Assembly: GCA_019232795.1 (NCBI GenBank)
Contig: JAFANH010000056.1
Span: forward strand, 1 to 64,000
Source: Burkholderiaceae bacterium
GTDB lineage: Bacteria > Pseudomonadota > Gammaproteobacteria > Burkholderiales > Burkholderiaceae_D
Direction of reading: 5' to 3'
DNA length: 64,000 nucleotides
Shown: piece after piece, positions 1 to 64,000 of the stretch
Numbering within the stretch: the first letter of the stretch is position 1
Layout: every line of letters begins with the position of its first letter
Translations under genes and position numbers: made by a program
Notes under the pieces: generated by a model
The model's database searches: none
Seen by the model: only the letters and a program-made list of their open reading frames with translations
What the model was told of the DNA's origin: nothing

Positions 1-632
1 GTGAGTTCGGCGTTATGCCGCAGCTTCATCTTTTGCAGCAGGCGCGCACGGTACATGCTGATGGTCTTCACCGACAGGGTCAGCTCCGCGGCAATTTCGC
101 TGACGGTCTTGCCTGAAGCGATCATGGTCAGGGTCTGATACTCGCGGTCCGACAACGCTTCATGCGGAGCCGCCTCGTGGTCGTCGCCTACCTGGTTGGC
201 CAATTCCTGCGCCAGGGCGAAGCTGACGTATTTCTTGCCCGCCGCCACCTGGCGTATCGCCTCCACCAGGTCAGCCGGCGCGCTTTGCTTGTTCATGTAG
301 CCGGCGGCGCCAGCCTTGAGCGAACGGATCGCGTAGAGATCTTCGCGGTGCATGGACAACATCAGCACGGCCAGGTCCGGGCATTCCTTGCGCAACTGCT
401 TGAGCACTTCGATGCCACTGCGGTCAGGCAGCGAGATATCGAGCAGCAAGACGTGGAAACCGCCGCGCCGCGCCAGCTTGATGGCCTCGAACCCATTTTC
501 GGCGTGACCGGCGACGACGATGTCCTTGGTGTCGGCCAGAATCTGCTTCAATCCTTCGCGCACAATCGCATGGTCATCCGCGATCAAAATCTTGATCAGC
601 CGTGGGCTGTTTTTTGAAATTGGAGAAGTCAC
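1..632 (-). CDS. NarL/FixJ-family response regulator (3' end cut by window edge)
   Basis: Two-component response regulator acting as a cytoplasmic transcription factor. I translated it by hand from the minus strand: a receiver domain (about residues 12-130) with the acidic pair ADDH at 19-20, phospho-acceptor Asp65 in LLLDISLPDRSG and the switch lysine in GYMNKQS. A LuxR-type helix-turn-helix follows (LSDREYQTL then SEIAAELTLSVKTISMYRAR, about 150-200). The reading frame is open at base 1, and about 210 codons are present, so only a few residues should be missing. The start is GTG at 632, preceded by a U-rich leader with no clear Shine-Dalgarno, so initiation may be weak or regulated. The likely partner is the PAS histidine kinase at 2046-3152, although an AT-rich insert separates them. 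Confidence 0.9.
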   Translation of the reverse strand, partial: MTSPISKNSPRLIKILIADDHAIVREGLKQILADTKDIVVAGHAENGFEAIKLARRGGFHVLLLDISLPDRSGIEVLKQLRKECPDLAVLMLSMHREDLYAIRSLKAGAAGYMNKQSAPADLVEAIRQVAAGKKYVSFALAQELANQVGDDHEAAPHEALSDREYQTLTMIASGKTVSEIAAELTLSVKTISMYRARLLQKMKLRHNAEL

Positions 633-723
633 TGAAAAATAAGAAAAAACTTTAAAAATCAACGAAGTATTGCTTACCCAGAACGCTCTTAATTACCCAT
701 CTTTACTCAACTTTTCCGATTTC

Positions 724-777
724 ACTGCTACGATTTGCTACAACTTGCTACAATTTTTTTACACCAATTTGCTACAG
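724..777. repeat. GCTACA decamer repeats, array 1
   Basis: Three adjacent 10-bp units share the core GCTAC (ACTGCTACGA, TTTGCTACAA, CTTGCTACAA, 724-753). A further TTGCTACAG lies at 769-777. The 10-bp period places the units on one face of the helix, as in arrays of transcription-factor sites. The array is about 100 bp upstream of the response-regulator start. A second array is at 1949-1968. Confidence 0.5.
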
Positions 778-994
778 CAATTTGTAACAATTCTCCGTAA
801 GAGAAATAGTTTGCATGCGGAATTGACCGTTAAACATCAAGCCGGCATTCGTCGCAAATATCTGCCGAACCGCACAAGTACATACAGACGAAAGCTATCA
901 TACAAGTGAGTGAAGAACAGAAACACACTCTACGGCCATACATCGCATCGGCGAATAGCCAACACTCCACACCTTATTGTTGCAAAAAAACCTC

Positions 995-1023
995 TTGTTA
1001 ACAATGAGATAGAACCATATAAT
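995..1023 (+). promoter_or_regulatory. sigma-70-type promoter of candidate small RNA
   Basis: TTGTTA at 995-1000 and a perfect TATAAT at 1018-1023 are separated by exactly 17 nt. No ORF follows on the plus strand. The predicted start of transcription is near 1030. Confidence 0.55.
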
Positions 1024-1029
1024 AGAAAA

Positions 1030-1200
1030 AGGGTGACCAACAGGCCACCCCCGGCAGTCAAGAAGACTACCTAACTAGGTAAAATTCTGAGCAACACTTC
1101 TTCACCTCTACTTTCTCCGCCTCGCAGGGCATTGGATGTGATACAAGTTGACAGCCAAAGCTGTAAATGAAGGGCCGCCTGCCAGCGGCCCTTCGCCTTT
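1030..1200 (+). ncRNA. candidate intergenic small RNA
   Basis: A strong promoter-like pair ends at 1023, and a 10-bp hairpin lies at 1169-1194 (GAAGGGCCGC, loop CTGCCA, GCGGCCCTTC) followed by GCCTTTCT. Between them no reading frame is plausible, but further stem-loops are visible: GGGTG/CACCC at 1031-1050, ACCT/AGGT at 1069-1080 and ACAGC-CAAA-GCTGT at 1151-1164. The transcript would be about 165-170 nt. I do not recognise the family. Alternatively the hairpin is only the terminator of the convergent 154-aa gene and nothing is transcribed from the plus strand. Confidence 0.4.
1169..1194. terminator. hairpin terminator between candidate sRNA and 154-aa gene
   Basis: Ten-base-pair GC-rich stem GAAGGGCCGC/GCGGCCCTTC with a 6-nt loop. 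It could serve either strand: a short CCTTTCT tract follows on the plus strand, and the minus-strand gene stops at 1212. Confidence 0.6.
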
Positions 1201-1211
1201 CTGCAACCACA

Positions 1212-1676
1212 CTACTCCCTCGGTTGCGCTTGATGCTCATGAAGGGCCTGCATAAATGCCTTTTTAGCCCATCCTGATTTTGTATGCTCGATACCGATCT
1301 CCTTCCTGGCCTTAGACAGGTATGAAGAAACGTTGCTCATTTTCGCCTGCTGATCTTCACCAGCAATATCGACGCCATTAGCGATGAGGCGACTCAGAAT
1401 TTCCTCAGTCTGCAGGGGGCCAAACTCAAGAAACTCAAGTGCGCCCTTCAAAATCTGGTCGCGCTTCGTTTCCCTGCGAAGGACTTGAAATGCCTTGACC
1501 ACTTTGAATGATTTTGGCAAATCAATATCGCCGCTCATTTCGCGGACGACCGACTCGGCCGTAGCAAGGCGCGTAATTTCGGCTGCAATGCGCTCAATTT
1601 CAGCGTGCAGTTCTTTCTCTCTTTCGCGCAAAGTTGAAACCTTCGCCTGAATATTATTGAGTAGGGTCGTATCCAT
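1212..1676 (-). CDS. hypothetical protein with N-terminal coiled coil
   Basis: Unrecognised protein of about 154 residues. The first 40 residues are heptad-like and charged (KVSTLREREKELHAEIERIA), suggesting a coiled coil. The middle and C-terminus (ILKGALEFLEFGPLQTEEIL, then a segment ending KARKEIGIEHTKSGW) look like a small winged-helix fold, so nucleic-acid binding is possible but unproven. ATG at 1676 is chosen because CCAGGG precedes it; an in-frame ATG at 1688 lacks a ribosome site. It sits in an AT-rich insert between a histidine kinase and its likely response regulator. The palindrome CATTTGCAAATG is just upstream and a GCTACA array lies further up. Confidence 0.6.
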   Translation of the reverse strand: MDTTLLNNIQAKVSTLREREKELHAEIERIAAEITRLATAESVVREMSGDIDLPKSFKVVKAFQVLRRETKRDQILKGALEFLEFGPLQTEEILSRLIANGVDIAGEDQQAKMSNVSSYLSKARKEIGIEHTKSGWAKKAFMQALHEHQAQPRE

Positions 1677-1698
1677 GCGCCCTGGCATAACAGAAAAC

Positions 1699-1713
1699 CA
1701 TTTGCAAATGCAA
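1699..1713. promoter_or_regulatory. palindrome upstream of the 154-aa gene
   Basis: CATTTGCAAATG (1699-1710) is a perfect 12-bp palindrome overlapping the second dyad TTGCA-AA-TGCAA (1702-1713). It lies 20-35 bp upstream of the gene, an operator-like position. The binding protein is unknown. Confidence 0.35.
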
Positions 1714-1817
1714 AAAAATCATTCTATATCGATTATGCGCATCCACTGCGCATTCATACAGTTGCCAAACAACAATACTTAGCATTTGACCACATTGAAT
1801 TATTTATTTCCTGGACG

Positions 1818-1841
1818 AAATAAAACCCGCCTAAGCGGGTT
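1818..1841 (-). terminator. Rho-independent terminator of the histidine kinase transcript
   Basis: AACCCGC-CTAA-GCGGGTT at 1824-1841, followed on the minus strand by TTTTATTT. It lies about 200 bp after the kinase stop codon, so the 154-aa gene downstream should have its own promoter. Confidence 0.75.
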
Positions 1842-1948
1842 CGAGTGAATCATTTCCTAACTATTGGCTTGTCCAGCCAAGTACGAAATTTCTTTGCATC
1901 TCATAGATGAAGATCAAATTTTCGAAACGATTTTATTGCAAAATTATC

Positions 1949-1968
1949 ACTGCTACATATTGCTACAA
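1949..1968. repeat. GCTACA decamer repeats, array 2
   Basis: Two adjacent 10-bp units, ACTGCTACAT and ATTGCTACAA, carry the same core and spacing as the array at 724-777. The rest of 1842-2045 is AT-rich and shows no gene on either strand. Confidence 0.45.
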
Positions 1969-2045
1969 AGCAACCTCAAAACCCGCATAAAACCGTCGCA
2001 AGTGATCAATCTTGATTACATCTTTTGCTGCCATGGCTCTTTCAA

Positions 2046-3152
2046 TTATTCCCGCTGAACAATTGTATTATGCGTCAACGGCATGCTGATCGCCACTATT
2101 GTGCCACCGTGCGCCGCCGTACTGATCGACAGGTGGCCGCCCAATGCATGCGCGCGTTCGGTCATGCCGCGTATGCCGAAGGATTTCGGTTTGATGCGGT
2201 CGGTCGGCGCAATACCGAGTCCGTTGTCCGAAATTTTCAATTGCACGCTGCGCTTGTCAGTCACCAGACGTACCACGACGCGACTGGCTTGGGCGTGCTT
2301 GCCGATATTGGTCAGCGCTTCCTGAAAAATGCGAAACAAGGCGGTCGCATGATCGACATGCAGGTCGACTTCTTCCCGGTTCGCGGTAAATTCACAGGGG
2401 ATGCCGAGCTGTTTCTCGAATTCCTTGGCCTGCCAATCAATCGCGGCAACCAGGCCGAAGTCGAGTATGCTGGGCCGCAGGTCTCCGGAAATGCGGTGCA
2501 CGGCTTCGATAGTGCGATCGACCAGCGAATCGACATAGGCAGCCTTTTCCAATAGCGCTGCGTCGTCGGCCGGCAAGCGGCGCGTCAAGAGCGCCAGCGC
2601 CATCTTGATGGCGGTCAGGTTACCGCCCAGGTCGTCGTGGATTTCCCGCGCGATGCGCTCGCGCTCCTTTTCCTTGGCGGACTCGGCGTGTGCGGTCCAT
2701 TCAGCCAACTGGGCGCGCGATCGGCTGATCTTGACCTGCTCCATCTTACTGGCATTGATGTTGGTCATGATGCCGTCCCACTGCACGCTCTCGCCCGGCA
2801 GCACATTGGGCGTAGCGCGCAGGTTGACCCATTTGACGTCGTTCCATTCCTCGATGCGGATGCGCCCTTCCCAGTTCCAGACCTTGTTTTCGTTGGCCGA
2901 GGTGCGCATCGAAGCCAAGTAGGCAGGCTGGTCTTCCGGCAGGATAAGGTCGAAGAAGAGCTTGGGATGGTCTTGCAAGCGCCCAGCTTCAATGCCGAGC
3001 AGAGCGTGGCAGCCCTCGCTCAAATAGGGAAAAGCGACGCTGCCGTCGGCATGCAAGAGTTGTTGAAACACCAGGCCCGGCGTGTGTGACGCGGTTGCAC
3101 GATAGCTGGCCTCGTAGTTGGCGTCGTTGTGCGCTTCGCTTGTTTTTTTCAT
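2046..3152 (-). CDS. cytoplasmic PAS-domain histidine kinase (NarX/DegS type)
   Basis: Sensor histidine kinase of 368 residues with no membrane segment, so it should sense a cytosolic signal or act through its membrane neighbour. A PAS fold covers about residues 25-135 (GLVFQQLLHADG, then VQWDGIMTNI). The dimerisation helix carries phospho-acceptor His172 in AREIHDDLGGNLTA (HisKA_3). The ATPase domain has the N box around Asn282 (EALTNIGKHA), DNGLGI at about 309 and SFGIRGMTERA. ATG at 3152 (MKKTSEAHND) is preferred over an in-frame TTG at 3185. It begins 35 bp after the GGDEF/EAL gene, so the two are probably co-transcribed. The NarL-type regulator at 1-632 is the obvious cognate partner by family. 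Confidence 0.92.
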   Translation of the reverse strand: MKKTSEAHNDANYEASYRATASHTPGLVFQQLLHADGSVAFPYLSEGCHALLGIEAGRLQDHPKLFFDLILPEDQPAYLASMRTSANENKVWNWEGRIRIEEWNDVKWVNLRATPNVLPGESVQWDGIMTNINASKMEQVKISRSRAQLAEWTAHAESAKEKERERIAREIHDDLGGNLTAIKMALALLTRRLPADDAALLEKAAYVDSLVDRTIEAVHRISGDLRPSILDFGLVAAIDWQAKEFEKQLGIPCEFTANREEVDLHVDHATALFRIFQEALTNIGKHAQASRVVVRLVTDKRSVQLKISDNGLGIAPTDRIKPKSFGIRGMTERAHALGGHLSISTAAHGGTIVAISMPLTHNTIVQRE

Positions 3153-3186
3153 GGCAAGGCGGCTGGCATGAGGGAATGGGCCCAAA

Positions 3187-5574
3187 TCAGACCGAAGTCA
3201 TTTTCAATTCGACCGCGCGCGGCGGCACCCATTGCCTTACCCATTCGGCGAACTGGTCGGCGGCAATCGGCCGGCTCATGAAATAGCCTTGCCCCTGGTC
3301 GCACCCCATCCTGGACAGGATCTCCCATACGGCTTCGCTCTCTATGCCTTCGGCAACCACGCGCAGACCCATGTTGTGTCCGAGATCGATGGTCGAACGG
3401 ACGATCTTGGCGTCGTCGACGTCGCGCTCCATGTTCATGACGAAGGATTTGTCGATCTTCAATTCGTCGACCGGCAAGCGTTTCAGATAGGCCAGCGAGG
3501 AATAGCCGGTTCCGAAATCGTCGATCGACAGATCGACGCCCATGGCATGCAAGCCCTCCAGGGTCTGCAGGGCCCGGATAGGATCGTCCATGATGGAACT
3601 CTCGGTAATTTCGAGGCAAAACTCGGATGCCTGCACGCGGTAACGCGACAACACCTCGGAAAACTTCAGGGCCAGATTCTGGTCCAGCAAGTCGCGCGCG
3701 GACAAATTGACAGAGAGTTTGACCTTGATGCCGGCAGTCGCCAGATCGCGGCTCAAGACAGCAGATTTCTCCAGCATCCAGCGCGTCAGCAGGCGCACGA
3801 AACCAGTCTTCTCGGAAAACGGAATAAAGCTGTCCGGGAAGATCATGCCCTTTTCCGGATGTTGCCAGCGCACCAGGGCCTCCGCGCCGGTGCATTCGCC
3901 GGTATCGAGTCGCAGCTTGGGCTGCACGAACAGCTTGAATTCGTCGCGGTCGAGCGCGCGCCGCAATTCGGTGAGCAGCGAAAGATTCTGTTGGCTGGCC
4001 TTGTCGAGTGCGGGGTCATAGAAGACAGCTTCATTGCCGCTCATCTTGGCCGTATACATGGCGACTTCGGCGCGGCTCAACAGCGATTCGGCATCGGTGC
4101 CGTTTTCGGGAAAGCCGGCAATGCCGATGCCGGCACCGAGGTCGACGGTCTGGTCTTCGAGCGAAATCGGCATTTCCAGAGACTTCAGGATACGCGCAGC
4201 CACGGCCCGCGCCTCGGCGGCGTCGGCCATGGGCAGCAGCGCCGCGAATTCGTCCCCGCCCAGACGGGCGATCGGATATTTGCCGTCCATGGTCTGCGCC
4301 AGGCGCATGCCTACCTGGCGCAGTAGTGCATCGCCAAAACCGTGGCCGAGCACGTCATTGACGTTCTTGAAGCGGTCCAGGTCCATCATCAGCACATAGC
4401 AGGTACCCTTGCCCAGCTTGGCCTGATCGATGGCGTCGTCGAGCAGCAGCGAGAATTGTGCCCGGTTGGGCAGGCTGGTGAGCGGGTCCCAATACGCCAG
4501 CCGCCTGATTTCCTGCTCGCGCTTGGCGATGCCGTTGCGCATGCTTTCAAAGGCGCTCGACAATTTGCCGATTTCATCTTCGCGCTTGATGACGATCTGT
4601 CCTTCGTAATCACCGTCGCCGAGCCGCTTGGCGGTTTCTGTCAAGTCCTTCAAGGGGCTGGCGATGCGCCGGGCCGCCAGGAAGCTGAGAACAAAGGCGA
4701 CTACGGTCAATCCGCCGGTGATCACGATCAGCCTGGCTTGCAGTTTGCGGTACGGCGCCTCGGCTTCGTCGATCGAACGCTGGAAGACCACTATCGCGTG
4801 CTCGTCGCCGTCGGATTTCAGCGGCAGAATACGTATGCTGTACTCGCCTTCGCCGATATGTACCGAACGCGATGTGTGATGAAGAGCCTCGTCCGCATTG
4901 CCGCGCAATTGCCCGGCAACACTGTTGGCATCGGCATCGGACAAGGTGGAGGAACCCGAAACCCATTCGCCGTTCTTGCCTGCCGCAAGGAAAGAGACGT
5001 CGAGCGAAGACAAGGCGCGCACGTCCTGGGCCAGCTGCTTGTCGAGCGGGAAAGCCATGGCGATCCAGCCTATGGTGATGGGCGCCCGCACCGGCACCAC
5101 CAGCACCTGGTAGGGCCGGCTGTCGAAAACGCTGATGTCGATAGCGCCGTCTTTTTCTTCGGCCTTGTCGATCAACCGCAGGATGGAACGCTCGAGATTG
5201 CCGGTCGGCTGCTTGGTGGTGGTGGCCTTGATCTGGCGGTCGAGTCCGACGAACAGCGTCAGCGACGAACCGATACGGTTGCCGGTATTGGTCAGCGCGG
5301 AGACGATGGTTTCGACGTCGTTGGTGGCGATAGCCGCACGAAAACCGGTGTCCTTGGCCAATACGCGCGCACTGCCAATCAGTTTCTGCGCCTTCTGCTC
5401 AAGCAGACGATTGAACAGGGGCACACCGCGCTCGAGCTCGTCATGCACCGAGGCTTGCGCGTTTCCGACAATACCGTTCTCGATCACGAAATATGCCGCC
5501 AGCTGGACCACAAGGATCAGCGCCAGGAACAAGGTGACGATACGGCCCTGCAGGCTTTGGAAACGCATTACCAC
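3187..5574 (-). CDS. membrane GGDEF/EAL protein with periplasmic sensor domain
   Basis: Bifunctional-type cyclic-di-GMP enzyme of 795 residues. Membrane segments at about 11-31 and 281-301 bracket a 250-residue periplasmic domain that resembles a double Cache sensor. A HAMP domain follows (ARRIASPLKDLTETAKRLGD), then a diguanylate cyclase domain with intact GGDEF at 439-443 and no RxxD inhibitory site before it. The phosphodiesterase domain has EAL at 565-567 and DDFGTGYSSLAYLKRLP. Both active-site signatures are present, so either activity is possible. The start overlaps the stop of the upstream cupredoxin-like gene by 7 bp, so the two are translationally coupled, and the histidine kinase follows. 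Inference: the periplasmic domain may respond to a signal handled by the cupredoxin-like protein. Confidence 0.93.
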   Translation of the reverse strand: MVMRFQSLQGRIVTLFLALILVVQLAAYFVIENGIVGNAQASVHDELERGVPLFNRLLEQKAQKLIGSARVLAKDTGFRAAIATNDVETIVSALTNTGNRIGSSLTLFVGLDRQIKATTTKQPTGNLERSILRLIDKAEEKDGAIDISVFDSRPYQVLVVPVRAPITIGWIAMAFPLDKQLAQDVRALSSLDVSFLAAGKNGEWVSGSSTLSDADANSVAGQLRGNADEALHHTSRSVHIGEGEYSIRILPLKSDGDEHAIVVFQRSIDEAEAPYRKLQARLIVITGGLTVVAFVLSFLAARRIASPLKDLTETAKRLGDGDYEGQIVIKREDEIGKLSSAFESMRNGIAKREQEIRRLAYWDPLTSLPNRAQFSLLLDDAIDQAKLGKGTCYVLMMDLDRFKNVNDVLGHGFGDALLRQVGMRLAQTMDGKYPIARLGGDEFAALLPMADAAEARAVAARILKSLEMPISLEDQTVDLGAGIGIAGFPENGTDAESLLSRAEVAMYTAKMSGNEAVFYDPALDKASQQNLSLLTELRRALDRDEFKLFVQPKLRLDTGECTGAEALVRWQHPEKGMIFPDSFIPFSEKTGFVRLLTRWMLEKSAVLSRDLATAGIKVKLSVNLSARDLLDQNLALKFSEVLSRYRVQASEFCLEITESSIMDDPIRALQTLEGLHAMGVDLSIDDFGTGYSSLAYLKRLPVDELKIDKSFVMNMERDVDDAKIVRSTIDLGHNMGLRVVAEGIESEAVWEILSRMGCDQGQGYFMSRPIAADQFAEWVRQWVPPRAVELKMTSV

Positions 5575-6215
5575 GCTTGCCCCTCCGATACAGGAGGAGG
5601 ACCGGCCTTGACGCCAAGCTTGAAGCTGGCATCGGCATCGGCCGCCGTCATCGTCAGCGCCTGTTCGACCACCTGTGCCGTCACGGGCAAATTGTAGTAC
5701 CAGGCCTTGAGCGTATATTTACCGGGCGGCAGTCCCTCGATCCTGACCTTGCCGCTGGCATCGGTTTTGCCGAAATACGGCGTATTGACCACCTGCACGT
5801 AAGCGATCATCTGGTCATGGATATTGCAGCCCAACACCACCGTCCCGATCTTGTCGAAGCTCTGGGCCGCACCAGTTTTGCCGGAATACAGAGGAATATC
5901 GAATACCTTGGCAGGAGAAAACGAATAGACGTGGTGCTTGACCGTATCGTTGTTGGGAAAGCTGATCTTGGTGCCGACCTGTATCACTGTGAGCAAAGGC
6001 AGAAACTGGCGCTTCTTTTGCTGAATCTCGACGTCATGCATGGCCTTGGGCAGCTCCTGGCCGCCCGCCGCTTCAGCATAGACGGCGGCGTCGGGCATGG
6101 GCGCGCCGGTGCTGTCGCTCACGTCGACCGTCAGCGTGGCTGCGCACACCATTGCCGGCGCCAGCAGCCCAGCCATGAAAACCGATCGAGACCACGCTCT
6201 ATGCTTCAACGCCAT
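5568..6215 (-). CDS. periplasmic cupredoxin-like protein (methylamine-utilisation type)
   Basis: Exported protein of 215 residues with a signal peptide ending near residue 25 (LLAPAMVCAA). The central domain has a type-1 copper pattern: His94/His95 in TVKHHVYSFSP, then Cys130, His133 and Met136 in GCNIHDQM (C-x2-H-x2-M). The C-terminal part (GKVRIEGLPPGKYTLKAWY) resembles a carboxypeptidase-regulatory-like beta sandwich. Databases often call this type methylamine utilisation protein, but no other mau gene is here, so the role is more likely redox or metal sensing. It is the first gene of a likely operon, overlapping the GGDEF/EAL gene by 7 bp. Copper binding is inferred from ligand spacing only. 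Confidence 0.8.
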   Translation of the reverse strand: MALKHRAWSRSVFMAGLLAPAMVCAATLTVDVSDSTGAPMPDAAVYAEAAGGQELPKAMHDVEIQQKKRQFLPLLTVIQVGTKISFPNNDTVKHHVYSFSPAKVFDIPLYSGKTGAAQSFDKIGTVVLGCNIHDQMIAYVQVVNTPYFGKTDASGKVRIEGLPPGKYTLKAWYYNLPVTAQVVEQALTMTAADADASFKLGVKAGPPPVSEGQAW

Positions 6216-6596
6216 CGAATCGACTCCCGCATTTTATAAACACCGCATCCGTCTCGGCCGCACTATCGGTCTCGGTCAAATGATGCAGATCCGCCCGCAT
6301 GGCATCGCTGGCGATTGTATCCATCGTCCGACACAAACCAGTGTATCCAATCCCCGGTCAGCATGCTGAGTCATTTGACAAGATTGGCAATATCATACGA
6401 CGAAAGGGATGCAATATGGCAATGCTGTTTGTAACCTCGCCGCTATCCACGCGATGACGCTCCGCCCATACGTAAAATCAATCGCGGCGCAACATCGCCC
6501 CCCGATCGCGCATACTGCTACACGGAATGTATTAGCAATGTACAAAAAGGGCTTCCAATATTGATTTGAATCATGTTATACTTTCATTTTGCTTAC
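6216..6596. other. intergenic region, promoters of the cupredoxin operon and tRNA-Arg
   Basis: No coding sequence is convincing. The right end carries TATACT at 6577-6582, about 15 bp before tRNA-Arg, with TTCCAA 18 bp upstream as a weak -35. The promoter of the minus-strand cupredoxin operon should lie near 6220-6400, but I could not pick a clear pair. Confidence 0.45.
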
Positions 6597-6673
6597 GCGG
6601 CTGTAGCTCAGCTGGATAGAGTACTTGGCTACGAACCAAGGGGTCGTGGGTTCGATTCCTGCCAGCCGCACCA
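6597..6673 (+). tRNA. tRNA-Arg (anticodon ACG)
   Basis: 77-nt cloverleaf with acceptor stem GCGGCTG/CAGCCGC, D-arm AGCTCAGCTGG, anticodon stem CTTGG/CCAAG with loop CTACGAA, T-arm GGGTTCGATTCC and an encoded ACCA end. The ACG anticodon (A34 read as inosine) decodes CGN arginine codons. Its 3' side borders an islet of foreign-looking genes. Confidence 0.97.
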
Positions 6674-6682
6674 GTTGTAAAG

Positions 6683-6717
6683 AAGGACTTGGAAGTTTTG
6701 CTTCCAAGTCCTTTTTC
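6683..6717 (+). terminator. Rho-independent terminator after tRNA-Arg
   Basis: A 13-bp stem AAGGACTTGGAAG/CTTCCAAGTCCTT with a TTTTG loop followed by TTTCTTTT. Confidence 0.9.
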
Positions 6718-6955
6718 TTTTCTGCGGCAAGTTTTCGGGGACTTTTCCGAAGCAGGAATTTTGACTCAGAACAATCCAAGCAAAAAGGTGAATTTTGACG
6801 CCCAATTGTTGCAGCTGTTCTATTTTAGGCGTTAGTCGCACAAAGGAACGGGGTGGATGGACCTGTAGACTCGCTCCGCAAATGCCTCAAGATGAGCAGC
6901 GACGAGATCAAGGGCGTGTTCCGCGTAGCTTTCCGCTGTCGCGCGCAAGTTGGGC

Positions 6956-7108
6956 TCACACCTTGACCGCACCCTGGTCACTCAGGAAGACAAGCTGATC
7001 TTCTATACCTTGCCGAGCAGTACGTAGCCCATCGATCCGCAGCGAAGGGCTCGGAAAATCGATATAGCGGCGATGGAACTCTTCCAAGGAGTGATCTCCG
7101 TCAGACAT
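6956..7108 (-). CDS. short hypothetical ORF, probably a degraded gene
   Basis: A 50-codon frame (MSDGDHSLEEFHRRYIDFPS at its start, ending DQGAVKV) begins 17 bp downstream of the antitoxin gene. Immediately after, another minus-strand frame at about 6832-6970 reads as real protein (AESYAEHALDLVAAHLEAFA) without its own start codon. One frameshift would join them into a protein of about 90 residues. I do not recognise the family. The rest of 6718-6831 holds nothing I can support. Confidence 0.3.
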   Translation of the reverse strand: MSDGDHSLEEFHRRYIDFPSPSLRIDGLRTARQGIEDQLVFLSDQGAVKV

Positions 7109-7125
7109 GGAAGTCTTCTTGACGC

Positions 7126-7479
7126 CTACGCGATTGCCGCTTGTCGATGCTTTGATTTCGGCGATGGCGGCGTATCGTCGGCTGGCTCGATCTTCATTTT
7201 CATGCCAAGTGACCCGAGGAGCTTGATGACCGTTTCGAATCGGGCTTTTGAGCCGGGTGCAAGCGTCTTATAAAGGCTTTCACGCCCAACATCCGCTGAC
7301 GCCGCAATTATTGCAACGCCTTGCGCTTTGATTACATCGTTTAGCGCAGCCACGATAAGGGGGTAATCCCCGGTTTCAAACGCAGCCGAAAGATACTCGG
7401 CCATCAGGTTTTCATTAGTCAAATACTCTGCTACATCAAACTCCGTAAGCTTTTCCTTGCGTGCTTCCTTGTGATTCAT
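7126..7479 (-). CDS. antitoxin of a HigBA-type toxin-antitoxin pair
   Basis: Addiction-module antidote of 117 residues, the type annotated as putative addiction module antidote protein. It carries a Cro-like helix-turn-helix in the second half (VAIIAASADVGRESLYKTLA). It should neutralise the toxin encoded just upstream and repress the shared promoter. ATG at 7479 is chosen because AAGGAG lies 9 nt before it; this ribosome site overlaps the toxin stop codon, so the pair is tightly coupled. The toxin-first order fits higBA systems. Confidence 0.85.
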   Translation of the reverse strand: MNHKEARKEKLTEFDVAEYLTNENLMAEYLSAAFETGDYPLIVAALNDVIKAQGVAIIAASADVGRESLYKTLAPGSKARFETVIKLLGSLGMKMKIEPADDTPPSPKSKHRQAAIA

Positions 7480-7491
7480 GATGTTCACTCC

Positions 7492-7785
7492 TTACTCTGT
7501 TTCCTTTCCCAACGCGATAGCTTTATCAATGTCGCGCCTCTGCGTAGATTTATCGCCGCCGACAAGCAACACAATAATTTGAGCACCCTTCCGCTTATAG
7601 TACACACGGTAACCGGGCCCATGATCGATGCGCATTTCATGCACACCTTCACCGACTGACTTACTATCGCCAAAATGGCCTTGTCCCAATTGGCGCATAC
7701 GCACAAAAATACGCGCTTTAGCCTCCTCGTCCTTGAGGCGGCGCAACCACTTCGCAAAGGTTTCGGTTTGGAGGATTTTAAACAT
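7492..7785 (-). CDS. RelE/HigB-family toxin
   Basis: Toxin of 97 residues in the phage Gp49-like/HigB branch of the RelE/ParE superfamily. These are usually ribosome-dependent mRNA endonucleases. Visible family features are the start FKILQTETFAKWLRRLKD, the core EMRIDHGPGYRVYYKRKG and the ending LVGGDKSTQRRDIDKAIAL. ATG at 7785 is preferred over an in-frame TTG at 7791, which falls at the edge of the operator. It lies in an islet next to tRNA-Arg, consistent with acquisition by transfer. Confidence 0.87.
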   Translation of the reverse strand: MFKILQTETFAKWLRRLKDEEAKARIFVRMRQLGQGHFGDSKSVGEGVHEMRIDHGPGYRVYYKRKGAQIIVLLVGGDKSTQRRDIDKAIALGKETE

Positions 7786-7791
7786 GAACAA

Positions 7792-7811
7792 TTGTATCCA
7801 AATGGATACAA
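7792..7811. promoter_or_regulatory. palindromic operator of the toxin-antitoxin operon
   Basis: A perfect dyad, TTGTATCC-AAAT-GGATACAA, ends 7 bp upstream of the toxin ATG. Autoregulated toxin-antitoxin operons carry such operators here, bound by the antitoxin. From 7812 to about 8105 I see no gene I can support; minus-strand frames there lack recognisable features. Confidence 0.7.
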
Positions 7812-8118
7812 ACTGTCAAGGTATCAATACCGTCGTTTGCCCCTTGGACGCGGTTTCGTCGTGTCTCTTATACAAGTTCCACACAAGCCCCTTGGCTCTT
7901 TGCCAATTGCGGCGCCCGTTCTCTTTTTTCCACGCTCTTTTTTCTCGCGCAGCGATGGCGTCCACTTGCCTTCGCCGGATTCCGTCCCATATTGGGCACA
8001 TATGTATAGCGAGTCTGGCGCGACATATAAATAACGCAAGCCAAATTGAACGTACGACGGACAATCGGCATCACTCCGGACGATATACAAGCAGTCATTT
8101 CGAACGAGGGTGATTCAA

Positions 8119-8862
8119 TTGAAAGTCAGATACGCATTGGGTGGCGCTTTGTTCGGCGCCTTGTTCGCCTTATCTTTGCACAGCACGCTTTGCCTTGCCG
8201 CCCCTCGCCCCATCAGCTTCGTGGCACTGAGGTCGGAACCGGTTCCCCTGGCTTTCTTCCGCAGTAACACTCTGGAGGGTGGAATACTCAAGGATCTGGG
8301 TGAAGCTATCGCGGAAAAATTGCACACCACTGCAGTATTCGTGACGATTCCCCGCCTGCGCATCGATGACGCATTGGCAAGAGGAGAAGTGGATGCGATC
8401 TGCGATGCGCGGCCGGAATGGTACGGAAGCCGCCTCAATTGGAGCGCTCCCATCTTCGTCAATGCAAACGTGCTCATCATGCGCAATGGCGCGACGGCCG
8501 TGTCCCGATTCGAGCAATTGCGTGGCAAAACCGTCGGCGGCGTATTCGGTTATGTCTATCCGGACCTGGATGCCCAAGTAGGCGGCGCCTACCGTCGTGA
8601 CGACGCTCCCACCATGGTCAACAGCATCATGAAATTACAGGCCGGCCATATCGATTACGCGGTCGTGAACAAAATTACATTCGACTGGGAGTTGCGGACG
8701 AATCCTGAATTGCGCAGCTTCCCCGCGTTGACGATCCGGCAGTACCAAGCGCAGTGCGGCTTTTCTCCAGCCGGCAACATATCGTTTGCACAAGCTTCTC
8801 GCGCCGTCGATGAACTGATCAAGGACGGTACGGTCGAACGCATTCTGGCACGTTACCGATAG
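8119..8862 (+). CDS. periplasmic solute-binding protein (family 3 type)
   Basis: Exported protein of about 247 residues resembling extracellular solute-binding protein family 3 (amino-acid type). The signal peptide is ALGGALFGALFALSLHSTL with cleavage near CLAA. The mature part has the two-lobe signature: ILKDLGEAIAEKLHTTAVFV, RIDDALARGEVDAICD and a second-lobe LRGKTVGGVFGYVYPD. TTG at 8119 is chosen because GAGGG (8106-8110) lies 8 nt upstream; GTG at 8110 would overlap that site. No permease or ATPase is adjacent, so it is an orphan binding protein that may serve a transporter elsewhere or act as a sensor. Confidence 0.8.
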   Translation: MKVRYALGGALFGALFALSLHSTLCLAAPRPISFVALRSEPVPLAFFRSNTLEGGILKDLGEAIAEKLHTTAVFVTIPRLRIDDALARGEVDAICDARPEWYGSRLNWSAPIFVNANVLIMRNGATAVSRFEQLRGKTVGGVFGYVYPDLDAQVGGAYRRDDAPTMVNSIMKLQAGHIDYAVVNKITFDWELRTNPELRSFPALTIRQYQAQCGFSPAGNISFAQASRAVDELIKDGTVERILARYR

Positions 8863-8988
8863 TTCCTCCCTCGCGGCTTTTGCGACAACACACCGCGGCA
8901 TCGCAGCGAGCTATTGCGATGCAATCCAAAACCGGTTAATGTGCACCGCATTGCTTTCGCTTGTTTTTTGTGAATTAGAGGATTTGAA

Positions 8989-11814
8989 GTGTCCCGGCTT
9001 ATGCGCAACCAGGTTAAGTCTCTCCTCCTTGGGCTGACATGTGCGGGAACGTTGATCGCTTGCGGCGGACAGAGCGGCACATCAGGCACGGGCGCCGACG
9101 CCAAGCAGCTACAGCGCGCAGACAAGACTGCCGCCAGCGCCGCATCCAACTACCAAAACCTGCTGGAGCAGCTTTACGTTGCCTATTACGGACGCCCCGC
9201 CGACCCGGCCGGGATGGCCTATTGGGAAGGCGTGCTGCAGGCGGCCAATGCACCGACCAACCTTGCCGATCTCAACACGGCCTACAGCACCACCCCTGCG
9301 GTCAAGGCTATCGTCGACAGCTTCGGCAATAGCGCCGAATTGCTGGCCCTGTATGGGAGCGGCAATGCGAGCGGCTTCATCAACGCCATCTATCAAAACA
9401 TACTCGACCGCTCCACCGCCAGCGACGCGGCAGGAGCAGCATATTGGAGCGGGCTGCTTGCCAGCGGCACGATGACGCAGGCGCAAGCCGCGCTCGCCAT
9501 CCTGTCCGCCGCGGCCGGCGAGCCGACCACCAGCAGCGACGAGCAAGTGGTGGCCAACCGCCTGGCGGTGGCAAATTACTTCACCAATCAAATCTCCAAT
9601 CTGAATGACAACGGCGTCTATAGCGGCGCGACTGCCAATAGCAGTGCCAGGGCCATGTTGACGCAGGTAGGAAGCGCCACCGATACGGCCGCTTTTCAGA
9701 CGACGGTTGCCAATACCATCACGACCATCAACAACGAAGAAATCTTCGAAAGCACGGCATTGAGCGGCGGCGAAGCCACCATTACGGAAAACATTCCCTA
9801 CGGCGGCGGCAACCTGGTACCGGGCATTAACTACATTTATTCCACGTCGATCAACTCCCTGACTCAATCCCCGTCCTCGGGGCCGCAGATTTCATCGACC
9901 TATACCACCTCGCTCGACAATCTGCTCGCACCGCAGAGCGCCAGCAACGGCCGGATTTTGCTCAATGGCCAGATCTGGCTGTTGTCCAGCCTGGGGCAAC
10001 GCCGCATCTCGTATTCCGGCAACCATGTACAGGTCGACTACCTGGCTTCGGATGGGAGCACCGCTCTGACATCGGCGCAGTTCTACAACTACATTTCCGT
10101 TCCCTTGAACGGTTTGATGAACAATGCCCCCGAGGAGCTGCTGGCATCGGTTCCGATCGACGATTGGATCAAGTTCAACAATTTTTCGGCCAACGCAAAA
10201 TGGCAGGCTGGTGCGGCCTATACCCGCAAGCAGGGGTACCGGGTCGGCGACTACATTACCGCCCTGGACTGCGCGAACGTGGCCAGCCCTACTTACACCA
10301 GCGGGACCTCGCTCACCCCTTGCCAAACCAACGCCACGCTCGACAATTTCTTCCCCATCAGTCAAGTCGACAGCGCAGGTCATCCGAACGAAACCGATTT
10401 CCTGAGCGGCGGCACGATCTCGACGGTGCAAGGTGTGCGCATGTGGGTCGCCAGCTCGCCGCTGCCCCTGGCGCAATCGCCGTCGCAGACCTTTCGCGTC
10501 TATTACGAGATGAACGGCAACGTTTACATGGGATTCCTGCAAAAGGACGGTACGCCGTTCGCTTACGAACAGGCTGACGGCAGCGTCGTCAACTATGTGA
10601 TCACGCTCAATCAAGCGGCCGTCAGCAGCATTCAACAAGGTGTGATTACCGGCTCCGTAACCGCAGGATCACAGGCAGGCAATGCGCAAACGGTCAACTC
10701 GACCTCGGACCTGTTCGGCATCGGCGGCACCGGCATCAACGGCGCGCTTGCTCCCGCCGATTTGCGCGCACATTACAATGTCCCCGTCAATCTCGACGGC
10801 ACCGGACAGACCATCGCCATCGTCGACGGGCCCGGTACCGGCGACGTCGCCGACGACCTCAACGCTTACAGCCGGTATTTCAATCTTCCAACATGCAATA
10901 GCGCCAATCCCTGTTTCCAGCACGTCGACCTGTCCAACGGCGCCAAGGTTTCCGGCGCCAATGACAATGGCATGGAAGTGGCGCTCGACACGCAGATGGT
11001 GCACGCGATCGCGCCGGGTGCAACCATCATCCTGGTCACCGCGGCCAGCATGTCGGGCACCGACCTGTATGCCGCCGTCAATTACGCGGCAAACCTGCCG
11101 GGCGTAACGGCGGTATCGATGAGTTTCGGCGGCAGCGGCTTCATGTGGACTCAGGAAACGCAATTCGCATCATTCCAGGCGCGCGGATCGCCGATATTTT
11201 TTGCCAGCAGCGGCGACAATGGACACACCGGCAGCGTGCAATATCCCGCGTCGTCACAATATGTCACAGCGGTGGGAGGCACCCGGATCAATGCCGTGCA
11301 ATGGACTTCGCCGGCCAGCGAAACCGCGTGGCAGTATTCAGGTGGCGGAGCGACTGCCTACGAATCCGTGCCGACATGGCAATTGACCTGGCTCGGTGCC
11401 GCCATTGCCGGCGCCAACAACTCGATGCGCGCCACACCCGACGTCGCCGCCGTGGCCGATCCGCAACACAGCGCCATCGGTATTTATTACAAGGACGCCT
11501 GGCTGCTGGAAGGCGGCACCAGCGCGTCGACCCCGCTCTGGGCCGGCATCGGTGCATTGCTGGGCCAGTATCTGGCCAACCAGCACAGCTCGCTGGCGCA
11601 ACTGGTAAGCGGCACTCCGGGGGGATTCAATGCCCTTCTGTACAAGGCTGCCTACAGTCAAAGCGGGAACAATAACTTCTATGACATCGTCGCCGGCTCC
11701 AACAATCTGAACGCCAATTCGTGCACGCTGTGCTCGGCTACTGTCGGCTATGACGATGTGACCGGTCTGGGAGCGCCGAACGTGATGGCCTTGTTCTTGA
11801 ATCTGGGCAGATAG
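8989..11814 (+). CDS. sedolisin-family (S53) peptidase lipoprotein with DUF4214-like repeats
   Basis: Large exported protein of 941 residues. GTG at 8989 follows AGAGGA by 6 nt. The N-terminus is a lipoprotein signal with lipobox LIAC. Residues about 54-150 hold two DUF4214-like units (LYVAYYGRPADPAGMAYW; IYQNILDRSTASDAAGAAYW). Residues about 260-570 are a region I do not recognise. The C-terminal third is a serine-carboxyl peptidase with Glu663 and Asp667 (GMEVALDTQM), oxyanion Asp743 (SSGDNG), Ser845 (GGTSASTPLW) and a calcium-site ending DDVTGLGAPN. All catalytic positions are present, so activity is likely. The usual long sedolisin propeptide is not obvious; the unknown middle region may replace it. 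Confidence 0.85.
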   Translation: MSRLMRNQVKSLLLGLTCAGTLIACGGQSGTSGTGADAKQLQRADKTAASAASNYQNLLEQLYVAYYGRPADPAGMAYWEGVLQAANAPTNLADLNTAYSTTPAVKAIVDSFGNSAELLALYGSGNASGFINAIYQNILDRSTASDAAGAAYWSGLLASGTMTQAQAALAILSAAAGEPTTSSDEQVVANRLAVANYFTNQISNLNDNGVYSGATANSSARAMLTQVGSATDTAAFQTTVANTITTINNEEIFESTALSGGEATITENIPYGGGNLVPGINYIYSTSINSLTQSPSSGPQISSTYTTSLDNLLAPQSASNGRILLNGQIWLLSSLGQRRISYSGNHVQVDYLASDGSTALTSAQFYNYISVPLNGLMNNAPEELLASVPIDDWIKFNNFSANAKWQAGAAYTRKQGYRVGDYITALDCANVASPTYTSGTSLTPCQTNATLDNFFPISQVDSAGHPNETDFLSGGTISTVQGVRMWVASSPLPLAQSPSQTFRVYYEMNGNVYMGFLQKDGTPFAYEQADGSVVNYVITLNQAAVSSIQQGVITGSVTAGSQAGNAQTVNSTSDLFGIGGTGINGALAPADLRAHYNVPVNLDGTGQTIAIVDGPGTGDVADDLNAYSRYFNLPTCNSANPCFQHVDLSNGAKVSGANDNGMEVALDTQMVHAIAPGATIILVTAASMSGTDLYAAVNYAANLPGVTAVSMSFGGSGFMWTQETQFASFQARGSPIFFASSGDNGHTGSVQYPASSQYVTAVGGTRINAVQWTSPASETAWQYSGGGATAYESVPTWQLTWLGAAIAGANNSMRATPDVAAVADPQHSAIGIYYKDAWLLEGGTSASTPLWAGIGALLGQYLANQHSSLAQLVSGTPGGFNALLYKAAYSQSGNNNFYDIVAGSNNLNANSCTLCSATVGYDDVTGLGAPNVMALFLNLGR

Positions 11815-11856
11815 CCGCAGCGATCAGGTCCGGTGCGAACCGGATGACAACTCAAG

Positions 11857-12423
11857 TTAAAGAGGCGTGGTCGCTTGCCACTGGCCGGCGATGATCTTCT
11901 CCAGCCAAAACGCGCCGATGACGGTCTTGACGTCGCTGACCTTCCCTTCCCTCACCCAGGCCAGCATGTCGGTCAGGGGTGCGGTGAAGGTTTCGAGGAA
12001 TTCCTCTTCATCGAGCTTGCTCTCGCCCGCGGTCAAGCCGCGCGCAAGATAGATGTCGAGGTGTTCATCGGAATACGCGATGGCGTTGTGGATGGTGCAG
12101 ACGAACTGCCAGTCGCGCGCGGTATAGCCGGTCTCTTCCAGCAGTTCGCGTTGAGCACAGGCCAGCGGATCTTCGCCCGGGTCGATTTTACCGGCGGGGA
12201 ATTCGATGAAAACCTGTTGATTGGGATAGCGGTACTGGCGTTCCAGCAGCACGGTGCCGTCATCGAACAGCGGCAGGATGACGACAGCGCCGGGATGGCG
12301 GATATATTCGCGCGCGGCCAGCTTGCCGTCGGGCAGGCGGATGGTGTCGCGCCGCACCTTGAGGAAGTCACCGTCATAGACGAGCTTGCCGTCTACCCGC
12401 TCCTCCCTCAAGTGCTTATCCAT
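11857..12423 (-). CDS. Nudix hydrolase, ADP-ribose pyrophosphatase type
   Basis: Hydrolase of 188 residues in the ADP-ribose pyrophosphatase (NudF) group, expected to cleave ADP-ribose to AMP and ribose 5-phosphate. The Nudix box G-x5-E-x7-REUXEEXGU is complete: GKIDPGEDPLACAQRELLEE followed by TGY. The substrate-side segments RYPNQQVFIEFPAG and EHLDIYLARGL fit this group. ATG at 12423 shares one base with the nuoN stop (TGATG), so it is translated as the last gene of the complex I operon. Convergent with the sedolisin gene 42 bp away. Confidence 0.92.
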   Translation of the reverse strand: MDKHLREERVDGKLVYDGDFLKVRRDTIRLPDGKLAAREYIRHPGAVVILPLFDDGTVLLERQYRYPNQQVFIEFPAGKIDPGEDPLACAQRELLEETGYTARDWQFVCTIHNAIAYSDEHLDIYLARGLTAGESKLDEEEFLETFTAPLTDMLAWVREGKVSDVKTVIGAFWLEKIIAGQWQATTPL

Positions 12424-13916
12424 CAGGTCGTCAGGGTCTTGTAGATCGCTGTTGCGCAAGCCGCCATCAGCGAGCCCGGGAAGATACCCAGTGCCAAGGC
12501 CAGCAAGCCGTTCAGGCTCAGCACCAGGCGCATTTCACCGGTCGCTTCGATCTTGGCCTGGTCGGCCGGCTCGTCGAAATACATCACCTTGACCACACGC
12601 AGGTAGTAGAACGCTCCTATCAGCGACAGCAGCACGGCGACCACGGCCAGCCAGACCTGGTGTGCGTTGATCACGGCGCTCAGCACCTCGAACTTGGCGT
12701 AAAAGCCCATCAGCGGCGGAATACCGGCCAGGGAGAACATAAACAAGCCCATGACCAGTGCGAACCACGGGCTGCGCTGGTTGAGGCCCTTGAGGTCGTC
12801 GATGTTTTCGGCTTCGAAACCGGCGCGCGACAGCAGCATGATCAGACCGAAAGTGCCCAAAGTCGTGAGCACGTAGGTGATCGAGTAGAACATGGCCGCG
12901 CTATAGGCGGGAACCGCATTCTGCGACATGGCGTGCTGGGCATCGGTGCCAACCACGCCCGACATCAGGCCAAGCAGCATGAAGCCGGTTTGCGCGATGG
13001 TCGAATAAGCCAGCATGCGCTTGAGATTGGTCTGGGCGATGGCGGTGATGTTGCCTATCACCATGGACAGCACAGCCAACACCATGATCATCTGCTGCCA
13101 GTCGATGGCGAGCTGCAGCAAACCTTCCACCAGCAGGCGGATGCAAATGGCGAAAGCGGCCAGCTTGGGCGCGCCGCCCAACAGCAGCGTGACACCGGTC
13201 GGTGCACCTTGATACACGTCCGGCACCCACATGTGGAAAGGCACGGCGCCAAGCTTGAACGCGAGACCGGCGACGATGAACACCACGCCGAACACCAGGA
13301 TCAGGGGCTTGATGGTGCCCGAAGCCGTAGCCTTGGCAATCTCGTTCAATTCCAGCGAGCCGGTGGCGCCGTACAGCATCGACATGCCGTACAACAGGAA
13401 GCCGGAAGCCAGGGCACCGAGGATGAAGTATTTCATTGCGGCTTCTGTCGACACCGCGTGATCGCGGCGCAGGGCCACCAGCGCATACAGCGAAAGCGAC
13501 ATCAGTTCGAGGCCGAGGTAGATCACCAGGAAGTTGTTGCCCGAGATCATGACCATCTGCCCGACCAGCGAGAACAGCGCCAGCACGTAGAATTCGCCAC
13601 CGAGCATGCCGCCGCCCAGCATGCCGCGATCGGTCGCATACCGGCGCGAGTAGATCAGCGTCACGCCCACGGCGAGATAGGAAAACAGCTTGAGCAGGCT
13701 GGCCATCGGGTCGGACACGAACATGCCATGGAAGGCATACGCCGTCGCGCCGCTTTGGAAATGGTCGTAGCTCAGCCAGGCGCATACTGCCAGCGAAGCC
13801 AGCGACAGCACGTAGGTGACATTGCGCTTGGCATCGGCCATGAACATGTCGATCAGCAGGATGGCGGACGCGGCCACCACCAGGAAGATTTCGGGATAGA
13901 CGGGATTCAGATTCAT
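12423..13916 (-). CDS. nuoN: NADH-quinone oxidoreductase subunit N
   Basis: Antiporter-like membrane subunit of complex I (497 residues, about 14 transmembrane helices), part of the proton-pumping arm. The core includes [20 protein letters not shown] and [20 protein letters not shown], with buried lysines in helices 7 and 8. ATG at 13916 is preferred over GTG at 13925 because homologues start MNLxPVxPE. Last nuo gene; its stop overlaps the Nudix gene. Confidence 0.97.
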
Positions 13917-13955
13917 GTTATTCACTTGCGCTATGGCTGCAATTGGTGACCGCGA

Positions 13956-15458
13956 TTAGTACAGCTTGGGGTGCGAAACCTGCTTGAGCAGATCCATGGC
14001 GGAGGTCTGCACCGCGTCGGTCAGCACTGCAGGATAGATACCGACATACAGCACGGCGATGGCCAGCACGCCGAGAATCAGGAATTCGCGCTTGTTCAAG
14101 TCCGTCAATTCAGCCACATGCTTGTTGGCGACGGCGCCGAACATCACGCGCTTGACCAGCCACAGCGAATAGGCAGCCCCGAAGATCAGCGCAGTGGCGG
14201 CCAGCAGGCCGATCCAGAAATCGAACTGCACGGCGCCGAGAATCACCATGAATTCACCGACGAAGCCGGAAGTCGCCGGCAAGCCGCAGTTGGCCAGCGA
14301 GAACAGCACGAACAAGGCGGCAAACTTCGGCATGCGGTTGATCACGCCGCCGTATTCGGCGATCTGGCGCGTATGCATGCGGTCGTACAGCACACCGATG
14401 CACAGGAACATGGCGCCCGACACGAAGCCGTGCGAAATCATTTGCACCACGCCGCCCTGCAAGGCGATGTCGTTGAACACGAAGAATCCGAGCGTGACGA
14501 AACCCATATGGGCGATCGAGGAATACGCCACCAGCTTCTTCATGTCGGCCTGCACCAGCGCCACCAGGCCGATATAGATCACGGCGATCAGCGACAGCGT
14601 AATAATGAAACCGGACAGGTAATGGCTGGCATCGGGCGCGATCGGCAGCGAGAAGCGCAGGAAGGCATAGCCACCCAGCTTCAACATGATGGCCGCCAAG
14701 ACCACGGAACCGCCGGTGGGCGCTTCCACGTGGGCGTCCGGCAGCCAGGTATGCACCGGCCACATCGGCACCTTGACGGCGAAAGCCATCAGGAAAGCCA
14801 GGAAGATCAGGATCTGGGTATTGAGCGGCAGCGGCAGGCGGTACCAGTCGAAAATATTGAAGCTGCCGCCCGACTTGTTGTAAAGGTAGAGCACGGCAAC
14901 CAGCGTCAGCAGCGAGCCGGCCAGCGTGTACAGGAAGAACTTGACCGAGGCATAGACGCGGTTGGCGCCGCCCCACACGCCGATGATGATGAACATCGGA
15001 ATCAGCGTCGATTCGAAGAACACGTAGAACAGCAGGCCGTCCAATGCGCAGAACACGCCTATCATCAGGCCCGACAAGATCAGGAAGGCGCCCATATATT
15101 GCGCCACCTTCTTTTCGATCACTTCCCAGCCGGCGATCACCACGATCACGGTGATGAAGGCAGTCAGCGGCACGAACCACAGCGAAATGCCGTCGATGCC
15201 GAGGAAATAGAAGATGTTGAAACGCGCAATCCAGGTCACGTGCTCGACGAATTGCATGCCGTGCGCGGCCTTGTCGAAATGCTGGATCAAGGGCACGGTA
15301 ACGACAAAGCTGGCCAGCGAACCGATCAGCGCCACCACGCGCGCAATGGCGGGCTTGTCGTCACGGCCGACTGCCAGCACGATCAAGCCGAACAGGATGG
15401 GCAGCCAGATCGACAGGCTAAGCAATGGAAAGGAATGCGGGAAGGAAGATTGCATCAT
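13956..15458 (-). CDS. nuoM: NADH-quinone oxidoreductase subunit M
   Basis: Antiporter-like subunit of complex I, 500 residues, about 14 transmembrane helices. The signatures WLPDAHVEAPTGGSVVLAAI and the conserved glutamate of helix 5 in FFESTLIPMF are present. Length is normal. A second ATG one codon downstream (15455) is equally possible. It lies between nuoL and nuoN with short gaps, as usual. Confidence 0.97.
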   Translation of the reverse strand: MMQSSFPHSFPLLSLSIWLPILFGLIVLAVGRDDKPAIARVVALIGSLASFVVTVPLIQHFDKAAHGMQFVEHVTWIARFNIFYFLGIDGISLWFVPLTAFITVIVVIAGWEVIEKKVAQYMGAFLILSGLMIGVFCALDGLLFYVFFESTLIPMFIIIGVWGGANRVYASVKFFLYTLAGSLLTLVAVLYLYNKSGGSFNIFDWYRLPLPLNTQILIFLAFLMAFAVKVPMWPVHTWLPDAHVEAPTGGSVVLAAIMLKLGGYAFLRFSLPIAPDASHYLSGFIITLSLIAVIYIGLVALVQADMKKLVAYSSIAHMGFVTLGFFVFNDIALQGGVVQMISHGFVSGAMFLCIGVLYDRMHTRQIAEYGGVINRMPKFAALFVLFSLANCGLPATSGFVGEFMVILGAVQFDFWIGLLAATALIFGAAYSLWLVKRVMFGAVANKHVAELTDLNKREFLILGVLAIAVLYVGIYPAVLTDAVQTSAMDLLKQVSHPKLY

Positions 15459-15509
15459 GGTCTTGTTGGTCCGGTGTTGCTGACGTTATTCGTTGGCCAT
15501 AGGGTTCGA

Positions 15510-17618
15510 TTACTTGGCGAACATCGGGATCAGCATGAAGTAGCTGAGGAAGCCCACCACGCCGAGTATCATCACGAACGCATAGTGATAGATGTAGCCG
15601 GACTGCACCAGACGGATCAGGCGCGAGAACCAGCCGACCACCTTGGCGCTGCCGTTGATGATCAGACCGTCGATCACGGCCTTGTCGCCGACATTCCACA
15701 AACCGCCGCCCAGCAGGCGCGCGCCGCCGGCGAAGACGATCTCGTTGAACTTATCCATGTAGTACTTGTTGTCCAGGATCGTGTAGAGCGCGTGGAACTT
15801 ATTGAAGAACCACTCCGGCACCTTGCGGTTGACCATGTAGCAGTAGTAAGCGGCAGCAACGCCGGCGACCGCCAGGCCGAACGGCAGGGACAGGAAAGAG
15901 CCCATGCCCATTTCAAAGGCGCCGTGGAAATCGCGCGCCAGTTCTTCCATCGCGGCATGCGATTCGTTGATGGTGATCACGCCCTTGAAGAAATCGCCGA
16001 AAAGCATGGGCTGGACGGTCAGGTACCCGATCACGATGGACGGGATCGCCAGCAGGATCAGCGGCCAGGTGACCACGCCGGGCGCCTCATGCGGCTTCTC
16101 ACCGGGCGCCAGTCCGTGATGATGCTCGCCATCCTCTTCTTCGCCGTGGCCCTCGTGGGCATGCGGATCGTCGCTCCAGTGCGTCTTGCCGTCGTCGGCA
16201 TGCGCTGGTGCATGATGCTCTTCATGATGATGCGGCTGACCAAATCGCTCTTCGCCGTGGAACACCAGGAAATACATGCGGAAGGAATAGAAAGCCGTGA
16301 CGAACACTCCGGCCAGCACGGCGAACGAGGCAAAGCCGGAGCCGTACAGGTGCGAGCTGCGCACCGCCTCGATGATGCTGTCCTTGGAGTAGAAGCCGGA
16401 GAAGAACGGCGTGCCGATCAGGGCCAACGAGCCGATCAGCGACGTGATCCAGGTGATGGGCAGATACTTGCGCAGGCCGCCCATGTTGCGGATGTCCTGG
16501 TCGTGGTGCATGCTGATGATGACGGCGCCGGCGGCCAGGAACAGCAAGGCCTTGAAGAAGGCGTGCGTCATCAGGTGGAACACGGCGACCGAGTAGGCCG
16601 AAGCGCCAAGCGCCACGGTCATATAACCGAGTTGCGACAGCGTCGAATACGCCACCACGCGTTTGATGTCGTTCTGGATGATGCCCATGAAACCCATGAA
16701 CAAGGCCGTGATGGCGCCGATGATCATGACGAAGGACAAAGCCGTGTCGGACAATTCGAACAGCGGCGACATGCGCGTCACCATGAAGATGCCGGCCGTC
16801 ACCATGGTGGCGGCGTGGATCAGTGCGGAAATCGGGGTCGGGCCTTCCATCGAGTCCGGCAGCCAGACATGCAGCGGGAATTGCGCCGACTTGCCCATGG
16901 CGCCGACGAACAGGCAGATGCACGCCACGGTCAGCATCGAGACGTCGTGGAAGGGATAGTTAATCTGCAGCAGGCCGGCCTGCTTGTCGAACAGTTCGGC
17001 ATAGTTCAGCGTGCCGCCGAAACGCACCAGCAAACCGATGCCGAGGATGAAGCCGAAGTCACCGACACGGTTGACCAGGAAGGCCTTCATGTTGGCGAAG
17101 ATCGCGGTCGGACGCGTGAACCAGAAACCGATCAGCAGATAGGACACCAGGCCCACCGCTTCCCAGCCGAAGAACAGCTGCAGGAAGTTGTTGCTCATGA
17201 CGAGCATCAGCATCGAGAACGTGAACAGCGAGATGTAGGCGAAGAAGCGGTTGTAGCCGGGATCGTCCTGCATGTAACCGATGGTGTAGATATGCACCAT
17301 CAGGGAAACGAAGGTGACCACGCACATCATCATGGCGGTCAGGCTGTCGACCAGGAAGCCGACTTCGAGCTTCATGCTGCCGACCGTCATCCAGGTGTAG
17401 AGGCTGCCGTTATAGGTTTCACCAGCCAGCACATGCTGCAGCGTCAGCAGAGAAATCACCAGCGCAATCGCGACGCCCAGTATGGTCACCGTATGCGAAA
17501 CCGCGCGACCGACCTTGTTGCCGAAGAAGCTGGTGCCGAACAGACCTGCAATGGCGGAACCGGCCAGCGGCGCCAGCGGTACGGCGAGGAGGAGTTGAGG
17601 GTTCAGTTGCCCTGTCAT
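15510..17618 (-). CDS. nuoL: NADH-quinone oxidoreductase subunit L
   Basis: Largest antiporter-like subunit of complex I (702 residues) with the distal lateral helix at the C-terminus. Motifs include FFGWEAVGLVSYLLIGFW, WLPDSMEGPTPISALIHAAT and the broken-helix region HAFFKALLFLAAGA. A His/Asp/Glu-rich loop at about residues 435-495 (HHHEEHHAPAHADDGKTH) is longer and more histidine-rich than in enterobacterial NuoL and probably faces the periplasm or cytoplasm as a flexible insert. Confidence 0.97.
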   Translation of the reverse strand: MTGQLNPQLLLAVPLAPLAGSAIAGLFGTSFFGNKVGRAVSHTVTILGVAIALVISLLTLQHVLAGETYNGSLYTWMTVGSMKLEVGFLVDSLTAMMMCVVTFVSLMVHIYTIGYMQDDPGYNRFFAYISLFTFSMLMLVMSNNFLQLFFGWEAVGLVSYLLIGFWFTRPTAIFANMKAFLVNRVGDFGFILGIGLLVRFGGTLNYAELFDKQAGLLQINYPFHDVSMLTVACICLFVGAMGKSAQFPLHVWLPDSMEGPTPISALIHAATMVTAGIFMVTRMSPLFELSDTALSFVMIIGAITALFMGFMGIIQNDIKRVVAYSTLSQLGYMTVALGASAYSVAVFHLMTHAFFKALLFLAAGAVIISMHHDQDIRNMGGLRKYLPITWITSLIGSLALIGTPFFSGFYSKDSIIEAVRSSHLYGSGFASFAVLAGVFVTAFYSFRMYFLVFHGEERFGQPHHHEEHHAPAHADDGKTHWSDDPHAHEGHGEEEDGEHHHGLAPGEKPHEAPGVVTWPLILLAIPSIVIGYLTVQPMLFGDFFKGVITINESHAAMEELARDFHGAFEMGMGSFLSLPFGLAVAGVAAAYYCYMVNRKVPEWFFNKFHALYTILDNKYYMDKFNEIVFAGGARLLGGGLWNVGDKAVIDGLIINGSAKVVGWFSRLIRLVQSGYIYHYAFVMILGVVGFLSYFMLIPMFAK

Positions 17619-17667
17619 GTTATGCCTTGTCGTCTATGTAGTACGAGGTTGTCCGGTCAATTCCAAA

Positions 17668-17976
17668 TCAACCTTTGAGACTGTCGAGATCTTCCACGTT
17701 GATGGTGTCCAGGTTACGGAACAGCACCACCAGGATGGCCAGACCGATTGCAGACTCAGCCGCCGCCACAGTCAGAATAAAGAAAACGAAAATCTGCCCT
17801 GCCGCATCGCCGAGGTAATGCGAGAACGCGATGAAGTTCAGGTTCACCGCGAGCAGCATCAATTCGATCGCCATCAGCAGGACGATGATGTTCTTGCGGT
17901 TCAGGAAAATGCCGACGATCGAAATCGCGAACAGGATCGCGCCGAGTATCAGGTAATGGGAAAGTGTCAAAGCCAC
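17668..17976 (-). CDS. nuoK: NADH-quinone oxidoreductase subunit K
   Basis: Small three-helix membrane subunit of complex I, 102 residues. It carries the conserved glutamates in [13 protein letters not shown] (helix 2) and [13 protein letters not shown] (helix 3) that belong to the buried proton path. Eleven bp after nuoJ. Confidence 0.97.
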
Positions 17977-17986
17977 GGCTATCTCC

Positions 17987-18628
17987 TTATTCTTTTACCG
18001 CTGCCGGCGCATCCGCAGCCGCAGGTTCCGGGCGAGTCGACTCAGCCTTCATCTGCACCATGCGCAGCCTATCCTTGGCCTTGACCTTGACGGCGTCAGC
18101 CGGGGCGAAATACTTGGTGTCCTTGCGCTTGCGCAACGTTAGCGCCACGGCGGCGATGATGGCGACCAGCAGAATCACGGCCGCGATCTCGAACGGATAG
18201 GAGTACTGGGTATAGATCACCTTGCCCAACTCGCGCGTATTGCCAATGGTGGCGGAGGCGGCCGGGATTTGCGTATCGAGCGTCCAGAAGCCGCGCATCA
18301 TGACGGCCGACATTTCGAACACGATCAGGAGGCCGACCGGAATCGCCACCCACAGGCTCTTCCAGAAGCCTTCCCTGAGCTTTTCGAGATTTATGTCGAG
18401 CATCATCACGACGAACAGGAAGAGCACCATGACCGCACCGACGTAGACCAGCACCAGCACGATGCCGAGAAACTCGGCTTGCAACAGCATCCAGATGGCC
18501 GCACCCGAGAAGAAGGTCAGCACCAGGAACAGCGCCGAGTGCACCGGATTACGGGCGGTAATGACGCGCAGAGCGGCGAAGACCATGATCGCCGAGAACG
18601 CGTAGAACAAAGCAGTTTTAAATTCCAT
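17987..18628 (-). CDS. nuoJ: NADH-quinone oxidoreductase subunit J
   Basis: Five-helix membrane subunit of complex I, 213 residues. The pi-bulge helix region [20 protein letters not shown] is intact. The C-terminal tail after helix 5 is basic and then Ala/Pro-rich ([15 protein letters not shown]), a low-complexity extension typical of some betaproteobacteria. Confidence 0.96.
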
Positions 18629-18661
18629 GAATCAATGTCCTTCAGTGCGCATCAACGCATA

Positions 18662-19150
18662 TCAACGATAGGCGGCATCCGCAGCGCGCGCCGCAGCGAT
18701 TTCTTTTTCATAGTGGTCGCCGACGGCGAGCAGCATTTCCTTGGTGTAGTACAGGTCACCGCGCTTTTCGCCGTGGTATTCGAGCACATGCGTCTCGACG
18801 ATCGAATCGACCGGGCAGGACTCTTCGCAGAAACCGCAGAAGATGCACTTGGTCAGGTCGATGTCGTAACGCGTGGTACGGCGGCTGCCGTCGGCACGCT
18901 GTTCCGATTCGATGGTGATGGCCATGGCCGGGCACACCGCTTCGCACAATTTGCAGGCGATGCAGCGCTCTTCCCCGTTCGGGTAGCGGCGCAAGGCGTG
19001 CAGGCCACGGAAACGCGGCGATTGCGGCGTCTTTTCTTCCGGGAATTGCACGGTGATCTTGCGCGCAAACATATAGCGTCCGGTCAGCGCCAGTCCCTTG
19101 AATAGCTCCTTGAGCAGCAAGCTACCGAAAAAATCCTTGATGGCTTCCAT
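18662..19150 (-). CDS. nuoI: NADH-quinone oxidoreductase subunit I
   Basis: Peripheral-arm iron-sulfur subunit of complex I with two [4Fe-4S] clusters (N6a, N6b). Two ferredoxin motifs are intact: Cys63/66/69/73 ([12 protein letters not shown]) and Cys102/105/108/112 ([12 protein letters not shown]). ATG at 19150 gives 162 residues, the normal length; the open frame extends 67 codons further upstream into nuoH but that part is not NuoI-like. Confidence 0.97.
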
Positions 19151-19164
19151 TTTTCCAGCCTCTA

Positions 19165-20250
19165 TTAATTCCAGATGTTCCAGGGTGTCTGCATCCACGC
19201 AGCGACGATCAGCAGATATGCCAGCATGAGCGGAATGAACACTTTCCAACCCAAGCGCATGATCTGGTCGTAGCGGTAGCGCGGGAACGAAGCGCGCGCC
19301 CAGATGAACAGCGTGACCACGAAGAAAGTCTTGGCACCCAGCCAGATCCAACCCGGGATGAAATCAAGCAGCGCAACCGGCGAAGCCCAGCCGCCCAGGA
19401 ACAGCAGCGAAGCGATGATCGAGATCAGGATCATGTTCGCGTATTCGGACAGGTAGAACATCGCGAACGACATGCCAGAGTATTCGATCATGTGGCCGGC
19501 CACGATTTCCGATTCGCCTTCGACCACGTCGAACGGGTGGCGGTTGGTTTCGGCAATGCCAGAGATCACGTACACGACGAACACCGGCAGCAGCGGCAGC
19601 CAGTTCCAGGACAGGAAATTCAAGCCGTGCTCGGCGCCGAAACCGCGCGTCTGCGTCATGACGATGTCGGTCAGGTTCAGGCTGCCAGAAACCATCAGCA
19701 CGATCACCAGCGCGAAGCCCATGGCGATTTCATATGACACCATCTGCGCCGAGGCGCGCATGGCGCCCAGGAAGGCGTACTTGGAGTTCGAAGCCCAGCC
19801 GGCGATGATGATGCCGTACACTTCCATCGAAGTGATCGCCATCAGGAACAGCAGGCCGGCATTGACGTTGGCCAAGGCGACTTCGGGGCCGAAGGGAATC
19901 ACCGACCAGGCCACCAGAGACGGGGCGATGGTCATGACCGGTGCCAGCACGAACAGAGCCTTGTTGGCGCGTGTCGGCACGACGATTTCCTTGACCAGCA
20001 GCTTCAAGGCATCGGCGATCGGTTGCAGCAGGCCGGCCGGGCCAACGCGATTCGGGCCGATACGGATATGCATCCAGCCGATGGCCTTGCGTTCCCACAG
20101 CGTCAGGTAAGCCACCAGGCCCATCAACGGCAACAGCAGCACCACGATCTTCAACAGGTTCCAGATGACCGGCCACAACAGGCTGTCCCACCAGGCGCCG
20201 AACCAATCGGTGCCAATCGTATGAATAGTCAACAACACTTGATCCATCAT
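19165..20250 (-). CDS. nuoH: NADH-quinone oxidoreductase subunit H
   Basis: Membrane subunit of complex I at the junction of the two arms, forming much of the quinone chamber (361 residues, eight or nine helices). Signatures are [20 protein letters not shown], the acidic loop [21 protein letters not shown] and [13 protein letters not shown]. Start and nuoG stop overlap in ATGATGG, so a start at 20247 is also possible. Confidence 0.97.
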
Positions 20251-22592
20251 GCCTGCTCCACGGTGATCGCGCCGAACATGGCGCCGAGGCCGGCGGTGGA
20301 CGCATGCGCAGCAGCGACGCGCACCACGTTGTCGGGCAAGGTCTTATCGAGTGCCGCGGTCAGCACGGCGCTGCCGCTGCCCTGCTTGACGCGCACCTGG
20401 CTGCCATCGGTCAGGCCGAGCTTTTGCGCCAGCGTGGACGAAATCCAGGCCTTGGGAGCACGCGCATCGGCGGTCTGCTGCAGCGAAGCGGCGCGGCGCA
20501 CCACGGCGTCGGTGAAGTAAATCGGCACGTCGGCCACACGCTCCAAGCCACCGGCGGCAACCGCAGGGGCTTGCAGTGCAAGGTCGGCGATGTTGTTCAG
20601 GCGGCCGGTCAGGTTGGCGTCGGCCGGTTGATCGGCGCCGATGATTTCCTTGCGGATCGCTTCCGAAGTTTCGTAGTCGAAGCCGCCCAGCTCGAGCAAG
20701 TTGCCGAGCACACGCAGCACTTTCCAACCCGGACGCGAATCACCCAAAGGTTTGACGGTGCCATTGAAGCTTTGTGCGCGGCCTTCGCAGTTGACGAAGG
20801 TGCCGGCGGTTTCGGTGAACGGCGTGATCGGCAGCAGCACGTCGGCATACTCGGCGCCATGCTTGTACGGCGACAGCACAACGACCATTTCAGCCTGGTC
20901 GAGCGCGGCGCGCGCCACTTGCGGGTTGGCGCTATCGAACTCGGGTTCTGCATTCAGCAGCAAGTAGGCCTTGCGCGCTTTCTCGAACATCTGTGCGGCA
21001 TTGGCGCCGGCACCGGCGCCTGTACCTGGGAGGGCGTTGGCCAGGTAGCCGCCAACGGTGTTGGCCGCTTCAGTCAGATAACCGAGCTTGGCATCGGTGT
21101 TCTGGGCAATCCATTGTGCTGCAGCATGCAGTTGCGCGGCCTGCGGGTGTTGAGCCACGGCATTGCCGAGCATGACGGCCTTGTGGTCGCCCGACAGCAG
21201 GCTGTCGGCGATCTGCTTGGCTTGCGCGGAAGCTTCGATGCCGGCAAACGCCGCCGGCGCGGCGACGCCCTTGGCGGCAGCCACCGCTACGGCAACTTCG
21301 CCCAAGGCGGCCAGCCAGGCGGACGGCGCCTTGATCATCTTGGCGGCCAGCGGCATCAACAGGTCATCGTCCGACGTATGCAACACGCTGACCTTGGCGC
21401 CGCGCTTGGCGGCTTGACGCAAACGCGTCGCCAGCAGCGGATGATCCTTGCGCAGGAAGGAGCCGATCACGAAGGCGCGCTTGAGGTCGCCGAATTCGGC
21501 GATCGACATGCCCAGCCACGGTGTGACTTTACCGTCCAGCGAAAAATCGGATTGGCGGGTACGGAAGTCGACGTTGTTGGAGCCGAGGCCGCGCACCAGC
21601 TTCTGCAGCAGCGACAATTCTTCCAGCGTCGAGCTCGGCGCAGCCAATGCGGCGATGGCGTCGGCACCATGCTCATGCTTGATGTTGCGCAAACCATGTG
21701 CAACGTATTCGAGCGCGACCTGCCATTCGACTTCTTTCCACTCGCCGCCCTGCTTGATCATGGGCTTGGTCAGGCGTTCTTCGCTGTTGACGCCTTCATA
21801 GGAGAAGCGGTCCTTGTCGGAAATCCAGCATTCGTTGACGGCGCTATTCTCGAGCGGCAACACACGCATCACCTTGCCGTTCTTGACTTGCACGATCAGG
21901 TTGGCGCCGAGGCTGTCATGCGGGCTGACCGACTTGCGGCGCTGCAGTTCCCAGGTGCGGGCGCTGTAGCGGAAAGGCTTGGAAGTCAGGGCGCCGACCG
22001 GGCACAGGTCAATCATGTTGCCCGACATTTCCGAATCGACGGTCTTACCGACGAAGGAAGTGATTTCAGAGTGTTCGCCGCGGCCCAGCATGCCGAACTC
22101 CATCACACCGGCAACTTCCTGGCCGAAACGCACGCAGCGCGTGCAGTGGATGCAGCGCGTCATTTCCTGCATCGAGATCAGCGGACCGACGTCCTTGGGA
22201 GGCACCACGCGCTTCTCTTCTTCGTAGCGCGAAGCCGTGCCGCCGTAGCCGACCGCGAGGTCTTGCAGCTGGCATTCGCCGCCCTGATCGCAGATCGGGC
22301 AGTCGAGCGGGTGATTGATGAGCAGGAATTCCATCACGCTCTTCTGCGCCTTCACCGCCTTGTCGCTGTGCGTGCGCACGATCATGCCGGCGGAAACCGG
22401 AGTGGCGCAAGCCGGCAGCGGCTTCGGCGCTTTCTCGACTTCGACCAGGCACATGCGGCAGTTGGCCGCAATCGACAATTTCTTGTGATAGCAAAAATGC
22501 GGGATGTAGGTGCCAACCTTGTCGGCAGCTTCCATCACCATGCTGCCTTCCTGCACTTCGACTTTTTTGCCGTCTATTTCAATTTCAATCAT
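20247..22592 (-). CDS. nuoG: NADH-quinone oxidoreductase subunit G
   Basis: Largest peripheral subunit of complex I (781 residues), carrying clusters N1b, N4 and N5. The [2Fe-2S] ligands are Cys34, 45, 48 and 62. His94 with Cys98, 101 and 107 forms the His-ligated N5 cluster ([14 protein letters not shown]). Cys147, 150, 153 and 197 bind N4. The rest is a molybdopterin-oxidoreductase-like domain without cofactor ligands. It is separated from nuoF by an unusually large 140-bp gap containing a palindromic repeat. Confidence 0.97.
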
Positions 22593-22645
22593 GGCTGTAT
22601 GCCCAAGTATTTCCAGTTACGCCCGAACCGGCGTAAAAACTATCT

Positions 22646-22675
22646 CCGTCATTCCCGCGCAGGCGGGAATGACGG
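22646..22675. repeat. dRS3-like palindromic repeat between nuoG and nuoF
   Basis: Perfect 30-bp inverted repeat: arms CCGTCATTCCCGC and GCGGGAATGACGG around GCAG. The inner 20 bp match the neisserial dRS3 pattern ATTCCC-N8-GGGAAT. It is the only obvious insertion within the otherwise tightly packed nuo operon. Confidence 0.8.
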
Positions 22676-22732
22676 TGCGTTTAGCTAATTACGTTTCACT
22701 CACAAAATCGACCGAATCCACGCCTACCAAAC

Positions 22733-24028
22733 TCAAACATAAGCAGGCACCAGGCAATGCTTGTGCTCGATGTGATACTCGAATTCTTCACGGAAATTCT
22801 TGACGAAGGCGCGTACCGGCATCGCCGCCGCATCGCCGAGCGCGCAAATGGTGCGGCCCTGGATGTTGTCGGCGATCGAATTCAGCATGTCGAGATCGTC
22901 GGCGCGGCCCTGGCCGTGCTCGATCCGGTGCACCATGCGGTACAGCCAGCCCGTGCCTTCGCGGCAAGGCGTGCACTGTCCGCACGATTCTTCGTAATAG
23001 AAATAGGACAGGCGCAACAGCGACTTGACCATGCAGCGCGTCTCGTCCATCACGATTACGGCGCCCGAACCCAGCATGGAACCAGCCTTGGCGATCGAAT
23101 CGTAGTCCATGTCGGTCTGCATCATCACTTCGCCGGTCAGCACCGGCATCGAGGACCCACCCGGAATCACAGCCTTGATCTTTTTGCCGTCGCGCATGCC
23201 GCCGGCCAGCTCAAGCAATTGCGCAAACGGCGTACCGAGCGGCACTTCGTAATTGCCCGGCTTGGCGACATCGCCCGACATCGAGAAAATCTTGGTGCCG
23301 CCGTTGTTCGGTTTGCCGAGCGCCGCGTAATTGGCGCCGCCCATGGCGAAGATGAACGGCACGGCCGCGAAGGTCTCGGTATTGTTGATCGTAGTCGGCT
23401 TGCCGTACAGGCCGAAGCTGGCCGGGAATGGCGGCTTGAAGCGCGGCTGGCCCTTCTTGCCTTCCAGCGATTCGAGCAAGGCGGTTTCTTCACCACAGAT
23501 GTAGGCGCCATAGCCATGGTGGCCATGCAACTGGAAGTTGAAGCCGCTGCCGAGAATATTGTCGCCGAGGAAGCCGGCGGCGCGCGCCTCTTCCAGTGCT
23601 TCCTCGAAACGTGCGTAGGTATCCCAGATTTCGCCGTGGATGTAGTTGTAGCCGACGCTGATGCCCATGGCGTAAGCGCCGATGGCCATGCCCTCGATCA
23701 GCGAATGCGGGTTGTAGCGCAGGATGTCGCGATCCTTGAAAGTACCCGGTTCGCCTTCGTCGGAGTTACAAACAAGGTATTTCTGGCCGGGGAACTGGCG
23801 CGGCATGAAGCTCCACTTCAGGCCGGTAGGGAAGCCCGCGCCGCCGCGGCCGCGCAGCGACGATGCCTTCAATTCGGCGATGACCTGGTCCGGCGTGATT
23901 TTTTCGGTGAGAATGCGCTTGAGCGACTCGTAGCCGCCGCGCTTGACGTAGTCGGCGAGATGCCAATTCTGTCCATCCAAACCGGCCAGGATCAGCGGAT
24001 TGATGTGACGCGTATGCAGGCTGGTCAT
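22733..24028 (-). CDS. nuoF: NADH-quinone oxidoreductase subunit F
   Basis: NADH-oxidising subunit of complex I (431 residues) that binds FMN and cluster N3. The FMN/NADH site appears in [15 protein letters not shown] (about 57-71) and the N3 cluster motif [15 protein letters not shown] is intact near the C-terminus, with its fourth cysteine in [17 protein letters not shown] at 24028 overlaps the nuoE stop (ATGA), so the two are coupled. Confidence 0.97.
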
Positions 24029-24504
24029 TTCTTCAGTTCCTCCACCAGCGCATCGATCTTGTCGTTCGACATCCAGCTGCACATGCGCTTGTTGTTCACC
24101 AGCATGACCGGTGCATCGCCGCAGGCGCCCATGCACTCGCCTTCCATCAGCGTGAACTGGCCGTCGGCGGTGGTTTCACGGTAATCGATACCGAGTTTTT
24201 GCTTCAGGTGATGTGCCGCCTTCTCGCCGCCCGACAGCGCGCACGGCAGGTTGGTGCAGACCGTGATTTTGAATTTGCCGGTCGGCTGCAGGTTGTACAT
24301 CGCGTAAAAGGTTGCGACTTCCTGCACGGCGACGGCCGGCATGCCGATATAGTCGGCGATGTCTTGCATGATTTCCGGCGACAGCCAGCCCTTTTCATCC
24401 TGGGCGATGGCCAAGGCGGCCATCACAGCCGACTGCCTTTGATCGGCCGGGTACTTAGCCAGCTCGCGATCTATCTTTTTGTATGCCTGTTCAGATAACA
24501 GCAT
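24025..24504 (-). CDS. nuoE: NADH-quinone oxidoreductase subunit E
   Basis: Thioredoxin-fold [2Fe-2S] subunit of complex I (cluster N1a), 159 residues. Ligands Cys83 and Cys88 (CTNLPC) and Cys124 and Cys128 (CMGAC) have normal spacing. ATG at 24504 is chosen because GAGG lies 9 nt upstream; an upstream in-frame ATG at 24534 would add ten residues absent from the usual family start. Confidence 0.96.
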
Positions 24505-24605
24505 TATCGTTGCCTCACTCGACGTTTCACTCAACGTCCGAAACTCAATTCATCCAAGCCGCGCGGTCTTTCGTCCGCCAGCTTTCACGATCACTTACTG
24601 ATCGC

Positions 24606-25859
24606 TTACCTATCAATTTCGCCGAACACGATGTCTTGCGTACCAATGATGGTCACCGCGTCGGCGATCATGTGGCCCTTGGCCATTTCGTCCAGGCTTG
24701 CCAAATGCGGGAAGCCCGGTGCGCGAATCTTCAGGCGGTAAGGCTTGTTGGCGCCGTCCGATACCAGGTAGATGCCGAACTCGCCCTTCGGGTGCTCGAC
24801 GGCGGCATAGGCTTCGCCGGCCGGCACGTGGAAGCCTTCAGTGAAGAGCTTGAAGTGGTGGATCAGCTCTTCCATGTTGGTCTTCATGTTCACGCGCGAA
24901 GGCGGCGCCACCTTGTGGTTGGTGGTCATGACCGGCCCCGGGTTATTGCGCAGCCATTCGACGCACTGCTTGATGATGCGGTTCGATTGACGCATTTCCG
25001 CGACGCGTACCAGGTAGCGGTCGTAGCAGTCGCCATTGGTGCCGACCGGAATGTCGAAGTCGAGCAAGTCGTACACTTCGTAGGGCTGCTTCTTGCGCAA
25101 ATCCCATTCAACTCCGGAGCCGCGCAGCATGGCGCCAGTAAAGCCCATGGACAGCGCGCGCTCGGGCGACACCACGCCGATGCCGACCAGACGCTGCTTC
25201 CAGATACGGTTGTCGGTCAGCAGGGTCTCGTATTCGTCGACATAGGTCGGGAAACGGTTCGTGAAGTCTTCGATGAAGTCGAGCAGCGAACCCTGGCGGT
25301 TTTCGTTGAGCTTGTCGATCGCCTTGGCGTTGCGGATGATCGAAGCCTTGTGCTTCGGCATCGCATCCGGCAGATCGCGGTAGACGCCGCCCGGACGATA
25401 GTAGGCCGCGTGCATACGCGCACCCGACACTGCTTCGTAGCAATCCATCAGGTCTTCACGTTCGCGGAAGGCGTACAGAAACACGGCCATGGCGCCGACG
25501 TCGAGCGCGTGCGCACCGATCCACAGCAAGTGGTTCAGCAAGCGCGTGATTTCGTCGAACATGACGCGGATGTACTGGGCGCGCAGCGGCACTTCGAGAC
25601 CCAGCATCTTCTCGATCGCCATCACGTAGGCGTGCTCGTTGGCCATCATCGACACGTAGTCGAGACGGTCCATGTAAGGCACGGACTGCAGGTAAGTCTT
25701 TTGTTCGGCCAACTTTTCGGTGGCGCGATGCAGCAGGCCGATGTGCGGATCGGCGCGCTGGATCACTTCACCGTCAAGCTCGAGCACCAGACGCAGCACG
25801 CCGTGCGCGGCCGGGTGCTGCGGTCCAAAGTTCAACGTGTAGTTCTTAATCTCAGCCAT
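24606..25859 (-). CDS. nuoD: NADH-quinone oxidoreductase subunit D
   Basis: 49-kDa-type subunit of complex I (417 residues), lining the quinone site with NuoB. The conserved quinone-site segment [12 protein letters not shown] near residue 12 and the C-terminal [19 protein letters not shown] are present. Its ATG shares one base with the nuoC stop (TAATG), coupling translation. Confidence 0.97.
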
Positions 25860-26455
25860 TATTTCATCCCGTACTGTTCTTCGCGGATCACGCGCGGCAC
25901 GTTTTCACGCGGCTCGATGGTGACCGGCTGGTAGACCACGCGCTTCTGCTCGGGGTCGTAGCGCATTTCCACGTAACCGGAAACCGGGAAGTCCTTGCGG
26001 AAAGCATGGCCGATGAAACCGTAGTCGGTCAGGATGCGGCGCAAGTCGTTGTGGCCGTCGAACAGGATGCCGAAGAAGTCGAATGCTTCACGTTCGTACC
26101 AGTTGGCGGTCGACCACAGCGTAGTCATCGAGTCGACAATGGGGAATTCGTCGTCGGCGGCGAACACGCGCACACGCAAACGCCAGTTGTGCGTGATCGA
26201 CATCAGGTGTGAAACGACGGCAAAGCGTTTGCCGTCCCAGGCGCCATCGCCGTAGGTCGAGTAATCGACGCCGCACAGGTCTATCATCTGCTCGAAGCGC
26301 AAGTCGGCGTGGTCGCGCAGCACACGCATGGCCGAAGCATAGTCCTCGGGCGACACTTCGATAGTGACTTCGCCCAGGGCAACCGTCAGTGTTTGAATTT
26401 GCTTGTCCAGCGCGTTGCGCAGCGCGGCTTCCAGCGTTTCCAGTTTTGTCGTCAT
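25859..26455 (-). CDS. nuoC: NADH-quinone oxidoreductase subunit C
   Basis: 30-kDa-type peripheral subunit of complex I, 198 residues, separate from nuoD as in most betaproteobacteria (fused in E. coli). Family signature: [20 protein letters not shown] followed by [19 protein letters not shown] at 26455 ([12 protein letters not shown]) is the family start; the longer open frame reaching 26722 is antisense-free read-through of nuoB sequence. Confidence 0.97.
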
Positions 26456-26469
26456 GTTTACCTGCCGTC

Positions 26470-26946
26470 CTAGCGCGCGATGGTATTGGTGCGCTTGATC
26501 TTGTTTTGCAGCTGCAGGATGCCGTACAGCAAAGCTTCTGCGGTGGGCGGGCAGCCCGGCACATACACGTCGACCGGCACGATACGGTCGCAGCCTCGCA
26601 CCACGGAATACGAATAATGGTAGTAGCCGCCGCCGTTGGCGCAGGATCCCATCGAGATCACCCAGCGCGGTTCGGCCATCTGGTCGTACACCTTGCGCAA
26701 GGCCGGCGCCATCTTGTTGCACAGCGTTCCAGCCACAATCATCACGTCGGACTGGCGCGGCGAAGCGCGGAACACCACGCCGAAACGGTCGAGGTCGTAG
26801 CGCGACGCGCCGGCATGCATCATTTCCACGGCGCAGCAGGCCAGGCCGAACGTCATCGGGTACATCGACCCGGTACGCGCCCAGTTGATCAGCTTGTCGG
26901 CCTGGGTGGTGATGAAACCTTCGTTCAATACGCCTTCAATGGACAT
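26470..26946 (-). CDS. nuoB: NADH-quinone oxidoreductase subunit B
   Basis: Subunit that carries cluster N2, the last iron-sulfur centre before quinone. Its 158 residues hold the four ligands: adjacent Cys37 and Cys38 (GLACCAVEM), Cys102 (SMGSCANGG) and Cys132 (VPGCPPTAE). Normal length and position, 3 bp after nuoA. Confidence 0.97.
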
Positions 26947-26949
26947 AAC

Positions 26950-27309
26950 TTATTCCCAATCCAAAGCGCCCTTCTTCCAGATGTACCAGAAGCCGACGAC
27001 AAATTCCACGATAAACACGAACATCAACACGAAACCGGACCAGCCGAGGTCGCGCATGGCGGCGCCCCACGGGAAGAAGAAGGCCGTTTCGAGATCGAAC
27101 AGGATGAACAGGATGGCGATCAGGTAGTAGCGCACGTCGAACTTCATGCGCGCATCTTCGAACGCTTCGAAGCCGCACTCGTAAGGCGACAACTTTTCTG
27201 CATCGGGTTTAAAGGGAGCAATGATGCGTCCCAAGACTTGGGGGATAACGCCGACTGCAATGCCGACGAAGATAAACAGGAGTACGGGGAGGTAGTTTTC
27301 GAGATTCAC
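26950..27309 (-). CDS. nuoA: NADH-quinone oxidoreductase subunit A
   Basis: First gene of the complex I operon: a three-helix membrane subunit of 119 residues with the family loop [20 protein letters not shown], whose cysteine is exposed in the de-active state in mitochondrial homologues. A GTG start at 27309 ([10 protein letters not shown]) gives the normal length. tRNA-Leu lies about 90 bp upstream on the same strand, so tRNA and nuo may share transcription. Confidence 0.95.
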
Positions 27310-27397
27310 GGTTTTCGCGCAAAGTGAATGGAACTTCTCGATAAAAAGCCAGCTTAGGCACATCCCTTTGCTGGCTTCATTCGTGTTTTGATACCTT

Positions 27398-27482
27398 TGG
27401 TGCCGACGGCGAGACTCGAACTCGCACAGCTTACGCCACTACCCCCTCAAGATAGCGTGTCTACCAATTTCACCACGTCGGC
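27398..27482 (-). tRNA. tRNA-Leu (anticodon GAG)
   Basis: 85-nt class II tRNA with acceptor GCCGACG/CGTCGGC, anticodon stem CTATC/GGTAG with loop TTGAGGG, a variable arm, T-arm GAGTTCGAGTCTC and an encoded ACCA end. It reads CTC/CTT leucine codons. Positioned between secG and nuoA. Confidence 0.96.
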
Positions 27483-27565
27483 TCAAGCTCAGTATTTTAA
27501 CCTGTTTTGATACCTTTGTTCAACGCACAATTGCATTTAGTTAATGCCTGCGTCGAATATGGAAT

Positions 27566-28003
27566 TTATTTCGGAATCTGGCTCGATTGCGCAGGTGTTG
27601 CAGGAGCCGTTTTTGCCGCCTGATCCGCTGCCGCAGGAGTCGACACTGCAGGAGCAGTTGCAGCAGCCGGCGCGGCCACAGGCGCAGCCGGTGCTGCCGG
27701 CGCCGAAGCAGCGGGCGCGGTCGGCAAACTGTCGAGCACACCGCCGCTGACGCTGGCGTGACGGCCGCCACTCAGGTAAGCCAGCGCCAGCGTCGCTGTG
27801 AAAAATATTGCGGCAGCGATACCGGTCGACTTCGACAAGAAGTTGGACGAACCGCTGGCGCCGAACAGGCTGCCCGAAGCGCCCGAACCGAAAGCCGCGC
27901 CCATGTCGGCGCCTTTGCCATGCTGCAAGAGCACCAGGCCAACGATAGCGATGGCCGACAAGACCTGGATCAGGATGATGATGGTGTTAAGAGTTGAGCT
28001 CAT
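27566..28003 (-). CDS. secG: preprotein translocase subunit SecG
   Basis: Accessory membrane subunit of the SecYEG translocon, 145 residues. Two membrane helices (TIIILIQVLSAIAIVGLVLL; GIAAAIFFTATLALAYL) flank the conserved loop LLQHGKGADMGAAFGSGASG. The C-terminal 50 residues are a low-complexity Ala/Pro tail, common in betaproteobacterial SecG. It follows tpiA, the usual arrangement. Confidence 0.95.
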   Translation of the reverse strand: MSSTLNTIIILIQVLSAIAIVGLVLLQHGKGADMGAAFGSGASGSLFGASGSSNFLSKSTGIAAAIFFTATLALAYLSGGRHASVSGGVLDSLPTAPAASAPAAPAAPVAAPAAATAPAVSTPAAADQAAKTAPATPAQSSQIPK

Positions 28004-28079
28004 TCAATATTCCACTTTCTTTGTTTCTGCGGATTGATTCCGCTGTTGCCGATTTTCAAAAAATTTTGCTTCTCATTCA

Positions 28080-28832
28080 TCAGGCGCTTGCACTTGCAAT
28101 CGCCAAAAAGTCTTCAGCCTTCAAGGATGCGCCACCGATCAAGCCGCCGTCGATGTCGGGCATGGCCAACAACTGCGCCGCATTGTCCGGCTTCATGCTG
28201 CCGCCGTACAGTATCTTCACCCTGTCGGCAGCCGCTGCGCTGCGCGCTGCGATCTTGGCGCGCAGCATCGCATGCACTGCCTGAGCCATATCGGGCGTCG
28301 CCGTGACGCCGGTACCGATGGCCCACAAGGGTTCGTAGGCCACCACCATGCGCCCCACCTCTTCATCGTTGAGCGCTTCCAGCACGGCATCCAACTGTTT
28401 GCCGACCACCGCATCGGTCTGAGCTGCCTGCCGCTCTTCCAGCGTCTCACCGACGCAGATGATAGGGATCAGGCCGGCTTGCAGTGCACGGGCGGCCTTC
28501 TTCGCCACCATCTCGCTGCTTTCGCCCTGATAAGTGCGGCGCTCGGAATGGCCGACGATCACGTAGGCACAGCCGAACTCGCGCAACATGGCCGCGGCCA
28601 CGTTGCCGGTGTAAGCACCTGACGCATGCTCGGATACATCCTGCGCGCCCCACGCAATCGCCGTACCGGCAAGTTCGCCCTGGCATTGCGCGAGATAGGG
28701 AAAAGGCGCACAAACCAGCAGCTCGCAGGACCTTGCCTTGCCTGCCCCAGCCTTGATTCCGGCCAGCAAAGCCGCGTTGGCGCTCAAGCTGCCATTCATC
28801 TTCCAGTTACCGGCGATCAGAGTGCGGCGCAT
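28080..28832 (-). CDS. tpiA: triosephosphate isomerase
   Basis: Interconverts dihydroxyacetone phosphate and glyceraldehyde 3-phosphate in glycolysis and gluconeogenesis. The 250-residue TIM barrel has all catalytic elements: GNWKMNG near residue 7, catalytic His in IVGHSERR, catalytic Glu in [12 protein letters not shown], and phosphate-binding [11 protein letters not shown] near the C-terminus. Confidence 0.97.
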
Positions 28833-28930
28833 AGCGGATCCGTTTTCAAATAACCCGACATTTTAACGTGGCACAACATATGTGGTCAAACTTGCCACTT
28901 GATTATCCCGATCCGGCCGTGATCTGGCCA

Positions 28931-29911
28931 TTAAACGACTTGCAACATGATCTTGCCGACGTGTTGGCTTGATTCCATCAAACGATGCGCCTCCGCCGCC
29001 TGCTCCAGTGGAAAGCTGCGGTAAATGACGGGTTTCACCTTGCCCGCCTCCAGCAATGGCCACACATGCTCGACCAACTTGGCGCCGATGGCAGCCTTGA
29101 ACTCCTGCGAACGCGGACGCAAGGTCGAACCGGTCAAGGTCAAACGGCGGCGCAGCAGCAACCCGACGTCGATCTGGCTCTTGGTGCCGCCCTGCACAGC
29201 GATCAGCGCAATGCGGCCGTCTTCGGCCAGGCAATTGATCTCGCGCCCGACGTAGTCGCCGCCCACCATGTCGAGGATGACATCGACACCCTTGCCCGCC
29301 GTCAGCTCCTTGACCACTTCGACGAAATCTTCGCTACGGTAATTGACGGCGCGCTCAGCGCCCAGTTCTTCGCACTTGCGGCACTTGTCGTCACTGCCGG
29401 CCGTGGCAAATACACGATGACCCAAAGCCTTGGCAATCTGGATTGCCGTTACGCCTATGCCCGAGCTGCCGCCTTGCACCAACAAGGTCTCGCCCTGGCT
29501 CAAGCGCACGCGTTCGAACACATTGCTCCACACCGTGAAATAAGTTTCCGGCAGTGAGGCCGCCTCCAGCGCGCTCAAGCCTTTGGGAATAGGCAGGCAC
29601 TGCTGTATTGGCGCCACACAAAACTCGGCGTAGCCCCCGCCCTGCACCAGCGCGCACACCATGTCGCCAAGCTTGAAGCGGCTGCCGGCGACGTCGCCGC
29701 CGACGATTTCCCCAGACACTTCCAGCCCCGGCAAATCGGAGGCGCCGGGCGGCGGTGCATAGTGCCCGAGGCGCTGCACGACGTCGGGCCGGTTGACACC
29801 GGCTGCGTGGACCTTGATCAAGACTTCACCGGGCCTGGTCTCCGGCGTGGGGCGCTCGCACGGCTTCAATACGTCGGCCGGACCGTATTCGGTTATTTCG
29901 ATTGCGCGCAT
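28931..29911 (-). CDS. NAD(P)H-quinone oxidoreductase, PIG3-type medium-chain reductase
   Basis: Cytosolic NADPH-dependent quinone reductase of 326 residues, zinc-free MDR superfamily. The nucleotide site is LVQGGSSGIGVTAIQIAKAL (about 142-161), preceded by the GroES-like N-terminal domain with AAGVNRPDVVQRLGHY. No structural zinc cysteines are present, matching quinone reductases rather than alcohol dehydrogenases. ATG at 29911 has AAAGGCGA 5 nt upstream; the upstream ATG at 29926 has no site. Confidence 0.9.
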   Translation of the reverse strand: MRAIEITEYGPADVLKPCERPTPETRPGEVLIKVHAAGVNRPDVVQRLGHYAPPPGASDLPGLEVSGEIVGGDVAGSRFKLGDMVCALVQGGGYAEFCVAPIQQCLPIPKGLSALEAASLPETYFTVWSNVFERVRLSQGETLLVQGGSSGIGVTAIQIAKALGHRVFATAGSDDKCRKCEELGAERAVNYRSEDFVEVVKELTAGKGVDVILDMVGGDYVGREINCLAEDGRIALIAVQGGTKSQIDVGLLLRRRLTLTGSTLRPRSQEFKAAIGAKLVEHVWPLLEAGKVKPVIYRSFPLEQAAEAHRLMESSQHVGKIMLQVV

Positions 29912-30008
29912 GGCTTCGCCTTTCAAGAATGAATTATGGCCATTTTAAGGCAAGCAAGCCCCCCCCGAAAACACAGCCGAATCGAAGAGATGAAATCCGA
30001 TTGCAGAA

Positions 30009-30045
30009 ATAAAAAAGCCGCCCACGCTAACGCACTGGGCGGCTT
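30009..30045 (-). terminator. Rho-independent terminator of pnp
   Basis: AAGCCGCCCA/TGGGCGGCTT stem at 30015-30045 followed on the minus strand by TTTTTTATTTC, just after the pnp stop. Confidence 0.92.
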
Positions 30046-30061
30046 CCTTACGAAGCGGCAA

Positions 30062-32188
30062 TTACTGCTGAATCGGCTCCGCGCCTTCTTCTGCTGCAAC
30101 AGCCTTCATCGACAGCTTGAGGCGGCCGCGGTCGTCGGCTTCCAGCACCTTGACGCGCACTTGCTGACCTTCCTTCAGGTAGTCGGCCACGGCGTTGACG
30201 CGCTCGTTGGCGATCTGGCTGATGTGCAGCAAGCCGTCCTTGCCCGGGATGACCTGGACGATGGCGCCGAAGTCCAGCAGCTTCAAGACGGTGCCTTCGT
30301 AGATCTTGCCGATTTCGACCGAGGCGGTCAATTCTTCGATACGGCGTTTGGCTTCCTGACCGGCAGCGGCGTCGACCGAGGCGATGGTGACCACGCCTTC
30401 GTCGGTAATGTCGATCTGGGTGCCGGTCTCTTCGGTCAGAGCGCGGATCACGGCGCCGCCCTTGCCGATCACGTCACGAATCTTCTCGGGGTTGATCTTG
30501 ATGGTGATCAGACGCGGGGCGAAGTCGGACAGTTCAACCTTGCCATGCGGCATGGCTTCCTGCATCTTGGCCAGGATGTGAACGCGGCCCTGCTTGGCTT
30601 GCGCCAGCGCGACCTGCATGATCTCCTTGGTGATGCCCTGGATCTTGATGTCCATCTGCAGCGCGGTAATGCCGTTGGCAGTACCGGCCACTTTGAAGTC
30701 CATGTCGCCCAGGTGATCTTCGTCGCCCAGGATGTCGGTCAGGACGGCGAACTTGTTGCCTTCCTTGATCAAGCCCATGGCGATACCGGCCACGTGCGCC
30801 GTCATCGGCACGCCGGCATCCATCAGAGCCAGGCAGCCGCCGCAGACCGAAGCCATCGACGAGGAGCCGTTCGACTCGGTGATTTCCGATACCAGGCGCA
30901 CCGAGTAGCTGAACTCTTCCGGCGTCGGCAGAGCGGCAACCAGGGCGCGCTTGGCCAGACGGCCGTGGCCGATTTCGCGGCGCTTCGGCGTACCGACACG
31001 GCCGGTTTCACCGGTAGCGAACGGAGGCATGTTGTAGTGGAGCATGAAGCGGTCGCTGTACTCGCCCATCAGCGCGTCGATCTTTTGTTCGTCGCGTGCG
31101 GTGCCCAGGGTGGCTACCACCAGAGCCTGCGTCTCACCGCGCGTGAACAATGCGGAACCGTGGGTACGCGGCAGCACGCCGGTACGGATGGTGATCGGAC
31201 GCACGGTCACGGTGTCGCGGCCGTCGATACGCGGTTCGCCTTCGAGGATCTGCGAACGGACGATCTTGGCTTCGAGGTCGAACAGGATAGCGCCGACTTC
31301 AACCGAATCCGGGGCCGAAGTGCCGGCCGCTTCGGCTTCGGCAGCCAGCGCCGCGTTGATGGCGGTGGAGGCTGCGCGCAGCTTGTCGGTACGGGCTTGC
31401 TTATCGCGGATCTGGTAGGCGGCGCGCAGCAAGGCTTCGCCATGAGCCGTCACGCGCGCGATCAGCGCGTCGTTCTTCGGCGCCGGCGCCCATTGCACTT
31501 CGGGCTTGCCGCCGTCGCGCACCAGTTCATGGATGGCGTCGATCACGGCCTTCATCTGCGTGTGGCCATAGACCACGGCGCCGAGCATCACGTCTTCCGA
31601 CAATTGCTTGGCTTCGGATTCGACCATCAGCACGGCGGCTTCAGTGCCGGCCACGACCAGGTCCATCTCGGACTTGTCGAGCTGCGATGCGGTCGGGTTC
31701 AGGACGTATTGGCCGTCGATGTAGCCGACGCGCGCAGCGCCGATCGGGCCGTTGAAAGGGATGCCGGCCACGCACAGGGCAGCGGAGGCGCCGATCATGG
31801 AAGCGATGTCGGGATCGATTTCCGGATTGACCGACAGCACGTGAATGATGATCTGCACTTCATTCAAGTAACCTTCGGGGAACAACGGGCGGATCGGGCG
31901 ATCGATCAGGCGCGATGTCAGGGTTTCCTTTTCCGAAGGACGGCCTTCACGCTTGAAGAAGCCACCGGGAATACGGCCGGCCGCGTAGGCCTTTTCGACG
32001 TAATCGACCGTCAACGGGAAGAAGTCCTGGCCGGGCTTGGCTTCCTTCTTCGCCACGACGGTGGCGAGCACGACGGTATCTTCGATCGACACCATCACGG
32101 CGCCGGATGCCTGGCGAGCAATTTCGCCGGTCTCCAGAGTGACTGTATGTTGGCCGTACTGGAATGTCTTGGTGACTTTATTAAACAC
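30062..32188 (-). CDS. pnp: polyribonucleotide nucleotidyltransferase
   Basis: 3'-to-5' phosphorolytic exoribonuclease (PNPase), part of the RNA degradosome. The 708 residues contain two RNase PH domains with [19 protein letters not shown] and [20 protein letters not shown], then a KH domain ([20 protein letters not shown]) and an S1 domain ([20 protein letters not shown]). Classic rpsO-pnp arrangement with a hairpin between the genes. Confidence 0.98.
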
Positions 32189-32296
32189 GGTGTTTCCTTT
32201 CTATTTTTGCCGACAGATTTTCAGGAGCTGTCGTTCACCTCACCACAGCGACAATGTCACTTGTCGCCTTCATGCAAAACATGCCGCTAAAAGACA

Positions 32297-32330
32297 AAAT
32301 GCCCGCATCAGCGAACTGACACGGGCATTT
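32297..32330 (-). terminator. hairpin between rpsO and pnp
   Basis: AAATGCCCG/CGGGCATTT stem at 32297-32330 followed by TTGTCTTTT on the minus strand. By analogy with other bacteria, partial termination here may set the rpsO:pnp ratio. Confidence 0.85.
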
Positions 32331-32358
32331 CGACTAATGAGGCAGAATGCGCAAGAAA

Positions 32359-32628
32359 TTACTTACGCAGACCGAGCTTGGCGATCAGGTCGCGATAGCG
32401 CGTTGCGTCCTTGCCCTTCAGGTAGGACAGCAGGCTCTTACGACGATTGACCATCATGATCAAGCCGCGACGGGAGTGGTGATCCTTGGCGTGCGTCTTG
32501 AAGTGACCGTTCAGTTCATTGATACGGGCGGTCAGCAGTGCAACTTGCACTTCCGGGGAGCCGGTATCGTTCTTGCCGCGTGCGTTGTCCGCAATGATGG
32601 CGGCTTTGCTGGATTTTTCGATCGACAT
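32359..32628 (-). CDS. rpsO: 30S ribosomal protein S15
   Basis: Primary rRNA-binding protein of the 30S subunit, 89 residues, normal length. Signature segments [20 protein letters not shown] and [20 protein letters not shown] are intact. First gene of the rpsO-pnp unit. Confidence 0.98.
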
Positions 32629-32994
32629 ACTAATTACCTTTCACATGCGGTAGGCAGAGTTCGCACCCTGGAGCCCCATATTGAAACTCCGTTCCCACCG
32701 TGAATTACGTTGAATGACTAATAAACAATCTGCCCAAACTGGACAGACACGGGAGTATAGCGGAAAAAACTTGCCGATTCAAACACTTACGCAGTTTCCC
32801 CGAAATATTTGCGTCAATTGATGCATTTTTGTTAATTGCGGAGCGAGCTGCCGCCGCTTGGCTGCTGACCAACCCAGGCGTAGCGGGACGGAAAACACAC
32901 GCCGGATAAAAAAGCGAAAGAAAAACGAGCCATGAATTTCAATGCCGATTTTCCAGGTCATTTAAAAATCGAATTCGGAAATTGAAAATCGGCC
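32629..32994. other. intergenic region between rpsO and hsp20
   Basis: Divergent spacer of about 440 bp in all. The left part should carry the rpsO promoter and the right end the heat-shock promoter listed separately. A short imperfect repeat CCGATTTTCCAGG / GAAAATCGGCCC near 32945-32993 could fold. No coding frame is convincing. Confidence 0.4.
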
Positions 32995-33022
32995 CTTGAA
33001 AACATTTTGGCCCACCCTATCT
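32995..33022 (+). promoter_or_regulatory. sigma-32 (RpoH) heat-shock promoter of hsp20
   Basis: CTTGAAA at 32995-33001 and CCCTATCT at 33015-33022 are 13 bp apart, close to the RpoH consensus CTTGAAA-N11-16-CCCCATNT. Transcription should begin near 33029, giving a leader of about 40 nt. Confidence 0.75.
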
Positions 33023-33032
33023 ATGGATCATC

Positions 33033-33060
33033 GGAGCGACGCTCCATAGTTCACAAGGAG
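33033..33060 (+). promoter_or_regulatory. possible RNA thermometer in hsp20 leader
   Basis: GGAGC (33033-33037) can pair with GCTCC (33041-33045). The same CTCC can instead pair with the Shine-Dalgarno GGAG (33057-33060), hiding it from ribosomes. The two folds exclude each other, a simple switch. The stems are short, so this is tentative. Confidence 0.35.
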
Positions 33061-33067
33061 AGAAAGA

Positions 33068-33547
33068 ATGAACCTCGTACTACGCAGCCGCAATGGCTAT
33101 CCCACGCCTTTCGCATTCCGTCGCGCATCCGGTTCGCTCGACCGCCTGTTCGACAACATGGTGGAAGATTTCTTTGCACCGGGCGGAGCACACACTCGCG
33201 CTGCAGGCACGCAAATCGCAGCACATGCACCGCGCATCAATCTGAGCGAAAGCGCGACCGCCTATGTGGTCGAAGCGGAATTGCCCGGCGTCGCCAAGGA
33301 AAACGTCAAGATTTCCGTCGATGGCAACGTGGTGACGCTGGAAGCGGAAGTCAAGCGCGACACTGAACGCAAGGAAGGCGAAACTGTCGTGTTTGCCGAG
33401 CGTCGCACTGAAAAATTTGCACGCAGCTTCACGCTGGCATCGGAAGTCGACGACGAAAAAAGCGTTGCCAAGCTCGAGAATGGCGTGTTGACGCTAACGC
33501 TGCCGAAGAAGGCAGAATTGTTGCCCAAGCAGATCCAGGTGCAATAA
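33068..33547 (+). CDS. small heat-shock protein, Hsp20 family
   Basis: ATP-independent holdase chaperone of 159 residues. The alpha-crystallin domain runs from about residue 55 (PRINLSESATAYVVEAELPG) to the end, with the conserved A-x-LENGVLTLTLPK motif. The C-terminal I-x-I/V type anchor appears as QIQVQ. AAGGAG lies 7 nt before the ATG. Single gene with its own sigma-32 promoter and terminator. Confidence 0.95.
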   Translation: MNLVLRSRNGYPTPFAFRRASGSLDRLFDNMVEDFFAPGGAHTRAAGTQIAAHAPRINLSESATAYVVEAELPGVAKENVKISVDGNVVTLEAEVKRDTERKEGETVVFAERRTEKFARSFTLASEVDDEKSVAKLENGVLTLTLPKKAELLPKQIQVQ

Positions 33548-33561
33548 GGCTCCTATCAACG

Positions 33562-33584
33562 AAAAGGCCGCAACGCGGCCTTTT
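33562..33584 (+). terminator. Rho-independent terminator of hsp20
   Basis: AAAAGGCCGC-AAC-GCGGCCTTTT, immediately after the gene. Confidence 0.92.
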
Positions 33585-33618
33585 CACTCACAAATTGCAG
33601 GTTATGAAGCGAGGTCGA

Positions 33619-34203
33619 TCAGAGTTTAGCGGCGATCACGACGCCACACGACCACGCCAGGGAAGAAATTTGCAACGCGGATCTTTGCGCCAGGTCGTTC
33701 ATCAAAGACTGAACTTTGGCGCCATGCCCTTCCGGCCAGTTTGATTGTGGAAGCATGTCGTCTATCACATACAAGCCACCGGGAAGCAGCAGATCGAGCG
33801 CCAGATCCAGCGAGCGATACTTGCCCGACCAGGTATCGGCAAAAATCAAATCGTAACGGGTTGCCTGCGCATTGACTTGACGCAGGAATTCGTCCCCATC
33901 GGAACAAACGATGTTGATTCGCGAATCTCCTCCCAAGTAGGCCTGAGCCACGTCCAGCCACTTAGGCTCGTTATCAACCGTCGTCAGACTCCCATTCGGC
34001 CCCAGCCCATCCAATATCCAGGCGCTGGCCAACCCTGTGCCCGTGCCCAATTCGAGGCAACACCCCGCCGGCTTGGCGGCAGCCAGCGTACGCAATAGCG
34101 CGTTGACATCCACTTCGCTGGGCATATCGAAATTCCTGGCTTTTGACTCGCGAACAATGTCGTCATAGGCGTCAGGTCGCCGCACATCGTTTAAATTTTT
34201 CAT
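33619..34203 (-). CDS. class I SAM-dependent O-methyltransferase-like protein
   Basis: Cytosolic methyltransferase of 194 residues resembling the catechol/caffeoyl-CoA O-methyltransferase group. Motif I is CCLELGTGTGLASAWIL (about 46-62), motif II has LTTVDNEPKWLDVAQAYL, and YDLIFADTWSGKY holds the catalytic-loop aspartate. Substrate unknown. ATG at 34203 (MKNLNDVRRPD) avoids an unlikely hydrophobic extension. It is 64 bp downstream of nothing on its own strand and directly follows leuA in reverse order, so it is probably a separate unit. Confidence 0.85.
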   Translation of the reverse strand: MKNLNDVRRPDAYDDIVRESKARNFDMPSEVDVNALLRTLAAAKPAGCCLELGTGTGLASAWILDGLGPNGSLTTVDNEPKWLDVAQAYLGGDSRINIVCSDGDEFLRQVNAQATRYDLIFADTWSGKYRSLDLALDLLLPGGLYVIDDMLPQSNWPEGHGAKVQSLMNDLAQRSALQISSLAWSCGVVIAAKL

Positions 34204-34267
34204 GATGCACTTAGCAAAGAAAGTCAATCGGGCCGCAAGATGCGCCCCGATCTACGAACTGCAGCCA

Positions 34268-36079
34268 TCAAAGCTGCGGATTAAGCTTTTCCGTCTTCGA
34301 GTGCAGACGCGTCAAGGCTGACAGATAAGCCTTGGCCGAGGCCATCATGATGTCGAGGTCGGCGCCGATGCCGTTGACGATACGGCCATCCTTGGACAAA
34401 CGCATCGTCACTTCGCCCTGGGCTTGCGTGCCCATGGTGATGGCGTTGACCGAGAACAGCAGCAATTCGGCTCCGCTCTTGACCACCGATTCGATCGCGT
34501 TGACGACCGCATCGACCGGACCATTGCCGTGCGCTTGGCAGCTCATTTCCTTGCCGCCCATGGAGAACACAACCTTGGCCATCGGCTGCTCGCCGGTTTC
34601 GGACTGCTGCGCCATCGAGACCAGTTGGAAGTACTCGTTGCCATGCGAATGCTGCTCGTCCGACACCAGCGCCATGATGTCTTCGTCGAAGATCTCGGCC
34701 TTCTGATCGGCCAATTCCTTGAAGCGCGCAAACGCCGCATTCACCTCGGCCTCAGAGTCGAGCGCAATGCCGAGTTGCTCAAGGCGCTGCTTGAACGCGT
34801 TGCGGCCCGACAGCTTGCCCAACACAATCTTGTTGGCCTGCCAACCCACGTCTTCGGCGCGCATGATTTCATAGGTATCGCGTGCTTTCAGCACGCCATC
34901 CTGGTGGATGCCGGAGGCATGCGCGAAGGCATTGGCGCCAACCACGGCCTTGTTCGGCTGCACCGCAAAGCCGGTGATCTGCGACACCAGCTTCGAAGCC
35001 GGCACGATTTGCGTGGTATCGATGCCGAGGTCGAGATTGAAATGGTCGCGCCGCGTGCGCACCGCCATCACGATCTCTTCCAGCGCCGTATTGCCGGCGC
35101 GCTCACCGAGGCCGTTGATGGTGCACTCGACCTGACGCGCGCCGCCGATCATGACGCCGGCCAGCGAATTGGCCACGGCCATGCCGAGATCGTTGTGGCA
35201 ATGCACGGACCAGATCGCCTTGTCGGAATTCGGGATACGCTCGCGCAAGGTGCGCAACATATTGCCGTACAGCTCGGGCACGCCGTAGCCGACCGTATCG
35301 GCGAAGTTGATCGTGGTGGCGCCTTCGTTGATGACGGCCTCGATCACGCGGCACAGGAAATCGATATCCGAACGGCTGCCGTCCTCAGGGCTGAACTCGA
35401 TGTCGTCGGTGAACTTGCGCGCATAGCGTACGGCCAGTTTGGCCTGCTCGAACACCTGGTCCGGCGTCATACGCAACTTCTTTTCCATGTGCAAAGGCGA
35501 CGTGGCGATGAAGGTGTGGATGCGCTTGCGCTCGGCCGGAGCGAGCGCTTCGGCAGCACGCGCAATGTCGCGATCGTTGGCGCGCGAGAGCGAGCAGACG
35601 GTGGAATCCTTGATGGAGCCGGCAATCGCCTTGATGGCTTCAAAGTCGCCTTCCGAGGCTGCGGCAAAACCGGCCTCGATCACGTCGACACGCAGACGTT
35701 CCAGTTGCTTCGCAATGCGGATCTTCTCGTCCTTGGTCATGGAAGCGCCCGGCGATTGCTCGCCATCGCGCAAAGTGGTGTCGAATATGATCAATTTGTC
35801 GGCCATGCTGTGCTCCCTATTGAAATTCTGTGCGGAATGCGGTCCTGTACCTGGGTTGTTGTCGCCTGAAAAATTCTGGGGGCTACGCAGTCGCGGCGCC
35901 TCGGGTGCCGGGTTGAATAGCTCGGGCCGGGCCAGTTTCAGGTACATCAGGCGCGATTTGGGTATTCCCTCCTTGCGCCATTCGGATACTGACGCCGAGG
36001 CAATGCCGAACAGCTTGGCCGTTTCGGAGGTGCCGCCCAAGGCATCGATGATTTCGTGGGCTGTGAGTTCTTTGTCCAT
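34268..36079 (-). CDS. leuA: 2-isopropylmalate synthase with in-frame N-terminal helix-turn-helix domain
   Basis: First committed enzyme of leucine synthesis: condenses acetyl-CoA with 2-oxoisovalerate. Residues 92-603 are a complete LeuA, starting [20 protein letters not shown], with metal ligands in [13 protein letters not shown] and the C-terminal leucine-binding domain from about 475. Residues 1-91 are extra: a Cro/YdaS-like helix-turn-helix ([20 protein letters not shown], about 17-36) and a polar linker. The frame is continuous. A good ribosome site GGGAG (35813-35817) stands 6 nt before Met92 at 35806, so both the 603-residue fusion and the 512-residue enzyme may be made. The promoter carries two matching dyads. 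Other leu genes are not adjacent. Confidence 0.93.
35813..35817 (-). promoter_or_regulatory. internal ribosome-binding site for full-length LeuA core
   Basis: GGGAG (minus strand) lies 6 nt before the ATG at 35806 where ordinary LeuA proteins begin. It falls inside the linker codons of the longer frame, so the same bases may encode linker residues and start a second protein. Confidence 0.7.
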
Positions 36080-36089
36080 CGGTCAATTC

Positions 36090-36101
36090 TAGGATTTCCT
36101 A
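36090..36101. promoter_or_regulatory. operator dyad 1 of the HTH-leuA promoter
   Basis: TAGGA-TT-TCCTA, 11-22 bp upstream of the ATG at 36079. It differs from the second dyad (36153-36164) only in the two central bases. Confidence 0.6.
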
Positions 36102-36150
36102 AAAATAAAATCAACAACAATTATCCAACCAGCCTAATTTTTTATTATTA

Positions 36151-36166
36151 ATTAGGATATCCTAAT
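36151..36166. promoter_or_regulatory. operator dyad 2 of the HTH-leuA promoter
   Basis: ATTAGGATATCCTAAT is a perfect 16-bp palindrome whose core TAGGATATCCTA matches dyad 1. The centres are 63 bp apart, six helical turns, which would suit dimers looping the promoter between them. Half-site CCTAAT also occurs at 36133-36138. Confidence 0.65.
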
Positions 36167-36177
36167 ATTTAATCGCA

Positions 36178-36211
36178 AAAAAGCCGCACATTTGGGTTTG
36201 TGCGGCTTTTT
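36178..36211 (-). terminator. Rho-independent terminator of cheV
   Basis: AAAAAGCCGCACA/TGTGCGGCTTTTT, a 13-bp stem, just after the cheV stop. It isolates cheV from the HTH-leuA promoter. Confidence 0.92.
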
Positions 36212-36231
36212 CGGCGTGCCAGGGAGAATGT

Positions 36232-37185
36232 TTAGCGGGACAACACTTCGCGTATGACCCCAGCCAATTCTTCCGCATTGAACTTGCTGACATAGGCATC
36301 GGCACCCACGCTCTTCACATGGTCTTCATTGGTCGAACCCGACAGGGACGAGTGGATCACCACGGGTATGGTCTTGAAACGCGGATGCTGCTTGATGTTG
36401 CGTGTCAGTGTGAAACCATCCATTTCAGGCATCTCCAGGTCGGTCAGCACCATGGCAACGCGGTCGCGTATGCTCTTCCCTTCGGCCTCGGCGCCTGCCG
36501 CCATCGACAGCAGTTTTTCCCAGGCTTCCTTGCCGGTCTTGGTCATGATGAAGGGAGCACCCATGGCTTCCAGTCCCTGCTCGATCAACGCACGCGCCAT
36601 GCCGGAATCATCCGCGGCCAGAATCACCGAACCGGGCGGCACGACGACCTTGGGGCCGATGGTTTCGGGATTGACGGCACCTTGATCAGGCGTGATCTGA
36701 CGCAGGATTTGTTCAACGTCGAGCACTTGCGCGAGACGCGTACCTTCCGGACCTTCGAGGCGAGCGATACTCGTGACCAGGCTGCCGGCCGAGCTGGCCT
36801 CGGCGGACAAGACCTGGTTCCATTCCAGGCGGACGATCTCTTCAACCGCTTCGGTGGCAAAGGCCTGGGTCGAACGGGCAAATTCGGTGACCAGCAAGAT
36901 ATTCAATCCAGTTTTTGGCTTGCAACCGACGATGCCCGGCAGGTCGATGACGGGAATGATCTGGCCGCGCAGATTGACCACGCCCATCATGTGCGGCGGC
37001 GAGCCGGCTACTGCGGTGATTTCCGGCATGGCCAGAATTTCGCGGATCTTGAAGACGTTGATACCGAACAGCTCCGAGCGGCCCGTCGTTTCAGCTTCGC
37101 CCAAGCGGAATAGCAGCAGCTCGAATTTGTTCGAGCTGGTCAAATTGGTGCGTTCATCCACCTCTTGTTGCACTGTTTTCATCAT
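36232..37185 (-). CDS. cheV: chemotaxis coupling protein CheV
   Basis: Adaptor of 317 residues linking receptors to CheA. A CheW-like domain covers about 18-165 (FGINVFKIREILAMPEITAV; GVVNLRGQIIPVIDLPGI). A receiver domain covers about 185-315 with phospho-acceptor Asp249 (VLTDLEMPEMDG), acidic pair ADDS and lysine in AYVSKFNAEEL. It is a single gene away from other che genes here, flanked by its own terminator. Confidence 0.95.
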   Translation of the reverse strand: MMKTVQQEVDERTNLTSSNKFELLLFRLGEAETTGRSELFGINVFKIREILAMPEITAVAGSPPHMMGVVNLRGQIIPVIDLPGIVGCKPKTGLNILLVTEFARSTQAFATEAVEEIVRLEWNQVLSAEASSAGSLVTSIARLEGPEGTRLAQVLDVEQILRQITPDQGAVNPETIGPKVVVPPGSVILAADDSGMARALIEQGLEAMGAPFIMTKTGKEAWEKLLSMAAGAEAEGKSIRDRVAMVLTDLEMPEMDGFTLTRNIKQHPRFKTIPVVIHSSLSGSTNEDHVKSVGADAYVSKFNAEELAGVIREVLSR

Positions 37186-37388
37186 TTTTTCCTTAGTTCC
37201 ATCTCGTTTGGATTACCTGGGCGAAAAAGCCGCGCCAGAACCCGGGATGCGCACACTACCCAATCGATTATAGGGAAAGCGCGATATGGGGTCTATGGCT
37301 TTTTTTCCACTCACTGCAAACCGCGAAGATAGCCCAAGATCAAAGCGGAGACATCGAGAAAACAGGACAAAGCCGGCTAACTTTCCCC

Positions 37389-37931
37389 TTATTTGACGGT
37401 AGCAGCACCGGCCTTGCAAGCCTGCTCGTCTTGCGCTCCGGAACCGCCCGAACAACCGATTGCACCAATGAGCTTGCCGCTCTCGACCAGCGGGATGCCG
37501 CCGCGTGAAGCGACTACGCCATCGAGTGTCATCACGTAGTAGTAGCCCTTGAGCTGGATAGCGTCTTCGAAGGCCTTGGTTTCACGCCGGTAAGTTACGG
37601 CGGCATGCGCCTTGTGTTGGGAGATCTGGATCGATGCCAGCTGTGCGCCATCCATGCGCTTGAAAGCAACCAGGTTGCCTCCCGAATCCATGACGGCGAT
37701 ATTGAGTTTCCAGTCGTGTCTCTTCGCTTCCGCTTCGGCAGCCGCAATCGCCGCTTCGGCACGCTCGAGCGAGATCGGCGCACCGTAGGGAATGTCAAAC
37801 GCCATTTTCTCGGCCACCGTATCGAGCGGGTTTTGCGCGGCCTGCGGCGCAGCTTGCTGGGCATTGCCCGCGGACACTGCAAACAGCAAGACGGACGACA
37901 CCATCACCATCGACATCGATTTGCGGTTCAT
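37389..37931 (-). CDS. exported GlcG/HbpS-family heme-binding-like protein
   Basis: Periplasmic protein of 180 residues with a signal peptide (SMVMVSSVLLFAVSAGNA). The GlcG/HbpS (DUF336) domain runs from about residue 55: SLERAEAAIAAAEAEAKRHD, then VAVMDSGGNLVAFKRMDGA-like core and GGIPLVESGKLIGAIGCSGG. Some family members bind heme or sense redox stress, others are of unknown role. Two extra cysteines near the end (GCSGG, EQACKAG) could form a disulfide. It follows the ybbA ATPase on the same strand after 39 bp. Confidence 0.85.
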   Translation of the reverse strand: MNRKSMSMVMVSSVLLFAVSAGNAQQAAPQAAQNPLDTVAEKMAFDIPYGAPISLERAEAAIAAAEAEAKRHDWKLNIAVMDSGGNLVAFKRMDGAQLASIQISQHKAHAAVTYRRETKAFEDAIQLKGYYYVMTLDGVVASRGGIPLVESGKLIGAIGCSGGSGAQDEQACKAGAATVK

Positions 37932-37970
37932 GATTGCTTCCTCCGATTAGTGGGCAAAAAGAGAGTCCGG

Positions 37971-38657
37971 CTACGAAACCAGGCGACCAGCGGCAATTGT
38001 AATCGTTCGCTCGCACAATGCCGCAATGGCCGGATCGTGCGTCACCAGCACCAGTGTAGAACCATGTTCGCGATTGAGTTCGAATAATAGCCGGATGACG
38101 GCCTCGCCGGTCACCGCATCGAGGCTGCCGGTAGGCTCATCCGCGAACAGCAATGGCGGCTCGCATACGAAAGCGCGCGCCAGCGCCACGCGCTGCTGCT
38201 CGCCGCCGGAAAGATACTTGGGATAGTGACGCAGGCGGCTCGCCAACCCTACCCTGGACAACATCGCCTCGGCCTTGGCACGCGCATCGGGGTCCTGCCG
38301 CAGTTCGAGCGGCAGCATCACGTTTTCCAGTGCATTCAGATGAAATAGCAGCTGGAAGGATTGGAACACGAAACCGAGCTGCTGCTTGCGCAGCCTGGCG
38401 CGGCCGTCCTCGTCAAGCGCAAAAATGTCTGTGCCGCCCAGCCTGACCGTACCGGCCGACGGCGTGTCCAGCCCCGCCAGCAAGCCGAGCAACGTCGATT
38501 TGCCGGAACCGGATGCCCCCACAATCGCCAACGTGCCGGCTGCTTGCACGGTAAAATCGATATGCTGCAAAATCGCGAGTTCGCCGCTGGCGTCGACTAC
38601 GCGTTTGCTGAGGCCGCTGACTTCTATCGCAGGGGACGATGCAGGCAATTCAGGCAT
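37971..38657 (-). CDS. ybbA: ABC transporter ATP-binding protein, YbbA/LolD type
   Basis: ATPase of 228 residues in the MacB/LolD/YbbA group. Walker A is GASGSGKST, Q-loop FQSFQLL, signature LSGGEQQRVALARAF, Walker B LLFADEPTGSLD, switch His in VTHDPAI. Divergent from tesA with only 45 bp between, the conserved tesA-ybbA pair. The partner permease (ybbP) that normally follows is absent here; the next gene is the GlcG-like protein. Confidence 0.9.
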   Translation of the reverse strand: MPELPASSPAIEVSGLSKRVVDASGELAILQHIDFTVQAAGTLAIVGASGSGKSTLLGLLAGLDTPSAGTVRLGGTDIFALDEDGRARLRKQQLGFVFQSFQLLFHLNALENVMLPLELRQDPDARAKAEAMLSRVGLASRLRHYPKYLSGGEQQRVALARAFVCEPPLLFADEPTGSLDAVTGEAVIRLLFELNREHGSTLVLVTHDPAIAALCERTITIAAGRLVS

Positions 38658-38702
38658 GGGGGGGACGATTTCAAAAATTATCGCAAAAATGATTGGAAGC
38701 AG

Positions 38703-39320
38703 ATGCGCAGATTGATTGTCGTGCTGACGGCGCTGGTATCTGCGCTGGCGGCGCCGAGCGCCTATTCTGCATCAAAAACCGTGCTGGTGCTCGGCGACAG
38801 CCTGTCCGCCGAATACGGACTGGTGCGCGGCAGCGGCTGGGTCACGCTCCTGCAAGCGCGGCTGCAGGCAGAGCATATCGATGCGGTTGTGCAAAATGCC
38901 AGCATCAGCGGCGAGACCACGAGCGGCGGCCTGACGCGCCTGCCGCAATTGCTGCTGGCCCATCCCGCAGTCGTGGTGATCGAGCTCGGCGCCAACGACG
39001 GCTTGCGCGGGCTTTCACTAGGCGCCGCCGAATCGAATATCCAGACCATGATTGCGGAGGCGCAGCAGGCCCACGCCAAGGTCCTGCTGGTGGGCATGCA
39101 GCTGCCGCCGAACTACGGCCCCGACTACACGAAAAAATTCGCTGCCATGTATGGCAAACTGGCCCGGGACAACAAGGTGGCCTTGGTGCCCTTTCTGATG
39201 GCCGGCATCGCCGACAAACCCGAGATGTTTCAATCCGACCATTTGCATCCCGTGGCAGCAGCCGAAACCGCACTCATGAATAACGTCTGGCCGCAACTCA
39301 AGCCTTTGCTGGCGCGCTAA
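38703..39320 (+). CDS. tesA: periplasmic GDSL esterase/lysophospholipase TesA
   Basis: Multifunctional thioesterase/arylesterase of the SGNH family, 205 residues. A signal peptide (IVVLTALVSALAAPSAYS) is followed at once by block I VLVLGDSLSAEYG with nucleophile Ser. Block III is ELGANDGLRG and the Asp/His pair lies in SDHLHPVAAAE. ATG at 38703; GGAAG is 6 nt upstream. Confidence 0.94.
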   Translation: MRRLIVVLTALVSALAAPSAYSASKTVLVLGDSLSAEYGLVRGSGWVTLLQARLQAEHIDAVVQNASISGETTSGGLTRLPQLLLAHPAVVVIELGANDGLRGLSLGAAESNIQTMIAEAQQAHAKVLLVGMQLPPNYGPDYTKKFAAMYGKLARDNKVALVPFLMAGIADKPEMFQSDHLHPVAAAETALMNNVWPQLKPLLAR

Positions 39321-39334
39321 TCGAATACTACTGC

Positions 39335-40399
39335 ATGAAATACCCCGCCCTGCTCCCCTTTGCCGAAATCGAAGCACAGCTCGACAGCTTCGACGCCATC
39401 ATCGACGTCCGCAGTCCGGCGGAGTTTGCCGAAGACCACATCCCGGGCGCCATCAACTGCCCGGTGCTCGACGACGATGAACGCAAGCACGTCGGCACGC
39501 TGTACAAGCAAGTCAACGCCTTCGAGGCAAAGAAGGTGGGCGCCGCGCTGGTGGCGCGCAACATCGGCGCGCACATCGAGTCGCGTTTCCTGCAACACGG
39601 GAAAGACTGGAAGCCGCTGGTCTATTGCTGGCGCGGCGGCAACCGCAGCGGCGCCATGACGCATATCCTGGCCCGCATAGGCTGGCCGGCGGTGCAGCTC
39701 GACGGCGGCTACAAGGAATACCGGCGCCATGTGAATACCGCGCTGGCGACCCTGCCCGCCGCATTCCGCTACCAAGTCGTGTGCGGCACCACCGGCAGCG
39801 GCAAAAGCCGCCTGTTGCAGACCTTGCAGGCAGAAGGCGCGCAAGTGCTCGACCTCGAGCAACTGGCCGCCCACCGCGGCTCGCTGCTGGGGCATTTGCC
39901 CAGCGTACCGCAACCCTCTCAAAAGAAATTCGAAAGCAGCTTATGGCACGCGCTGCGCGGCTTCGACCCGGCACGCCCTGTCTTCATCGAATCGGAAAGC
40001 AAAAAAGTAGGCAATGTGCGCGTGCCGGAAGCACTGATGGAAGCCATGCGCGGTTCACAATGCATCTCCTTGTCGCTTTCGTTGCACGACCGCGTGGCCC
40101 TGCTGATGGAAGATTACGAACATTTCGTCGCCGACCCGGCGGCATTGAACGCGCGCCTCGATTGTCTGATACCTCTGCACGGCCGCGCCACCATCGAGCG
40201 TTGGCACGCGTTGGCGCTGTCGGGCCAGACGGCCATGCTGGTGGAAGAGTTATTGCGTGATCACTATGACCCGGCCTACACGCGCTCCATCGAGCGCAAT
40301 TTCGCGCATTATGCGCAAGCGAGACAGGTGGCGCTGAACGGCATCGACGCCGGTTGTTTCCAACGCGTCGCGCAAGCCTTGATCGCAACAAGTCCGTAA
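39335..40399 (+). CDS. mnmH: tRNA 2-selenouridine synthase
   Basis: Modifies the wobble base of tRNAs for Lys, Glu and Gln by replacing sulfur with selenium through a geranylated intermediate (SelU/YbbB). The 354 residues have an N-terminal rhodanese domain with catalytic Cys in LVYCWRGGNRSG (about 93) and a C-terminal P-loop GTTGSGKS (about 150). It starts 14 bp after tesA, so the two are co-transcribed. Selenophosphate synthetase (selD) is not in the window. Confidence 0.95.
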   Translation: MKYPALLPFAEIEAQLDSFDAIIDVRSPAEFAEDHIPGAINCPVLDDDERKHVGTLYKQVNAFEAKKVGAALVARNIGAHIESRFLQHGKDWKPLVYCWRGGNRSGAMTHILARIGWPAVQLDGGYKEYRRHVNTALATLPAAFRYQVVCGTTGSGKSRLLQTLQAEGAQVLDLEQLAAHRGSLLGHLPSVPQPSQKKFESSLWHALRGFDPARPVFIESESKKVGNVRVPEALMEAMRGSQCISLSLSLHDRVALLMEDYEHFVADPAALNARLDCLIPLHGRATIERWHALALSGQTAMLVEELLRDHYDPAYTRSIERNFAHYAQARQVALNGIDAGCFQRVAQALIATSP

Positions 40400-40427
40400 G
40401 TTCAAACCGGCTCGTCCGGCGTAAAAA

Positions 40428-40454
40428 AAGCACCGGGCGGATGCACCGGTGCTT
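40428..40454. terminator. bidirectional terminator between mnmH and ppiD
   Basis: AAGCACCGG/CCGGTGCTT stem with A-tract on one side and TCTTTT on the other, between convergent genes. Confidence 0.9.
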
Positions 40455-40490
40455 CTTTTAGCCAGCGCCTTTCAGCGCCAGGTTCCAAGG

Positions 40491-42419
40491 CTATTTGCCA
40501 TCGGCGCCATCGCCGTCTTTTCCGGGCGGCGGATTGACGAAGTCAGGACGCAGAATTTTCACCTTCGCTTTTTGCTTCAGCGCTTCCAGATAGGTCAGCG
40601 TCTCCTGCTGCGCCAGCGCAGTACCGAGCTGCTGCTGCACTGCCGAGCTCAAACCCGGATCCTGTGCAGCGGGCTGGGAGACCTTGTTGATGCGATAGAC
40701 GCTGTAGCCGACTCCCGGTTCGTCGACGCCCACGAATGCCGGCAACGCACTGGCATCCGCCTTCATCACGGCTTGCAGGACGGCAGGGCTGAGACCGGCC
40801 GGCTTCGGGCGGGAAACGGTTTGCACGGCACCGAAACCGGTCGAGTCATCCTTGGCCTTGAGTGCAGCCAATTTTGCTTCCTCGGCTTTCTGAGCCATCT
40901 TGCGCGCTTCTTCCTGGGTGACGGCTTCCCGCACCGAGGCTTGCACCTCGTCGAGCGACTTCTGCGCAGCCGGCTTGTATTCGCTGACGCGACCCGAGAT
41001 CATGACGCCGGGCGCTACTTCCTGCGCTTCCGTGTTGTGCTTGCCTTTGATCGAATCATCGGCAAACAAGGCCGTCAGGAATTTCGGATTGTTGTATGCC
41101 ACGCTCGGCGCCACATTCGGGTCCGGCTTGCGCGCAACATTGACTGCCGTTTCAATCTTCAGCTTGGCCTTGTCTGCCAACTTGTCGATCACCGGCTGCA
41201 AGCTGTCGGCCTGCTCATACACGGTGTTGGTGAAAGTTTCGCGCAATTCCGAATACAGCTTGCCGGCGCGCTGCTTTTTCAATTCCGCGACGATATCGGA
41301 CTTGACCTCGTCAAGGGATTTCGTCTGTGCCGGCTTGATGCCGGTCAGCATGATGATGTGATAACCGTAGTCACTCTGCACGACGTCACTGATTTCGTTG
41401 ACTTTCATCTTGCTGACCGCGTCTTCGAAAGGCTTGACCATCATGCCTTTGCCGAAGAAATCGAGATCGCCGCCGCGCTCGGCAGAGCCCGGGTCATCCG
41501 AATTTTCCTTGGCCAGCTTGGCGAACTCGCCAGGATTCTTGCGCACTTCAGCCAGCAGCTTTTCTGCTTTGGCTTTGGCAGCCGATTTAACCTCATCACT
41601 CGCGCTCTTCTTAGCATTGATGAGAATATGGCTGGCGCGCCACTGCTCGTCGACCACATAGCGTTTCTTGTTCTGCTCGTAAAAGGCATTTGCGTCGGCG
41701 TCGGACACGTTGATCTGCTGAGCCAGGCTGTCCGCGCTCAACACCACATATTCGATCTTGGCTTGTTCCGGCACTTGATACTGCGCCAGATTCTTGTTGT
41801 AGTAAGCCTTGAGCTGTTCGTCGGTCGGCTTGATCTGAGACGTGTAGTCAGCAGTCTTGAATGCGATCTGCTGCACTTCCCGTTCCTGTGCTATCGCCTC
41901 GGCGAGGTGCGCTGCCAGCGATTTCGGTGCAAACGAACTTGACTGCACTGCGCCCAAGGTGCGCTCCACGACCAGCATGCGCGCCACCTGGCTTTCCAGT
42001 CCTGCAACCGACATCCCTTGCGCAGCAGCCAGCGCGGTATAGCGTTGCGCACGCTCTTCCTTGGAAAGTTTCGGATCGGCCAGTTCCGGGAAGGTCTTCA
42101 ATACGAAAGCCTGAATATCGGCGCTGGCAGGGAAGGAATGGTCGTGCTTGGCTTCCACCATCATGGCTTGCTCGGCGATCAACTTATCCAGCAGTTGCTG
42201 ACGGACACCGGGCTGATTCGCCGCATTGGGGCCTTGCTCGCGCAGCGCGTATTCCAGCTCTTGCTGGGTAATCGCCTTGTCGCCGACCTTGGCGACCACA
42301 TCGTCGCTGCCGCCACCGAAACGTCCCATTTGCATGCCGCCGATGACGAACAAGGGGCCGAGGAAAATCAGCAGGAAGAACTGCATCAAGCGCTGATGGG
42401 TACGGATGAATTCAAACAT
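40491..42419 (-). CDS. ppiD: periplasmic folding chaperone / peptidyl-prolyl isomerase PpiD
   Basis: Inner-membrane-anchored chaperone of 642 residues assisting outer-membrane and secreted proteins at the Sec exit. A single helix at about 11-30 (LMQFFLLIFLGPLFVIGG) is followed by a SurA-like N-terminal region and a parvulin domain around residues 265-360 (WRASHILINAKKSA; GDLDFFGKGMMVKPFEDAV). A second, degenerate parvulin-like domain follows. It ends the protease/HU/tRNA cluster, the usual position after lon-hupB. Confidence 0.95.
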   Translation of the reverse strand: MFEFIRTHQRLMQFFLLIFLGPLFVIGGMQMGRFGGGSDDVVAKVGDKAITQQELEYALREQGPNAANQPGVRQQLLDKLIAEQAMMVEAKHDHSFPASADIQAFVLKTFPELADPKLSKEERAQRYTALAAAQGMSVAGLESQVARMLVVERTLGAVQSSSFAPKSLAAHLAEAIAQEREVQQIAFKTADYTSQIKPTDEQLKAYYNKNLAQYQVPEQAKIEYVVLSADSLAQQINVSDADANAFYEQNKKRYVVDEQWRASHILINAKKSASDEVKSAAKAKAEKLLAEVRKNPGEFAKLAKENSDDPGSAERGGDLDFFGKGMMVKPFEDAVSKMKVNEISDVVQSDYGYHIIMLTGIKPAQTKSLDEVKSDIVAELKKQRAGKLYSELRETFTNTVYEQADSLQPVIDKLADKAKLKIETAVNVARKPDPNVAPSVAYNNPKFLTALFADDSIKGKHNTEAQEVAPGVMISGRVSEYKPAAQKSLDEVQASVREAVTQEEARKMAQKAEEAKLAALKAKDDSTGFGAVQTVSRPKPAGLSPAVLQAVMKADASALPAFVGVDEPGVGYSVYRINKVSQPAAQDPGLSSAVQQQLGTALAQQETLTYLEALKQKAKVKILRPDFVNPPPGKDGDGADGK

Positions 42420-42475
42420 GTTGTCGTTTTACGATTCCGGGATGCGTGCTCGAGAGCGGCGGTCCATATGAAAAA

Positions 42476-42497
42476 AAGGCGAACTCGTGTTCGCCTT
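42476..42497 (-). terminator. terminator just upstream of ppiD
   Basis: AAGGCGAAC-TCGT-GTTCGCCTT followed by a T-run on the minus strand, only 57 bp before the ppiD ATG. It should end transcription from the tRNA side, or act as an attenuator for ppiD. Confidence 0.8.
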
Positions 42498-42576
42498 CAC
42501 TTGGGATTTCTGGGCGGTAGGATAGCATAGTTTAGATGGCGTAGGTGCTAGCTTAGCCCCTGTATTCAATGCTTGA

Positions 42577-42755
42577 AATCATTCGCGTTGGCGAATGATT
42601 TGTGGGGCCATCAGATGCGAGTCCGGCTTTGCCGGATTCGCATGAATTGCGGAGTGGACGGACTCGCCGACATTCTGCCGGCCGCGGAATCGCTGGTAAG
42701 CGATTCCCTTCGAGTCCCGCCGGGAGCTGCGCAGGCGGCTCCCTCCACTTCGCCA
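42577..42755. other. nested inverted-repeat structured element next to tRNA-Asp
   Basis: Four hairpins are packed here with no gene. 42577-42600 is a perfect 10-bp stem with loop GTTG. 42615-42643 is a 13-bp stem with loop TTT. GCGGAGTGGA (42649-42658) pairs with TCCACTTCGC (42744-42753), enclosing GGACTCG/CGAGTCC (42660-42666 with 42711-42717), GGAATCGCT-GGTA-AGCGATTCC (42686-42707) and GGGAGC/GCTCCC (42722-42743). The result is a branched fold that ends at a terminator hairpin. Segments GCGGAGTGGACGGACTCG and TCCACTTCGCCA copy the tRNA-Asp 3' end almost exactly. It could be a structured RNA or a mobile repeat. Confidence 0.5.
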
Positions 42756-42758
42756 AAA

Positions 42759-42784
42759 AAAATGCCCGCTTGCGCGGGCATTTT
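42759..42784. terminator. bidirectional terminator after tRNA-Asp
   Basis: AAAATGCCCGC-TTGC-GCGGGCATTTT with T-tracts on both strands (TTTTCTCTTTTTTT on plus, T8 on minus). It can end the tRNA transcript and any plus-strand transcript of the structured element. Confidence 0.9.
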
Positions 42785-42793
42785 CTCTTTTTT

Positions 42794-42870
42794 TGGCGGA
42801 GTGGACGGGACTCGAACCCGCGACCCCCGGCGTGACAGGCCGGTATTCTAACCAACTGAACTACCACTCC
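42794..42870 (-). tRNA. tRNA-Asp (anticodon GTC)
   Basis: 77-nt cloverleaf with acceptor GGAGTGG/CCACTCC, D-arm AGTTCAGTTGGTT, anticodon loop CTGTCAC, T-arm CGGGTTCGAGTCCCG and encoded GCCA end. Just downstream of tRNA-Val on the same strand. Confidence 0.97.
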
Positions 42871-42924
42871 AAAACTCATGTCTTCCGACATGCGTTTTAC
42901 TAAAACTGTACTGCCGCGGCTGCT

Positions 42925-43000
42925 TGGTGGGTGCTGAGAGGCTCGAACTCCCGACCTACGCCTTGTAAGGGCGCCGCTCTACCAACTGAGCTAAGCACCC
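42925..43000 (-). tRNA. tRNA-Val (anticodon TAC)
   Basis: 76-nt cloverleaf with acceptor GGGTGCT/AGCACCC, D-arm AGCTCAGTTGGT, anticodon loop CTTACAA, T-arm GGGAGTTCGAGCCTCTC and encoded ACCA end. Lies between hupB and tRNA-Asp. Confidence 0.97.
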
Positions 43001-43066
43001 TTATGCATGCTATGCGTTACCTAGTCAGCCGCACTGGCTGGCGCAACCTGAATTGCGCCAAGTCCG

Positions 43067-43339
43067 CTAGTTTAACGCATCTTTCAAAGCTTTGCCAGGT
43101 TTAAATTTCGGAACCTTGGCTGCCTTGATTTTGATCGCGGCGCCGGTGCGCGGATTGCGGCCGGTGCGGGCGGCGCGCTTGCCTACGGAAAACGTGCCGA
43201 AGCCCACCAAAGTCACGCTGCCATTCTTCTTCAAGGTCTTCTTGACCGCTGCGATGAATGCATCGACTGCGCGTGCTGCAGCAGCCTTGGACAAGTCTGC
43301 GGAATCGGCAATACTGTCAATCAGTTCGGTTTTATTCAT
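43067..43339 (-). CDS. hupB: DNA-binding protein HU
   Basis: Histone-like nucleoid protein of 90 residues. The family signature [20 protein letters not shown] forms the DNA-gripping beta arm. ATG at 43339 has a strong AAGGGGG site; the longer open frame is not coding. It follows lon on the same strand, the usual order. Confidence 0.97.
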
Positions 43340-43507
43340 ATATGCCCCCTTATGATATTTCGTTAAGTCAGGTATCCAGAGCGCGGATTCGTGCGCAACA
43401 GCGGCGACACGGACCGGTACCAGCATCGCCACTGGGCGCAGAAAAATACGCAGCCCGTATTAGACTAGCGTCAGATCATGCTGTCAAGCAAGATTGTCAT
43501 AAAATAA

Positions 43508-43535
43508 AAACGGCCGAAGCTTGCTTCGGCCGTTT
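43508..43535 (-). terminator. Rho-independent terminator of lon
   Basis: AAACGGCCGAAGC/GCTTCGGCCGTTT followed by TTTTATTTT on the minus strand, directly after the lon stop. Confidence 0.93.
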
Positions 43536-43551
43536 CATGGGATGCAGCGAC

Positions 43552-45975
43552 TCAGTGCTTCACGACATTGGTATCGGTCGCTGTAGTTGCTGTAGCCGCA
43601 GTTTCCACGGCCGCTACTGCGGCCACTGCTTCTTCCTCCGTCAGCGGCACCGTGGCACGCTCAAGCGCCACTTCCAGCACCTTGTCGATCCAGCGCACGG
43701 GAACGATCTCGAGCTTGTTCTTCACGTTGTCGGGGATCTCGGCCAGATCCTTGATGTTTTGCTCCGGGATCAGCACGGTCTTGATGCCGCCGCGATGCGC
43801 CGCCAACAGCTTTTCCTTCAATCCGCCGATAGGCAGCACTTCACCGCGCAGCGTGATTTCGCCCGTCATCGCGACGTCGGCACGTACCGGAATGCCGGTG
43901 AACACAGACACAAGTGCCGTCGTCATCGCGATACCGGCCGAAGGACCGTCTTTCGGCGTGGCGCCTTCCGGCACGTGGATGTGGATGTCGCTCTTCTCGA
44001 ACACGTCGGCCTTGATGCCCAGGCGCTTGGCGCGGCTGCGCACCACGGTGCGCGCAGCTTCGATCGATTCCTTCATCACGTCGCCCAAGGTGCCGGTGCG
44101 GATCACACCGCCCTTGCCGGGCATGGTCATGGCTTCGACCGTCAGCAGGTCGCCGCCTACTTCGGTCCATGCCAAACCAACCACCTGGCCGACCTGGTTT
44201 TCCTTTTCGGCGATGCCGAAATCGAAGCGGCGCACGCCCAGGAACTTGTCGAGATTCTTGGAATTGACGACGACGCGCTTGTCCTGCTTCTTCAGCAGCA
44301 GCATCTTCACCACCTTGCGGCAGATCTTCGATACTTCGCGTTCGAGCGAGCGGACGCCGGCTTCGCGCGTGTAGTAGCGAATGATGTCGCGTACGGCCGA
44401 TTCGGATACGCTGATTTCCTCGTCCTTCAGACCATTGGTCTTGATCTGCTTCGGCAGCAGGTAGCGCTGCGCAATGCTGGTCTTCTCATCCTCGGTATAG
44501 CCGGATAGGCGGATTACTTCCATGCGGTCCAGCAGCGCCGCCGGGATGTTGTACGAGTTCGAGGTCGCCACGAACATCACGTCGGACAGATCGAAGTCCA
44601 CTTCGATGTAGTGATCCGAGAAAGTATGGTTCTGCTCCGGATCCAGCACTTCGAGCAACGCAGAGGCCGGGTCACCGCGGAAATCCATGCCGAGCTTGTC
44701 GATCTCGTCAAGCAGGAACAAGGGATTGCGTACGCCGGTTTTCGCCAGGCTCTGCAGGATCTTGCCCGGCATCGAGCCGATATAGGTACGGCGATGACCG
44801 CGGATTTCCGCTTCATCACGCACGCCGCCCAGAGCCATGCGCACGAATTTACGGTTGGTCGCGCGCGCGATCGACTGGCCGAGCGAAGTCTTGCCGACGC
44901 CGGGCGGGCCAACGAAGCACAGGATAGGCGCTTTCAGCTTGTCGACCCGCTGTTGCACGGCGAGATATTCAAGAATGCGTTCCTTGACCTTGTCGAGACC
45001 GTAGTGGTCGTCTTCGAGCACTTTTTCGGCATTGGTCAAGTCGTTGTTGACCTTGGACTTCTTGCGCCACGGCAGGGTCAGCAGCGTATCGATATAGTTG
45101 CGCACCACGGTCGCTTCGGCCGACATGGGCGACATCAGCTTGAGCTTCTTCAGTTCGCCCTGAGCCTTCTCGCGCGCCTCCTTCGGCATGCGGGCGGCCA
45201 CAATGCGCTTCTCAAGCTCTTCGATGTCGGCGCCTTCTTCACCTTCGCCGAGCTCCTTCTGGATCGCCTTGACCTGTTCGTTCAGGTAGTACTCGCGCTG
45301 CGATTTTTCCATCTGGCGCTTGACGCGGCCGCGGATGCGCTTTTCCACCTGCAGGATGTCAAGCTCGCCTTCGAGCTGGCCGAGCAGATGCTCGTGACGC
45401 TTGGCGACGTTGAAGATTTCCAGGATCACCTGCTTCTGCTCGAGCTTGAGCGGCAGATGCGCGGCGATGGTATCTGCCAGGCGGCCCGGATCGTCGATAC
45501 CGGCCAGCGAGGTGAGAATCTCGGGCGGAATCTTCTTGTTCAGTTTGACGTATTGATCGAACTGCTGAACGATCGCGCGGCGCATCGCTTCGACCTCGGC
45601 CTCGTCGCCGATTTCCGATTCAACCGGCGTCAGTTCGGCCACGAAATGCGTGTCGAGTTCGCTGATGTGGTGAATGCGCGCACGCTGCGCGCCTTCGACC
45701 AGCACCTTCACGGTGCCGTCGGGCAGCTTCAGCATTTGCAGGATATTGGCGACGCAGCCGATCTCATAGATATCGTCGGCCGAAGGCTCATCCTTGGCAG
45801 CGGCCTTCTGCGCAGCCAGCATGATGCTCTTGCCCTGCTCCATCGCCGCTTCCAGGGCCTTGATGGACTTGGGCCGGCCAACGAACAGCGGGATCACCAT
45901 GTGCGGAAAGACCACGACGTCGCGCAGCGGCAAAAGCGGCAGTTGGGTGTGTTCTGTAAATGTTGTAGTCGTCAT
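43552..45975 (-). CDS. lon: ATP-dependent Lon protease
   Basis: AAA+ serine protease of 807 residues that removes misfolded and regulatory proteins. LON substrate-binding N-domain (residues 1-200, [20 protein letters not shown]), AAA+ module with Walker [10 protein letters not shown] and Walker B FLLDEIDK, and protease domain with the Ser-Lys dyad, Ser in [11 protein letters not shown]. The C-terminus has an Ala/Thr-rich tail ([19 protein letters not shown]). Two terminators separate it from clpX, so it probably has its own promoter. Confidence 0.98.
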
Positions 45976-46071
45976 GGCGAGCCTTATCGAGGAACTTTGT
46001 CAATGATGTTGGCGCGAAGGGCAAAAACACAAGCCCCGACTAATTGGCAAAGATCAAAATTTCCAATAAAA

Positions 46072-46105
46072 AAAGCCACACACGAAGTCGCCCTCGGGTG
46101 GCTTT
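46072..46105 (-). terminator. second terminator downstream of clpX
   Basis: AAAGCCAC/GTGGCTTT outer stem with a longer imperfect inner stem, followed by TTTTTTTATT on the minus strand. Confidence 0.8.
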
Positions 46106-46172
46106 ACGATGGAAGCCAGGATAAAAGAAGCCTGAGTGATCTTTGCTGAATTAATTGTACTGCTTTTGCAAA

Positions 46173-46197
46173 AAAAGCGGGTTGGAAACCCGCTTTT
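46173..46197 (-). terminator. first terminator downstream of clpX
   Basis: AAAAGCGGGTT-GGA-AACCCGCTTTT followed by a T-run on the minus strand. Confidence 0.92.
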
Positions 46198-46223
46198 GTG
46201 CAAAAAACCCTCAAATCCTTCGA

Positions 46224-47495
46224 TTATTGCTTGCTGCCCGAGACTTTGGGCTGGTCGTGATAAATCATCAAAGGCTTGCCGCCGTTGGTGATCGTCGTTT
46301 CGTCGATGACCACCTTGGCAACATTTTGCTGGCTCGGCAACTCGTACATCACGTCGAGCAAGGCATGCTCGAGGATGGAACGCAAGCCGCGCGCGCCAGT
46401 CTTGCGGGCCAACGCCTTCTTGGCGATCGCCTGCAGGGCCGCCGGGCGCACTTCGAGTTCGGCGCCTTCCATGTCGAGCAGCTTGGAATACTGCTTGATC
46501 AGCGCATTCTTCGGCTCCAGCAGGATTTCGATCAATGCTGCTTCATTCAATTCGCTCAGCGTGGCCACCACCGGCAAACGGCCCACCAGTTCGGGAATCA
46601 GGCCGAACTTGATCAAGTCTTCCGGTTCGACGTCGAGCAACACCTCGCTGGCCTCGCGCTCCTTGCTGCTCTTGACGCTGGCGGAGAAACCAATGCCGCT
46701 CTTTTCCGAACGGTTGGAAATGATCTTGGCGAGTCCGTCGAAGGCGCCGCCGCAGATGAACATGATGTTGGTGGTGTCGATCTGCACGAAATCCTGGTTC
46801 GGGTGCTTGCGCCCGCCTTGAGGCGGCACCGAAGCCATGGTGCCTTCGATCAGCTTCAGCAAAGCCTGCTGCACGCCTTCGCCGGAAACGTCGCGCGTGA
46901 TCGAGGGATTGTCCGACTTCCGCGAAATCTTGTCGATTTCGTCGATGTAGACAATGCCCTTCTGTGCCTTCTCGACTTCGTAATTGCAGTTCTGCAGCAG
47001 CTTCTGGATGATGTTCTCGACGTCTTCGCCGACGTAGCCGGCCTCGGTCAAGGTGGTGGCATCGGCAATCACGAAGGGCACGTTCAGCATGCGCGCCAGC
47101 GTTTGCGCCAGCAGCGTCTTGCCCGAACCGGTCGGGCCAACCAGCAGGATGTTGCTCTTGGCCAGTTCGACATCGTCTTTCTTGCCCAAGTGCTTGAGGC
47201 GCTTGTAGTGGTTGTAGACCGCGACAGACAGGATGCGCTTGGCGGTTTCCTGGCCGATCACGTACTGGTCCAGCAGCTCGCAGATTTCGTGCGGTGTGGG
47301 CAGATCGGATTTCGGGCCCGAAACCGATTCGATGCTCGACGCTTCGTCGCGGATGATGTCATTGCAAAGGTCGATACACTCGTCGCAAATGAACACGGAC
47401 GGACCCGCGATGAGTTTCTTCACCTCGTGCTGGCTCTTGCCGCAAAACGAGCAATAGAGCAGTTTTTCGCCACTGGAGGATTTTTTATCGGACAT
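46224..47495 (-). CDS. clpX: ATP-dependent Clp protease ATP-binding subunit ClpX
   Basis: Hexameric AAA+ unfoldase that feeds substrates to ClpP. The 423 residues have an N-terminal zinc finger ([11 protein letters not shown] and CDECIDLC), Walker A GPTGSGKT, Walker B VYIDEIDK, pore loop GYVGED and the ClpP-docking loop region near IGF (SGIGFSAS). Normal length. Confidence 0.98.
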
Positions 47496-47739
47496 GGGTC
47501 AGTCTACGGATAAGCTATGGATAAGGATTAATTCGATCTTACCTGCGAATTCAATATTCGTCACGCAACCGTCGCAGAAAAATCGGGAAATGATGTCAAG
47601 CTCAAGCAGTGACACACAGTCACACCCGACTGGTATCAAATACGCATGATGTCTTGAACAAGAAAGCGATCAGGCAAAGTGCTCGACAAGTATTTCCGCA
47701 CCGCAATCGTTGCCGATTTCGGTCGTGGCAGCCTGCTGA

Positions 47740-47778
47740 GACATGGCAGACCGACACTGCTGCCGGTCTCGCCATGTC
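47740..47778 (-). other. long hairpin between clpP and clpX
   Basis: GACATGGCAGACCG (47740-47753) pairs with CGGTCTCGCCATGTC (47764-47778), 14 bp with a single bulge and a 10-nt loop, 9 bp after the clpP stop. No T-run follows, so it is more likely an mRNA-stabilising or processing structure than a terminator. The rest of 47496-47739 shows no gene. Confidence 0.55.
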
Positions 47779-47786
47779 GCGAATGC

Positions 47787-48413
47787 TTAGCCGCGCTTGC
47801 TGAGCACCTTGTCAATCAAGCCATACTCGACCGCTGCATCGGCAGACATGAAGTTGTCGCGTTCGGTGTCGCGCGCAATCTCTTCGACAGACTTGCCGGT
47901 ATTCTCAGCCAGGATGCCATTCAGACGCTCACGCAGGTAAAGGATTTCGCGTGCCTGGATTTCGATATCGGTCGCCTGCCCTTGTGCGCCGCCTGACGGC
48001 TGGTGAATCATGATGCGCGAATTCGGCAAAGAAAAGCGCTTGCCCTTGGCCCCGGCAGCCAGCAGGAAAGAACCCATCGAAGCGGCAAGGCCGGTGCATA
48101 AGGTGGACACTTCCGGCTTGATGAATTGCATGGTGTCGTAAATCGCCATACCCGCAGAAACCGAACCGCCCGGCGAATTGATGTAAAAGGAAATATCCTT
48201 GTCCGGGTTTTCGCTTTCCAGGAACAGCAACTGGGCGACGATGACGTTGGCGACCGCATCGTTGACGGGGCCGACCAGGAAAATCACGCGTTCCTTCAAC
48301 AGGCGCGAATAGATGTCGTAAGCGCGCTCGCCGCGGCCGCTCTGCTCGATCACCATCGGCACCATGTTGAGCATCTGGGGTTCGAACGCTGGATTTCGTA
48401 TCATGTTTGCCAT
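47787..48413 (-). CDS. clpP: ATP-dependent Clp protease proteolytic subunit
   Basis: Serine peptidase of 208 residues that forms the tetradecameric chamber used by ClpX and ClpA. Catalytic Ser in [11 protein letters not shown], His in [10 protein letters not shown] and Asp in [15 protein letters not shown] are present. Located between tig and clpX, the usual order. Confidence 0.98.
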
Positions 48414-48452
48414 GCACCTTTAAAGAAGTCGTTACACATTGCGCCAAATAAA

Positions 48453-48484
48453 AATTGCCGGGAGCTTGACGCTTCCCGGCAATT
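48453..48484 (-). terminator. hairpin between tig and clpP
   Basis: AATTGCCGGGA-GC/GC-TCCCGGCAATT type stem followed by TTTTATTT on the minus strand. It ends or attenuates the tig transcript before clpPX. Confidence 0.85.
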
Positions 48485-48514
48485 CTCGCAGAAAACGCGT
48501 GCTTCCGTACAAAC

Positions 48515-49864
48515 TTAGCCGCGGTTATTACCCATCAATTCATCGAATTCGACGGTCTTGTCGGTGACCTTGGCTTTGCTCAAGACATAGTTAACGACGT
48601 TTTCTTCCAAAACAAGGGTCTCGACCTCGGCCAGACGGCGGCGGTCGCTGTAATAATATTTCAGGACCTGTTTCGGGTCTTCGTAGCTTTGCGCGAATTC
48701 CTCGACCTGAGCGCGTACCTGCTCCGGCTTGGCTTGCAATTCGTTGGCCCTGACCACTTCGGCCAGGATCAGGCCCAGGCGTACGCGGCGCTCGGCTTGA
48801 GCCGTGAACAGTTCCGGCGGGAACGGCATGTCCTGATTGACCTTCATGCCGCGCTGGGCCATATCCTGGCGCGTCATTTCGATCAGGCGCTGAATGTCTT
48901 GTTCGACCAGCGACTTCGGCAATTGCAACTCGGCGACCTTGATCAGCGCATCCATCACGCTGTCCTTGGTCTTGGACTTGGCACGATTGCCGACTTCACG
49001 CTCGAGGTTATCCTTGATATCGGCGCGCATTTTTTCCATGTCGCCGTCTTCGATACCGAGCGATTTCGCGAATTCAGCATTGACTTCGGGCAGGTGCGCC
49101 CATTCCAGCTTCTTCAGTGTGATGGTGAATTCGGCAGTCTTGCCGGCCACGTCCTTGCCGTGATAGTCCTCTGGGAAAGGCAGCGGAAAAACCTTTTGTT
49201 CGCCAACCTTCAGGCCGCGCGTGGCATTCTCGAACTCGGGCAACATACGGCCTTCGCCCAAGACGAAAGCGTAATCGGTCGCCTGGCCGCCCTGGAATTC
49301 GACGCCGTCGATCTTGCCGCTGAAGTCCAGCGTGACGCGGTCGCCGTCTTGGGCGCTCAGGTCGGCACCGCCATCACCGTGGGCGCTGTGCTCGCCCTTG
49401 ACGTGGTAGTGCACGCGCTGCTTGCGCAGGATGTCGATAGTCTTGTCGATTTCGGCGTCGGACACGTTGACGACCGTCTTTTCCACCTCGGTCGCACCCA
49501 GATCGCCGATCTTGACTTCCGGATAGATCTCGAAGGTCGCATCGAACGTCAGCGTGCCGGAAGCGGCGTCGCTGCCGTCTTTCGGTTCGATCTTGGGAAA
49601 GCCGGCGACACGCAGATTGTTTTCAGTCGCGGCATCGTTGAACGCGCGGCCGACCTTGTCGTTCAAGACTTCGGTCTCGACCTGGTAGCCGTATTGGGCG
49701 GCAACCATCTTCATCGGCACCTTGCCGGGGCGGAAGCCCGGTGCCTTGACCGTACGGGCGCGCACTTTCAGGCGCTTTTCCACTTCCGCCTGCACGTCCG
49801 CTGCGGCCAGCGAAATCGTGATGCGGCGCTCGAGTTTATCCAGGGTTTCGACTGCAGTTGCCAT
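48515..49864 (-). CDS. tig: trigger factor
   Basis: Ribosome-associated chaperone and prolyl isomerase that meets nascent chains, 449 residues. N-terminal ribosome-binding domain with signature [13 protein letters not shown] (about 44-56; family GFRxGKxP), FKBP domain around 155-250 ([20 protein letters not shown]) and a C-terminal chaperone domain. ATG at 49864 ([14 protein letters not shown]); the open frame continues upstream into tRNA-Leu but that is not coding. Confidence 0.97.
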
Positions 49865-49892
49865 GTGAATCGTCCAAAAATAAAGAATGCTG

Positions 49893-49979
49893 TGGTGCGA
49901 GGAGGGGGACTCGAACCCCCACACCATTGCTGGCGTCAGGACCTAAACCTGGTGCGTCTACCAATTTCGCCATCCTCGC
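49893..49979 (-). tRNA. tRNA-Leu (anticodon TAG)
   Basis: 87-nt class II tRNA with acceptor GCGAGGA/TCCTCGC, anticodon stem CCAGG with loop TTTAGGT, long variable arm, T-arm GGGGGTTCGAGTCCCCC and encoded ACCA end. It precedes tig on the same strand. Confidence 0.96.
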
Positions 49980-50011
49980 GGGATTTTGGGCCCTACAGAT
50001 ACAAACAAACG

Positions 50012-50100
50012 CAAAAAATGCAAAGGGCGACCCGAAGTGAAAACACGGTCGCCCTGCTTTGCCTCTGCTCAGTTCCCTGTAGTAGGCGCTTCAACTTCAA
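50012..50100 (-). ncRNA. candidate small RNA upstream of tRNA-Leu
   Basis: On the minus strand TAAAAT (50112-50107) resembles a -10 element and shares the string TAAAATAGCGG with the promoter at 62599-62609. About 80 nt downstream lies a strong hairpin, GCAAAGCAGGGCGACC/GGTCGCCCTTTGC (50020-50062, one bulge), followed by ATTTTTTG, a classic Rho-independent end. No ORF fits between. It could be a short RNA of about 90 nt or a leader with an attenuator for the tRNA. The -35 is poor. The rest of 50113-50320 shows no gene. Confidence 0.35.
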
Positions 50101-50320
50101 CCCGCTATTTTACTGGATTTTGGCTTAACTGGCGATTTTTATATCACCCCTGCCTTCATATTGACCTTGTCCCGCTGCCAAGAATTTCGCAGCCGACAAT
50201 CGAGCAGCATTGCCCCCCCGGCCAAGATCATGTGGACTTGCCATATCCGCAACGTTTCAACAAAACCTGTTACCCTTGCCCTTCCCTGCAATGCAGGCAC
50301 CAATGCAGACGCAACCGACC

Positions 50321-51136
50321 ATGTCAGTCGACCATTACGAAAATTTTCCCGTCGCATCGATCCTGCTGCCGGCACGCCTTCGTCCGGCCGTGGCTGCCAT
50401 CTACCGCTTTGCACGTAGCGCCGACGATCTGGCCGACGAGGGCGAAGCGACACCCGCACAGCGCCTGGAGGCACTGACCACCTTTGAAGAGGGACTGCGG
50501 GCCATTGAGGCCGGCAAGTCCGCAACGACTCCGCTGTTCCAGGCACTGGCGGAAGTCGTGCATCAATACGGCCTGCCCCTGCAGCCTTTCCACGATCTGT
50601 TGTCCGCTTTCAAACAAGATGTCGTGACCAAACGCTATGCAAGCTTCGAAGGCTTGCTCGACTATTGCCGACGCTCGGCCAACCCGGTCGGCGCCTTGAT
50701 GCTGCACCTGTACGGCGCTGCTACGCCGGACAATCTGCGCGCTTCGGACGCCATCTGCTCCGCCCTGCAGCTGATCAATTTCTGGCAGGACGTCGCGGTC
50801 GATTGGGAAAAGGCGCGCATTTACCTGCCGCAGGAAGATATGGCACGTTTTGCGGTCACCGAGGCTCAGCTTGCCCGCGCCGAAGTCGACGCCGCATTTC
50901 GCGCATTGATGCAATTCCAGATCGCGCGCGCGCGCAGCATGATGGCCGGCGGCGTTCCGCTGGCCTTGCGCCTGCCCGGCAGAATCGGCTGGGAATTGCG
51001 GCTGGTTGTGCAAGGCGGACTGCGTATCCTGGAAAAAATCGCGGAAGCCGATTGCGACGTGTTCCGGCGCCGTCCGGTCCTCAACAAGCGCGACTACCTG
51101 CGGATGGCCTGGCGAGCACTGTGGATGCGGGCTTGA
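50321..51136 (+). CDS. hpnC: squalene/hopanoid pathway synthase HpnC
   Basis: Converts presqualene- or hydroxy-intermediates toward squalene together with HpnD and HpnE. The 271 residues belong to the trans-isoprenyl diphosphate synthase (squalene/phytoene synthase) fold. First Asp-rich motif RSADDLADEGE (about 29-39), second NFWQDVAVDWEKARIYLP (about 153-170). ATG at 50321 (MSVDHYENFP) is the family-like start, but 50291 or 50303 are possible and none has a clear ribosome site. hpnDE lie 2.3 kb away, beyond two minus-strand signalling genes. Confidence 0.9.
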   Translation: MSVDHYENFPVASILLPARLRPAVAAIYRFARSADDLADEGEATPAQRLEALTTFEEGLRAIEAGKSATTPLFQALAEVVHQYGLPLQPFHDLLSAFKQDVVTKRYASFEGLLDYCRRSANPVGALMLHLYGAATPDNLRASDAICSALQLINFWQDVAVDWEKARIYLPQEDMARFAVTEAQLARAEVDAAFRALMQFQIARARSMMAGGVPLALRLPGRIGWELRLVVQGGLRILEKIAEADCDVFRRRPVLNKRDYLRMAWRALWMRA

Positions 51137-51170
51137 AAGGAGCTGGCGGCCGACGAAACCCTGTTCTGCG

Positions 51171-52145
51171 TCAGTGGAGCACGGCTTCGCGCTGCTCCGA
51201 GTATGCCGTCACGCGATTGCGTCCTCCATGCTTGGACTGATAAAGCGCCTCGTCCGCGTGCACGACCAATTGCCCGGCGCTCAGGCTATCGTCCAAGCTG
51301 GCAATGCCGACGCTGATGGTGACCTTGACCGGTCCGCCGCTTGCATCGACCTGCATGGCTTGAATCGCCTTGCGCAGGCGCTCCATCAATACATTTGAAT
51401 TCTGGGGACTGATTTGCGGAAGAATCAGCGCGAATTCTTCCCCGCCATAACGGCACAATGTATCCGAGCTGCGCAGCATACCTTGCAGGCACAATGCCAG
51501 GCCATGCAATACCGCATCGCCCACCACGTGCCCATAGTTGTCGTTGACATCCTTGAAGTTGTCGATGTCTATCATCGCCAGCGCCAAGGGCCACTTGTAG
51601 CGGCGCGCACTGAGGATTTCCTGGGTGATCTGCTCGTCGAAAAACTTGCGGTTATACAGGCCGGTAAGGCCGTCGCGCCGGTTCAACTCCTCAAGATCGA
51701 GTGCCTGGTCCATAGTGCGATCAAGCAGCCGCAGCGCTTCCGCCACTTCGGTAGTGTCGTGAATGGTGATGCATGCCCCCTGGACAATGCCGTTCGCGTC
51801 GTACACAGGAAAAATCGAGGCATCCTGATACATAAATTCCGATTCACCGGAGAGCGCCGGCGATGGCTTGAAACGAAACAGGTAGGGACGCTGTTTCCAG
51901 GAACTGAACGACGCGGTCTTCAAGATCAGGCAACTGCGGATTTTCTTTTCCAGCCAGTTACGATTCAATTCAGGGAAAAAATCGAATATGTTGTGACCCA
52001 CCACATCCTCGGAACGGAAATTGCTGTTCAGTTCCATGAAGCGGTTCCACATCAGCACGTTGAAACGGCGGTCGACCACCACGATACCTACCGTCAACAG
52101 GCTGGCGACGATATTGGGAAAATCCACCGGACCGCGATTGTCCAT
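51171..52145 (-). CDS. PAS-domain diguanylate cyclase
   Basis: Cytosolic c-di-GMP synthase of 324 residues with no membrane helix. A PAS domain covers about 10-130 (VVVDRRFNVLMWNRFMELNS; GACITIHDTTEVAEA). The GGDEF domain has active-site GGEEF at 234-238 and an intact inhibitory I-site RSSD (225-228) five residues before it, so it should be active and product-inhibited. It begins 11 bp after the receiver-CheC gene, so the two form an operon. Confidence 0.94.
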   Translation of the reverse strand: MDNRGPVDFPNIVASLLTVGIVVVDRRFNVLMWNRFMELNSNFRSEDVVGHNIFDFFPELNRNWLEKKIRSCLILKTASFSSWKQRPYLFRFKPSPALSGESEFMYQDASIFPVYDANGIVQGACITIHDTTEVAEALRLLDRTMDQALDLEELNRRDGLTGLYNRKFFDEQITQEILSARRYKWPLALAMIDIDNFKDVNDNYGHVVGDAVLHGLALCLQGMLRSSDTLCRYGGEEFALILPQISPQNSNVLMERLRKAIQAMQVDASGGPVKVTISVGIASLDDSLSAGQLVVHADEALYQSKHGGRNRVTAYSEQREAVLH

Positions 52146-52156
52146 GATTTCGCTAA

Positions 52157-53149
52157 CTAAGACTGTTGAGCCAGCGCACGCTTGACCTCGTTCAGGCAGG
52201 CCGCGGGCAGTGCAATCATCAATTCGAAAGGAACGTCATGCGATTCAAGGTGAAAAATAATGTCGATCAGCAGAGTCTGACCGTTCCAGGCCTGCAGCTC
52301 GCCGAACAGGCGGCGCAATGCTTCCTCGCAAGGCGCATCAAAAGCCAGAATGCGCGGCGCCCGCATGCCGGTGCGTAAATTCAGCAAGGTGCTGATCTCG
52401 AGGATGCAAGTACTGGAAAGCGCATTGCCCAGCTCCAGCAACAGTTCTTCTCGCTGGCGCCGGCCATCGCCGTCGCGATCGTCGAAGCCCAGCACTTCGC
52501 GCAAGGCCGCATAACTGGCCGGCCCGTAGATGACGGCGATATCGCCGGACAATTCGCCGAAAAATTCCTGGTGCAACACGCTCACCCTCTCGTGTTCGCG
52601 CATCAGACGCTCTCGCGTTGCATGCGCGGCGGCGGCGCCGACTGCCCGTATTTCCGGTACGCGCAGATTCACGAAACCGGAAAAGGCTTCTGCCAGCGTC
52701 GCCCCTGCCTTGCCCATCGCGATATTCACGATCTCGCCAAGCTGATCACGCTCATCTTCGGTAAACAGCTCCTGGGGACCGAGCAATTCGAGATCGGCAA
52801 ACACCTCTCGCAAGCTTTCGATCTTCAGCGGCTTGGGGAGAAAGCCGGACGCACCCAACGCAGATACGCGTTCGCGCGTCTGCTTTTGCACGTCGGCGCT
52901 GATCACGACGCGCAGCGCGCGCATCTTGCGGCGCTGCATTTCGGCCAGCACGTCGTAACCGCTCATGCCCGGCATGGTCAGATCGAGCAAAACTGCATCG
53001 ACCGGCCGTTCTTCGAGGATGGTCAGGGCTTCCTGGCCGCCGGCGGCTTCCAGGTAGGTAACCCCATCGCCCAGCAATTCGCGCATATACGCGGTGTTCA
53101 CCTTGCGTGAACTCTTGGAGTCGTCGACAACGAGCAAAGTCGAAATCAT
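52157..53149 (-). CDS. response regulator with C-terminal CheC phosphatase domain
   Basis: Protein of 330 residues. A receiver covers 1-120 with acidic pair VVDDS, phospho-acceptor Asp56 (LLDLTMPGMSG) and lysine in GFLPKPLKIES. The rest is a CheC/CheX-type phosphatase with two full D/E-x3-E-x2-N-x22-P active sites: Asp135, Glu139, Asn142, Pro165 and Glu235, Glu239, Asn242, Pro265. CheC enzymes dephosphorylate CheY-type receivers, so this protein may reset a partner receiver or itself. ATG at 53149 (MISTLLVVDD). Operon with the diguanylate cyclase. Confidence 0.92.
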   Translation of the reverse strand: MISTLLVVDDSKSSRKVNTAYMRELLGDGVTYLEAAGGQEALTILEERPVDAVLLDLTMPGMSGYDVLAEMQRRKMRALRVVISADVQKQTRERVSALGASGFLPKPLKIESLREVFADLELLGPQELFTEDERDQLGEIVNIAMGKAGATLAEAFSGFVNLRVPEIRAVGAAAAHATRERLMREHERVSVLHQEFFGELSGDIAVIYGPASYAALREVLGFDDRDGDGRRQREELLLELGNALSSTCILEISTLLNLRTGMRAPRILAFDAPCEEALRRLFGELQAWNGQTLLIDIIFHLESHDVPFELMIALPAACLNEVKRALAQQS

Positions 53150-53493
53150 GGCATTCGCCTTCTCGAAACGGGTCGATACCGGAGGAGCCGATCCAAAGGA
53201 GCCGATGGGCACCGATCAAATCGTGAAACAAATTTATTCTTGCATCATTGTGTCACCGAATCGCGGAGCTGGCACTGCATAATTTGCCAGTGTCCGATAC
53301 GTCCATGGCCGGCTAAGGCGGCGCATATTGCCCGACGGCCATACAGGGTCCACATCCCATGCCGAGCAAGCCGGACGCCATTAGTCCGGCCGATTCCGCG
53401 ACTCTTGTTTGTCGGCAAGCCCATAAGTCGGTTAGGATAGCGGCTTGCTTCTTTTCAGCCATCGGTTTCGCGCTCCAGTTTCTGCTTTGATCC
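53150..53493. other. divergent promoter region between receiver-CheC operon and hpnD
   Basis: No coding frame is convincing. TAGGATAGCGG at 53433-53443, 50 bp before hpnD, is a possible -10 with the same GCGG discriminator seen at 50107 and 62599. Confidence 0.4.
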
Positions 53494-54327
53494 ATGTCCC
53501 CCGACGACTATTGCCAACAAAAAGCCGCGCAGAGCGGTTCCAGCTTTTACTACAGCTTCCTGTTCTTGCCGGCGGAGCGCCGCCGCGCCATCACGGCCCT
53601 ATATGCATTTTGCCGCGAGGTTGACGATACGGTTGACGAGTGCACCGATGCGGCGGTAGCCCGTACCAAGCTGGCTTGGTGGCGCAAGGAAATCGGCGCC
53701 ATGCAAGCCGGCAATCCGACGCATCCGGTGACCCAGGCCCTGCTGCCTCACCTGCAGCCGTTTTCCATCGATGTGAAACACCTGCTGGCCATCGTCGACG
53801 GCATGGAAATGGATCTCGACCAGACCCGCTACCTGGACTTCGCCGGCCTGCAGCGCTATTGCTGGCATGTCGCCGGCGTGGTCGGTATTCTGTCAGCCGG
53901 CATTTTCGGCAGCACGCGCCCCGAGACGCTGCAATACGCGGAAAAATTAGGCCTGGCGTTCCAGATGACCAATATCATCCGCGACGTCGGCGAAGACGCC
54001 CGCAAGGGCCGTATCTATTTGCCGGTCAATGAGCTGCAGCAGTTCAACGTGACGGCGGCCGACGTTCTCAATGGACGCCATAGCGATAATTTCGTCAAGC
54101 TCATGCAATTCCAGGTCGAGCGCGCGCAAGCTTTGTACGATGCAGCCTTTGCCCTGCTGCCTGCGGCCGACCGGCGCGCGCAGCGCCCGGGCCTGATGAT
54201 GGCTGCCATCTATCGTTCGCTCCTGACCGAAATTGAAAGCGACGGCTTCCACGTCCTGAACCAGCGTATTTCACTCACGCCTATCCGCAAGCTGTGGTTG
54301 GCGTGGAAGACTTATGTTTTCGGGTAA
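53494..54327 (+). CDS. hpnD: presqualene diphosphate synthase HpnD
   Basis: Joins two farnesyl diphosphates into presqualene diphosphate, first step of the bacterial HpnCDE squalene route. The 277 residues show both Asp-rich motifs: YAFCREVDDTVDECTDA (about 34-50) and NIIRDVGEDARKGRIYLP (about 160-177). It overlaps hpnE by 14 bp, so the two are translationally coupled. Confidence 0.95.
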   Translation: MSPDDYCQQKAAQSGSSFYYSFLFLPAERRRAITALYAFCREVDDTVDECTDAAVARTKLAWWRKEIGAMQAGNPTHPVTQALLPHLQPFSIDVKHLLAIVDGMEMDLDQTRYLDFAGLQRYCWHVAGVVGILSAGIFGSTRPETLQYAEKLGLAFQMTNIIRDVGEDARKGRIYLPVNELQQFNVTAADVLNGRHSDNFVKLMQFQVERAQALYDAAFALLPAADRRAQRPGLMMAAIYRSLLTEIESDGFHVLNQRISLTPIRKLWLAWKTYVFG

Positions 54328-55672
54328 AGAAGACAAGCGCCGCCAAATAGCAGTCATCGGCGGTGGCTGGTCCGGCTGCGCCGCCGCAGTTGAACTCAGC
54401 AAGGCCGGCTGCACAGTCACCCTGTTTGAAAGCGCCCGCACCCTGGGAGGCCGGGCGCGTGGCGTCAAGCTCGATGGCCGCATGCTCGATAACGGACAGC
54501 ATATCCTGCTGGGCGCCTATCGCGATAGCCTGGCGCTGATGCGTACGGTCGGCATCGACACCGACGAAACCCTGTTGCGCCTGCCGCTGCAGATGCCCTA
54601 TCCCGCAACTCATTCACATGACGAGGGCATGCATTTCGTCACGCCGCGCCTGCCGGCGCCCTGGCATATGCTGTTTGGTCTGCTCGGTGCGCGCGGCTTG
54701 AGCAAGGCCGACAAGTTGTCTCTGGCCCGTTTTTCCACCACTGCGCGCTGGATGGAATGGCGCATGCATGCCGATTGCAGCGTATGCGAATTGCTGGAGC
54801 GCTTCGGCCAGACAGATAATCTGATCAAGCTGATGTGGCGTCCGCTCTGCCTGGCCGCTCTGAACACACCCCCGGAACGCGCTTCGGCCCAGGTGTTCCT
54901 GAACGTCTTGCGCGACAGTCTCGGTGCAAAGCGCGCGGCGTCCGACATGCTGCTGCCGCGCGTCGATCTGACTGAACTGTTTCCGCAACACGCGGCACGT
55001 TATATCGAACAGCAAGGCAGCGCGGTATTGTACGGAGCCAATGTGGCCGGCCTTATCCGTACCGATGCAGCCTGGCGTGTCATTTTGTCCGGAGACGAAG
55101 CGGTAGCACATGCCACGCAACGCGAATTCGACGGCGTGGTTCTGGCGACGCAAGCCGCGCATGCCGCCGAGCTGCTCCGGGATTTAACCGACACAACAAG
55201 CCTGCACGCCTTCGAATACGAGCCGATCACCACCTGCTATCTGCGCTATGCGCCAGAGACGCGATTGGCGCGCCCATTCTTTGCATTGATCGACGACACC
55301 CAAACAGGCGCATGGGGCCAGTTTGTATTCGATCGCGGCCAACTCGACCCGGCGCAGGCCGGCATACTCGCGGTGGTGGTCAGCGCGTCAAGCGCGGCGG
55401 TGGAATTGGATCAACATGCGCTAGCTGCGGCAATTGCAGCACAGTTGGCCCACGTCTTGAATATGCCTGAGCTGGCGCAGCCGGCATGGAGCAAGGTCAT
55501 CTCGGAAAAGCGCGCCACTTTCGCTTGCACGCCCGGGTTGCGGCGTCCGTCAAACGACCTCGGTCTGCCGGAATTAGTGTTGGCCGGCGACTACACAGCA
55601 GGCGATTATCCGGCGACGCTGGAAGCGGCGGTGCGCAGCGGAATCCAGGCAGCACAATTGCTGGCCGCCTGA
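54314..55672 (+). CDS. hpnE: squalene-associated FAD-dependent desaturase HpnE
   Basis: Flavoprotein oxidoreductase of 452 residues that completes squalene formation in the HpnCDE pathway. The FAD-binding motif is VIGGGWSGCAAAVELSKAG (about 13-31) followed by the conserved LFESARTLGGRARGV. The C-terminal FAD contact is ELVLAGDYTAGDYPATLEAA. Squalene-hopene cyclase is not in the window. Convergent with radA, 6 bp apart. Confidence 0.94.
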   Translation: MFSGKEDKRRQIAVIGGGWSGCAAAVELSKAGCTVTLFESARTLGGRARGVKLDGRMLDNGQHILLGAYRDSLALMRTVGIDTDETLLRLPLQMPYPATHSHDEGMHFVTPRLPAPWHMLFGLLGARGLSKADKLSLARFSTTARWMEWRMHADCSVCELLERFGQTDNLIKLMWRPLCLAALNTPPERASAQVFLNVLRDSLGAKRAASDMLLPRVDLTELFPQHAARYIEQQGSAVLYGANVAGLIRTDAAWRVILSGDEAVAHATQREFDGVVLATQAAHAAELLRDLTDTTSLHAFEYEPITTCYLRYAPETRLARPFFALIDDTQTGAWGQFVFDRGQLDPAQAGILAVVVSASSAAVELDQHALAAAIAAQLAHVLNMPELAQPAWSKVISEKRATFACTPGLRRPSNDLGLPELVLAGDYTAGDYPATLEAAVRSGIQAAQLLAA

Positions 55673-55678
55673 AGTTCC

Positions 55679-57064
55679 TTATTCGCACTCGCGCACGCGC
55701 GTCATAGCTTCGTCAATGCGCTCGACGGCGATGATGGTCATGCCTTCGATCTTTTGTTTAGGCGCATTCGCTTTCGGAATCAGTGCAATCGAGAAGCCGA
55801 GTTTGGCGGCCTCGCGCAGACGTTCCTGTCCGCGCGGCGCCGGGCGGATCTCGCCGGCCAAGCCGACTTCGCCGAACACCACCAAGCCGCGCGGCAAAGG
55901 CTTGCTGCGCATCGAGGAATGAATCGCCAACAGCACTGCCAGGTCGGCAGCCGGTTCGGTGATCTTGACACCGCCGACGGCATTGATGAACACGTCCTGA
56001 TCGAACGCGGCAATGCCGGCATGCCGGTGCAGCACCGCCAGCAGCATGGCCAGGCGGTTTTGCTCCAGGCCGACCGACAGCCGGCGCGCATTGGGCAGTG
56101 GTGAGGCATCGACCAGCGCCTGGATTTCCACCAGCAGCGGGCGTGTGCCTTCCTGGGTCACCATCACACAGGAGCCCGGCACCGGATTGTCGTGTTGCGA
56201 CAGGAACAGAGCCGAAGGATTGGATACCCCCTTCAAGCCTTTCTCGGTCATGGCGAAGACGCCGAGTTCATTGACCGCGCCGAAGCGGTTCTTGATCGCG
56301 CGCACCAGACGGAAACTTGAATGGGTATCACCCTCGAAATAAAGTACCGAATCGACGATGTGCTCGAGCACACGCGGACCGGCCAGCGCGCCCTCTTTCG
56401 TGACATGGCCGACCATGATGACGGTGATGCCGGACTGCTTGGCCACGCGCGTAAGCTGCGCCGCGCATTCGCGCACCTGCGCCACCGATCCGGGCGCGGA
56501 ACTCAAGGCATCCGAATACAAGGTCTGGATCGAGTCGATCACGGCAACCTCGGGCTTGTAATCGGCCAGGGTATTGAGGATTTTTTCGAGCTGAATTTCG
56601 GCCTGCAGCTTCAAATCGCCGGCATCGACCGCCAAGCGCTTGGCGCGCAGCGCAATTTGCGCACCCGACTCTTCGCCGCTGATGTACAAGACTTTTTTCT
56701 CGCGCGCCATGTTGGCCAGCGCCTGCAGCAGCAGCGTCGATTTGCCGATGCCGGGGTCGCCGCCGATCAGCACCACGCCGCCCGCCACCAGGCCGCCGCC
56801 CAGCACGCGGTCGAACTCCTCGATGCCGGTGCCGAAGCGCGGCACGTCAGTCGCCTCGATGTCGGCCAGGCTCAACACCGGCGCGCTTTGCGCCAGACCC
56901 TGATATTGCGTGGAAAAGCGGTTGCCGCCGCCGACCTCCACTAGTGTTTCCACCAGAGTGTTCCATTGCCCGCAAGCCGGGCACTGCCCGGCCCACTTAT
57001 TCGAAATGCCGCCGCATTCGGTGCAGGTGTAATTGGTCTTGGCCTTCGCCGCCGTCTTTGCCAT
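55679..57064 (-). CDS. radA: DNA repair protein RadA
   Basis: RecA-like ATPase that drives branch migration in recombination (461 residues). N-terminal zinc ribbon CTECGGISNKWAGQCPACG (about 13-31), Walker A GGDPGIGKST, the RadA-specific KNRFG motif in KNRFGAVNELGVF and a C-terminal Lon-like domain (VNAVGGVKITEPAADLAVLL). Next to alr on the same strand. Confidence 0.97.
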   Translation of the reverse strand: MAKTAAKAKTNYTCTECGGISNKWAGQCPACGQWNTLVETLVEVGGGNRFSTQYQGLAQSAPVLSLADIEATDVPRFGTGIEEFDRVLGGGLVAGGVVLIGGDPGIGKSTLLLQALANMAREKKVLYISGEESGAQIALRAKRLAVDAGDLKLQAEIQLEKILNTLADYKPEVAVIDSIQTLYSDALSSAPGSVAQVRECAAQLTRVAKQSGITVIMVGHVTKEGALAGPRVLEHIVDSVLYFEGDTHSSFRLVRAIKNRFGAVNELGVFAMTEKGLKGVSNPSALFLSQHDNPVPGSCVMVTQEGTRPLLVEIQALVDASPLPNARRLSVGLEQNRLAMLLAVLHRHAGIAAFDQDVFINAVGGVKITEPAADLAVLLAIHSSMRSKPLPRGLVVFGEVGLAGEIRPAPRGQERLREAAKLGFSIALIPKANAPKQKIEGMTIIAVERIDEAMTRVRECE

Positions 57065-57079
57065 CAGTTCAGGTCTCGT

Positions 57080-58174
57080 TCAAGCCTCTACCACGCGCAC
57101 GCGCTGCGCCAGCGCGCACATCAATTCATAGCCGATCGTGCCGGCGGCATGAGCCACGTCGTCAATCGGCAATCCCTTTCCCCACAGCACCACCTGGCTG
57201 CCGACACCCGCGTTCGGGATCGCACCGAGGTCGACGGTAATCATATCCATCGATACTTGTCCGACCGTGCGCGTGCGCACGCCGTCGACCAATACCGGCG
57301 TACCGGTCGGTGCGTGACGCGGATAGCCGTCGGCATAGCCGCAAGCCACCACACCGATGCGCATAGGATGTGCGGCGACGAAACGGCTGCCGTAGCCGAC
57401 CGCGTCGCCTACAGCAAGCTCTTGCACGCCGATGATTTCACTGGTCAGCGTCATGGCCGGCAACAGGCCGAATTCCTCGGCCGTCTTGCCACCCGGCGTA
57501 CCGCCGTACAGCATGATACCGGGACGCACCCAGTCGGCGGCGGCACCCTCGTGCAGCAAATCTCCCGCCGAATTCGAGAGGCTGCGCTCGCCCGCCAACC
57601 CGCTGCTGGCCTCATGAAAGCGGCGAATCTGTTCCGCGCAGGACATGATCGCGTTCTCGCCGTCGTCGGCATTGGCAAAATGCGTCATCAGGCTGATATT
57701 GCGCACATGGGGAATTGCCCGCAGGCGCGCATACGCCGCGCGGTATGCCGACGGGGCAAAGCCGAGGCGGTTCATGCCGCTATTCATTTTCAAATGCACG
57801 TCCAGGCCCGGTGGCGTGGCCGAGTTGGCAACTGAGCTGGCGCGCTCGAGCATGGCGATCTGTTCATCGCAATGCACTGCGGTCTGCAGCTCGTGGCGGA
57901 TCAGCACGTCCAGGTCTTCGGCGTGAAAAAAACCTTCCAGCAGCAAAACAGGCTTTTGCCATCCCATTTCGCGCAAGCGCACAGCGCCATCGATTTCGAT
58001 CAGCCCCAAACCGTCGGCATCGGCAAAAGCGCGCATGCCGCGCTCCAGCCCGTGTCCGTAGGCATTGGCCTTAACCACCGCCCACACCTTGGCTTGCGGC
58101 GCATGCTGCCGCGCAACAGCAAGATTGTGTCGCATCGCAGCAATGTCAATTGTGGCAAGGATCGGTCTCGGCAT
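57080..58174 (-). CDS. alr: alanine racemase
   Basis: PLP enzyme that makes D-alanine for peptidoglycan, 364 residues. The PLP lysine lies in [10 protein letters not shown] (about 33-42). The catalytic tyrosine region VGYGSRF and GYADGYPR, and [10 protein letters not shown] with the substrate-site methionine, are intact. Start [11 protein letters not shown] fits the family. Confidence 0.97.
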
Positions 58175-58303
58175 ATTTGCTTTTTCGTCATTTCAATCAG
58201 CGCCATTTTACCGGACGCAAAGGATCCGTCAGAGCCGGTTTGCAACATTTTCGTGGTATAAAGCTTCCCCTAGGCACACTGGCTACACTGGGTTAACGAA
58301 TCA

Positions 58304-59572
58304 ATGCGGATGAATCGCGGCTTTTACACCATCATGGCGGCGCAGTTTTTTTCGTCGCTGGCGGACAATGCACTATTAATTGCCTGCATCGCACTGCTGA
58401 CCGTACTCAAGTCACCGGCATGGATGACGCCGTTGCTGAAGTTGTTTTTCGTCCTGTCCTATGTCTTGCTGGCGGCCTTCGTCGGCGCCTTTGCCGATGC
58501 CTACCCCAAGGGTCGGGTCATGTTCGTGACCAACCTGATCAAGATCCTCGGCTGCGCCCTGATTTTCGTCAACGTCCATCCCTTGATTGCCTACGGCGTG
58601 GTCGGATTCGGCGCAGCCGCCTATTCGCCTGCCAAGTACGGCATCCTGACCGAGCTGCTGCCGGCCGAGAAACTGGTTGCCGCCAATGGCTGGATCGAAG
58701 GCTTGACGGTGCTATCGATCATCTTCGGGACCGTGCTGGGCGGCTGGCTGGTCAATCCGCAGGTGGCGGAAATGTTCATGAAGCTCGGCATTCCCATCCC
58801 CATCCCCGGCGCCGAGGCTGCCAGCGAAACGGCAATCTACGTCATCATGAGCGCCTACGTGATCGCAGCAGGCTTCAACCTGTTTATCCCCGACACCTGC
58901 GCCCGCTACAAGGATCAGCAACACAGCCCGATCAAGCTGATCGTCGATTTTGCCGAATGCTGCACCACCCTTTGGACCGATAAGCTGGGCCAGATTTCGC
59001 TCGCAGTGACGACCTTGTTCTGGGGCGCCGGCGCAGCCTTGCAATTCATCGTGCTGAAGTGGGCCGAGAAATCCTTGCATATGGCGCTGGACCGCGCCGC
59101 CTTCCTGCAAGGCGTGGTGGCGCTCGGCGTCGCCTTGGGCGCCACCGCGGCGGCTCATTTCGTGCCGCTCAAACGCTCGCTGACCGTCATGCCCATGGGT
59201 GTCATCATGGGCCTGGTGGTGGTTTCCATGACCGTAGTCCATAGCGAGCGCATCGCCTACCCGCTATTGATCGTGATTGGCGCGCTATCCGGCTATTTCG
59301 TGGTGCCGATGAATGCCCTGCTTCAGCACCGCGGCTACGTGCTGATGAGCGCGGGCCATTCGATTGCGGTACAGAATTTCAACGAGAACGTATCGATTCT
59401 GCTGATGCTGGTGCTCTACGCCGGCATGGTCTGGCTGAACCTGAACGTCAATTTTGTCATCGTGCTGTTCGGCCTGACGATTGCAGGCGTAATGCTGCTG
59501 GTGATGCGCTGGCATGCCGACAACCAACGCCAGTTCGACACGGTCGCCTTGATCGGCGAGCACAGGCACTAA
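58304..59572 (+). CDS. lplT: lysophospholipid transporter LplT
   Basis: Major-facilitator inner-membrane flippase that returns lysophospholipids to the inner leaflet for reacylation, 422 residues and about 12 helices. Family segments: GFYTIMAAQFFSSLADNALL at the start, FADAYPKGRVMFVTN and AYSPAKYGILTELLPAEKLV. The acyltransferase/ligase partner (aas) is not adjacent. ATG at 58304 or 58310. Confidence 0.95.
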   Translation: MRMNRGFYTIMAAQFFSSLADNALLIACIALLTVLKSPAWMTPLLKLFFVLSYVLLAAFVGAFADAYPKGRVMFVTNLIKILGCALIFVNVHPLIAYGVVGFGAAAYSPAKYGILTELLPAEKLVAANGWIEGLTVLSIIFGTVLGGWLVNPQVAEMFMKLGIPIPIPGAEAASETAIYVIMSAYVIAAGFNLFIPDTCARYKDQQHSPIKLIVDFAECCTTLWTDKLGQISLAVTTLFWGAGAALQFIVLKWAEKSLHMALDRAAFLQGVVALGVALGATAAAHFVPLKRSLTVMPMGVIMGLVVVSMTVVHSERIAYPLLIVIGALSGYFVVPMNALLQHRGYVLMSAGHSIAVQNFNENVSILLMLVLYAGMVWLNLNVNFVIVLFGLTIAGVMLLVMRWHADNQRQFDTVALIGEHRH

Positions 59573-59576
59573 TTTT

Positions 59577-60557
59577 TCATTTCACGGAAATACCGGCCGC
59601 GGCACGGCCGCGCCAGTCGTTCGGCACGATAAACGTCCGTTCGCTCTCCAGCGCCATCCCTGTTTCGCCTGCGGTATCGAGCGTAGCCACCATTACCGCA
59701 GCAGCATCGACCGCGAAATGCATGTCCAGCGCCGCGCGTAACTGTTCCTGATTAAGACAAGCATCCGGTTGAGCGCAAGCCGGCGCCAGCCAGCTCAGGC
59801 GCGGCAGGATCAGGAAGCATTCGCCCCGCAGGCTCGCCGCTTCGTCGAGCGTCATCCAAAATCCGCGACAGTGATCCGTCGAGACGCCGAGCGTAGCCGG
59901 TGACGGGAAATCATCGTGTCGATAAAACAGCCAGCCTTTGATCAAGGCTTGCGCAGCATCGATCGCCTGCGGCAAATGCGCTTGCGCGGCCGGGTGTTCC
60001 GAAAGGGACAATTGCCGCACCAGAATTTTGCGCATCTTCGCGCCCAGCGTATCGGCCAGATTGGGGCCGACCAGGTACTCCGCGTCGCCACCCGATTGCC
60101 GCTGCGCCTGGTTCGCCTCGAACAGATAGAACTTGGTGGCAAACTCCCAGTGCAGCAAAGTGCGCGCGCCGGCCGAATCCGTATGCCATAGCAGAAAGTC
60201 GAATTCGCCGACAGTTTGATCGGTGCCGACTTGGACACCATGCGCATACAGCACGCCGAGGCGCCGGAAAAAGAAGGCCATCAATTGCTCGGCATAGCGG
60301 CCCAGGCGCGCGAAAGGATGGCTATCCAGTATCGCATGCAGAGCCGAAGGATCGGCATCGAGTTCAGTCAACCAGGCATCGGCCGCTTCGCCGTGGTGGC
60401 CGAACAGTGTCGCAACCTTGCCCTGCCATTGCGGCGCCTGCGCATCGAGCAAATCGGGGGAATCGAGCAGCCAAGCGAGCGCCCGCACATGCGGGTCTTT
60501 CAAATGGCCGCGCCGCCGATGAAACGCTTCCTGAAAATTATGCGCTGGCGTCGGCAT
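59577..60557 (-). CDS. DUF1853 family protein
   Basis: Cytosolic protein of 326 residues matching the uncharacterised DUF1853 family of proteobacteria: HVRALAWLLDSPDLL near the start, LGRYAEQLMAFFFRRL and VGEFDFLLWHTDSAGARTLL then HWEFATKFYLF. The pattern GEFDFLL...HWEFATK resembles a PD-(D/E)XK nuclease core (D, then E-x-K-like), so nuclease ancestry is plausible but unproven. Overlaps the uracil-DNA glycosylase gene by 20 bp. Confidence 0.85.
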   Translation of the reverse strand: MPTPAHNFQEAFHRRRGHLKDPHVRALAWLLDSPDLLDAQAPQWQGKVATLFGHHGEAADAWLTELDADPSALHAILDSHPFARLGRYAEQLMAFFFRRLGVLYAHGVQVGTDQTVGEFDFLLWHTDSAGARTLLHWEFATKFYLFEANQAQRQSGGDAEYLVGPNLADTLGAKMRKILVRQLSLSEHPAAQAHLPQAIDAAQALIKGWLFYRHDDFPSPATLGVSTDHCRGFWMTLDEAASLRGECFLILPRLSWLAPACAQPDACLNQEQLRAALDMHFAVDAAAVMVATLDTAGETGMALESERTFIVPNDWRGRAAAGISVK

Positions 60558-61299
60558 AAATGCGCATCGCCAGGCATAGATCGTCCCAGCTCTTGCGCTT
60601 GTCGGGCAGATTGCGCAACAGATAAGCCGGGTGATAGGTGACGACCAGCGGCAAATTGCCGTAACGGTGCACCTTGCCGCGCAGGCTGGATACCGGCGTG
60701 GCCGGGTCGAGCTTCAACAGCGACAAGGCTGCGGTCTTGCCGAGCGCGACGATGATGGACGGCTGGATCAAGGCAATCTGTCTGTCCAGGAAAGGCATGC
60801 AGGCATCGGCTTCGATCGCCTCCGGCGGCCGGTCCTTGCCGCCGGGGTCGGTGGGGCGGCATTTGACGATATTGGCGATATAGGCATTGGCGCCGCGTTT
60901 CAAGCCGAGCGCCAGCAACATGTTGTCGAGCAGCTTGCCGGCCGGACCGACGAAAGGCTCACCCTGCTTGTCCTCGTTGCGCCCCGGCCCTTCGCCGATG
61001 AACAGCCACTTGGCTTGTTCGTCGCCGACACCGAATACCGTGTTGGTGCGCTTCTCGCACAAGCCGCATTGCCGGCAAGCGGCCACGGCGGCTTTCAGCT
61101 GCGCCCAATTCATTGCGGAGACGGACAGCCCAGCACTCTCGGCAATCGGGGTTGGTGCAGCACTTGGCAATACTTCGATTGGAGACTCTGCAGCTTGATC
61201 GCCCTGCGGCACTTCAGTTGGATCCACCGCCGGCGGACGCTGCCGCCATAGTGGACCCAGGCCCATTTCCTGCAGGAACACGGTATTGCGATCCGTCAT
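60538..61299 (-). CDS. family 4 uracil-DNA glycosylase
   Basis: Removes uracil from DNA, base-excision repair. 253 residues with a proline-rich N-terminal 75 not found in minimal enzymes. The [4Fe-4S] cluster ligands are CRQC (about 75-78), VKCRP and EADACMPF. Motif 1 is [20 protein letters not shown] and motif 2 [10 protein letters not shown]. It overlaps rimI by 4 bp; tsaB-rimI-udg is a common operon. Confidence 0.93.
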
Positions 61300-61778
61300 A
61301 GCACCAGCCTCATCACGATCGCGTCTTCGCGCTTGTTGTCGCCTGCCGGATAGTAAGCCCTGCGCACGCCGATACCGGCAAAACCGTAGCGCTCATAAAC
61401 CATCACTGCCTGGTCGTTCGAGGGCCGCACTTCCAGCAAAACCGATTGCATCTTATGCGCGCGCGCCACTTCCACCATGTGATCGAGCATCCGGCGCCCG
61501 AAGCCACGTCCCTGCAATTCGGGCCTTACGGTGATGTTAAGCAGATGCGCCTCGTCTACCGACAGCATCAGCAGGTAATAGCCGACCAGCAGTCCGGAGG
61601 GCAAGCGCACGGCAGACATCTCATAGCCGCTATACAGCGAGTCGAGGAAATTCCCGTGCGTCCAGGGAAAGGGATAGGCGACGCTCTCGATTGCCATCAC
61701 CTCATCCAAGTCCTCCACCTGCATGGGCGCAAAGGAAAGCGCGATGGCTCTCGAATCCGGGCCGGGCAGCGCGCTCAT
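61296..61778 (-). CDS. rimI: ribosomal protein S18-alanine N-acetyltransferase
   Basis: GNAT-fold acetyltransferase of 160 residues acting on ribosomal protein S18. Acetyl-CoA motif RPELQGRGFGRRMLDHMV and the RimI segments VAYPFPWTHGNFLDSLYSGY and LEVRPSNDQAVMVYERYGF are present. Overlaps tsaB and the glycosylase gene by 4 bp each. Confidence 0.95.
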   Translation of the reverse strand: MSALPGPDSRAIALSFAPMQVEDLDEVMAIESVAYPFPWTHGNFLDSLYSGYEMSAVRLPSGLLVGYYLLMLSVDEAHLLNITVRPELQGRGFGRRMLDHMVEVARAHKMQSVLLEVRPSNDQAVMVYERYGFAGIGVRRAYYPAGDNKREDAIVMRLVL

Positions 61779-62482
61779 GCCGCCACCCCCGCCGCATTGG
61801 CCATACGCTCAGCCGTGGTCAGCGCCACCTTGTTGCGCAAATAGAGCGGTTGGGCGTCGCGTGCGGACAGTATTTCGCCTCTGGCAAAGGCCGCTTGCGC
61901 CAGCCATGCCACCTGGGCCGCGCGCGGCATGATCATGGGTAACGCGCTGTCGGCAAAGTCGAAACGCGCGAAATCATCGGCATAAGCGGACAAGCCATTG
62001 CCGCAGGCGATCACTCTGCCGTCCGCCTGCACTGCGGAAGCCGCAGACAGGGTCGGCTCCGCCACAGCCTGCCAACCCGTTTGTTCGTCCTGGAAGCGAT
62101 ACTGCGCCCAATACACCTCGCCCATGCGCGCGTCCAGCACGGCCAGTACGTCACGTGAATCGCCGGCTTCGCGGCAAGCTTCGGCCATAGCCAGCAAGGT
62201 CACCACGGGAATGACCGGCAGCGAGGCGCCAAAGGCCAGCCCCTGGGCAATGCCGCAGGCAGTGCGCACACCGGTGAACGAACCGGGACCACAGCCGAAG
62301 GCGATGGCGTCGCATTGCGTAAGCGCGACGCCGGCCTCCGTCAGCACTCCCTGCACCATAGGCAAAATAGTTTGCGAATGCGTATGCACTCCAGCCGATT
62401 CGCGCATAAGCATGCGTCCATCCTGCAGCAACGCTGCGGAAGCAAGTTCGGACGAGGTTTCGATGGCGAGTATCGTAGGCAT
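61775..62482 (-). CDS. tsaB: tRNA threonylcarbamoyladenosine biosynthesis protein TsaB
   Basis: Non-catalytic partner of TsaD in making t6A37 of tRNA, 235 residues of the ASKHA fold. Start MPTILAIETSSELASAALL and segment FGCGPGSFTGVRTACGIAQG are diagnostic. First gene of tsaB-rimI-udg; the promoter lies in the 62488-62605 inverted-repeat region. Confidence 0.96.
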   Translation of the reverse strand: MPTILAIETSSELASAALLQDGRMLMRESAGVHTHSQTILPMVQGVLTEAGVALTQCDAIAFGCGPGSFTGVRTACGIAQGLAFGASLPVIPVVTLLAMAEACREAGDSRDVLAVLDARMGEVYWAQYRFQDEQTGWQAVAEPTLSAASAVQADGRVIACGNGLSAYADDFARFDFADSALPMIMPRAAQVAWLAQAAFARGEILSARDAQPLYLRNKVALTTAERMANAAGVAA

Positions 62483-62487
62483 AGACG

Positions 62488-62605
62488 TATTTTACCTTGA
62501 GCCGCCAGACAAACGAGCAACTGAGCGGCCACATAAGCGGCCAACTGAGCGGCCAACCGGAACCGGCAGACCGCCGGGGCTTCCGGCACCGCTCAAGGTA
62601 AAATA
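62488..62605. promoter_or_regulatory. symmetrical divergent promoter with 15-bp inverted repeat
   Basis: TATTTTACCTTGAGC (62488-62502) and GCTCAAGGTAAAATA (62591-62605) are perfect reverse complements 88 bp apart. Each arm holds TAAAAT, a good -10, pointing outward: one toward tsaB, one toward the thioredoxin-like gene. Between them is a short array of GCGGCCA units (62525-62556). Confidence 0.55.
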
Positions 62606-62612
62606 GCGGACT

Positions 62613-63029
62613 ATGAACCACCTGATTCTCAATTCCGGCAATCGCGCCACACTCGCGCAGTGGCTCGCAGAAGATGCCTGCGTAGTCGCCTGCCTGTGCG
62701 CCGCCTGGTGCGATACCTGCTCCGCCTACAAGAGCAGGTTTGCCGAATTGGCCGCCATGCATCCCGAGCAGCGCTTCGTATGGATAGACATCGAGGACGA
62801 AGCCGATCTGGTCGGTGACATCGACGTCGATAATTTTCCGACGCTGTTGATGCAGCAAAGCGGGATCGTCAGTTTCTTCGGCACCGTATTGCCGGATTTG
62901 CGGCAAGCCGACCTGGTTTTGAAGGCCCAACTAGGGAAAAGTATCGGTGAGTTGGCGCAGGAAGCGGGAACTTCCGAAGACCGAAAAGATTGGCAACGCA
63001 ACTACAGTTTGCGCAAACGCCTCTCCTAA
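62613..63029 (+). CDS. thioredoxin-like protein
   Basis: Cytosolic thioredoxin-fold protein of 138 residues with active site AAWCDTCSAYKS (C-x2-C, about 29-40) and cis-proline in DNFPTLLM. The WCDTC motif differs from thioredoxin WCGPC, so redox potential and partners may differ. No signal peptide. The C-terminal 30 residues are polar and unlike the family. Confidence 0.85.
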   Translation: MNHLILNSGNRATLAQWLAEDACVVACLCAAWCDTCSAYKSRFAELAAMHPEQRFVWIDIEDEADLVGDIDVDNFPTLLMQQSGIVSFFGTVLPDLRQADLVLKAQLGKSIGELAQEAGTSEDRKDWQRNYSLRKRLS

Positions 63030-63077
63030 GCGACGCGGGCTCCCGGTAACCGGCAGCTGCGCGGCGTCCAAAACTTG

Positions 63078-64000
63078 TCAGGCCAATCTCAGCGGCAGGC
63101 TGCGCAGCCGCTTGCCGGTCAGTTTGAACACGGCGTTGGCAACCGCAGGCGCAATCGGCGGCAGGCCCGGTTCGCCTATGCCTTCCGGCGGTTCGGCGCT
63201 CTTGATGACGATCACCTCGACTTCCGGCGCCTGGTTCATGCGCACGACCTGGTAGCTGTCGAAATTCTGCTGCTCGACCTTGCCGTCCTTGAACACGATC
63301 TCGCCGTACAAGGCTGCACTGAGACCGAACACGATGGCGGACTGGATTTGCTGCTCGATGATGTTGGGATTGACGGCGATACCGCAATCGACCGCGCAGG
63401 TCACCTTATGGACCTTGATGTCGTTGCTCTCGATCGACACCTCGGCCACTTGCGCGACGATGCTACCGAAAGAACGGTGCAGCGCCACGCCCAGGGCGTG
63501 CCCTTCTTGCGGCTGGCCGGCTTTTTCGACCGCCGCGTTCAATGCCGCAAGGAAGCGCGGGTGATTGGCCAGCAGACTGCGCCGGTATTCGACTGGATCC
63601 TTGTTCGCCGCATGGGCGATCTCGTCGATGAAGCTTTCCTTGAAAAAGGCGTTGTGCGAGTGCCCGACCGAGCGCCAGTAACCGAGCGGCACCGGGGTCG
63701 GCACGATGACGTGAGCGATACGCTGGTTCGGAAATTCGTAGGGCATGTCGTATTCGCCCTCGGCGGTGGTCTTGTCCGGTCCGCCGCCGGGAATCCCGAA
63801 GGTGCGCGTCAGCACCTGCGTGGTGATCGAGCCGCCGGCCGATTTATTGTCGTAGGCGAGCACGTTGCCGGCCGCATCGAGCGCGGCGGAAAAACGCGCC
63901 AGCGCGATCGGACGGTACATGTCGTGCGTCATGTCCTCTTCGCGCGTCCAGATCAGCTGCACCGGCGCGCCGCCGGTCTGCATGGCAATGGCGACGGCTT
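63078..64000 (-). CDS. molybdopterin-binding subunit of a xanthine dehydrogenase-family oxidoreductase (5' part cut by window edge)
   Basis: C-terminal part of a large molybdenum hydroxylase subunit, closest in type to the beta subunit of isoquinoline 1-oxidoreductase. The frame is open at base 64000 upstream of MQTGGAPVQLIWTREEDMTH, so the start is outside. Visible signatures: YWRSVGHSHNAFFKESFIDE, AVDCGIAVNPNIIEQQIQSA and the active-site glutamate in EGIGEPGLPPIAPAVANAVF. Substrate cannot be told from this part. The gene should have a small [2Fe-2S] partner subunit, outside the window. Confidence 0.9.
   Translation of the reverse strand, partial: AVAIAMQTGGAPVQLIWTREEDMTHDMYRPIALARFSAALDAAGNVLAYDNKSAGGSITTQVLTRTFGIPGGGPDKTTAEGEYDMPYEFPNQRIAHVIVPTPVPLGYWRSVGHSHNAFFKESFIDEIAHAANKDPVEYRRSLLANHPRFLAALNAAVEKAGQPQEGHALGVALHRSFGSIVAQVAEVSIESNDIKVHKVTCAVDCGIAVNPNIIEQQIQSAIVFGLSAALYGEIVFKDGKVEQQNFDSYQVVRMNQAPEVEVIVIKSAEPPEGIGEPGLPPIAPAVANAVFKLTGKRLRSLPLRLA

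Follow-up and report, generated by a model that had tools for sequence, protein, structure and literature searches.

The window analysed here, i.e. the whole stretch of 64 000 nucleotides, harbours on its minus strand a pair of tRNA genes identified by ARAGORN and Rfam, i.e. the upstream gene tRNA-Val(tac) (42925..43000) and tRNA-Asp(gtc) (42794..42870), followed by a unit of about 110 bp (42647..42755) that is matched to the latter. Along this strand, tRNA-Asp is succeeded by a terminator-like hairpin recognised from fold and sequence (42755..42784), a 5' arm (42744..42756), which is an inverted copy of the tRNA-Asp acceptor end, hairpin A (42722..42743), an inverted T-arm (42709..42719), i.e. 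the complement of the 3' strand of the tRNA T-arm, hairpin B (42686..42708), hairpin C with a nearly invariant G.U pair (42666..42682) and a tail (42648..42666), which repeats the tRNA-Asp 3' end in direct orientation, starting at C56 and lacking two bases in this copy. The 3' part of tRNA-Asp from T54 to A76 (42794..42816) is able to form a duplex with the two inverted arms (-35.4 kcal/mol). The relevant strand is the minus strand, i.e. that of tRNA-Val and tRNA-Asp, and not the plus strand. Hairpin A, the inverted T-arm and hairpins B and C correspond to helices 1 to 4 of a repeat family, helix 1 being covarying and helix 2 tailored to the local tRNA family-wide; the 5' arm was identified by arm matching, duplex and shuffle tests, the tail by tail comparison, and the whole unit by independent DNA matches in relatives as well as by models R1 and R2, among whose training rows the window unit itself was.

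An initial annotation had described this region as a chain of hairpins leading into a nested fold and a terminator working on both strands. All of its stems are present, i.e. the outer stem 42649-42658/42744-42753 (ten pairs on the plus strand, one of which is a G.T and a mismatch on the minus strand), the inner stem 42660-42666/42711-42717 and the inner hairpins 42686-42708 and 42722-42743, as are the direct and inverted pieces of the tRNA-Asp 3' end, while hairpin C, the fourth hairpin, had been overlooked. Since the terminator-like hairpin is palindromic, it could indeed act in both directions. On both strands, the region folds better than any of 200 shuffled versions (z -7.9 and -7.8), and the element is ordered and real, not a product of chance. 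Two further strong hairpins lie downstream of the unit in the window (42576-42601 and 42615-42643); judging from the matches listed for relatives, which start at 42649 or later, they fall outside the repeat family.

Further copies within the genome of the window adjoin another tRNA-Asp and a tRNA-Ser(tga), with three matches to model R2 in total. The tRNA-Ser(tga) locus lies on two contig ends (C8 and C81) and is apparently split by an assembly break inside the repeat unit. A DNA search of 40 genomes, including that of the window, matched 12, four of them (G007, G009, G016 and G022) over the terminator only. The first covariance model, built from an alignment of ten units, matched 185 of the 294 genomes of the window's family, that of the window among them, and left 109 without a match at the threshold used; 27 of 44 genera were represented, and individual genomes had up to 11 matches. 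A second model, built from 126 matches that had passed a score limit and came from 91 loci, matched 18 of the 349 genomes searched in the order, six of them in the window's family and several of the rest weakly, and in a class sample of 321 genomes it matched the window's own genome only; these large model searches were run with stricter filters, by which weak matches were lost. A pattern scan of named genomes yielded at least 120 stretches, 80 of them among the matches listed, where the carriers included Massilia, Herbaspirillum, Herminiimonas, Collimonas, Duganella, Burkholderia and Cupriavidus. Searching 56 loci with a model (51 from the pattern scan and five from the order search) gave a match in 54, and 61 of the 62 matches were kept. 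Pattern matches in an alphaproteobacterium (L173) and in Demequina (L182) had no model match and were taken as chance.

As far as can be told from the named carrier records, the carrier genomes belong to Burkholderiales, and in the genomes searched the repeat family appears to be found only there, in several families of the order. At gathering thresholds, Rfam detected nothing but tRNAs in the window and only tRNA in five further loci, and it is without this repeat family at these thresholds. Plasmid, phage and viral collections, each searched with one query or pattern, gave no match, and on these searches a phage, plasmid or viral origin was rejected. Among the matches listed in a literature search covering few subscription journals, no description of this repeat family was recognised. 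The Burkholderiales-1 motif may be the same family; its table line, on which this comparison is based, gives a weak RNA candidate from the same order with no Rfam number (Weinberg et al. 2010, PMC2864571).

Units were present in 119 of 120 loci searched. From the 117 and 66 matches given by the locus searches, 160 above 50 bits were kept, of which 144 have a tRNA upstream on their own strand; for the other 16 there was none in the fetched stretch, and for none of the 160 was there an opposite-strand tRNA within 400 bases. The nearest upstream same-strand tRNA was Asp in 93 cases, Ser(cga) in 24, Ser(gct) in 12, Ser(gga) in 11 and Arg(ccg) in four, with Glu(ttc), Leu(cag), Ser(tga), Thr(tgt) and SeC as additional partners at further loci. 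Apparent tmRNA partners scored weakly (32-36 bits); three such units (L287, L288 and L290, the last with a tmRNA recognised by eye) lie behind tmRNA-like 3' ends and carry an extra hairpin with an inverted T-arm copy. tRNA-Asp, suggested initially as a target, is only one of seven tRNA kinds found as partners, with tmRNA a likely eighth.

Every unit has hairpins A and B, usually joined by hairpin C. To these are added one arm whose sequence is complementary to the T-arm, often another for the acceptor end, and a tail that repeats the tRNA 3' end from T-loop base C56 onwards. The body takes up about 90 bp in compact units, as counted on L009, and ranges from about 90 to 150 bp. Among the listed units with a tRNA within 100 bases, the distance from the tRNA was 4-81 bases, and neither there nor in the window unit of about 110 bp is there space for a gene such as an integrase of its own. 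Variant units at Ser(gga)/Ser(tga) (L030, L295 and L296, in tandem in L295) seemingly lack hairpin C after hairpin B.

The tail agrees with the last 23 bases of the local tRNA at 19 or more positions in 111 of the 144 units with a tRNA and falls short of this in 33, i.e. 111 of 144 units end in the kind of direct repeat that marks the far side of tRNA-targeting integrative elements. Where 21 positions agree (86 tails), the two mismatches invariably fall on the T-loop TT, read as GG (83 tails) or GA (three). Some tails do not suit a mobile element, as 41 of 182 terminator-class units have a decayed tail. The same holds for the bases beyond CCA: among 16 compact rows, two have decayed tails, five repeat at least 18 bases (arrays), five extend the repeat by 4-8 bases beyond CCA (a direct repeat of 25-29 bp) and four repeat 0-3, so that four of the nine non-tandem compact units have zero or fewer than four repeated bases there.

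The inverted arms are tailored to the local tRNA. This was examined in 196 of 233 entries; identical bodies and units with no tRNA within 800 bases had been removed, and tmRNA units are not included. In 188 of 196 units, the inverted T-arm fits its own tRNA better than it fits other types on average, each type being represented by one drawn end; the same is true of the 5' (acceptor) arm in 153 of 182 terminator-class units. Across 182 units, the duplex with the own tRNA averages -32.0 kcal/mol vs -25.0 kcal/mol with other types and is the strongest of all types in 101; when tRNA ends were shuffled among 179 units, the observed pair counts were not reached in 300 shuffles. All these comparisons (fit, duplex and shuffles) ignore relatedness. 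No 5' arm match was seen in the 14 compact units (own 5.7, others 5.5 of 12) or in four Arg units (own 5.5, others 6.4 of 12). The 5' arm match was 9.1 of 12 in the 41 decayed-tail units vs 8.24 in 134 intact-tail units, with seven intermediate (p 0.006, uncorrected for relatedness or tRNA type). Since decayed-tail units retain the arm, the acceptor arm seems to answer to the tRNA rather than to the tail, and arm-tail pairing as its sole constraint was ruled out.

The hairpins themselves are upheld by compensatory changes. A MAFFT alignment of ten units has 33 pairs, 22 with two-sided changes. Among 119 distinct units, 96.3 % of cells are paired and 25 of the 33 pairs show two-sided changes, with 829 such changes vs 197 in shuffled rows, a covariation score of 0.590 vs 0.155 in shuffles and at most 47.7 % pairing in slid controls; the 119-row alignment was fitted to the structure, which flatters its numbers, a bias from which the ten-unit MAFFT alignment is free.

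The use of G.U pairs differs between the hairpins. Hairpins A (1.3 % sense, 0.6 % antisense) and B (0.5 % sense, 1.2 % antisense) have nearly no G.U and no clear strand bias. Terminator-bearing spacers have 5.2 % sense and 1.6 % antisense, and the tRNA-gene control has many G.U pairs with little strand bias (8.4 % sense, 7.0 % antisense), for which reason RNA is not cleanly recognised by strand bias alone. In hairpin C, G.U outnumbers A.C by 142 to 1 on the tRNA strand, mostly at one pair that is G.U in 112 of 119 rows. Considering that hairpins A and B are nearly without G.U and that hairpin C uses it on one strand, the former resemble DNA palindromes and the latter a strand-specific structure. 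The initial annotation had also offered a structured RNA on the plus strand ending at 42790; given that the upstream tRNA lies on the unit's own strand in 144 of 160 cases and that the G.U use of hairpin C is strand-specific, this was rejected as unsupported.

Evidence pointing towards movement comes from cores shared between tRNA types. The genome G160 has an Asp unit and, on the other strand of the same contig, an Arg unit whose core shares an identical block of 82 bases with it, outside which tail and 5' arm differ. In a second (G182), an Arg-tailed unit and the stretch behind tRNA-Arg, on two contig ends, come with an Asp-type 5' arm and terminator. These two cases suggest a copy or gene conversion from Asp to Arg, with the tail supplied by the target; conversion, if it was that, would speak against mobility. 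Because the T-arm complement of the Asp units in G160, G182 and G204 fits Arg better than Asp, this putative transfer may have run in either direction. A tree of 105 cores requires 20 changes of tRNA type, where the least possible is four and shuffling gives 40.3, on 68 columns and with many unsettled forks.

Furthermore, the spacer between two tRNA-Asp genes holds a unit in five genomes, and in other members of the same genus group it is 15 or 17 bases long and free of a unit; unit-free spacers of 42 and 92 bases occur as well. A precise pair of empty and occupied sites was not found among the loci compared. At the Arg locus the flanks are too diverged for such a comparison, and a pair at Ser(gga) was rejected as proof of precise insertion, inserted DNA being involved. 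Nor was a mobilising enzyme identified with the Y1 and integrase queries of this analysis. Both results count against a mobile element, as do the plasmid, phage and viral collections that gave no match to one query or pattern each. PF01797 (Y1, an IS200/605-like transposase) occurs in 272 of the 294 family genomes and is absent from G154, G072, G049 and G137, which have nine, seven, six and six model matches, respectively; a REP/RAYT mechanism as a requirement was rejected on this ground.

We tentatively regard the unit as a copy of a gene-less, hairpin-forming mobile repeat of Burkholderiales that would home to tRNA genes, and apparently also to those of tmRNA, at their 3' ends and be kept in place, a reading to which we give somewhat less than an even chance. 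It comes nearest to the proposal in the initial annotation of a mobile repeat with captured tRNA sequence or with tRNA-Asp as its target, and fits best with the other copies, the compensatory changes, the many tRNA types and the presence of one core at two of them. The body would move as a folded single strand or through template switching and land where a tRNA 3' end matches its arms, the target being duplicated from C56 through CCA and sometimes a few bases more. Because the 3' end is duplicated, the tRNA would remain whole. Arrays may later grow via recombination between repeats, and the core may be kept intact by purifying selection or by steady conversion between copies. It is tempting to speculate that a gene-less body of about 90 nt finds its site by pairing its arms with the 3' end of the tRNA gene, so that new arms would mean a new target. 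We consider such guidance improbable; if true, the T-loop of the tRNA would be interrupted by a folded insert, followed by a second, spare 3' half.

The strongest alternative, which we hold to be a real but lesser possibility, is a cis-acting element of tRNA operons that is useful to the host. Upon read-through of the terminator, the inverted arms would pair with the 3' part of the tRNA and form one long hairpin with the terminator, marking the transcript for cleavage or recycling; or else the palindromes would act at the DNA level, where strongly transcribed operons end. It follows closely behind the mobile repeat because the cores are conserved above the surrounding DNA, which suggests a job for the host and counts against mobility. 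Pairwise identity was determined for 43 loci in five sets: in Burkholderia, it is 0.92 in the core vs 0.58 upstream, 0.79 in the spacer and 0.63 downstream; in g19, 0.84 vs 0.62, 0.74 and 0.57; in g43, 0.89 vs 0.62, 0.61 and 0.48; in g5 (Asp only), 0.92 vs 0.71, 0.80 and 0.60; and in g45, 0.94 vs 0.90, 0.88 and 0.62, a small excess over upstream. The acceptor arm retained in units with a decayed tail and the strand-specific hairpin C are equally in its favour, as are the units between two tRNA-Asp genes, which probably lie within a shared transcript. A joint fold of tRNA, spacer and unit is more stable than the separate folds in five of six loci and uses the arms; the compact locus shows no such gain, and the joint fold in the window has the expected pairing for the acceptor arm alone, with hairpin A opened. 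However, 109 of the 294 family genomes are without a match at the threshold used, many units sit behind a terminator-like hairpin, hairpins A and B are without the G.U pairs seen in terminators and tRNA genes, and a host function in cis leaves unexplained both the direct copy of the tRNA end and the occurrence of one core at two tRNA types.

tRNA 3' ends are a main landing place for mobile DNA, and tyrosine integrases use tRNA T-loops and 3' ends. The units could be scars or decoys of genomic islands, i.e. tandem tRNA-end copies left by repeated tyrosine-integrase integration and loss, some of which now take islands instead of the tRNA. In agreement with this, the tails span the T-loop to CCA, like attachment sites, and in several relatives unrelated DNA lies directly behind tRNA-Ser(gga). 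In G155 and G176, where foreign-looking DNA separates the two, the unit lies about 16 kb and about 160 kb from tRNA-Ser(gga) and adjoins a truncated copy of its 3' end, and in G165 island-like DNA resembling that behind the G155 tRNA follows the tail of the unit. Integrase-like matches directly behind the tail occur in two loci (L072 and L117). An origin as island scars is nevertheless unlikely, as it leaves unexplained the covarying hairpins A, B and C common to the tRNA types, and three queries, integrase-like by eye, matched only four of 173 unit loci (L072, L117, L120 and L168) in a search of low sensitivity with short flanks, on which an integrase beside the units as a rule was rejected. 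Considering the DNA behind the tail in G165 and the matches in L072 and L117, tails may still be occasional landing sites. A trans-acting small RNA or sponge made from trailer sequence, comparable to the 3'ETS of E. coli leuZ, would suit the trailer position of the units but is very improbable, given the terminator-like hairpin ahead of most of them, hairpins A and B without G.U and an alignment without a long conserved unpaired stretch.

The mobile repeat favoured here resembles several known systems in part. REP/BIME sequences are gene-less, palindromic, multicopy chromosomal DNA at operon ends, associated with RAYT transposases, and share these traits with the present units; in contrast to them, the latter are bound and matched to tRNA ends, and Y1 transposase is missing in some match-rich genomes. 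The rtT repeats behind E. coli tyrT are likewise tandem units downstream of a tRNA, each with part of its 3' end, whereas the present family occurs at many tRNA types and in many genera and has tailored inverted arms and covarying hairpins. Tyrosine-recombinase integrative elements have attachment sites in the T-loop or 3' end of tRNA genes, according to passages in PMC9897764 and PMC2647930, citing Williams 2002. With these, the family shares a tRNA 3' end duplicated from the T-loop on the same strand and targets including Ser, Leu, Arg, SeC and tmRNA; unlike them, it has a body of only about 90-150 bp without gene space, conserved hairpins and arms complementary to the tRNA, and where a single core occurs at two tRNA types, each direct copy is that of the tRNA targeted.

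A gene-less element matched to tRNA and conserved like functional DNA would mean either that homing can proceed in a novel manner or that a component of tRNA operons has been overlooked. In addition, the units supply look-alike tRNA 3' ends beside the real ones, which matters for tRNA annotation and for the integration of islands.

Other putatively mobile DNA lies near individual units. At two Ser(gga) loci, the integrase-like stretches adjoining the tails are L072:1075-1269 and L117:1-588, and the inserted DNA that parts tRNA-Ser(gga) from its unit is represented by loci L305 and L096 (G155) and L306 and L112 (G176). Group II introns often insert behind hairpins, and an apparent group II intron reverse transcriptase, recognised by eye (L128:2-733), stops about 95 bases short of a unit whose tail is of the Ser type. 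In three genomes (L111, L146 and L207), the sequence TAATGC[CT]GTTCAGTT interrupts the terminator downstream of the unit, as would be expected of an insertion sequence with a preference for this hairpin.
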